Virus record (IMG/VR): IMGVR_UViG_3300043015_000701 | Span: 1 to 28,385 of that record | DNA: 28,385 nt | From: a virus | Reading direction: 5' to 3' (one strand) | Shown: one piece after another, positions 1 to 28,385 of the stretch | Layout: each line of letters starts with the position of its first letter | How positions within the stretch are numbered: the first letter of the stretch is position 1 | Program-made: the position numbers and the translations under genes | The notes under the pieces: model-generated | What the model was told of the DNA's origin: nothing | Databases searched by the model: none | What the model saw: the letters and a program-made list of their open reading frames with translations, nothing else

Positions 1-127
1 AGTTTAGCGGTAAAATATACTATATGTATAAAGATTTATTCACAGCTGAAATGCGCAAGCTAGGCTACACTTTAAAGGATATATGCGAACTTATAGGCGC
101 TAAATACCCTACGGTATATACGCGTCT
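1..127. repeat. 127-bp terminal direct repeat, left copy
   Basis: Bases 1-127 are identical to bases 28259-28385 as read by eye. The repeat includes the leader and first 104 bases of the HTH gene. A length of exactly 127 matches a common maximum assembler k-mer, so it most simply marks a circular or circularly permuted genome written with one overlap, not a biological terminal repeat. Confidence 0.95.
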
Positions 128-224
128 AGATAGTCCAGAAACTTTTAGAGTAGCTGAACTTCGCGCGTTACATAAAGCTGGTTTTAGTTTAGATGTAACT
201 TTTAATTTAATAATAAACAAGTGA
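24..224 (+). CDS. small helix-turn-helix DNA-binding protein
   Basis: A 66-residue protein whose residues about 13-37 (GYTLKDICELIGAKYPTVYT) read as a helix-turn-helix of the Cro/CI-like type: a 'TLKDICELIG' helix, a turn, then 'YPTVYTRL' as the likely recognition helix. It is the first gene after the promoter-like sequence at 28234-28257 once the circle is closed, so it could be an early regulator or an autoregulator of the early operon. The stop overlaps the GTG start of the next gene (GTGA). The protein is too short to hold a sensor or cleavage domain, so a classical lysogeny repressor is unlikely. The target site is not identifiable from sequence alone. Confidence 0.7.
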   Translation: MYKDLFTAEMRKLGYTLKDICELIGAKYPTVYTRLDSPETFRVAELRALHKAGFSLDVTFNLIINK

Positions 225-727
225 AAACAGTAAATATAAAAGGTAAGGAATATATAACCGTAAACGAACGGCTTATACATTTTCGAACCAAAGCCGACTA
301 TAATGGCTGGCGAATAGTAGAGGACGTAATAAGTCTGGACGACAAAGAAGGCGTATTTAAAGTAACTATTTTAGACCCAGAAGGTAACGAAATGGTAAGC
401 GCCCACGCCCAGGAATACCGCGACAGTAGCTATATAAATAAAACGTCGTTTTTAGAAAACGGCTTTACAAGCGCTTTAGGGCGCGCTATGGGTTATTTAG
501 GAATAGGTATAGACACTAGCATAGCTAGCGCAGAAGAAATAGGTAACGCTGTAAATAACCAAAGCGGTAAAAATGAAAACCAGGATAACAAACCCTGGCT
601 AAGCGATACCCAATTTAACGCAACCCTAAAGGGTACAGCAGACCAGGCTAAAAAGGTCCTGGCTAATTTTAAAATGAAAAAAGAGTATAAACAGCAGATA
701 ACTGCAAAATTTAATATAAATGAGTAA
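221..727 (+). CDS. Rad52/Erf-like single-strand annealing protein (probable)
   Basis: A 168-residue protein that starts at GTG overlapping the upstream stop. The N-terminal domain (about residues 10-110) follows the pattern of phage annealing proteins: 'VNERLIHFR', 'GWRIVEDVIS', a segment 'KVTILDPEGNEMVSAHAQEY', then 'INKTSFLENGFTSALGRAMG' and 'YLGIGIDTSIASAEEI'. The block with T/S-AxGRAxxxLG is shared by Rad52-, Erf- and related recombinases. The C-terminus is charged and probably flexible. Neighbours are an SSB-like gene and a RecE-like nuclease, the usual trio of a phage exonuclease/annealase system, which strengthens the call. The exact superfamily (Erf, Sak3 or another) cannot be fixed by eye. 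Confidence 0.65.
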   Translation: MKTVNIKGKEYITVNERLIHFRTKADYNGWRIVEDVISLDDKEGVFKVTILDPEGNEMVSAHAQEYRDSSYINKTSFLENGFTSALGRAMGYLGIGIDTSIASAEEIGNAVNNQSGKNENQDNKPWLSDTQFNATLKGTADQAKKVLANFKMKKEYKQQITAKFNINE

Positions 728-1007
728 TACAAAAACAAAGTACGTAAACGGCGTACGACTATTTAACCCTGGCGACAATGCGCCACAAAACCTTTTAGCT
801 AACGTATTAATAACGCCAAAGCTATTAGTAGAATGTTTAAAACAGGACGACGTACAAGACGCTAAAAGCGAATATAAAGGCGACACGCAGTATAAAGCGA
901 ACCTTTGGAAAAACGACGACGGCAGCCTAAGTATGTCTTTTAACACATATAAACCAGAACAAAAGCAAACCAAAGTAGCGCAAGGGGACAATGACCTACC
1001 CTGGTAG
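720..1007 (+). CDS. small single-stranded DNA-binding-like protein with acidic C-terminal tail
   Basis: A 95-residue protein ending in DNDLPW, which resembles the acidic tip of bacterial SSB (DDDIPF/DDDLPF) that recruits repair and replication partners. The body holds 'VNGVRLFNPGDNAPQNLLAN' and a strand 'YKANLWKNDDGSLSMSFNTY', compatible with a short OB-like beta domain. The stretch before the tail (KPEQKQTKVAQGDND) looks flexible, as in SSBs. It overlaps the upstream annealase gene by 8 bases and lies before a nuclease gene. The assignment rests on the tail, size and context; the core lacks an obvious canonical SSB signature. Trp replaces the usual terminal Phe. Confidence 0.55.
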   Translation: MSNTKTKYVNGVRLFNPGDNAPQNLLANVLITPKLLVECLKQDDVQDAKSEYKGDTQYKANLWKNDDGSLSMSFNTYKPEQKQTKVAQGDNDLPW

Positions 1008-1051
1008 GTTTTAATAACAGCCTGGGCGTTTATTCGCCTGGGCTTTTTTTT
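994..1051 (+). terminator. tandem hairpins ending the first early unit
   Basis: Two hairpins follow closely. The first (994-1009) pairs ACCTAC with GTAGGT around a CCTG loop and spans the SSB stop codon. The second (1019-1044) pairs AGCCTGGGCG with CGCCTGGGCT, two pairs being G-U, around TTTATT and runs into eight Ts. The second is a good intrinsic terminator, but the downstream gene has no clear promoter, so partial read-through is likely. Confidence 0.75.
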
Positions 1052-1076
1052 AACAAATAATTTTAAAAGCAAACAA

Positions 1077-1832
1077 ATGAAAATAGTAAAAGACACAAAC
1101 GCAGAATACCACAGCCAAAAAGATTATATAAGCGCTAGTGGTTTAAAAATGATAGCTAAAAAAAGCGTACACCACTACCTAAACGCTGAATTTAAAAGCA
1201 CTTCTTCTATGGCTTTTGGAACTGCTGTACATACGGCTATATATGAGCCTAGCGAATACCATAAAGACTACCATATAATACCTAAAATAGACAGGCGTAC
1301 TAAAGCTGGCAAAGAACTATACGCTAATCATATAGAAGAAGCCAAAGGCAAAGAAGTACTAGACGAAGCCGACCACCAGCGAATACTAACAATACTAGAA
1401 AACTTAGGTAAAAGCGACGCTAAAGAATACGTACAGGGCGAGATGGAAGTAAGCCACTATACAGAACACGATGGTATAAAGGTACGCGTACGCCCAGACT
1501 GTATAAATAAAGTAGCTGGGTTTATTAGCGATGTTAAAACGTGTCAAGACAACAGCCCTAGGGCGTTTCTAAGCGATATTTATAAATATAAATACCACGT
1601 ACAGGCGGCTTTTTATATGGATATGCTAGGCGTAAATAAATTCGTTTTTATAGCAATAGAAACAAACGCGCCCTATAGTATAGAAACGTATGTACTAAGC
1701 GACGAACTGCTAGAAAAAGGACGCAAGGAATACAAAAAGGCTATAGCAGACTGGAAGTATTACCTAGAAACAGACGTAGCGCTAGGCTACGACGGTATAA
1801 GAAACGACGACGGTATAATAGTATTAGGTTAA
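1077..1832 (+). CDS. RecE-like PD-(D/E)XK exonuclease
   Basis: A 251-residue protein resembling the phage PDDEXK nuclease family often annotated as putative exodeoxyribonuclease VIII (DUF3799-like). Visible hallmarks in order are: 'YISASGLKMIAKKSVHHYL' near the N-terminus; 'MAFGTAVHTAIYEP' with the conserved His; 'RVRPDC' with the catalytic Asp at about 141; 'SDVKTC' with D152-x-K154; and 'YHVQAAFYMDML' with the conserved Gln helix. It should degrade one strand of duplex ends to make ssDNA for the upstream annealing protein. Length fits the family. It sits after the SSB-like gene, across the terminator-like hairpins. Confidence 0.85.
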   Translation: MKIVKDTNAEYHSQKDYISASGLKMIAKKSVHHYLNAEFKSTSSMAFGTAVHTAIYEPSEYHKDYHIIPKIDRRTKAGKELYANHIEEAKGKEVLDEADHQRILTILENLGKSDAKEYVQGEMEVSHYTEHDGIKVRVRPDCINKVAGFISDVKTCQDNSPRAFLSDIYKYKYHVQAAFYMDMLGVNKFVFIAIETNAPYSIETYVLSDELLEKGRKEYKKAIADWKYYLETDVALGYDGIRNDDGIIVLG

Positions 1833-1851
1833 ACTTTAAAGGTTCTCAAAA

Positions 1852-2250
1852 ATGACACAGGAAAATAAACTAGAAAAATATAAAAACTTAGTAGAAGACT
1901 ACTACGGTATAGATTTAATGTTAAAAAGTCGTAAGACTATATACGTACAAGCTAGGGCTATTTATTACTATTTATGTAGGGAATTTTCTAGCCTACCGAT
2001 AACTAAAATAGCGCAAAGTTTAGATAAAAACCACGCTACTGTACTTCACTCTTTAAACGAATTACCGTATATGCGTAAATTTGATAGTAATTTTAACAAA
2101 AATTTTTACGAAATTTACGAAATAGCAAAAAGTTTTAACAGAACAGAAAAAGTAGAACTAACACTAGAACAGCTTATAACTGGGTATAACCAGCTTAAAA
2201 TAGACAACGAAGTACTAAAAAGCAGGCTTAATAAGTACGAACCAGCGTAA
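1852..2250 (+). CDS. stand-alone DnaA domain-IV-like DNA-binding protein
   Basis: A 132-residue protein whose residues about 24-70 match the C-terminal DNA-binding domain of the initiator DnaA: a helix 'VQARAIYYYLCREFSSLPIT', then 'KIAQSLDKNHATVLHSL', where HATVLHS corresponds to the DnaA signature that reads DnaA boxes. There is no AAA+ ATPase domain. The remaining C-terminus (about 105-132) is a short coiled-coil-like helix rich in Leu and Asn, possibly for dimerisation. Lying between recombination nucleases and the replication genes, it could mark the phage origin or recruit, or compete with, host DnaA. The role is inferred; the domain resemblance is seen directly. Confidence 0.7.
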   Translation: MTQENKLEKYKNLVEDYYGIDLMLKSRKTIYVQARAIYYYLCREFSSLPITKIAQSLDKNHATVLHSLNELPYMRKFDSNFNKNFYEIYEIAKSFNRTEKVELTLEQLITGYNQLKIDNEVLKSRLNKYEPA

Positions 2251-2259
2251 ATAAACACA

Positions 2260-2631
2260 ATGCCAAACCACTACCATAAATACTTAGGACCAGAAGACAA
2301 GCTACAAAACGCTGTAATGGACTATATACAGGTCCAGTACCCAGACGCACTAGTAGCCCATATACCAAACGAAGGTAAGCGCACGCCTTTTGAACGGTTT
2401 AAATTTAAGTATTTAGGCGGTAAGGCTGGAATACCAGACGTTATGTTATTCTGTCCTAGTGGCGACTATGTAGGGCTGGCTATTGAATTAAAAGCTGGAA
2501 GAAATAAACCTACAGCTGCTCAGGTAGAATGGTTAGAACGTTTAGAGTTTTGCGGCTGGGCTGCGTATTGTTTAAATAATTTCGACGCCTGTAAAGATAT
2601 TATAGACAGATATTTTAAAAATAATTTATAA
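2260..2631 (+). CDS. VRR-NUC domain nuclease
   Basis: A 123-residue protein with the VRR-NUC arrangement: 'EDKLQNAVMDYIQVQYPDAL' at the N-terminus, 'HIPNEGKRTPFERFK', then 'LGGKAGIPDVML' with the catalytic Asp, 'GLAIELKAG' with the E-x-K pair, and 'KPTAAQVEWLERLEFCGWAA' with the conserved Gln. Length is that of the stand-alone phage forms. Such proteins are PD-(D/E)XK nucleases implicated in cutting branched DNA, and in phages they probably resolve recombination or replication junctions. It is read in the same direction as its neighbours with short gaps. Confidence 0.88.
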   Translation: MPNHYHKYLGPEDKLQNAVMDYIQVQYPDALVAHIPNEGKRTPFERFKFKYLGGKAGIPDVMLFCPSGDYVGLAIELKAGRNKPTAAQVEWLERLEFCGWAAYCLNNFDACKDIIDRYFKNNL

Positions 2632-2640
2632 TTTTAACCA

Positions 2641-2883
2641 ATGAAGTACAACGCTGTATATTTTGACGAAGAAAACCAAAAGGTACGATGGACGCAAACA
2701 GCGCCAGAAGGTTTTAAATTTAACTACGAATACGTAGGTAAAATGACGCGTATGGAATTCGATTTATTAGTAGAGGTCCTTTGGGAACTTTACGAAGACG
2801 ATAAAATAAAATTTACAGACTTTGTAAAACACTTCGGCGACTTACGTACATTTTGCGACCAGATAAAAGGTATAATAGAATGA
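2641..2883 (+). CDS. hypothetical 80-residue early protein
   Basis: Not recognised. The protein is acidic, with many aromatic residues ('VRWTQTAPEGFKFNYEYVGK') in the first half and helices such as 'EFDLLVEVLWELYEDDKIKF' in the second. No signal peptide or membrane segment is seen. It is placed between a VRR-NUC nuclease and a tiny membrane ORF whose ATG overlaps this stop (ATGA). Codon use matches the core phage genes, so it is likely a genuine resident early gene. Confidence 0.65.
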   Translation: MKYNAVYFDEENQKVRWTQTAPEGFKFNYEYVGKMTRMEFDLLVEVLWELYEDDKIKFTDFVKHFGDLRTFCDQIKGIIE

Positions 2884-2972
2884 AACGAAACTATTTAAAA
2901 AGTGCGGTATGGCTAACGCTAACCGCCATAACAGTAACGCTATGGTATGGCGTATATAAGATACTAACGTAG
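2880..2972 (+). CDS. 30-residue single-pass membrane peptide
   Basis: A short ORF beginning at the ATG that overlaps the upstream TGA stop. The product has a basic start (MKRNYLK) and then one hydrophobic span, 'AVWLTLTAITVTLWYGVYKI', ending at TAG. Positive-inside layout and start/stop coupling favour a real translated peptide. The function is unknown; in early phage operons such peptides often act at the host membrane, which is only a possibility here. Confidence 0.5.
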   Translation: MKRNYLKSAVWLTLTAITVTLWYGVYKILT

Positions 2973-2985
2973 AAACACTTAACAA

Positions 2986-3852
2986 ATGAAACTAAACAGA
3001 ATAATAAAGCCGTCGAAATTCGACAGGTTTACTATAATACCTAGCGCTATATTTAGGCAGCAAGGTATAAGCCAGCAAGCTACAGGGCTGTACTGCTATT
3101 TATTTAGCCACAGTAGTAACCAGAAAATAACTATAAATTTTATTACAAACCACTTTAAAAACGGTAGGGACGCTATTCGCGGCGCTTTAGCTGAACTTGA
3201 AAGCCTAGGTTATCTTATTAGGCAACAAGAACGTAAAAACGGTAAAATAGTAGGTTATAACTACATACTAAAAGACGCACCAGCGCCTGAAAAACCGTCG
3301 CCTGAAAAACCGTCGCCTGAAAATCCGATACAAAGTAATACTAGTATATATAGTTATAAAGATATAACTACATATACAAAAAGTAATAATAGTACGAAGT
3401 CTGAAAACGTCGAAAAATCCTATCCACACTTCGTACAACTTTTTCCTGAAAGGTATAGACCAAAGGCGCCTACTACAGTAGAAAAATGGAAGGTTTGTCT
3501 AGACAGAATAGAACGTATAGACGGCTACGACCTACGCCAAGTTTACGAAGTTTGTAGAAAATTACGCCAAGACCAATTCTGGTCTGAAAACTTTTTAAGC
3601 GTTTTAAAGCTACGTAACAGCGATAAAAACGGCGTACGATACATAGACAGGTTTATGGAACGAAACGCGCTTAGAACGCGTCCTACGGCTTTAAACAAAG
3701 TAAAAGGCGTTAAAGAATTTGTAGCATATACAGAAGACGGAGAAAAAATGGTTAAAGCTATTACTAATAACGGCGTAGTACAGGACTTTAATTTGCGAAT
3801 GAATTTGACGCCAGCTGAATATAAAGAAATACTAGAATATGCGCACAGATAA
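2986..3852 (+). CDS. winged-helix replication protein
   Basis: A 288-residue protein with an N-terminal winged-helix domain (about 12-95): 'FTIIPSAIFRQQGISQQATG', 'LYCYLFSHSSNQKITINFIT', then 'NGRDAIRGALAELESLGYLI' and 'GKIVGYNYIL'. This layout is that of phage replication/DnaD-N-like helix-turn-helix proteins. A Pro-rich linker with PEKPS repeats (about 101-114) and a polar Ser/Asn/Thr stretch follow. The C-terminal half (about 140-288) is helical with 'ATTVEKWKVCLDRIERIDGY' and 'RQDQFWSENFLSVLKLR', resembling domains that follow the winged helix in phage replication proteins. It probably binds the origin or loads the helicase encoded downstream. The 3' end overlaps the next gene by 14 bases. 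Confidence 0.65.
   Translation: MKLNRIIKPSKFDRFTIIPSAIFRQQGISQQATGLYCYLFSHSSNQKITINFITNHFKNGRDAIRGALAELESLGYLIRQQERKNGKIVGYNYILKDAPAPEKPSPEKPSPENPIQSNTSIYSYKDITTYTKSNNSTKSENVEKSYPHFVQLFPERYRPKAPTTVEKWKVCLDRIERIDGYDLRQVYEVCRKLRQDQFWSENFLSVLKLRNSDKNGVRYIDRFMERNALRTRPTALNKVKGVKEFVAYTEDGEKMVKAITNNGVVQDFNLRMNLTPAEYKEILEYAHR
3286..3327 (+). repeat. 15-bp tandem repeat encoding PEKPS units
   Basis: The unit CCTGAAAAACCGTCG occurs at 3286-3300 and 3301-3315 exactly, followed by a degenerate third copy. It encodes PEKPS-PEKPS-PENP in the interdomain linker of the replication protein, and its copy number could vary by slippage. Confidence 0.9.
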
Positions 3853-4264
3853 CATAGAAAAAATACACGAACTAGAACAGCAGCTAGTATTTTTACTAAA
3901 TTTAGACGGCTGGAAGTTAGAATGGACTGGCAAAGACTTTAGCCACTACGACGCAGAAGGTTTAGATTTAAATGGTAGAAAATGTATTATAGAATTTAAA
4001 TTTAGAAGCGAAGCCTATACAGACAAAATGCTAGAAGTATATAAATATAAGGCGCTACTAGCTGTGAATAAGTTTGCAGAACGCTACTACGCCGTAATAG
4101 ACTTTAAAGGCTGCTGGGTATTCGACCTAGATAGTATAAAATACACTAAACAGAAAATACAAAGCCCTAGGCAGTCTATTTTTAACGACACTAAAAAAGT
4201 AGAAAAAGAAGTAATGATGCTACAAAAAAGCAGCGCTGTAAAGCGTTATTTATATAAATTTTAG
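3839..4264 (+). CDS. PD-(D/E)XK-like nuclease (candidate)
   Basis: A 141-residue protein. Residues 36-56 show a plausible PD-(D/E)XK core: HYDAEGLDLNGRKCIIEFKF, with D38 and the E52-x-K54 pair on a beta strand. An N-terminal helix (IEKIHELEQQLVFLLN) and 'KYKALLAVNKFAERYYAVID' after the core fit the fold. It overlaps the replication gene by 14 bases and stops two bases before a methyltransferase start. It may be a recombination nuclease like the other PDDEXK genes here, or the nuclease half of a restriction-modification pair with the next gene; adjacency alone does not decide. Confidence 0.5.
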   Translation: MRTDNIEKIHELEQQLVFLLNLDGWKLEWTGKDFSHYDAEGLDLNGRKCIIEFKFRSEAYTDKMLEVYKYKALLAVNKFAERYYAVIDFKGCWVFDLDSIKYTKQKIQSPRQSIFNDTKKVEKEVMMLQKSSAVKRYLYKF

Positions 4265-4266
4265 AT

Positions 4267-4905
4267 ATGATAGAAATAACAAACGAAGACAATATAGAAC
4301 TAATGGCGCGATACCCAGATAACTACTTTGACCTTGCTATTGTGGACCCGCCGTATGGTGGTAATGATGCCATAGGGTTAAAAGATAATAAAAACCAAGG
4401 TAAACAAGCTACAAAAAGAACAAACTACAAAGTATTTGATAATGTTGCACCAAGTGTTGAGTATTTTAATGAACTGAAAAGAGTTAGTAAAAATCAAATC
4501 ATTTGGGGAGTAAACTTTTATAAAAATTATGATTTAAGTGGTGGTAGATTATGTTGGGATAAAAAAGGAACTGCCTTTGGTAGAGCTGAACTTGCTTATT
4601 TATCTATGACTAAAAGTGTTAATATTTGTGAAATTGTTTGGAATGGTATGTTGCAACAAGATATGAAAAATAAAGAAGTTAGAATACACCCAACACAAAA
4701 ACCTGTTAAGTTATACGAATGGTTACTAATGAATTACGCTAAAGAAGGCAACAAAATACTAGACACCCACTTAGGTAGTGGTTCTATAGCTATAGCTTGC
4801 CATAATTTAGGTTATGATTTAACAGCTTGCGAACTAGACAAAGACTACTACGACGCAGCTATAAAACGCCTTAAACAACAACAGGCGCAACAAACTTTAT
4901 TTTAA
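4267..4905 (+). CDS. DNA methyltransferase, DPPY type, beta-class order
   Basis: A 212-residue protein. Catalytic motif IV, DPPY, is at residues 27-30 and the SAM-binding motif I (DTHLGSGS) begins near residue 166; motif IV before motif I is the beta-class arrangement. DPPY predicts amino methylation, most likely N6-adenine. 'HPTQKPVKLYEWLL' before motif I is typical of the class. The protein is short for the class, so the target-recognition region is small. The central 400 bases (about 4330-4730) use GAT, AAT and TTG-type codons and lack the CTA/ATA/GAC style of flanking DNA, suggesting exchange of the recognition part. It may protect phage DNA from host restriction. Confidence 0.9.
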   Translation: MIEITNEDNIELMARYPDNYFDLAIVDPPYGGNDAIGLKDNKNQGKQATKRTNYKVFDNVAPSVEYFNELKRVSKNQIIWGVNFYKNYDLSGGRLCWDKKGTAFGRAELAYLSMTKSVNICEIVWNGMLQQDMKNKEVRIHPTQKPVKLYEWLLMNYAKEGNKILDTHLGSGSIAIACHNLGYDLTACELDKDYYDAAIKRLKQQQAQQTLF

Positions 4906-4915
4906 ATTTTAAGAT

Positions 4916-5029
4916 ATGAAGTTAAACAGAAACCATAAATTTTTACTAAAAGCAGCTGCTTATTTTACTGCTATTTATATTATTACAGTACAAATGCTAA
5001 TTTTTGCACTAAATTATTTTGTAGGTTAG
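4916..5029 (+). CDS. 37-residue membrane peptide
   Basis: An ORF starting MKLNRNHKFLLK, followed by a hydrophobic stretch 'AAAYFTAIYIITVQMLIFAL' and ending NYFVG. The basic N-terminus and single membrane span suggest an inner-membrane peptide with its N-terminus inside. It fills the gap between the methyltransferase and the primase-helicase, with usual phage spacing on both sides. Function unknown. Confidence 0.5.
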   Translation: MKLNRNHKFLLKAAAYFTAIYIITVQMLIFALNYFVG

Positions 5030-5049
5030 CAAACGAAACAAACAAACAA

Positions 5050-6735
5050 ATGGAATACAAACAGAAACTACAGGACTTAGGTATACACCTAACGGCTAAC
5101 AGCGGCGAAACTAAAACAACTTGCCCAAAATGTAGCCACACCAGAAAAAACAAAAGCGACAAATGCCTAAGCGTAAATATAGATGAAGGCGTATATAACT
5201 GCCATAACTGCGGTTATGCTGGTAACGTAAAATTTACGCCTAAAAAAGAATATATAAAGCCAGTTAAAGTAAACGCAGAACTAAATAACCGTATTATAGA
5301 CTGGTTTGCTGGTAGGTCTATTACTGAACCTACGCTAGTACATTGGAAAATAGGCGAAAGCCTAGAATACATACCACAGGTACAGAAAAAACGCCGTACG
5401 ATTAACTTTAATTATTTTAGGGAAGGCGAACTAATAAACGTAAAATACCGCGACGCTGAAAAAAACTTTAAAATGGTTTCTGGCGCTGAATTAATTTTCT
5501 ACGGTGTAGACAACCTAAAAGATAAAAAGCGCTGTTATATAGTAGAAGGCGAAATGGACGCGCTAAGCCTACACGAAGCTGGACTATACAGCGTTTGTAG
5601 CGTACCTAACGGCGCTAGTAAAGGAACGCAAAAGCTAGACTATTTAGACAACTGCTATAAGTATTTTGAAGACAAAGACGAAATAATACTATGCACTGAT
5701 AACGACCAGCCAGGGCTACAGCTGCGTAACGAATTAGCTAGAAGGTTAGGCGCTTACCGCTGTAAATACGTCGAATTCGGCGATTATAAAGACGCTAACG
5801 AAGTTTTAATACAAAAAGGTGGCGAAACCTTACGGCAAATAATAAGCGACGCTAAGAACTTCCCACTAGAAGGCGTACTAAACTTAAATAATATATGGAA
5901 TAACGTACTAAATTATAACGAAAACGGTATAAAAAACTATAGTATAAACCTAGGCGAAAGCGATAACTATTTCAATATGGCTTTTGGGGAATGGACTGTA
6001 GTAACTGGTATACCTAATAGCGGAAAAAGCGACTTTATAGACCAGGTACTAGTGAACCTAACAACAAAGTACAACTTCCGCTGCGCTATGTTTAGCCCTG
6101 AAAGCTACCCTTATGAAGGCCATATAAAGCGTATAGCTGACAAACTAAACGGTAAAAGCTGTAATACAGACGACCTAAACAATACAAAAGACTTTATAGA
6201 AGAACATTTTTACTGGATAAAAATAGACTTAGAAAACTTAACGCTTAAGGGTATACTAGACGCTTTTAGACAACTAGTATTCCAAAAGGGTGTAAACGTG
6301 CTAGTAATTGACCCCTGGAATATGCTGGACCACTCGGCGCAGCGCGACTTTACCTACATAGGCAAACTACTAAGCGAAATAACGCAGTTTTGCCAGCAGA
6401 CAAACACACACCTATTCCTAGTAGCACACCCTAGAAAAATAGAAAGCGATAACGGCGTATTTAAAAAGCCCAATTTGTACGATATTAGCGGCAGCGCAGA
6501 CTTCTATAACAAAGCCTATAATGGTCTAGTATGCTTTAGGTCTGTAGGGCAAAAGACAGAATACAAAAGCGACTTAGTAACTATCTATGTAGAAAAAATA
6601 AAACGTAAAGAAAACGGACAGCTGGGACAGTTTGACTTAGCGCCAGACTTCCATAACGGCGGCGTATATAAGCCTATAGGTAAGGCTAGTAAGACGTTTG
6701 AAGTAATAAAAGATACTAATGTACCCTGGGACTAG
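5050..6735 (+). CDS. T7 gp4-like primase-helicase
   Basis: A 561-residue bifunctional replication protein. The N-terminal zinc ribbon uses C25-x2-C28 and C51-x2-C54. A TOPRIM primase core follows with 'YIVEGEMDALSLHEAG' (about 163-178), 'VCSVPNGAS' and 'LCTDNDQPG'. The C-terminal half is a DnaB/T7-like hexameric helicase: Walker A 'TGIPNSGKSDF' (about 319-329), 'CAMFSPES' , Walker B 'VLVIDPWN' (about 417-424) and 'LFLVAHPRK'. It should prime and unwind DNA at the fork. Length matches the family. The extreme C-terminus is acidic/aromatic (DTNVPWD), a possible partner-binding tail like that of T7 gp4. No DNA polymerase gene is seen in this genome, so it may pair with the host enzyme. Confidence 0.93.
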   Translation: MEYKQKLQDLGIHLTANSGETKTTCPKCSHTRKNKSDKCLSVNIDEGVYNCHNCGYAGNVKFTPKKEYIKPVKVNAELNNRIIDWFAGRSITEPTLVHWKIGESLEYIPQVQKKRRTINFNYFREGELINVKYRDAEKNFKMVSGAELIFYGVDNLKDKKRCYIVEGEMDALSLHEAGLYSVCSVPNGASKGTQKLDYLDNCYKYFEDKDEIILCTDNDQPGLQLRNELARRLGAYRCKYVEFGDYKDANEVLIQKGGETLRQIISDAKNFPLEGVLNLNNIWNNVLNYNENGIKNYSINLGESDNYFNMAFGEWTVVTGIPNSGKSDFIDQVLVNLTTKYNFRCAMFSPESYPYEGHIKRIADKLNGKSCNTDDLNNTKDFIEEHFYWIKIDLENLTLKGILDAFRQLVFQKGVNVLVIDPWNMLDHSAQRDFTYIGKLLSEITQFCQQTNTHLFLVAHPRKIESDNGVFKKPNLYDISGSADFYNKAYNGLVCFRSVGQKTEYKSDLVTIYVEKIKRKENGQLGQFDLAPDFHNGGVYKPIGKASKTFEVIKDTNVPWD

Positions 6736-6753
6736 ATATATAAAATATATATA

Positions 6754-7554
6754 ATGGATATAATAAAAAAACAAAACATAAAATTATATAAAGGTAACTG
6801 CTTAGAAATAATGACTACAATACCTAATAAAAGTATAGATGCTATAATTACAGACCCACCATACGGAACGACAGCTTGTAAATGGGATAGTGTTATTGAT
6901 TTTGATTTAATGTGGGAACAGTTAAATAGAATAATAAAGCCTAACGGTGCAATAGTTTTGTTTGGTAGTGAACCGTTTAGTAGTTATTTAAGAATGAGTA
7001 ATATAAAAAACTATAAATACGATTGGATATGGCAAAAAAATATAGGCGGTGCTTTTGCTTTAGCAAATAAAATGCCTTTAAAAAGACACGAAATAATAAG
7101 CGTGTTCTATAAAAAACAACCTACATATAATCCACAAATGCAAGAATATTCTCAAAGCACCAAAAAAAGATTTAAAAATTTGCAAAAAATAAATACAACA
7201 AAACAAAAAGAAAACAACACAGGAGAGATAATCAAAATAAATAGAAGTGATTATACTATTGACTACAATAAAGGAACATACCCCACAAGTGTAAAATTTT
7301 TTAAAAGACCACACATAGCAAATGGAAATAGTTTGCACCCTACTCAAAAACCTGTTTCTTTAATGGAATACTTAATAAAAACCTACACCAATGAAAACGA
7401 AACAGTTTTAGATTTTACAATGGGGTCAGGTAGCACAGGAGTAGCTTGTTTAAATACAAATAGAAATTTTATAGGTATTGAAATGGACGAAAATTATTTT
7501 AACATAGCAAAAAAAAGAATAAACGAACACAAACAACAAACAAGACTATTTTAA
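6754..7554 (+). CDS. second DNA methyltransferase, DPPY type, beta-class order
   Basis: A 266-residue protein with DPPY at residues 34-37 in 'AIITDPPYGT', 'FGSEPFSSYLRMSNIKNYKY' and 'YDWIWQKNIGG', 'HEIISVFYKK', the pre-motif I block 'LHPTQKPVSLMEYLIKTY', and motif I 'DFTMGSGSTG' from about residue 220. This is the beta-class order and a probable N6-adenine specificity; it resembles the many phage site-specific methyltransferases. From about 6880 to 7550 the coding style differs from most of the genome (AAT, GAT, ACA, AAA-rich), which suggests recent acquisition or replacement. There is no adjacent recognisable restriction enzyme. The stop overlaps the next start (TAATG). Confidence 0.92.
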   Translation: MDIIKKQNIKLYKGNCLEIMTTIPNKSIDAIITDPPYGTTACKWDSVIDFDLMWEQLNRIIKPNGAIVLFGSEPFSSYLRMSNIKNYKYDWIWQKNIGGAFALANKMPLKRHEIISVFYKKQPTYNPQMQEYSQSTKKRFKNLQKINTTKQKENNTGEIIKINRSDYTIDYNKGTYPTSVKFFKRPHIANGNSLHPTQKPVSLMEYLIKTYTNENETVLDFTMGSGSTGVACLNTNRNFIGIEMDENYFNIAKKRINEHKQQTRLF

Positions 7555-7760
7555 TGAATAATAAAGCATATAAGGCTATGTCCTGGGCGCTAAAAAATGG
7601 TATAAAAATATACGTAGTAGCGACTAAAAAAGGGCTAGGAATAGTAATAGAAGACAACGGCAAAAAGGTACGCAGCCCAGATATATACACTAATAATAAG
7701 GCAGCTAGCGCTAAAATATGGGAACTTTATACCTATCTTTACGAAAAACATAATAAGTAG
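7554..7760 (+). CDS. hypothetical 68-residue protein
   Basis: Not recognised. A basic, soluble protein with a short beta hairpin-like centre (IKIYVVATKKGLGIVIEDNG) and a helical C-terminus (AASAKIWELYTYLYEKHNK). Its ATG overlaps the stop of the second methyltransferase, so the two are probably translationally coupled, but the codon use reverts to the core phage style here. Confidence 0.6.
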   Translation: MNNKAYKAMSWALKNGIKIYVVATKKGLGIVIEDNGKKVRSPDIYTNNKAASAKIWELYTYLYEKHNK

Positions 7761-7764
7761 AACT

Positions 7765-7923
7765 ATGTATATAACTATTTTTCCTATCTACGGCTGTATT
7801 GCTGGCGTATCTTATACAGATAGCTTTATACGCGGCGAAGACCCAACTAGCTACAATACCCACCAGCTACAGTTTTTATGCTTTTTATTTGGTATAACTA
7901 TAGGCTGGTATACTGATTTATAG
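7765..7923 (+). CDS. 52-residue membrane protein
   Basis: An ORF starting MYITIFPIYGCIAGVSYTD. A hydrophobic N-terminus and a second hydrophobic span near the C-terminus (LQFLCFLFGITIGWYTDL) suggest two short membrane-associated segments separated by a polar loop (RGEDPTSYNTHQ). It follows the previous stop by four bases and is followed by another short ORF three bases later. No family recognised. Confidence 0.5.
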   Translation: MYITIFPIYGCIAGVSYTDSFIRGEDPTSYNTHQLQFLCFLFGITIGWYTDL

Positions 7924-7926
7924 CAA

Positions 7927-8076
7927 ATGTCTAAACCAGATATACTACTAAAAAGGGACTTAGAACGGCTTAAACTAGAGAAGTCTGAACTATACCAAAG
8001 GGTTATACAACTGGAAGCCGAAAACGGTTTACTACGTACCCAGCTTAAAATAAAGTTTGGTCTAAAAGTAGAATAG
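7927..8076 (+). CDS. 49-residue coiled-coil protein
   Basis: A short ORF encoding MSKPDILLKRDLERLKLEKS and continuing with a heptad-like pattern of Leu/Ile through 'VIQLEAENGLLRTQLKIKFG'. The whole product looks like one amphipathic helix that would oligomerise. It is the last gene before the promoter at 8110-8140, so probably the end of the early unit. Function unknown. Confidence 0.5.
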   Translation: MSKPDILLKRDLERLKLEKSELYQRVIQLEAENGLLRTQLKIKFGLKVE

Positions 8077-8109
8077 CTAACCTGTAAAACCTAAAAAGTT
8101 TAAGATTAA

Positions 8110-8140
8110 TTTGCAAGTATAGATTTTTTGTGTACATTTG
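8110..8140 (+). promoter_or_regulatory. Bacteroidota-type promoter for the short middle unit
   Basis: TTTG at 8110-8113 and TACATTTG (TAnnTTTG) at 8133-8140 are separated by exactly 19 bases, the same spacing as at 15990-16020. The upstream block AGTTTAAGATTAATTTGCAA (8097-8116) recurs with small changes at 15977 and 28221. The site lies 26 bases before the ATG at 8167. Confidence 0.75.
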
Positions 8141-8166
8141 TACTGTTAAACAATTAAAACAGAAAT

Positions 8167-8394
8167 ATGTACTTAAAAGATTATATAAAACGAATAGAAG
8201 ACCATAAAGGGCGCAAACTTGACCTTAATAATAGCCGCGACTTATTTAGGTTAGCTAGTATAGTAGAACAAGAAATAAACAAAAGGCAAGCTAAACTAAA
8301 TAATATACAAAATGTTTTAGGCGGTTATAAAACTTACGACCCTAAAGAACAAAAGACAATACAGCTAAGCCACCGCGACCGCTACGGCTACTAA
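8167..8394 (+). CDS. hypothetical 75-residue protein
   Basis: Not recognised. It is a charged helical protein (MYLKDYIKRIEDHKGRKLDL, then RLASIVEQEINKRQAKLNNI) with a polar C-terminal tail ending HRDRYGY. It has its own promoter upstream and a strong terminator directly after the stop, so it is expressed largely as a single-gene transcript, which suggests a need for independent control or a high dose. Confidence 0.65.
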   Translation: MYLKDYIKRIEDHKGRKLDLNNSRDLFRLASIVEQEINKRQAKLNNIQNVLGGYKTYDPKEQKTIQLSHRDRYGY

Positions 8395-8402
8395 AAAAAA
8401 AC

Positions 8403-8426
8403 AGGGGGTGTAAAAACCCCCTTTAT
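8403..8426 (+). terminator. intrinsic terminator after the 75-residue protein gene
   Basis: Five Gs (8404-8408) pair with five Cs (8417-8421) across a TGTAAAAA loop; a short T-rich stretch follows and an A-run precedes, so the structure might also act on the opposite strand. Confidence 0.75.
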
Positions 8427-8448
8427 AATAACACTAAAAACAGACAAA

Positions 8449-8622
8449 ATGCAAAACGTAAATTTTCCAGTATTTAGCTACCTAAGAACGCGTAAAAAGG
8501 AACTAGACAAAGCTACAGAACGTATAGCTAAGCTAGAAGCAGAAGTAGACAGACTAAACGACGAACTAATACGGCAGAGGAATATAATAACCAAAGCCCA
8601 ACGGCTACTAAAACAACTATAG
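8449..8622 (+). CDS. 57-residue coiled-coil protein
   Basis: An ORF starting MQNVNFPVFSYLRTRKKELD. From there the product is one long helix with leucine/isoleucine heptads (ATERIAKLEAEVDRLNDELI, then RQRNIITKAQRLLKQL). It is bounded by terminators on both sides, and any transcription would be read-through from upstream or from an unseen promoter. Its position just before terS invites a packaging or assembly helper role, but nothing proves it. Confidence 0.55.
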   Translation: MQNVNFPVFSYLRTRKKELDKATERIAKLEAEVDRLNDELIRQRNIITKAQRLLKQL

Positions 8623-8626
8623 TAAC

Positions 8627-8653
8627 AAGCCCACCTAAATGGTGGGTTTTTTT
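8627..8653 (+). terminator. intrinsic terminator before the packaging genes
   Basis: CCCACC (8630-8635) pairs with GGTGGG (8641-8646) across TAAAT and is followed by seven Ts. It closes the short middle unit and isolates the terminase promoter. Confidence 0.88.
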
Positions 8654-8681
8654 ATGGTTATTAGTTTACGGCGTTTTTATG

Positions 8682-8689
8682 TACTTTTG
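8682..8689 (+). promoter_or_regulatory. -7 promoter element at the start of terS
   Basis: TACTTTTG fits TAnnTTTG and is followed by CAGT and the ATG at 8694. A start point about seven bases downstream would give an almost leaderless mRNA. No clear -33 TTTG is seen at the expected distance. The same layout (TATCTTTGCACTATG) occurs at 19371. Confidence 0.6.
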
Positions 8690-8693
8690 CAGT

Positions 8694-9047
8694 ATGGCTA
8701 TACAAAATACACAACAGAAAAAAGAAGCTATGCTAGAAGCCCTAGAAAAAAGCCTAGGTGTTGTTTCTACAGCCTGTAAGCAAATAGGTATAGCCAGAAA
8801 AACTTACTACCTATGGCTAGAAAAAGACAAAGACTTTAAAGCCGCTGTAGACGATATTAGCAACGTAGCCCTAGACTTTGCAGAAAGTAAACTACATAAA
8901 CTTATACGCGACGAAAACCCTACAGCTATTATATTCTACTTAAAAACAAAAGGTAAGAAGCGCGGCTATATAGAACGCCAGGAAATAGCACACGACGGCG
9001 CTATAGAAAGTAAGCTAATAGAATGGAAGCCAGCAGACAAAAAGTAA
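8694..9047 (+). CDS. terS: terminase small subunit
   Basis: A 117-residue protein with an N-terminal helix-turn-helix: 'KKEAMLEALEKSLGVVSTAC' and 'KQIGIARKTYYLWLEKDKDF', the pattern of small terminases that recognise phage DNA with a phBC6A51/Terminase_2-like HTH. Next comes 'AVDDISNVALDFAESKLHKL' and 'NPTAIIFYLKTKGKKRGY', also typical of this family in Gram-positive and Bacteroidota phages. The ATG at 8694 is preferred over the in-frame ATG at 8679, because the latter would place the -7 promoter element TACTTTTG inside the coding region. The 3' end overlaps terL by 25 bases. Confidence 0.85.
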   Translation: MAIQNTQQKKEAMLEALEKSLGVVSTACKQIGIARKTYYLWLEKDKDFKAAVDDISNVALDFAESKLHKLIRDENPTAIIFYLKTKGKKRGYIERQEIAHDGAIESKLIEWKPADKK

Positions 9048-10204
9048 CTGAAAGCTGTAATATACAATTTTACCAAACCCTAAACAGCAACGCTAGAATA
9101 AAAATACACCAGGGCGGTACTAGAAGCGGTAAGACTTACGCTGTTTGTCAATACCTAGTGTACAGAATAACCACAGCTAAGAAGCCGCTAACAATAGATA
9201 TAGTACGTAAAACGCTACCAGCTATTAAAGGTTCTGTACAGCGCGACCTAATAGGAATACTACAGCGCCTAGGTATATACTATCGTGGCGTACACAATAA
9301 AAGCGAAAACACGTTTAAGTATAACGGCTGTACTATATCTTTTTTAAATTTAGACGACCCACAGAAAATACGCGGTAGGAAGCGCCATATATGCTTTATA
9401 AACGAAGCTAACGAACTGGACTACGAAGACTTTAGACAGCTTAATATGCGTACGACAGAACAGCTTATAATAGACTTCAACCCTTCGGACCCTATACACT
9501 GGCTATATACAGAACTAATAGACGTAGACCGCGACGACGTCGAAACCTGGATAACAACTTACCAAGACAATAACTTCCTACCAGCTGAACTAGTACGCGA
9601 AATAGAACTACTAAAAGACCGCGACCCAGACTACTGGCGCGTCTTTGGCGAAGGGCAGCGCGCTGTATTTAGTAGCCGCCAGATTTTCCAGAACTGGACC
9701 TATATACCTTACGCTGACTTCCCAGACTTAGACTACCACCTAGGCTTAGACTTTGGCTTTACGAACGACCCTACAGCTATACTTAAAGTAGCTAAGAAAG
9801 GTAACAAGCTATACGTACACGAACTGCTATATAAGACAGGACTAACAAACCGCGATATAAGCGACTTTTTAAAGGCGCAAGGTTTAAATCATACGCTAAT
9901 GTTTTGTGATAGCGCCGAACCTAAAAGTATTGTAGAACTTAAACAAATGGACTGCCTAGCTAAGCCAGCTATAAAAGGCGCTGGGTCTATTACTGCTGGA
10001 ATATCGCTACTAAAGGAATTTGACGTAATAGTAAGCGAAGAAAGTACTAACCTAATCAAAGAACAACAGAACTACTACTGGCAGCAGCTAAAGGACGGTA
10101 CGGTAATAAACACACCAATAGATAAGCATAACCACCTATGCGACGCGCTTAGATATTCTACCTACAGCCTATATAAGAACCGTAACGACTTTTTTGTAAT
10201 TTAA
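9023..10204 (+). CDS. terL: terminase large subunit
   Basis: A 393-residue packaging motor of the PBSX/Terminase_3-like type. The ATPase domain shows Walker A 'GGTRSGKT' (31-38), Walker B 'ICFINEAN' (about 123-130) and a following 'DFNPSDPIHWLY'. The RNase H-like nuclease domain shows 'HLGLDFGFTNDPTA' with the first catalytic Asp near residue 242, 'MFCDSAEPKSI' with the second, and 'KHNHLCDALRYSTY' with the third. It translocates DNA into the prohead and cuts concatemers. Length is slightly short but complete. The start overlaps terS, so the first few residues are uncertain. Confidence 0.96.
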   Translation: MEASRQKVTESCNIQFYQTLNSNARIKIHQGGTRSGKTYAVCQYLVYRITTAKKPLTIDIVRKTLPAIKGSVQRDLIGILQRLGIYYRGVHNKSENTFKYNGCTISFLNLDDPQKIRGRKRHICFINEANELDYEDFRQLNMRTTEQLIIDFNPSDPIHWLYTELIDVDRDDVETWITTYQDNNFLPAELVREIELLKDRDPDYWRVFGEGQRAVFSSRQIFQNWTYIPYADFPDLDYHLGLDFGFTNDPTAILKVAKKGNKLYVHELLYKTGLTNRDISDFLKAQGLNHTLMFCDSAEPKSIVELKQMDCLAKPAIKGAGSITAGISLLKEFDVIVSEESTNLIKEQQNYYWQQLKDGTVINTPIDKHNHLCDALRYSTYSLYKNRNDFFVI

Positions 10205-10209
10205 AAATA

Positions 10210-10224
10210 GTAAATTTGTAAAAA
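10210..10224 (+). promoter_or_regulatory. 15-bp late-promoter-like repeat, copy 1 (before portal)
   Basis: GTAAATTTGTAAAAA, an exact copy of the sequence found at 14008, 21013 and 22642. It contains TAAATTTG, which fits the TAnnTTTG -7 element, 13 bases before the portal ATG. It overlaps no coding sequence. Confidence 0.65.
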
Positions 10225-10231
10225 TTTAAGT

Positions 10232-12028
10232 ATGCCTAGCCTATTAGAACGTCTTAGTAAATTAATAACAAAGAACGCCCAACAAACAGCAGCAGAATAT
10301 AACCGCGCTATATACCAGTATTTAGGCGAAAGTATTTTATGGAACCCAGAAAACGACAGAAGCTATATAGACGAAGGCTACCGTAAGAACGCTACGGTAT
10401 ATTCGCTGGTAAACATTATTACTAAGGCGGCTACTACTATACCCTTCCAGATATACGAAAAACAAAGCGACAACGATTTAAAACGCTATAAGGCGCTAAC
10501 AAGCGGCACGCTAGATAGTAGTACTATGTACCAGGCTAAGATGCTACAGAAGAACGCGCTAGTAGAAGTTAAAGACACGGCGCTACACCAACTGCTAGAC
10601 AGACCAAACCCAGCGCAGTCTTATAACAGCTGGCTAACAGAATTAATAGCCTTTGGCAAACTAACTGGTAACCGTTATGTATATGGTATAGGACCAGACA
10701 ACGGACCTAACCAGGGTAAGTACACCGAACTATACGTACTGCCCAGCCAAGTGGTAGAAATAGTTAGTAACGGTATTATGCAACCTATAAAGGAATACCG
10801 TATAGAGTATAACGGACAGTACAGTATGGACGCAGACTGTGTACTACATATAAAAGACTTTAATCCATACTACGACGGTACAGGCAGCCACTTATACGGT
10901 CAAAGCCCACTACGCGCTGGTCTTAGAAGTTTAACAACAAATAACGAAGCTGTAACTACAGGGGTTAAATATCTACAGAACCAGACCGCTAGGGGTGTAC
11001 TTATGTCCGAAGAAGGCGACCTAAACGAAGTACAGGCGCAACAGTTAAAGGATAAATTTAGACAGCAGTACCAGGGTAGCGACAACGGTGGCGACGTTAT
11101 TATAACGCCTAAGAAACTAAGCTGGGTTAACTTTGGTTTAAACGCTGCGGACGTTTCACTAATAGAACAGTATAACGCGTCTATAAAAGATATTTGTAAT
11201 ATCTATAACGTACCTGTACAGCTGCTTAATAATACAGAAGCCAGCACCTATAACAATATGAAAGAAGCCAAAAAGGCTTTATACCAGAACGCTGTAATAC
11301 CAGAACTAGTAAAACTACGCGACGAATTGAACCGCTGGCTAGTACCAATGTACGGCGACAACCTATACCTAGACTTTGACTTTACAGCTATACCAGAACT
11401 ACAAGAAGAAAACGACAAAGTAGTACAACAGCTTAGCGCTGCCTGGTGGATAACACCAAACGAAAAACGCGCTGTAATGAATTACGGCAAAGACGAAGAC
11501 ACGCCAGCTATGGACGACTACTATATACCTAGTAACCTACTACCAGTAAGTAACCAGGATATAGAAATACCAGAACCAGCACCAATGGCTGTAGATATAG
11601 AAGCTGAAAAACAACTAATAAAACAGGCGCTTAAAGATATTGTAGTAAGCGCCGAAACTGTAGAAGCTAAAGCGGACGACTTAGACACTAAAGCCGAAAG
11701 CTACGACGACTACCCACAAACAGCTAGTAACAACGCTAAGCGTATGCTAGGCTGGATAGAAGAATACGGAAGGGATGTAGTAACCGCTGGAACTAACGTA
11801 GGGCTAGCTAGGGCGCAGCAATTAAGCAGCCGCGAACCAATTAGCCTAGACGTTTTAAAACGCACTAGAAGCTATTTAGAACGCGCTAAAACGTACAGTA
11901 CTGTAGACCCAAAATATAAAGACGAACCCTGGCTAGATAACGGTTTTGTAGCTTACAACTTATGGGGCGGCGAAGCTATGCGCGTATACGCAAACAAAAA
12001 GCTAGCCGAACTAGAAGAAAATGCCTAA
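10232..12028 (+). CDS. portal protein (HK97 family)
   Basis: A 598-residue protein following the HK97-type portal pattern: 'GYRKNATVYSLVNIITKAAT' near residue 48, 'HQLLDRPNPAQSYNSWLTEL', 'FGKLTGNRYVYGI', 'PLRAGLRSLTTNNEA' and 'EASTYNNMKEAKKALYQNAV', the last being the conserved stem/wing helix. It forms the dodecameric vertex through which DNA passes. The protein is longer than the usual 400-450 residues; the C-terminal about 150 residues (EAKADDLDTKAESYDDYPQT onward) are extra and include 'AKRMLGWIEEYGRDVVTAGT' and 'PISLDVLKRTRSYLERAKTY', a domain I do not place that recurs in Bacteroidota phage portal or scaffold genes. It overlaps the MuF gene by 8 bases. Confidence 0.92.
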   Translation: MPSLLERLSKLITKNAQQTAAEYNRAIYQYLGESILWNPENDRSYIDEGYRKNATVYSLVNIITKAATTIPFQIYEKQSDNDLKRYKALTSGTLDSSTMYQAKMLQKNALVEVKDTALHQLLDRPNPAQSYNSWLTELIAFGKLTGNRYVYGIGPDNGPNQGKYTELYVLPSQVVEIVSNGIMQPIKEYRIEYNGQYSMDADCVLHIKDFNPYYDGTGSHLYGQSPLRAGLRSLTTNNEAVTTGVKYLQNQTARGVLMSEEGDLNEVQAQQLKDKFRQQYQGSDNGGDVIITPKKLSWVNFGLNAADVSLIEQYNASIKDICNIYNVPVQLLNNTEASTYNNMKEAKKALYQNAVIPELVKLRDELNRWLVPMYGDNLYLDFDFTAIPELQEENDKVVQQLSAAWWITPNEKRAVMNYGKDEDTPAMDDYYIPSNLLPVSNQDIEIPEPAPMAVDIEAEKQLIKQALKDIVVSAETVEAKADDLDTKAESYDDYPQTASNNAKRMLGWIEEYGRDVVTAGTNVGLARAQQLSSREPISLDVLKRTRSYLERAKTYSTVDPKYKDEPWLDNGFVAYNLWGGEAMRVYANKKLAELEENA

Positions 12029-13808
12029 ACCAAGACCAGGCGAAGACCGCAGTAGGTTTATTACTAGATGCGTAAGCGACGCCGAAAGCATAGCGGATTT
12101 TCCTAATACGCAGCAACGCGTAGCCTTTTGCTATAGCCAGTACGAACGCTATAGTAAGCCAGCTATAAGTAAGCAGTTTAAGCAAGTCTGGCAAACGTCC
12201 GTCGAACGTGAACGCGGTAAAATGGAACGCCAGTATATAGCTAAACTACGCAAATGGTATAACGCTGAATACGCAAAAGGGGTAGACCAGTTTGTAAACG
12301 AAGGGCGTATAATAGTACAGGGTCTTTTTCCTATTACGTTTCTGTCTAAATTCTACGAAGACTACTACGAAGAAACAGGGCTACATTTTGCTAACTGGTA
12401 TTTTAGAAACTTTGAAAAATTTGTAAAAAAGCAAAGCGCCGACCAATACCAAAACCAATGGCGCGCAAGTTTTGCTAGTTATGGCGCAAGCGTAGCTAAA
12501 ACAAACGTAACACTAGTACAGGGTACAGCACTAAAAACGCTTATAGCCCTTACGACAAAGCTAAGCCGCGACCCAGAATGGCAAGCGCTAGGTACAGCTG
12601 AACAAGCGCGTATATTACGTCGACAATTTGACGGCTATAGTAAATACCAAGCCGAACGGTTTATAAAAACAGAAACCACCGCTATAAGTAATAGGGCTAT
12701 ACTAGAAAGCGCTACTACTATTTTTCCACCAGACCAATTATATAAGGAATGGTCTACAGCACTAGACGGACGCGAACGCGCAAGCCATAGGGCAGCAGAC
12801 GGACAGACAGTACTTTTTAACCAGCCCTTTATAGTGCAAGGCGAAGAACTAATGGAACCAGGCGACAGACGCGGTAGCGCTAGTAACGTAATAAACTGTA
12901 GATGCGTCCCTATACCAGTACCTATAGAAGACGCTGTAGCTGTAGAAGGTCTAGAAAATATAGGCGTAGGACTAGCTGGCGAAAACCTTACTGGTGGACT
13001 AACAGCCGCAGACGTAGCTAGTATAGCAGCAACTGTAGGCGCACCAAAACCAAAACCTAAGCCAAGGTACAGCGGACCAGAACAGGGCAAAGGCGAACCG
13101 CTAGGCGACTACTTCGAAAGGGTAAACCACCCAGCACTAGACCAGTATAACCAGTTAAAGAAATTAGAAGCCCAGGGCTATATAGTAGGCGACCTACAAA
13201 TACTAAAAGATGTAAAGCAAAGTATAGATATTAGACTAAAAGCAAATAAAGGTGCTTTTTTAAGCGCTGACAATACATATATAGAGATAGGAACGCTAAG
13301 ATTTAAAAAAGGTAGTAAGTCTTTTAATAAGGTTTTGAACCACGAAATAGGACATCAAGTACATTTTCAAAATGAATGGTCTAGCTTTAAAATAGTTTCT
13401 AATACAATAGTAGAAAAATACTTTAATAAATTTAATAAACAGCTAGGTTTTAGAGATAGGCGCCAAGGCGATATACATTTTAAGTATAATATGAAGCTAC
13501 GTACTTTATTCGATAAAGATAAAGCCGACTATTTTAAAAAGAAATATAAACTAACCGACGACGAGTATAAAGAATTAAGGGGCGCTACCTATGATTTTTT
13601 CGGCGCTATTACTAAAAATAAAGTAGGTGGTGGGCATAAAAATGTTTATTATAAAGGTAGATATGGTAAAAACGCCCAGCGCTGGGAAGTGTTAGCGCAC
13701 GCTAGCGAAAACTTTTACGACGGCGGTAACCCTTTATTTAAAGAACTTTTTCCAGAACTATACGCCGACACTTTAAAACTTTGGGACGAACTTTTAAAAA
13801 GTAAATAA
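12021..13808 (+). CDS. MuF-type minor head protein with C-terminal zinc metallopeptidase-like domain
   Basis: A 595-residue fusion. The N-terminus (MPKPRPGEDRSRFITRCVSD, then FPNTQQRVAFCYSQYE) is a short Cys-containing module seen next to portals. Residues about 150-300 are the MuF head-morphogenesis domain: 'FIKTETTAISNRAILES', 'ALDGRERASHRAADGQTVLF' and 'SASNVINCRCVPIPV'. A Gly/Pro-rich linker (about 300-355) leads to a domain not expected in MuF: HEIGH at 441-445 after 'SFNKVLN', and 'WEVLAHASENFYDGG' with E556/E563 as possible third zinc ligands. Polymorphic toxins carry such zincins at the end of MuF proteins and are injected with the DNA. Bases about 13240-13660 have more AAT/GAT codons than the rest. 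The substrate is unknown. The stop overlaps the start of the next ORF. Confidence 0.85.
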   Translation: MPKPRPGEDRSRFITRCVSDAESIADFPNTQQRVAFCYSQYERYSKPAISKQFKQVWQTSVERERGKMERQYIAKLRKWYNAEYAKGVDQFVNEGRIIVQGLFPITFLSKFYEDYYEETGLHFANWYFRNFEKFVKKQSADQYQNQWRASFASYGASVAKTNVTLVQGTALKTLIALTTKLSRDPEWQALGTAEQARILRRQFDGYSKYQAERFIKTETTAISNRAILESATTIFPPDQLYKEWSTALDGRERASHRAADGQTVLFNQPFIVQGEELMEPGDRRGSASNVINCRCVPIPVPIEDAVAVEGLENIGVGLAGENLTGGLTAADVASIAATVGAPKPKPKPRYSGPEQGKGEPLGDYFERVNHPALDQYNQLKKLEAQGYIVGDLQILKDVKQSIDIRLKANKGAFLSADNTYIEIGTLRFKKGSKSFNKVLNHEIGHQVHFQNEWSSFKIVSNTIVEKYFNKFNKQLGFRDRRQGDIHFKYNMKLRTLFDKDKADYFKKKYKLTDDEYKELRGATYDFFGAITKNKVGGGHKNVYYKGRYGKNAQRWEVLAHASENFYDGGNPLFKELFPELYADTLKLWDELLKSK

Positions 13809-14011
13809 TGGACGAACTATTTATACTAATGGAAAAATACCAAGCGGCTAACCCAGACGCTGAAAACCCTTTTAACTTCTTTAGTTATTTAGGCGACGAA
13901 GGTTTAATAGATATGCTTAAAAAAGCACTAAAAGAAGGTTTAATACTAGAAGCTGTAGAAGACGGAATGGGTCCAGACCAAGGCGAAATAACACTAATAA
14001 AAAAACCGTAA
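13808..14011 (+). CDS. 67-residue acidic ORF next to the MuF-metallopeptidase; possible immunity protein
   Basis: The protein is acidic and mostly helical (MDELFILMEKYQAANPDAEN, LGDEGLIDMLKKALKEGLIL) with a polar C-terminus (GPDQGEITLIKKP). No membrane segment or signal peptide is seen. Its ATG overlaps the MuF stop (TAATG), so the two are co-translated. Small acidic proteins directly after polymorphic toxin genes are often immunity proteins; that is the basis of this suggestion. It may instead be a small head-assembly protein. The late-promoter repeat begins at its stop codon. Confidence 0.5.
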   Translation: MDELFILMEKYQAANPDAENPFNFFSYLGDEGLIDMLKKALKEGLILEAVEDGMGPDQGEITLIKKP

Positions 14012-14022
14012 ATTTGTAAAAA
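14008..14022 (+). promoter_or_regulatory. 15-bp late-promoter-like repeat, copy 2 (before prohead protease)
   Basis: GTAAATTTGTAAAAA, identical to the other three copies, overlapping the stop codon of the upstream ORF and 10 bases before the protease ATG at 14033. TAAATTTG at 14009-14016 fits the -7 consensus. Confidence 0.65.
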
Positions 14023-14032
14023 TTATTCTAGT

Positions 14033-14704
14033 ATGAGTATTTTATTTAAAAGCGCGCCACTAGGCGAACTAGTAGACGCAGACGAAAAAAAAGGTATTGT
14101 AAAAGGGTACGCTAGCTACTTTAATAACAAAGATAGCGACAGCGATATTATACGCCCTGGTGCATACGCTAAGACTATTAAAGAAAACGGACACCGCGTT
14201 AAATACTTATACCAGCACAATATGGCGCAGCCACTAGGTAAAATGGTAGAACTAGTAGAAGACGACAAAGGCTTAATGTTTACAGCTGAAATAGCCAAGA
14301 CTACACTAGGTAACGACGTACTAGAACTTATGAAGGCTGGCGTAATTACTGAAAACAGCGTAGGTATTCTACCAATGCAAAAAGAACATAAAGGCGACTA
14401 TCGCGAAATAACAGAAGTAAAGCTATACGAAGTAAGCGCCGTAACATTAGCGGCTAACGAAGAAGCTAAAATACTAGACGTTAAAGGCGCTAAAGCCCAG
14501 GAAAACATTTTTAAAAGATACGATGCGCTAGCTAAACTTATACGCAAAGGCGATATAAGCGACGAAATGGGCTACGCTATCGAAGCAGAACTACTAAAAC
14601 TTAAAGGTTTATTCGCGACAGCTACTGCGCCGTCTAACGACACGCAGCCAGTAGAAGACGACCAGGCGGTTTTTGAGTATTTAATAAATAAATTTAATAA
14701 CTAA
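14033..14704 (+). CDS. HK97-family prohead protease
   Basis: A 223-residue serine protease of the U35/HK97 type. The core shows 'IVKGYASYFNNKDSDSDIIR' and 'PGAYAKTI', the catalytic His in 'VKYLYQHNMAQPLG', then 'VLELMKAGVITENSVGI' carrying the nucleophile Ser, and 'LYEVSAVTLAANEEAKI', the third conserved block. It matures the prohead by cleaving the capsid N-terminal arm and itself. The C-terminal region from about 160 is a helical extension with an acidic tail (PVEDDQAVFEYLINKFNN), as expected for a protease targeted to the scaffold. Gene order protease-capsid is standard. Confidence 0.92.
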   Translation: MSILFKSAPLGELVDADEKKGIVKGYASYFNNKDSDSDIIRPGAYAKTIKENGHRVKYLYQHNMAQPLGKMVELVEDDKGLMFTAEIAKTTLGNDVLELMKAGVITENSVGILPMQKEHKGDYREITEVKLYEVSAVTLAANEEAKILDVKGAKAQENIFKRYDALAKLIRKGDISDEMGYAIEAELLKLKGLFATATAPSNDTQPVEDDQAVFEYLINKFNN

Positions 14705-14723
14705 CTTTTTATTTTTTTCAATT

Positions 14724-15908
14724 ATGAACGAAAATACTAAACAACACCTAGACCAGTTAGGCGACATTATCGACGCTAAACTAGAAAAGGCATACGGTCA
14801 AGCTGTAGACAGCGCGACTGGAAAAGCAGACGAAGTACTAAAGTCTGAAATTTCAAATTTGACTAACAAGTTTAACGAACGCTTTGACGCTATGGAAGTA
14901 GCTAACAAAAAGCAATTCGAAGCTGGTAAAAAAGTATCTTTTAAAGGCGCTTTAGTAGAAGCTATCGAAGGTGGCGCTATTGACGCTATGCGTAACGGAA
15001 TGTCTAAAGCTGCGCGTTTTGAAGTTAAAGCGGATATGACTACCGGGGCCGATTTTACTGGAGAGGTAATTCCAGCTGACCGCGTACCTGGGTACAAATA
15101 TGACCCTACGCGTTTGGTACACGTGCGTCAATTAATACCCCAAGGTTCTACAACTTCCGACGTAGTACGTTTTGTTAAAGAAAGTGGCTATACTAACGGC
15201 GCTGCTGCTACAGCAGAAGGCGCTACTATGGGACAGTCTGACTTTGACTTTACAGCTACCGACGCTAACGTACAGAAGATAGCAAGCTATTTTAGAATTT
15301 CCGAGGAGATGCTAAACGATACGCCACAGCTTACTAGCTACCTTTCGGCACGTGCGCCAGAAAAACTACTAGAAGTAGAAGACACGCAAATTTTGAACGG
15401 TAACGGTACTGCGCCAAACTTGTCTGGTATCATTACAGACGCTGCGGCTTTTGCTGCTGGTGGGTTTGCTAACGCTATCGAAAGCGCTAACGAATTTGAC
15501 GTACTTACTGTAGCGTTGAACCAATTAGCACTATCTAACTACGCTGCTGACTACATTATGATTAACCCTACTGACTTCCACAAAATTTTACTACTAAAGT
15601 CTTCGCAAAACGAATACCTAGTAAAAGACTGGAACCAAGGGCTACAGCCACGCATTAACGGTGTGCCTGTTATTTTATCTACTGCTGTTACTTCTGACAA
15701 ATACCTAGTAGGTAACTTCGGAATGGGTACGCAGTTATGGGTACGCGACAACGTAGGTGTAGAATTCTTTAGAGAAGACGGCACTAACGTACGCGACGGT
15801 TTTGTAACTGTAAGAGTACAGGAACGCGTAGCGCTTACTAACTATCTACCTAACGCCTTTGTAACTGGCGACTTTAGCGTAGACAAAGCAGCCTTAGAAA
15901 CTGCATAA
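14724..15908 (+). CDS. major capsid protein (HK97 fold)
   Basis: A 394-residue protein. Residues about 1-75 form the coiled-coil delta/scaffold arm (LDQLGDIIDAKLEKAYGQAV, SEISNLTNKFNERFDAMEVA) that the protease should remove. The mature part has the family features: 'GEVIPADRVPGYKYDPTRLV', 'LIPQGSTTSDVVRFVKES', 'ATAEGATMGQSDFDFT', 'YFRISEEMLNDTPQLTSYLS', 'ILNGNGTAPNLSGIIT', 'YIMINPTDFHKILLLKSS', and 'GVEFFREDGTNVRDGFVTVR'. The precise cleavage site is not obvious; a position around residue 100-110 is likely. Synonymous codon choice (GCT, GAC, TTC, CGT) is the richest in the genome, consistent with the highest expression. A terminator follows. Confidence 0.95.
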   Translation: MNENTKQHLDQLGDIIDAKLEKAYGQAVDSATGKADEVLKSEISNLTNKFNERFDAMEVANKKQFEAGKKVSFKGALVEAIEGGAIDAMRNGMSKAARFEVKADMTTGADFTGEVIPADRVPGYKYDPTRLVHVRQLIPQGSTTSDVVRFVKESGYTNGAAATAEGATMGQSDFDFTATDANVQKIASYFRISEEMLNDTPQLTSYLSARAPEKLLEVEDTQILNGNGTAPNLSGIITDAAAFAAGGFANAIESANEFDVLTVALNQLALSNYAADYIMINPTDFHKILLLKSSQNEYLVKDWNQGLQPRINGVPVILSTAVTSDKYLVGNFGMGTQLWVRDNVGVEFFREDGTNVRDGFVTVRVQERVALTNYLPNAFVTGDFSVDKAALETA

Positions 15909-15932
15909 GTAGTATAACGCTATACACTAAAC

Positions 15933-15962
15933 AAACCCTGGTTTAACGACTGGGGTTTTTTT
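15933..15962 (+). terminator. intrinsic terminator after the major capsid gene
   Basis: AAACCC (15933-15938) pairs with GGGTTT (15953-15958) around a 14-base loop, followed by a seven-T tract. Located just downstream of the most expressed gene. Confidence 0.85.
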
Positions 15963-15989
15963 ATACCCTGTAAAAAAGTTTAAGATTTA

Positions 15990-16020
15990 TTTGTATGTTT
16001 AAAATTAATATGTATATTTG
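15990..16020 (+). promoter_or_regulatory. Bacteroidota-type promoter before the three tiny ORFs
   Basis: TTTG (15990-15993), 19-base spacer, then TATATTTG (16013-16020), matching TTTG-N19-TAnnTTTG. The preceding block AGTTTAAGATTTATTTG mirrors that of the promoter at 8110. The ATG at 16041 follows 20 bases after the -7. Confidence 0.8.
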
Positions 16021-16040
16021 CTGTATAAATAATTAACAAT

Positions 16041-16157
16041 ATGAAACGTAAAATAGAGAACTTTATTTTTGACTGTATTATATACTTTGCCGCTTTTGGC
16101 TTAATGACTGGTTTTGTGTATTTATGCGCTTTAGCAGACAAATGGGTGGGGCTATGA
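16041..16157 (+). CDS. 38-residue membrane peptide
   Basis: Starts MKRKIENFIFDCIIYFAAFG and continues LMTGFVYLCALADKWVGL. A basic head and one membrane span suggest a membrane peptide. It is the first gene after a well-formed promoter, and its stop is fused with the next start (ATGA). Function unknown; it lies where the head genes are interrupted. Confidence 0.55.
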   Translation: MKRKIENFIFDCIIYFAAFGLMTGFVYLCALADKWVGL

Positions 16158-16291
16158 AGTATATAAAGCCAATACTAGGCTGGGGTTTGTTAGCGCTGGG
16201 TGTGCGCGACCTAGCTATATACGACGACATTATAGGTCTTATATTTATGTTTATTTTAGGTTTAAGTGTTTTAGGTTATGCAAAGAAATAA
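16154..16291 (+). CDS. 45-residue membrane peptide
   Basis: Begins in the stop of the preceding ORF. Product MKYIKPILGWGLLALGVRDL has a first hydrophobic segment and, after 'AIYDD', a second one (IIGLIFMFILGLSVLGYA) ending KK. This resembles a two-span helical hairpin. It overlaps the following ORF by 14 bases, so the three genes are translationally linked. No family recognised. Confidence 0.55.
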   Translation: MKYIKPILGWGLLALGVRDLAIYDDIIGLIFMFILGLSVLGYAKK

Positions 16292-16427
16292 TACAATACT
16301 AGACGAATTTAAAGAACTAGTAGACCAGGATAGGTTTAACAGCCTACCAATAACCCAGAAAATACTAGTAATACAAAAGCTAACAGAAGCTAGTAACGTA
16401 ATGCGCCGCTACACAGGCGTTAAATAA
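16278..16427 (+). CDS. 49-residue soluble hypothetical protein
   Basis: The product MQRNNTILDEFKELVDQDRF, followed by 'NSLPITQKILVIQKLTEASN' and 'VMRRYTGVK', is a charged helical peptide without membrane segments. It ends the three-gene unit and is followed by a terminator at 16465. Codon style matches the core genes. Function unknown. Confidence 0.55.
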   Translation: MQRNNTILDEFKELVDQDRFNSLPITQKILVIQKLTEASNVMRRYTGVK

Positions 16428-16464
16428 GTGTAGATTTTTTCATAGTTATTTTGATTAATTGTTA

Positions 16465-16498
16465 AAAAGCCGTCTTATTTTGGGCGGTTTTTTTTTTG
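16465..16498 (+). terminator. intrinsic terminator after the tiny-ORF unit
   Basis: CCGTC (16470-16474) pairs with GGCGG-type bases (16483-16487, one G-U), extended by A-T pairs, followed by an eleven-T tract. Confidence 0.8.
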
Positions 16499-16526
16499 TA
16501 GCTTAGTCAAAGCAACTTAAAACAAA

Positions 16527-16898
16527 GTGGACCATAACCAGTTAGGCTGTTTAGCTGAATATAAATTTAGCGTAAAAGCTATAGAGCAAGGCTTTAACGT
16601 ATCTATGCCGCTGCTACACAGCAGCCCTTACGACTGCATACTAGAACGCGATTTAAAGCTATATAAGATACAAGTAAAGAACGTAAGCGCTAAACGTAAG
16701 TTTAACGGTAATAACATACATATAGTATTAAGGCGCAGTACAGACTTCTACACAAAAGAAGAAGTAGACTACTTCGCTATTTACTTTACTGTACTAGACG
16801 GCTTTTTTATCGTACCTAATTATCAACAAAGAAGTATAAGGTTATCAATACAGGGAAAGTATAAAAACAATTTTAATAACTTTGCTTTAATAAATTAA
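16527..16898 (+). CDS. free-standing PD-(D/E)XK nuclease (PDDEXK_5-like)
   Basis: A 123-residue protein beginning at GTG (no in-frame ATG serves). The sequence follows the small group-I-intron-associated/PDDEXK_5-like endonuclease pattern: 'NQLGCLAEYKFSVKAIEQGF' with E11, 'VSMPLLHSSPYDCIL' with D36, 'YKIQVKNVS' with Q49-x-K51, and 'EEVDYFAIYFTVLDGFFIVP'. These proteins are nicking or Holliday-junction-type nucleases, sometimes mobile. It sits between the capsid and connector genes, enclosed by terminators at 16465 and 16931 and thus likely transcribed on its own, like a moron or homing-type insertion. No intron was noticed nearby. Confidence 0.72.
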   Translation: MDHNQLGCLAEYKFSVKAIEQGFNVSMPLLHSSPYDCILERDLKLYKIQVKNVSAKRKFNGNNIHIVLRRSTDFYTKEEVDYFAIYFTVLDGFFIVPNYQQRSIRLSIQGKYKNNFNNFALIN

Positions 16899-16930
16899 GA
16901 TTTTCTGTTTTTATCATTTGTTTCATAGGA

Positions 16931-16963
16931 AGGCGCTGCTTTAATAGGTAGCGCTTTTTTTTT
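16931..16963 (+). terminator. intrinsic terminator after the PDDEXK nuclease
   Basis: GCGCTGC (16933-16939) pairs with GTAGCGC (16948-16954) with one G-U pair around TTTAATAG, followed by nine Ts. Confidence 0.85.
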
Positions 16964-16965
16964 CG

Positions 16966-16973
16966 TATTTTTA
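16966..16973 (+). promoter_or_regulatory. possible -7 element before the head-tail connector operon
   Basis: TATTTTTA in the context TTTCGTATTTTTACAAAA is one mismatch (final G to A) from TAnnTTTG, 13 bases before the ATG at 16987. A very similar TTTCGTAATTTTACA precedes the tape measure gene. The terminator directly upstream means a promoter is needed here. Confidence 0.45.
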
Positions 16974-16986
16974 CAAAAAATATAAT

Positions 16987-17496
16987 ATGCGCCAGATAAA
17001 AATAAATAGTACTACAGGCAGCGAAATAATAACTACTAGCGACGTTAAAAACTACGTACGTATAGACACTAGCGCCGACGATAGTTTAATTAATAGAATG
17101 ATAACCCAGGCGCGTATATTTTGCGAAAATTATATAAGCCGCGATATAGTAGCTAAGAACAGAACGTACTACCTAAGCCAAACAGAAGCTATAATAGATA
17201 TACCCTTTGGTCCAGTAGCTAGTATAAGCAGCGTAACTAGTGAAGGTAACGCCGCAGACTACACCGTAAAGGGACTAGACAACGAACGTATAGAACTAGA
17301 CGGCGGAAGCGCTAAAGACGTTAAAATAACTTACGTAACAGCTGGGCTAAGCGACGACCTTATTAAGAACGCTATGCTACAATTTGTAAGCACGTTATAC
17401 GATAACCGCAGCGACTATAAAACAGGAACTATAGTACAGGACGTACCTACAGAAACTAGGGCGCTTTTAAATAGCTATAAAACAATGTTTATATAA
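16987..17496 (+). CDS. head-tail connector protein (HK97 gp6-like)
   Basis: A 169-residue adaptor protein. The N-terminal helices match the gp6-like family: 'ITTSDVKNYVRIDTSADDSL' and 'INRMITQARIFCENYISRDI', then a beta segment 'RTYYLSQTEAIIDIPFGPVA' and 'ITYVTAGLSDDLIKNAMLQF' with the C-terminal helix 'VSTLYDNRSDYK'. It should form a ring under the portal. Position first in the connector set is typical. The stop overlaps the next start. Confidence 0.85.
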   Translation: MRQIKINSTTGSEIITTSDVKNYVRIDTSADDSLINRMITQARIFCENYISRDIVAKNRTYYLSQTEAIIDIPFGPVASISSVTSEGNAADYTVKGLDNERIELDGGSAKDVKITYVTAGLSDDLIKNAMLQFVSTLYDNRSDYKTGTIVQDVPTETRALLNSYKTMFI

Positions 17497-17822
17497 TGGA
17501 CGCTGGCAAACTAGATACACGCATAGCTGTAATAAGGCTAACTAAAAGCCAGGACGATTTTGGCGGCTTTACTTCTACAGAAGCTACAGTAGCTACTTAC
17601 TGGGCTAGTTTGACGTATGTAAACGGCGAAATTAAAAGCAAAAACGGACAGCGCCAGCACTTTGTAGGTATAGAATTAATGATGCGTAAAAAGACAGCGG
17701 ACGAAATACAAGACCAGGACTTACTACAGGTAGAAGGTTCTGGACCTAAGTACAGAATAAATAGTATAGTAGAAACCGACCAGGACTTTTATACTACGAT
17801 AACCGCTACAAAAATAGACTAA
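17496..17822 (+). CDS. head-tail joining / head closure protein
   Basis: A 108-residue beta-rich protein of the head-closure type (SPP1 gp16/phage head-tail adaptor family): 'GKLDTRIAVIRLTKSQDDFG' , 'YWASLTYVNGEIKSKNGQRQ', 'GIELMMRKKTADEIQDQDLL' and 'KYRINSIVETDQDFYTTITA'. These pieces form the strands of the ring that seals the head. Its start and stop overlap both neighbours, as in most siphophage connector operons. Confidence 0.82.
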   Translation: MDAGKLDTRIAVIRLTKSQDDFGGFTSTEATVATYWASLTYVNGEIKSKNGQRQHFVGIELMMRKKTADEIQDQDLLQVEGSGPKYRINSIVETDQDFYTTITATKID

Positions 17823-18277
17823 TGAACGCTAAGATAAACCCACAAGACCTAGCTATACTAGATAAAAAGCTAAAGCAGCTTAAAAGGTTTTCGCGCCAGG
17901 AACTTAGCAGCGAAATAGGTAAAACGGCTACCGATATAGTAAGGCGTAGTACTAAACGCGTACCTGTAAACAAAGCTAAAGGACAGCGCGGCGGTGGGTT
18001 AAAGCAGTCTGTATATACAGCTAAAAAAGGCAATACAGCCGAAGTAGGATATAACAAACTATACGCACCCTACCAAGAGTTTGGAACTGGGCGCTATATA
18101 GATACTAAAGAAGCGGAAGCGCTAGGTTTTAGCGCTAGTGAAATTAAGATGCTATTTAAAGGCGAAGGTAAACGCCAGGTAAACATACAACCGCAGCCCT
18201 TCTTTTTTCCTAGTGTACGCGAAGCGTTAAAGGCGCTAATGGGTAGACTAGACGACAAACTAAAAAAATATATATAA
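17822..18277 (+). CDS. tail completion protein, HK97 gp10-like
   Basis: A 151-residue protein of the HK97 gp10/neck-1 type. Visible are 'QELSSEIGKTATDIVRRSTK', 'RVPVNKAKGQRGGGLKQSVY', 'AEVGYNKLYAPYQEFGTGRY' (a hallmark 'YAxYxEFGTGR' motif) and the end 'QPFFFPSVREALKALMGRLD'. It works at the neck or tail terminus before tail joining. Basic N-terminal half. It is directly followed by its partner, the DUF3168-like gene. Confidence 0.88.
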   Translation: MNAKINPQDLAILDKKLKQLKRFSRQELSSEIGKTATDIVRRSTKRVPVNKAKGQRGGGLKQSVYTAKKGNTAEVGYNKLYAPYQEFGTGRYIDTKEAEALGFSASEIKMLFKGEGKRQVNIQPQPFFFPSVREALKALMGRLDDKLKKYI

Positions 18278-18763
18278 ATGCGAGAAGTAATACATAGAGT
18301 ACGTAAAGCCCTTATAGGTAAACTAGCTGGTAACGTCCTACTACGCGGCGCTACAGTACCTGTCTATAATAGAATACCCAGTAACGCTACATACCCTTTT
18401 ATACGTATTTACAGCGTTTCTAACGACGAAGTAGACCAAAACCAAACAAACTATATAACAGAAACTATAACGCGCTTAGAAGTTATCACTAGGTTTTCTG
18501 GCGATAGTGGCGGCGAACTAGACAGCAACTTAATAACAGACGCTATACTAGAATTAGTACGTACCAGAAGCGCCGACTATATAGACCTAGAAGCGGAAGG
18601 TTTTAAAGTATTTACTAGTACTGTAGCTGGTATAAATTACCTAACAGAAGACAGCGAAGACTATACCTACTTTAGGACTATTATAGAACTTAGTAACCGT
18701 ATAGAACAAATACCGCCTACTGGTGGACTACAGACAGAACTACAAAGCGAACTACAAACCTAA
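18278..18763 (+). CDS. tail completion protein, DUF3168-like
   Basis: A 161-residue protein. The pattern 'VYNRIPSNATYPFIRIYSVS' then 'TETITRLEVITRFSG' and a following helix 'LITDAILELVRTRSADYIDL' is that of the DUF3168/gp17-like tail terminator. It ends the tail tube and joins it to the head. The C-terminus carries a Gln/Glu/Leu/Thr near-repeat (GGLQTELQSELQT). The ATG comes directly after the previous stop. Confidence 0.8.
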   Translation: MREVIHRVRKALIGKLAGNVLLRGATVPVYNRIPSNATYPFIRIYSVSNDEVDQNQTNYITETITRLEVITRFSGDSGGELDSNLITDAILELVRTRSADYIDLEAEGFKVFTSTVAGINYLTEDSEDYTYFRTIIELSNRIEQIPPTGGLQTELQSELQT

Positions 18764-18773
18764 ATAAAAAGAT

Positions 18774-19364
18774 ATGGCTAAAATTAATTTTACTAACAAA
18801 ACCGATAACAGCACTAGCGCACTAGCAGAAATATATAAAGTAACTGCTGCTAACGTGAACGAAATAAAAAGTAGTGTTAACGCTTTATACGATACTTTAG
18901 GCGGTTTTGCGTATTACGAAGATGCTACTACTAGCGGTACGCCTATTAACCTAACAGCGGACACCTGGACGGACCTAACAAACGACAAAGCCGGCAGCGG
19001 TACGCTAACTACATATAAACCTAGCTATGTTACTGGCGACCTTTGGGACAGCGCTACTAATACTATAGACTTAGGCGAAATAGCAGCTGGTAAAGTAGTA
19101 ATAGTTAGAACAGATTTTGAATACACGCCAGGCAGTAGTAACCAGCACATAGACGCTAGGCTATATTTTCCAGATACTACTACAGAATTACATTTTTTAC
19201 ATACTGACTTAGGTAGTACACACGATGCGCACCACTTTGTAGACACTATGCAGTTTTTCGTAACAGCGGACGTACAAACCACAGGCGTAAAAGTACAAGT
19301 AGAAAGTAGCGGAACTGGGACTATAAAAGTCAATGGTTTTCAAATAACAGTTTTAAGTTTTTAA
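18774..19364 (+). CDS. fibre or head-decoration-like protein
   Basis: A 196-residue protein. The N-terminus (TALAEIYKVTAANVNEIKSS-like region, residues about 15-42, with 'NVNEIKSSVNALYDTLG') is a short helix found at the base of phage fibres and in other Bacteroidota phage structural proteins. The rest is beta-rich ('FAYYEDATTSGTPINLTADT', 'VVIVRTDFEYTPGSSNQHID', 'GTIKVNGFQITVLSF'), compatible with a jelly-roll/TNF-like head domain as in trimeric receptor-binding proteins. It could be a head or tail fibre, or an attachment spike. No enzyme motif seen. Confidence 0.55.
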   Translation: MAKINFTNKTDNSTSALAEIYKVTAANVNEIKSSVNALYDTLGGFAYYEDATTSGTPINLTADTWTDLTNDKAGSGTLTTYKPSYVTGDLWDSATNTIDLGEIAAGKVVIVRTDFEYTPGSSNQHIDARLYFPDTTTELHFLHTDLGSTHDAHHFVDTMQFFVTADVQTTGVKVQVESSGTGTIKVNGFQITVLSF

Positions 19365-19370
19365 AATTTT

Positions 19371-19378
19371 TATCTTTG
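19371..19378 (+). promoter_or_regulatory. -7 promoter element at the lysis cassette
   Basis: TATCTTTG fits TAnnTTTG exactly and is followed by CACT and ATG at 19383, the same very short leader as terS. It lies just after the fibre stop and would start lysis genes as an almost leaderless transcript. Confidence 0.6.
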
Positions 19379-19382
19379 CACT

Positions 19383-19541
19383 ATGGAAGTACAAGACTTT
19401 AAACTTTACGCTATGAATATAGGCGCTTTTGCCCTATCACTAACAGAACTAGAACTGATTTTAAAAATTATACTTCTACTTACTACAATAGGGTACACGT
19501 TATATAAATGGAACGGACTGTACAAACAGAATAAAAAGTAA
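19383..19541 (+). CDS. 52-residue single-span membrane protein (lysis region)
   Basis: The product MEVQDFKLYAMNIGAFALSL continues TELELILKIILLLTTIGYTL and ends in a basic tail (YKWNGLYKQNKK). One hydrophobic helix with a charged C-terminus and place at the start of the lysis cassette suggest a holin-type or holin-modulating peptide. The stop overlaps the ATG of the next gene (TAATG). Confidence 0.55.
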   Translation: MEVQDFKLYAMNIGAFALSLTELELILKIILLLTTIGYTLYKWNGLYKQNKK

Positions 19542-19798
19542 TGGAATTAGATAAAAAAATAGTAGGTCTAGCTGGAACTTTATTGCTAGGTGTAGCTGGC
19601 TGGTTAGTTAGTAGTGTTTATTCTATACAAGTAGATACACAAATAATAAAAGAAAAAATAGAAAAAGTTTACGCCGACAACTGTCCTTATTGCGTACACG
19701 CTGCGCACAGTAGTATAGCAGAACACCCACTACTAGCGCCAACTATAAAACACGCGCACCAGCACGTAGGTAAAGCAGTAGTCAAGATAAATGAGTGA
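19541..19798 (+). CDS. membrane-anchored Cys/His-rich protein
   Basis: An 85-residue protein with an N-terminal membrane span (about 8-27, VGLAGTLLLGVAGWLVSSVY) and an extramembrane part (about 28-85). The latter has a helix (QVDTQIIKEKIEKVYADN) followed by CPYC and a His-rich stretch: CVHAAHSSIAEHPLLAPTIK then HAHQHVGK. Two Cys and six or seven His in about 35 residues suggest metal binding. Inferred topology puts this in the periplasm. It may be a spanin-like or accessory lysis protein. The stop overlaps the next gene by 8 bases. Confidence 0.6.
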   Translation: MELDKKIVGLAGTLLLGVAGWLVSSVYSIQVDTQIIKEKIEKVYADNCPYCVHAAHSSIAEHPLLAPTIKHAHQHVGKAVVKINE

Positions 19799-20123
19799 AT
19801 TAAGCGAAAATACTAAATTTAATGTAAACGCTAAAACTATTATAGCTATTTGCGCTGGGCTTTTGTCTGTGGCTGGGGTGTACTTTACTTTAATAGCTGA
19901 AATTCAACAAATGACCCTCGACGTAGTGCGTATGCAAAACGAAGTAGGTATGAATAGCGAATTTAGAATAAAATGGCCTCGCGGTGAACTAGGGGCTTTA
20001 CCAGATGATGCCGAGCAAAATTTGCGTTTATTATATGCTGAAAAATACCAGTCTAAACTTATAGAAGACGTAGAAAAATTAAAACTAGATTTTAAAGAAC
20101 TAGAAAACTGTATAAATAAATAA
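19791..20123 (+). CDS. membrane-anchored protein of the lysis region
   Basis: A 110-residue protein. A hydrophobic segment at about 15-37 (TIIAICAGLLSVAGVYFTLI) is followed by an alpha-helical part (AEIQQMTLDVVRMQNEVGM) and a polar C-terminus (EDVEKLKLDFKELENCINK). Overlap with the preceding gene and a membrane anchor plus coiled-coil tail fit the inner-membrane component of a spanin or an accessory to the endolysin. The identification is by layout only. A short stretch near 19970-20040 uses different codons from its flanks. Confidence 0.5.
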   Translation: MSELSENTKFNVNAKTIIAICAGLLSVAGVYFTLIAEIQQMTLDVVRMQNEVGMNSEFRIKWPRGELGALPDDAEQNLRLLYAEKYQSKLIEDVEKLKLDFKELENCINK

Positions 20124-20124
20124 G

Positions 20125-20487
20125 ATGTTAAAATACTTTAGTATAGCAGAATTTGACAGCCCAGACGCGCCAGGTAGTGGTGTAAATATGGACCAGGACT
20201 TACTAGAACTGTTAGACGAAATGCGCGCTATATATGGTAAGCCTATAAAAATTACAAGCGGCTACAGAACGCCAGAACACAATGCTAGCCTAGGTAAAAA
20301 CGCGTCTAAAAACAGCAGCCACCTAAAAGGTTTAGCTGTAGACATAGCTATTAAAAACAATACAGAACGCTACGAAATTATACGTATAGCTATGCTATTA
20401 GGAATTAAGCGTATAGGAACTGGTAAGGGTTTTGTACATATTGACATAGACGGCGACAAAGCGCAAAATGTAAACTGGTTATACTAA
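20125..20487 (+). CDS. peptidase M15-family endolysin (D-Ala-D-Ala carboxypeptidase/endopeptidase-like)
   Basis: A 120-residue peptidase M15_3-like protein: 'YFSIAEFDSPDAPGSGVNMD', 'LLELLDEMRAIYGKPIKITS', 'GYRTPEHNASLG', then the zinc-binding motif SSHLKGLAVDIAI (His and Asp) and the last His in 'GKGFVHIDIDG'. It cleaves peptide cross-links in peptidoglycan to release phage. No signal peptide, so export through a holin is expected, in accordance with the holin gene that follows with a stop/start overlap. Confidence 0.92.
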   Translation: MLKYFSIAEFDSPDAPGSGVNMDQDLLELLDEMRAIYGKPIKITSGYRTPEHNASLGKNASKNSSHLKGLAVDIAIKNNTERYEIIRIAMLLGIKRIGTGKGFVHIDIDGDKAQNVNWLY

Positions 20488-20873
20488 TGAAGGCACTACT
20501 AGCTAAACTTTTAGGACTTAATACAGGCGGCGATAGTGCGCTAGGTAGTTTTGCTAAAGACTTACGCGAAGCTATAAAAGGCAAAGAAATAGACCCAGAA
20601 AAAGCACTAGAACTAATAAAGGTACAGAACGAAGTAAACAAAATAGAAGCCCAGCACCGCAGTATATTTGTAGCTGGGTGGCGTCCGTTTATAGGCTGGG
20701 TTTGCGGTTTAGCTTTACTATATAACTTTATACTACGCGATTTAATAGCCTGGCTAAGCCCTAATATAATGCCGCCAGCTTTACAAATGGAACACCTACT
20801 AACTGTACTTATGGGTATGCTAGGGCTAGGTGGACTTCGCACCTACGAAAAACTAAAAGACAAAAGTAAGTAA
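20487..20873 (+). CDS. holin, 3TM-type
   Basis: A 128-residue protein with a charged N-terminal half (LREAIKGKEIDPEKALELIK, then VQNEVNKIEAQHRS) and a membrane half: 'IFVAGWRPFIGWVCGLALLY', 'NFILRDLIAWLSPNIM' and 'LLTVLMGMLGLGGLRTYEKL'. The GWRPFIGW and GLGGLRTYEK motifs are those of the 3TM holin family (gene-transfer-release type). It permeabilises the inner membrane for the M15 endolysin. ATG overlap with the endolysin; stop overlap with the next ORF. Confidence 0.88.
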   Translation: MKALLAKLLGLNTGGDSALGSFAKDLREAIKGKEIDPEKALELIKVQNEVNKIEAQHRSIFVAGWRPFIGWVCGLALLYNFILRDLIAWLSPNIMPPALQMEHLLTVLMGMLGLGGLRTYEKLKDKSK

Positions 20874-21004
20874 TGGCTAAGCTACCGCAGTTTGTATTTA
20901 GGGCTAACGCTAAAAAGAAACGCCCAGGTAAACACAGTAAGAACGCAAGCCCAGGACAAAAGGGCTATAAGAAGCCAAGACGAGGACAGGGCAAACGTCG
21001 ATAG
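20873..21004 (+). CDS. 43-residue highly basic peptide
   Basis: Starts at the ATG overlapping the holin stop (TAATG). The product MAKLPQFVFRANAKKKRPGK, then HSKNASPGQKGYKKPRRGQG and KRR, is about one-third Lys/Arg with many Gly/Pro and no hydrophobic span. It could bind nucleic acid or DNA-condensing surfaces, or anionic membrane components in the lysis step. Not recognised; a small basic ORF at this place has the coding style of the core genes, so it is likely real. Confidence 0.6.
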   Translation: MAKLPQFVFRANAKKKRPGKHSKNASPGQKGYKKPRRGQGKRR

Positions 21005-21012
21005 TATTTTTT

Positions 21013-21027
21013 GTAAATTTGTAAAAA
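21013..21027 (+). promoter_or_regulatory. 15-bp late-promoter-like repeat, copy 3 (before tail fibre)
   Basis: GTAAATTTGTAAAAA, identical to copies at 10210, 14008 and 22642; TAAATTTG at 21014-21021 fits the -7 consensus; 9 bases lie between the repeat and the ATG at 21037. Confidence 0.65.
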
Positions 21028-21036
21028 TTACAATAA

Positions 21037-22293
21037 ATGGCTTTAAAAGATAACGCAAGCCTGGCACTTATACCAGCAGCATATAAAACTAGCAAAATAT
21101 ATAGCGCTATACCTACAGACGGCGACGGCGATTTTACCTTTAGTAGAAGCGGTAGCGCCACTAGAATAAATAAAGCTGGACTAGTAGAAACTATGGGTAC
21201 TAACGTAGGTAGGTTAAACTACGATTTAACAAACGGTACACCAGCCAGCTGTCCGAGTTTACTTTTAGAACCTACAAGACGTAATTTATTTTTAAATAGT
21301 GAGGATTTTACCAACGGTAGTTGGATTAAAACAAGAACAACAATAACAGGCAACCAAACTACAGCACCAAACGGTACACAAAGCGCTGATTTACTTACTG
21401 GGAATGGGGCAGGTACAAGTTATATTTATGACGGTGTGTTTATGTATTATGCAAATTATTATGTTTCTATTTTTGTTAAAAATATAAATGGTAATAATTT
21501 TACAATACAAAACTTTACACAAAGTGGAACAGCTGTTTTTAATTTAACAAATGGAACAGTAACAAGTACAAGCGGTACAATGTCCAATGCAAAAATTGAA
21601 CAATACGCAAATAATTGGTATAGGGTTTCTGCTAAAATTACTTCGACTTTAGGGGGTTTAAACGCTAATATAGGTTATGGAGTTAAAAATTTTAATGGCG
21701 ACCAATTTTATATATGGGGCGCGCAAATAGAGGATAACGCATCAGGCGGTAGTGTATCTTACACATCAAGCTACATACCAACAAGCGGAAGCGCAGTTAC
21801 AAGGACAGTAGATACTTGCGGAACGTCAGACACTAACTTAATAAATAATACAGAGGGTGTTTTATTTGTTGATTTTGAATTTAGCGAACAAGGCACAACG
21901 AGTATATACCAAATGCCAATAGGATTATATAATTCAGGAGGTGGCGGTTCTCAAAGAATAACCATTGATAATTATTCAGGTAAATTAAGAATTTATATTG
22001 TTTCATCAGGTGGAACAAGGGCAGTATGGGATGCATCAAACTCAATAAGCAACGTTGTTGCAAATCAAAGATACAAGATTGCAATAAGGTATAAAGACGG
22101 AGATTGTGCAAGCTATGTTAATGGCGAACTTTACAAAGCAAATAGTGGAAGCGTAAGTGGTTTTGATTTGGTGAAAATGGTATTTGGTTATGCTAATTTC
22201 GGAAACACACTAATGCATAGAGGAAAAATATACCAAGCTATGTACTTTGACACAGCACTAACAAACGCAGAACTACAAACACTAACTAGCTAG
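21037..22293 (+). CDS. lectin-like (concanavalin A/LamG-type) receptor-binding candidate
   Basis: A 418-residue protein. The N-terminal block is the conserved one of phage carbohydrate-binding fibre proteins: 'GDFTFSRSGSATRINKAGLV' followed by 'CPSLLLEPTRRNLFLNSEDF', a pattern found before CBM/LamG domains. A first beta-sandwich follows (about 85-255, with 'YYVSIFVKNINGNNFTIQNF' and 'FYIWGAQIEDNASGGSVSYT'); a second LamG-like domain follows from about 275 ('GVLFVDFEFSEQGTTSIYQM', 'YKIAIRYKDGDCASYVNGEL', 'GKIYQAMYFDTALTNAELQT'). From about 21290 to 22250 the codon style is unlike most of the genome, so the sugar-binding part appears to be exchanged, as expected of host-range determinants. Confidence 0.75.
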   Translation: MALKDNASLALIPAAYKTSKIYSAIPTDGDGDFTFSRSGSATRINKAGLVETMGTNVGRLNYDLTNGTPASCPSLLLEPTRRNLFLNSEDFTNGSWIKTRTTITGNQTTAPNGTQSADLLTGNGAGTSYIYDGVFMYYANYYVSIFVKNINGNNFTIQNFTQSGTAVFNLTNGTVTSTSGTMSNAKIEQYANNWYRVSAKITSTLGGLNANIGYGVKNFNGDQFYIWGAQIEDNASGGSVSYTSSYIPTSGSAVTRTVDTCGTSDTNLINNTEGVLFVDFEFSEQGTTSIYQMPIGLYNSGGGGSQRITIDNYSGKLRIYIVSSGGTRAVWDASNSISNVVANQRYKIAIRYKDGDCASYVNGELYKANSGSVSGFDLVKMVFGYANFGNTLMHRGKIYQAMYFDTALTNAELQTLTS

Positions 22294-22295
22294 CT

Positions 22296-22631
22296 ATGTA
22301 TATATTTAAAAAATACGAATTTACAGACGAAGCCGCAGCAGACGCGCTTATAAATTCTTTGCCTTCAATATACGACGAAGAACTAGAAGAAACTACACCA
22401 GCGCACAGCCACACTATTGTAAAGTTAGGACACATAGTATTAACACCTGGCGAATATGAACTAGACGAAGACGGCGAACTAGTAGAAACTACAGCGCCTG
22501 TACTAGCTGATAACTACAGCATAGACGTACTTTGGCAAGGTATAGACCAGCAGCCAGAAGACTGGGTAGACTACGAAATAACACTAGAAGACAACGGCGT
22601 ACATACGTTTTTTGGTATTGATTACGTATAA
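22296..22631 (+). CDS. small acidic protein next to the fibre gene
   Basis: A 111-residue acidic protein, mostly short strands and loops: 'MYIFKKYEFTDEAAADALIN', 'AHSHTIVKLGHIVLTPGEYE', 'DNYSIDVLWQGIDQQPEDWV'. It starts two bases after the fibre gene and its codon style returns to that of the core. Genes here are often fibre-associated subunits or chaperones; this is by context, since no family is recognised. Confidence 0.55.
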   Translation: MYIFKKYEFTDEAAADALINSLPSIYDEELEETTPAHSHTIVKLGHIVLTPGEYELDEDGELVETTAPVLADNYSIDVLWQGIDQQPEDWVDYEITLEDNGVHTFFGIDYV

Positions 22632-22641
22632 AAAAAATTAC

Positions 22642-22656
22642 GTAAATTTGTAAAAA
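22642..22656 (+). promoter_or_regulatory. 15-bp late-promoter-like repeat, copy 4 (before tail tube)
   Basis: GTAAATTTGTAAAAA, identical to the other three copies; TAAATTTG at 22643-22650 fits TAnnTTTG; the ATG at 22669 follows 12 bases after the repeat. Confidence 0.65.
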
Positions 22657-22668
22657 ATAAAACGACTT

Positions 22669-23088
22669 ATGGCTAGTACAGTATTTAACGGAACAGACCT
22701 ACTTTTAAAGGTTTCTTCTACAGACGGAAGCGAAGCGAATATAGGACACACTACAAGCTGTACTATATCTTTGAGCGCAGATTTACCAGAAGCTACTACT
22801 AAAGACAGCGGCGGCTACCAGGAAGTTATTGCTGGTTTACGTAGCGGTGAAATTTCCTTCGAAGGTTTAGTAGACTACACCGACAGCCAAAACGCTGCGG
22901 AACTAGGCGACTTTTTACTAAACAGAACAAAACTATTTTTTGAGTTTGGAACTGCCGAAACTGGCGACCAACTTTATAGCGGCGCTGGTTTTCTTAATAG
23001 CTTAGAAGTAAGCGCTGAAATGGAAAGCCCAGTAACGTATAGCGGAAGTATTACTATTACAGGTACTATTTCGTCTACTACAAACTAA
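22669..23088 (+). CDS. major tail (tube) protein
   Basis: A 139-residue protein typical of siphophage tail tube subunits: 'MASTVFNGTDLLLKVS' , 'ANIGHTTSCTISLSADLPEA', 'TTKDSGGYQEVIAGLRSGEI', 'SFEGLVDYTDSQNAAELGDF' and 'SPVTYSGSITITGTISS'. The strand pattern and the TKDSGG...xIAG segment match the TP901-1-like major tail family. Codon use favours TTC/GAC/GCT as in the capsid gene, consistent with high expression. Own promoter repeat upstream, terminator downstream. Confidence 0.9.
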   Translation: MASTVFNGTDLLLKVSSTDGSEANIGHTTSCTISLSADLPEATTKDSGGYQEVIAGLRSGEISFEGLVDYTDSQNAAELGDFLLNRTKLFFEFGTAETGDQLYSGAGFLNSLEVSAEMESPVTYSGSITITGTISSTTN

Positions 23089-23100
23089 TAAAGAACTAAC

Positions 23101-23134
23101 AGCCCTAGCGTAAGGAACTAGGGCTAATTTTTTT
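23101..23134 (+). terminator. intrinsic terminator after the tail tube gene
   Basis: AGCCCTAG (23101-23108) pairs perfectly with CTAGGGCT (23118-23125), loop of nine bases, followed by AATTTTTTTT. Partial read-through presumably feeds the chaperone genes. Confidence 0.9.
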
Positions 23135-23137
23135 AAT

Positions 23138-23530
23138 ATGGCAAACAGAAAAAGGGGGTACTACACTCTAAAACTAGGCGGTAAAAACCGCACACTTCAT
23201 TTTAGTATGAACTTCTGGGCTAACTTTACGGAAGCCCTAAATATACCCTTAGACGGTATAGGCGACGTTTTCGCCAACGGTTTAAGTTTAGGCGCTATTC
23301 GTGATTTAATTTACAGCGGACTACTAGCTAACGACCAGGAACTAGGTAACGAAATAGACTACAATAAATTTACTGTAGGCGCCTGGTTAGACGACCTAGA
23401 AAGCGAACAGCTAAACGACATAGTAGCGGCGCTAATGGAAACTAAACTACTAGGAAACCAGCTTAATATGGGCGTAGAACGCAACCCAAAACCAGCGAAA
23501 GGCGAACAGCAAAAAAAAACAAAGCCCTAA
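23138..23530 (+). CDS. tail assembly chaperone, short form (G-like)
   Basis: A 130-residue protein with 'YYTLKLGGKNRTLHFSMNFW', 'ANFTEALNIPLDGIGDVFAN' and 'YNKFTVGAWLDDLESEQLND', the usual look of short chaperones that bind the tape measure. It ends soon after a poly-A slippery run (23511-23519), where part of the ribosomes shift to the -1 frame to make the long form. Located between tail tube and tape measure, the canonical place. Confidence 0.85.
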   Translation: MANRKRGYYTLKLGGKNRTLHFSMNFWANFTEALNIPLDGIGDVFANGLSLGAIRDLIYSGLLANDQELGNEIDYNKFTVGAWLDDLESEQLNDIVAALMETKLLGNQLNMGVERNPKPAKGEQQKKTKP

Positions 23531-23886
23531 CCTGGGACGACCTACTAGACTACTACATAGGGCAAATAGGAATAAACCCTAGCGACTTTTGGGCTAACAC
23601 CTGGAACGAAAACCAGCTACTAGGCGAAGCGCATAGCATACAAAATTACGTAAACTGGGAACAGACGCGCTATATAGCTACTATGCTGTACAACGTAAAC
23701 TGTACTAAGCGTAGCCAAATGGTAAAACCAGAACAGCTACTACCACTACCGCAAGACGTATATACTAAAAAAGCTACTGCGCCTAAAAGCACTAGGGAAC
23801 AGTACGAACGCTTTTTAGAACGGTCCGCTAGGGCTAAGGCTGGCGGCAGTAAAACAGTAGCAGACTTCAAAAATAACAACGGCTAA
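23138..23886 (+). CDS. tail assembly chaperone, frameshifted long form (GT-like)
   Basis: Product of a -1 frameshift at 23512-23518. In frame 0 the first 127 codons are read; after slipping, the reading continues AAC AAA GCC CTA with 'NKALTWDDLLDYYIGQIGIN', 'PSDFWANTWNENQLLGEAHS' and 'IQNYVNWEQTRYIATMLYNV' up to the stop at 23884-23886, giving about 249 residues. There is no ATG in the -1 frame between the slippery run and 23683, and the coding style is strong from 23520 on, so internal initiation is an unlikely alternative. 'LTWDDLLDYYIGQIG' is typical of T-part chaperones. The long form is needed in minor amount for tail assembly. Confidence 0.85.
23512..23518 (+). promoter_or_regulatory. 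-1 ribosomal frameshift slippery heptamer
   Basis: A AAA AAA in the zero-frame phase, within a run of nine As (23511-23519) after CAG C. Two Lys codons can re-pair in the -1 frame without mismatch. The G-like ORF stops 10 bases later, while the -1 frame is open to 23886. Confidence 0.85.
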
Positions 23887-23894
23887 AAATTTCG

Positions 23895-23902
23895 TAATTT
23901 TA
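23895..23902 (+). promoter_or_regulatory. possible -7 element before the tape measure gene
   Basis: TAATTTTA in the context TTTCGTAATTTTACA differs from TAnnTTTG only in the last base; the same TTTCGTAnTTTTACA occurs at 16961-16975 in front of the connector operon. The ATG at 23921 lies 18 bases downstream. Confidence 0.4.
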
Positions 23903-23920
23903 CAGCTATAAATTTACACT

Positions 23921-26011
23921 ATGCCAGACCAAAAACTTAGGGTAATACTAGAAGCCAAAAGCGATAAGCTAATAAAAGCGTTAGATAAGTCTAGCGTAAA
24001 ATTAAAACAGTTTGGCGAAGACGCTACTAGAATAGGTAAAAAACTAAGTATAGGGCTTACGCTACCTATTGCTGCTGCTGGTGGCGCTGCTATAAAGCTA
24101 GCTAGTGATTTCGAAGAAAGCCTAAATAAAGTAGATGTAAGTTTTAAAAGCAGTAGCGAAAGCGTAAAAGAATTTTCTAAAACTACTTTAACGCAGTTTG
24201 GAATAGCCCAAGGTACAGCCTTAGATATGGCCGCACTATTTGGCGATATGGGTACTAGTATGGGTTTAACTACCCAAGAAGCTGCGTCAATGTCTACTAG
24301 TTTAGTAGGGCTAGCTGGCGACTTAGCTAGTTTTAAAAACATACAAGTAGAAAGGGCTAGCGAAGCCTTAGCGACTATTTTTAACGGCGAAACTGAAGCT
24401 TTAAAAAAGCTAGGTGTAGTGATGACTGAAGCGAATTTACAAACATTTGCATACAGCCAAGGTATTACAAAAAGCGTTAAAAAAATGACGCAAGCCGAAA
24501 AAGTAGCGCTGCGTTACCAGTTTGTAATGCAAACTACAGCTAACGCGCAAGGCGATTTTGCCAGAACCCAGGACGGCGCAGCTAACCAGATGCGTATTTT
24601 TACAGAAAGCCTAAAAGAAATAGGCGCTAACCTAGGGCAAATTTTACTACCAGCTTTTACCGATATAGTAACAGCAGTAAATAAGGCGCTTAAAGCCTTT
24701 ATGGACTTAGACGAAGGCACTAAAAAAACTATATTAATTTTAACAGGAATAGTAGCTGCTGTAGGTCCGTTTCTAATGATGCTAGGAAAACTACCAGGAC
24801 TATTAAGCCTAGCGGCTGGCGGCTTTAGAGTTTTAACCGCAGCTATGATAGCTAACCCTATACTAGCTGTAGCTACTGCTATAGCAGCCGTAACCGTAGC
24901 TTTAGTACAATATAGAAAAAGCCAAAAGAAGGCAAACGAAGAAGCGCTTAAACAAATGGACGCCGCACAACTAGGCGAAAAAATAGAAGCGCTAGAAAAA
25001 AGAAAACAAAGCCTTTATAAACGCGGATATAAAGACGGACAGCATAGAGTACAGCTAGTACAGGACGAAATAGACGTATATAAAAAGCAGCTAGTAGTAG
25101 TAGAAGAAGCTATAAAAGCTAACGAAGACCTAGAAAAACAAAAAAACAAAACAGCCGCCGCACCAAAAAAAACAAAAACAACTACAACAACTAGAAAGCC
25201 AGTGTCTACAGTAAGCGCCTTAGGCGCTACAGCTGGTTTTTCTACTGGAACTACCGAGCAGTTAAATTTACAAGCTGGTAGTAGTTTACTAGGCGAAATG
25301 CAAACAGTAAATACAGACCCTGTAGCTATGTTAGCAGCTAGTGTAGCTGGTAGTACAGAAGAATTAAAAAGCAAGCTAAGCGCCGCAAATGAAGTAGTAA
25401 GGGCTAAAGGTATGGAACAGCAACTAATAGCCCAGGAATTAACCGCTGGTATGAACGACATTATAAACAACGGTGTACAGGGTATAGTTTCTGGACTAGC
25501 CGAAGCGGTTACAGCTGGCGGTAATGTAGCTGGCGCTATGGCTAAAGTACTACTAGAAGGTTTAGGTAATATGGCTATACAGTTAGGGCAGTTAGCCCTT
25601 TCGTCTGGTCTTGCTATAGAAGCCATAAAAAAGGCTTTAACTAGTTTAGCTGGTCCTATTGCTATTGCGGCTGGTATAGCCTTAATAGCGCTAGGTAGTT
25701 TTGTAAAAGGTAGGGCTGCGGCTATAGGAAATAGTAAGGGTAATACTTCTAAGGTAAGCGGACCACGTAGCGGCGCTGTAGCGGCGTTTGCTAACGGTGG
25801 AATAGTTAGCGGTCCAACACTAGGACTAATGGGCGAATACGCAGGCGCTAGAAGTAACCCAGAAGTAATAGCGCCACTAGACAGGCTTAAAAACTTAATA
25901 GGCGACAGACAAGCGCAGCAAGTGAACGTAGGCGGCGAATTTAGGCTACAGGGACAAGACCTAGTAGTAGCACTACAACGCGCCGAAAAACAACGCGGTA
26001 GAATTAAATAA
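23921..26011 (+). CDS. tape measure protein
   Basis: A 696-residue protein: N-terminal coiled region (VILEAKSDKLIKALDKSSVK), the conserved segment 'LTLPIAAAGGAAIKLASDFE' and 'MAALFGDMGTSMGLTTQEAA', then hydrophobic segments at about 265-330 ('TILILTGIVAAVGPFLMMLG', 'ANPILAVATAIAAVTVALVQ') and 575-595 ('GPIAIAAGIALIALGSFV'). A Lys/Thr-rich hinge near 405-425 splits the protein. The C-terminus has 'AFANGGIVSGPTLGLMGEYA' with 'NPEVIAPLDRL', widespread in tape measures. By the usual 0.15 nm per residue this implies a tail of about 100 nm, so a non-contractile siphovirus. No lytic domain seen. Confidence 0.93.
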   Translation: MPDQKLRVILEAKSDKLIKALDKSSVKLKQFGEDATRIGKKLSIGLTLPIAAAGGAAIKLASDFEESLNKVDVSFKSSSESVKEFSKTTLTQFGIAQGTALDMAALFGDMGTSMGLTTQEAASMSTSLVGLAGDLASFKNIQVERASEALATIFNGETEALKKLGVVMTEANLQTFAYSQGITKSVKKMTQAEKVALRYQFVMQTTANAQGDFARTQDGAANQMRIFTESLKEIGANLGQILLPAFTDIVTAVNKALKAFMDLDEGTKKTILILTGIVAAVGPFLMMLGKLPGLLSLAAGGFRVLTAAMIANPILAVATAIAAVTVALVQYRKSQKKANEEALKQMDAAQLGEKIEALEKRKQSLYKRGYKDGQHRVQLVQDEIDVYKKQLVVVEEAIKANEDLEKQKNKTAAAPKKTKTTTTTRKPVSTVSALGATAGFSTGTTEQLNLQAGSSLLGEMQTVNTDPVAMLAASVAGSTEELKSKLSAANEVVRAKGMEQQLIAQELTAGMNDIINNGVQGIVSGLAEAVTAGGNVAGAMAKVLLEGLGNMAIQLGQLALSSGLAIEAIKKALTSLAGPIAIAAGIALIALGSFVKGRAAAIGNSKGNTSKVSGPRSGAVAAFANGGIVSGPTLGLMGEYAGARSNPEVIAPLDRLKNLIGDRQAQQVNVGGEFRLQGQDLVVALQRAEKQRGRIK

Positions 26012-26017
26012 AAAAAT

Positions 26018-28144
26018 ATGGCTTACGGCGTAAAATTTAGACTGGACTTTGAAGACCACGAAGGCAACGGCAAAAGACTAGATATATTAAAGGACGGATA
26101 TACAGGCGAAATACTACCGCTAGTAGGTGGCGCAGACCCAGTTAAAATAAAGTGGGACGGCGACGACGACTTTTATAGCCCTATTATTGGTAGCACTTGT
26201 AACATAAGCCTATACCAAACAGACGAAACAAACTACGACGACTTTTTTAACGAACCAGAACGCGAATATAAAGTAGAGGTATATACAGCCCAGGCAATAC
26301 GCGACGAATTTAAAAATAACGTACAGCTAGACGGTGGAATAGTAGAAGCTGCCGACTGTTTAAACGGTAGCTATTACGATACAGGAACACTACTACAAAG
26401 CCGCGTAATAAACGACGGCGGTATAATGGAAGCTGTAGACTGCGTTAGTAATGTACTTACAGAAACCCAAGACAACTATACACTATTCTGGACTGGCTGG
26501 CTACTTAGCGACCAATTCGCGGAAGTAATGGCACCAAACCCACAACCAGTAAACCTAACAGCTATAGACGGACTAGGCGAACTAGACAACTATTTTATAG
26601 ATAACAGTTATTATAGTATATCTTTTGGAGATTTAAAATTTACACTAGCTAGCGTTATATGTAAAGCGCTACAAAATTTAGGGCTAGATATAGAAGTACT
26701 ACTAAACAACGATATAGCTGTAATAGATTTACTAGGAACTAACTACAACCTTTATACACGCGATTTTACAGGGAACGAACAGGTTTTTTTTAGTGATGTA
26801 TACGAATTTTTTAACGTAAAAGAATTTTTAGAAAATATACTAAAAAATATAAACGCTAGAATTTTCCAAGCTAATGGGCGCTGGGTAGTTTTAAATAATA
26901 GTACTTACAGCGAAGAAGCTATAATAGACTACGTAAAAGACTATAAAGACGAAAACGACGAACTACCAGAAGGTATAGGAACTATGCGCCAGGAATACTT
27001 AAAAGGCGGTATAGAACGACTATATTTTAAGCGTTTCAATAGTAGCGGTACATACCAGGAAGACTATAACCACGAAGGTTTACGAACTGTAAGAACAGAC
27101 CTACAGCCACTAGAACAGAACCTAACACGCGAAGCTGAACGCGGCTACAAAGCTGTACGGTTTAAAGTACCGCCTATAAAAGGAATAGTAGACTATAACG
27201 ACGACGTAGGTTTTGAATTTCAAAATACTACACACTGGACTATATTTAATGGTAGTTTTGTAACAGACCAAATAGCATTAAGCGGAAGTAAAAGTTTTAA
27301 AACTACAGCTACTAACAGCGGAAGTATACCTACTAGCTTAGCTATTACAGGTTCTTATAGCGGTAACCGAGACGTAGCTATGAAGCTAAGGCTAAACTAT
27401 TACTACGACACAAATAACGCTACACAGTCTACTACGTTTTATAATAGGTTCTGGTGCCAAGTTTATTTTGTTTCTGGTTCTACTTTTTACTATGATGTAG
27501 CAAATCAAAACTGGACTACTACAGCTAAATACTTCTTTTTTGAAAACGACAAAGGGGTAGCCGACCAATGGGTAAGCCAGTCTTTAGATATTGCAAAACT
27601 ACCAGCAGCGGCTGCGCAAAGTCAAACGGTTTATTTACGTATATACGGACCTAGAAACTATTTAACTAATTACCAAGGCGTTTATATAGATAACACCGTA
27701 ATTTTTAAGGACGAACTAAGGACCGCTATAAATGAACGCTTACTAACGCAAGACACTACTACAAACGTAATAATAAATGACACCGAAATAGACCGCGAAC
27801 TATTTAATTTTACACTAGGTTATACAGACGTTTACGACAGTAGCGACTTGTCTAGTTTTAGAAGACCCTACCAGGCTACAGCTAAACAGCAACTAAACGA
27901 CTTTAGGAACACAGTACTACGTTATGAAGGTACACTATATAATAATAAAACCGCGCCGCTTACACCAATGGATAAAATACGGATAAACTTTACAAACTTT
28001 AGCGAAGGCGACAGCTTAATACTAGACGGTTTAACGTATAGCTTAAAAACAAATAGGTACGATATAATAGCACACAAACCAAACCAAAACAACGATACTG
28101 CGGCTACAGAAACCACTAAAACAGAAGTTTATAGCTACGATTAA
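26018..28144 (+). CDS. large tail-tip/baseplate protein
   Basis: A 708-residue protein. The N-terminus (GVKFRLDFEDHEGNGKRLDI, 'VKIKWDGDDDFYSPIIGSTC') resembles the start of tail-tip proteins that attach to the tape-measure end in Bacteroidota siphophages; a region around 170-300 ('PVNLTAIDGLGELDNYFIDN', 'FFNVKEFLENILKNINARIF') is hub-like. Residues 105-143 contain two imperfect copies of DGGIxEAxDC, 28 residues apart. A beta-sandwich insertion at about 400-560 ('WTIFNGSFVTDQIALSGSKS', 'YQGVYIDNTVIFKDE') looks like a carbohydrate-binding module. It is the last gene before the final terminator and is likely to contribute to host contact. Confidence 0.7.
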   Translation: MAYGVKFRLDFEDHEGNGKRLDILKDGYTGEILPLVGGADPVKIKWDGDDDFYSPIIGSTCNISLYQTDETNYDDFFNEPEREYKVEVYTAQAIRDEFKNNVQLDGGIVEAADCLNGSYYDTGTLLQSRVINDGGIMEAVDCVSNVLTETQDNYTLFWTGWLLSDQFAEVMAPNPQPVNLTAIDGLGELDNYFIDNSYYSISFGDLKFTLASVICKALQNLGLDIEVLLNNDIAVIDLLGTNYNLYTRDFTGNEQVFFSDVYEFFNVKEFLENILKNINARIFQANGRWVVLNNSTYSEEAIIDYVKDYKDENDELPEGIGTMRQEYLKGGIERLYFKRFNSSGTYQEDYNHEGLRTVRTDLQPLEQNLTREAERGYKAVRFKVPPIKGIVDYNDDVGFEFQNTTHWTIFNGSFVTDQIALSGSKSFKTTATNSGSIPTSLAITGSYSGNRDVAMKLRLNYYYDTNNATQSTTFYNRFWCQVYFVSGSTFYYDVANQNWTTTAKYFFFENDKGVADQWVSQSLDIAKLPAAAAQSQTVYLRIYGPRNYLTNYQGVYIDNTVIFKDELRTAINERLLTQDTTTNVIINDTEIDRELFNFTLGYTDVYDSSDLSSFRRPYQATAKQQLNDFRNTVLRYEGTLYNNKTAPLTPMDKIRINFTNFSEGDSLILDGLTYSLKTNRYDIIAHKPNQNNDTAATETTKTEVYSYD

Positions 28145-28173
28145 CCAGAATTAACAGCCCTTTGTTTGCTGCG

Positions 28174-28212
28174 AAACCTACCTGTATGCCTAGCGCTGGG
28201 TAGGTTTTTTTT
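28174..28212 (+). terminator. strong intrinsic terminator of the late region
   Basis: AAACCTACC (28174-28182) pairs perfectly with GGTAGGTTT (28199-28207) around a 16-base loop and is followed by a T tract. It ends the tail operon and insulates the early promoter at 28234. Confidence 0.92.
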
Positions 28213-28233
28213 TACTAAATAGTTTAAGAATTA

Positions 28234-28257
28234 TTTGCATAGTTTAAAATCTATTTG
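28234..28257 (+). promoter_or_regulatory. early promoter region
   Basis: AGTTTAAGAATTATTTGCAT (28221-28240) mirrors the upstream half of the promoters at 8097 and 15977. TTTG lies at 28234-28237. A -7-like TCTATTTG at 28250-28257 has a short spacer (12); TAGTTTAG at 28258-28265 has a 20-base spacer but one mismatch. Whichever is used, the site feeds the first gene across the circular junction. Confidence 0.55.
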
Positions 28258-28258
28258 T

Positions 28259-28385
28259 AGTTTAGCGGTAAAATATACTATATGTATAAAGATTTATTCA
28301 CAGCTGAAATGCGCAAGCTAGGCTACACTTTAAAGGATATATGCGAACTTATAGGCGCTAAATACCCTACGGTATATACGCGTCT
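28259..28385. repeat. 127-bp terminal direct repeat, right copy (contains truncated copy of first gene)
   Basis: Identical to bases 1-127. Bases 28282-28385 repeat the first 104 bases of the HTH gene; this is the circular overlap and not a second gene. Confidence 0.95.

Follow-up and report, generated by a model that had tools for sequence, protein, structure and literature searches.

The window, by which we mean the whole stretch of viral DNA analysed here (28,385 nucleotides, IMG/VR record IMGVR_UViG_3300043015_000701), carries a 127-bp direct terminal repeat (positions 1-127 and 28259-28385), and a second contig (L001), 99.96-100% identical to it, spans the junction of its two ends. Together, the terminal repeat and the bridging contig show that the window covers a circularly permuted genome in full, with a length of 28,258 bp (28.26 kb). 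The host of this phage is probably a member of the Bacteroidota. One run of genes encodes, in order, a phrog_11717 protein, a small protein, a RecE/exonuclease VIII-like nuclease, the stand-alone DnaA domain IV protein that is the subject of this study (hereafter DnaA-IV), a VRR-NUC nuclease, small proteins, an HTH_36/DnaD-like/lambda O-like initiator, an unknown protein, a DNA methyltransferase and a primase/helicase (Table 1). A terminator-like hairpin sits in the middle of this early gene run, with no promoter match directly 3' of it, and the replication genes that follow may need read-through or antitermination. Two N6/N4 DNA methyltransferases (4267-4905 and 6754-7554) lie on either side of the primase/helicase; in the phages Harreka_1 and tooticki6-1 and at loci L057 and L075, too, the DnaA-IV gene has a methyltransferase gene beside it or no more than about 4 kb away. 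The holin (20487-20873) belongs to GTA_holin_3TM (PF11351, 47.6 bits), a family named after gene transfer agents. PADLOC returned no match for four window proteins.

Table 1. Features of the DnaA-IV locus and its surroundings (window coordinates).
Feature	Position	Strand	Basis or remark
E. coli-type DnaA box, TTATTCACA	36..44	+	TTATTTACA instead in 9/9 aligned relatives
Hairpin resembling an intrinsic terminator, 5' of the RecE - DnaA-IV genes	1019..1044	+	kept in 9/11 aligned rows, the remaining two being misplaced matches
RecE/exonuclease VIII-like PD-(D/E)XK nuclease, upstream neighbour of the DnaA-IV gene	1077..1832	+	family profiles
Stand-alone DnaA domain-IV-like gene (ATG start, 132 aa)	1852..2250	+	Pfam, TIGR00362, phmmer
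Domain IV proper, residues 5-97, DnaA DNA-binding fold	1864..2142	+	model range aligned to 3pvp_A
R27, equivalent of E. coli R399, minor-groove arginine	1930..1932	+	present in 27/27 phage rows
K59-N-H-A-T-V-L-H66, covering the turn and the first part of the recognition helix; corresponds to the E. coli D433-H439 region	2026..2049	+	model, alignment
C-terminal helix, residues 105-129, heptad-like L105 L108 Y112 L115 N119 L122 L126	2164..2238	+	model
VRR-NUC nuclease, downstream neighbour of the DnaA-IV gene	2260..2631	+	family profiles
HTH_36 / DnaD-like / lambda O-like replication initiator	2986..3852	+	family profiles
Candidate phage origin: tandem repeat of a 15-bp iteron-like unit, 2.9 copies, within the initiator gene and followed by AT-rich DNA	3284..3327	+	
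Second E. coli-type DnaA box, TTATTCACA, isolated	4063..4071	-	
Primase/helicase of the same module	5050..6735	+	family profiles

The 132-aa product contains the motif KNHATVLHSL, from which, together with the preceding helices, the first-pass annotation had recognised the DNA-binding domain IV of DnaA, and this identity was borne out by Pfam, TIGR00362, phmmer, AlphaFold, Foldseek and VIA-align. Bac_DnaA_C (PF08299) matched residues 12-69 with 46 bits (E = 5.4e-12; Pfam cut-off 31.5), while two other Pfam families listed for the protein were under their cut-offs. The TIGR00362 DnaA model aligned solely over positions 345-434 of 437, which is the C-terminal part of DnaA, and the NCBIfam DnaA score was 44.7 against a cut-off of 343.9. 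A phmmer search of the PDB returned five DnaA chains (A. aeolicus DnaA at E = 3.3e-5). An AlphaFold model made with a 25-row family alignment (pLDDT 92.6) has helices at residues 3-18, 29-45, 50-55, 61-77 and 79-95 and a separate helix at 105-129, and its residues 5-97 span the full domain IV. The best eight Foldseek matches in the PDB were all DnaA (E = 2.1e-3 to 4.9e-2, none at E <= 0.001; probability 1.00). VIA-align placed the model on the DNA-binding domains of M. tuberculosis DnaA (3pvp_A, Z 16.1) and E. coli DnaA (1j1v_A, Z 15.2, rmsd 1.6 over 90 residues), with other DnaA chains at Z 11.6-14.0 and the top non-DnaA chain among those listed, Spo0J/ParB, at 6.8. Judged on the chains listed, the predicted fold is that of DnaA, not one unrelated to domain IV.

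No Pfam AAA family matched the protein, and its length leaves no room for the AAA+ ATPase domain III, which upholds the annotated absence of this module. Domain I (DnaA_N) likewise had no Pfam match, and the model consists of domain IV and one helix. That helix had been described as a coiled-coil-like tail; the helix itself is confidently predicted, but a coiled coil is no more than plausible, its heptad pattern having p = 0.02 in the window protein (against shuffles of its own composition) and p <= 0.05 in five of 23 long-tailed rows, two of the five being near copies. Purifying selection acts on the gene, with dN/dS values of about 0.25-0.38 for five pairs compared. Profile, sequence and predicted fold together confirm that its product is a DnaA domain IV standing alone and complete, followed by a short C-terminal helix.

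Proteins of this kind are already known and widespread in phages, and the window protein is one more member. A pattern-based scan returned 62 loci in viral contigs, and 48 of them were read; these encode open frames of 85-185 aa (three cut 3' by the contig end), fall into 21 clusters at 80% identity, and in no case have room for an ATPase. The family is diverged, with 21 of the 24 other alignment rows merely 17-33% identical to the window protein. Named carriers infect Cellulophaga, Olleya and Flavobacterium, and most isolated relatives come from phages of Flavobacteriia; one carrier is a Bradyrhizobium phage, whose protein is closer to the DnaA profile (97 bits). Among the best 50 matches listed, a BFVD structure search returned proteins of Nonlabens P12024L, Tenacibaculum Gundel_1, Cellulophaga phi19:1 and uncultured phages. 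Cellulophaga phi46:1 gp40, Olleya Harreka_1 gp24 and Flavobacterium tooticki6-1 gp26 are likewise short (112-170 aa), AAA+-less proteins with a PF08299 domain, those of phi46:1 and Harreka_1 being 28-31% identical to the window protein; the three differ from it in their tails and gene neighbours, and the phi46:1, tooticki6-1 and Nekkels_1 proteins fall under Pfam's cut-off, whereas the window protein is over it. Relatives are annotated as 'DnaA protein', 'putative DnaA protein', 'bacterial helix-turn-helix protein' or 'hypothetical protein', and a Polaribacter phage paper lists a 'replication initiation protein DnaA' (PMC4615864). Among the matches listed from the open-licence PMC literature, we saw none in which the function of such a protein from a free-living phage had been tested.

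Several apparent relatives were set aside. Eight gut 'Bacteriophage sp.' records (MT838945, MT835965, MT838540 and five others, from a phage collection) matched DnaA over 92-98% of a 341-residue query and are probably chromosome fragments, and a ninth such record holds a FecR-like frame, as judged by eye. In cellular genome contigs a first pattern scan gave 0 loci and a second gave 19, which, where the sequence could be read, were all DnaA: 15 had a Walker match, three were DnaA by Pfam and one was cut by the contig end. Three deltaproteobacterial loci considered as transposases proved to be full DnaA by Pfam (DnaA_N, Bac_DnaA and Bac_DnaA_C). These full-length proteins (L079, 6924-8279; L080, 6888-8264; L082, 3180-4526) have no loose Walker A match and carry NRNHST in domain IV, and judged by sequence are possibly DnaA paralogues with an altered ATP site. 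As to where the phage domain came from, we do not claim capture from Bacteroidota DnaA: a 'Bact' group of DnaAs (Bacteroidota and similar sequences) had the highest mean identity for 16 of 27 phage rows, by small margins, and the backbone of the tree is not resolved.

Among the residues through which DnaA contacts DNA are R407 and T436. In E. coli DnaA, R399 is the minor-groove reader, and P423, D433, H434, T435 and H439 contact bases, as described in the cited passages (PMC5742627; PMC7561715). Across 27 phage rows, arginine occupies the R399 and R407 places in all 27; the D433 place is N in 15 and D in 12, H434 is H in 26 and F in one (Nekkels_1), T435 is A in 24, S in two and T in one, T436 is T in 24 and S in three, and H439 is H in 19, Y in five, N in two and W in one. 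E. coli P423 is matched in none of 25 rows. The window protein keeps R27, R35, H61, T63 and H66, with alanine at the T435 place. Because the scan patterns fixed part of the turn, including H434, such columns were dropped from an entropy test; the remaining R399, R407, T435, T436 and H439 columns had a mean entropy of 0.47 bits, compared with 2.39 for 66 free columns, and none of 50,000 random column draws was as low. At the level of sequence, few columns in the alignment of 27 diverse phage proteins are thus as conserved as the contact positions.

Comparison with cellular DnaAs placed these residues in context. Both named Bacteroidota DnaAs, from Phocaeicola massiliensis and Parabacteroides distasonis, read DHATVLH, with alanine for T435; of two gut-contig DnaAs (L105 and L106, put in the 'Bact' group by likeness alone), one reads DHATVLH and the other DHSTVIH, with S at the T435 place. 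Elsewhere among cellular DnaAs, the T435 place holds T at 15 loci, S at four and alanine at none of the 19 examined, 14 of which are from related Actinobacteria. We therefore dropped the idea that the T435A change marks a new DNA specificity, since Bacteroidota DnaAs have the same alanine. The Bradyrhizobium phage protein also has it, so this alanine is not exclusive to Bacteroidota. The domain IV of Bacteroidota chromosomal DnaA shares with the window protein its fold and its states at R399, R407, H434, T435, T436 and H439. Compared with Bacteroidota DnaA, domains I-III are missing from the window protein, D433 is replaced by N (N60, where the four DnaAs of the 'Bact' group have D) and the HTH turn is one residue shorter; the one-residue insertion of the 'Bact' and E. 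coli DnaAs is absent from all 27 phage rows. Mean domain identity to the four 'Bact' DnaAs is 29%. The phage reading head thus matches that of host-phylum DnaA except for N/D at 433 and the shorter turn.

We hypothesize that the window protein is an ATPase-less DNA-binding regulator that reads host DnaA sites as a competitor of, or substitute for, DnaA; this is the reading we favour, while granting it somewhat less than an even chance. DNA would be bound in DnaA's manner, by the minor-groove arginine R27 and the recognition helix 61-77, and the target would be the type of site that host DnaA reads. Without an AAA+/ATPase module the protein could not melt an origin or load a helicase, so it would act by occupying sites. 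Made early in infection, it would compete with or replace host DnaA at the origin and/or at DnaA-controlled promoters, and host initiation would be damped or transcription changed; the phage origin would meanwhile be served by the phage's own O-like initiator. Phage-specific regulators tend to alter their recognition residues together with their operators. A host-like reading head kept at ~20% family identity thus suggests a target that the phage does not control, that is, host DnaA sites, and a fixed, host-set target is suggested as the simplest reason for its retention across diverged phages. Other observations in favour are that E. coli-type boxes are not enriched in the phages and perhaps scarce, that the window phage encodes an initiator of its own with conserved in-gene iterons, and that Flavobacteriia are the hosts of most isolated relatives. 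The first-pass annotation had proposed a block of host initiation among other roles; a possible block of this kind fits the conserved DnaA-type contact residues. The annotation also suggested that the protein may recruit the partners of host DnaA. Most such partners bind parts of DnaA that the window protein does not have. The binding of Hda involves two residues of domain IV (PMC5742627). YfdR, encoded by an E. coli cryptic prophage, offers a comparison: it too comes from a phage and reportedly influences DnaA and the start of chromosome replication (PMC4776307), but it is reported to bind DnaA itself, whereas the window protein copies DnaA's DNA-binding part.

The argument for host sites is weakened by the retention of R399, R407 and H434 in DnaAs of every phylum read (13 of 13 aligned cellular rows), and the conserved contacts could come partly from the fold or from general DNA binding. 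Sequence mismatches also speak against it: N60 in the window protein, the P423 mismatch, the F of Nekkels_1 and the shorter HTH turn. So do the alanine at the T435 place, which is no hallmark of Bacteroidota DnaA, and a tree that does not place the source of the domain. A bolder version, in which a truncated DnaA serves as a weapon with which many diverse Bacteroidota phages, their copy of the reading head being maintained by selection on the DnaA-site code of the host, occupy host DnaA sites early and shut down or retune initiation and DnaA-controlled transcription, strikes us as rather unlikely.

Also against our favoured reading, the target site was found nowhere in scans for E. coli-type boxes and shared motifs. 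The window has two unclustered E. coli-type boxes in its 28,258 bp (a third listed copy is the terminal repeat). Over 20 loci, TTWTNCACA occurred 11 times, where shuffling of synonymous codons predicts 17.6 +/- 3.7 and 4 of 100 shuffles had as few, a comparison that concerns the E. coli-type box, from which the Bacteroidota box may differ; dinucleotide shuffles of the same loci had given an apparent strong depletion (11 versus 34.9), which shrank under the synonymous-codon null. E. coli-type boxes are thus not enriched in these phages and are perhaps scarce. Box excess was not significant in any of the complete genomes of phi46:1, tooticki6-1, Harreka_1 and the window, the counts including seven TTWTNCACA in Harreka_1 against 4.2 expected (8 of 100 shuffles as high) and two TTATNCACA in the window against 0.6 expected (7 of 100 as high). 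When 8-mers and three spaced forms were searched de novo for a motif common to 21 loci or genomes, no form scored above the highest shuffled maximum, with top scores slightly above the mean of the shuffled maxima. These searches cover the E. coli-type box or multi-copy motifs only, and within that scope they weaken the annotated proposal that the protein targets the phage origin through clustered TTATnCACA boxes. In their cited passages, two Bacteroidota papers applied the E. coli box (PMC4755523, PMC8994065), and one of the two states that oriC in Bacteroidota is commonly far from dnaA.

A separate repeated element lies at promoters. Defined post hoc, after copies had been noticed, GTTTAANNNNNATTTGYA has four exact copies in the window (0.04 expected) and a near copy at 15997, within 8098-8115, 15978-16014 and 28222-28259. 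All copies are intergenic, before three transcription units, and twice form tandem pairs 19-20 bp apart; at 8110 and 15990 the element overlaps TTTG-N19-TANNTTTG, which we take to be a Bacteroidota-type promoter. Exact copies occur in nine of 11 close relatives examined. As an operator for DnaA-IV the element was rejected, with no exact copy in the distant loci L032, L035 and L041 (one loose opposite-strand match lies at the L035 operon start). Since L032 has no exact copy, although its protein has the same contact residues, the element is probably not the site of the DnaA-IV protein. The adjacent small HTH gene at 24-224 is a nearer candidate.

Such searches would pass over a protein with few sites, as absence of a multi-copy site is expected for one or two operators. 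A second reading, which we regard as possible but distinctly doubtful, is by analogy with GafY and GafA: a phage transcription regulator whose domain IV would bind one or a few phage promoters and whose C-terminal helix would dimerise or contact RNA polymerase. In the cited passages, GafY, homologous to DnaA domain IV and once named hdaB for its replication effects, was then shown to be a transcription activator that binds promoters, contacts the sigma-70 factor RpoD and needs IHF (PMC9632790, PMC11150451), and its authors argue against a role at oriC (PMC9632790). This tested precedent counts by analogy against the host-site reading. GafY and GafA resemble the window protein as a small DnaA-IV-like DNA-binding protein or domain of a phage-derived system (PMC9632790, PMC9638019), and RcGTA activation suffers when the DnaA-like domain of GafA is mutated (PMC9638019). 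Promoter control would also suit the repeated element GTTTAANNNNNATTTGYA of the window and its close relatives, though not the lack of exact copies in L032, L035 and L041, and the terminase gene that lies 0.5-1.9 kb downstream of the DnaA-IV gene in three distant loci (L038, L057 and L068). Against this, the recognition residues are near-frozen in the phage family, whereas GafA has E8 for R399 and S43 for T435 (PMC9638019), the position of the DnaA-IV gene differs between loci, and no GafZ/DUF6456 partner or C-terminal part was found in 41 window ORFs scanned with Pfam. The GafA-like gp38 of roseophage RDJL Phi 1 aligned to the phage family with an hhalign probability of 1.2% and itself has no PF08299 match. 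The window protein is thus not established as a GafA member but may, by analogy, work like one. TnpA-REP transposases provide another DnaA-IV-type domain outside replication initiation, in the form of a Bac_DnaA_C tail that, unlike the window protein, is fused to a Y1 transposase; their flanking repeats are unlike DnaA boxes, which indicates that the domain can change its target (PMC6006769, in the part cited).

A third reading, to which we give a low probability, is that of a replication accessory or origin-recognition protein that would mark the phage origin and help the O-like initiator or the host replisome. The DnaA-IV gene lies inside a replication/recombination run in the window and in L032, L035 and L041 (the only ones of 19 distant loci with a window-type initiator), and near SSB/RecE/Erf genes in Harreka_1. 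In distant relatives, at least one scanned neighbour was a replication/recombination/nuclease-type protein at 11 of 14 loci (RecE-type exonuclease, DnaB-like helicase, primase/helicase and RusA among them), but no neighbour was constant, in a survey of 30 of 278 neighbouring ORFs with one to three per locus. Standing against an origin role are the missing ATPase, the fact that E. coli-type boxes are not significantly over-represented in either the four complete genomes or the 20 loci, the two unclustered boxes of the window, the first of them not conserved, and the presence of a separate O-like initiator with iterons. The 15-bp tandem repeat in that initiator gene doubles as coding sequence for a protein repeat of the initiator and is kept in twelve relatives, with three copies in ten and four in two. 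Since its position and composition are like those of the lambda origin, the phage probably has its own origin-binding O-like initiator, which is a better candidate origin binder than the DnaA-IV protein. The name given by the annotators of the Polaribacter phage (PMC4615864) and the plasmid replicases of Rhodobacterales called 'DnaA-like' (PMC9025767) would fit the origin reading. Finally, it is very improbable that the protein is a degenerate remnant or a general DNA binder without a specific site, as the failure to find a target might suggest, given the purifying selection on the gene, the R27 and R35 positions kept in 27 of 27 rows and H61 in 26 of 27, and the open frames in all 48 relatives read.

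Together, these data partly support the interpretation of the first-pass annotation, and add that E. coli-type boxes are not enriched, that a separate O-like initiator is present, and that the contact columns are conserved and Bacteroidota-DnaA-like, including the alanine at the T435 place. The labels 'DnaA protein' and 'replication initiation protein DnaA' are at odds with the anatomy of the window protein, which cannot initiate by DnaA's mechanism. With a reading head that is near-frozen and host-like, a vague label becomes a question that can be put sharply: are host DnaA sites occupied by a phage-borne domain IV? If they are, this would be a simple host-takeover route in many phages and a tool for mapping Bacteroidota DnaA sites, and if the domain is indeed used as a weapon, its frozen recognition residues would also point to the little-studied Bacteroidota DnaA box. 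If they are not, the GafY story, in which the reading domain of DnaA is reused as a transcription factor, would extend to free-living phages.
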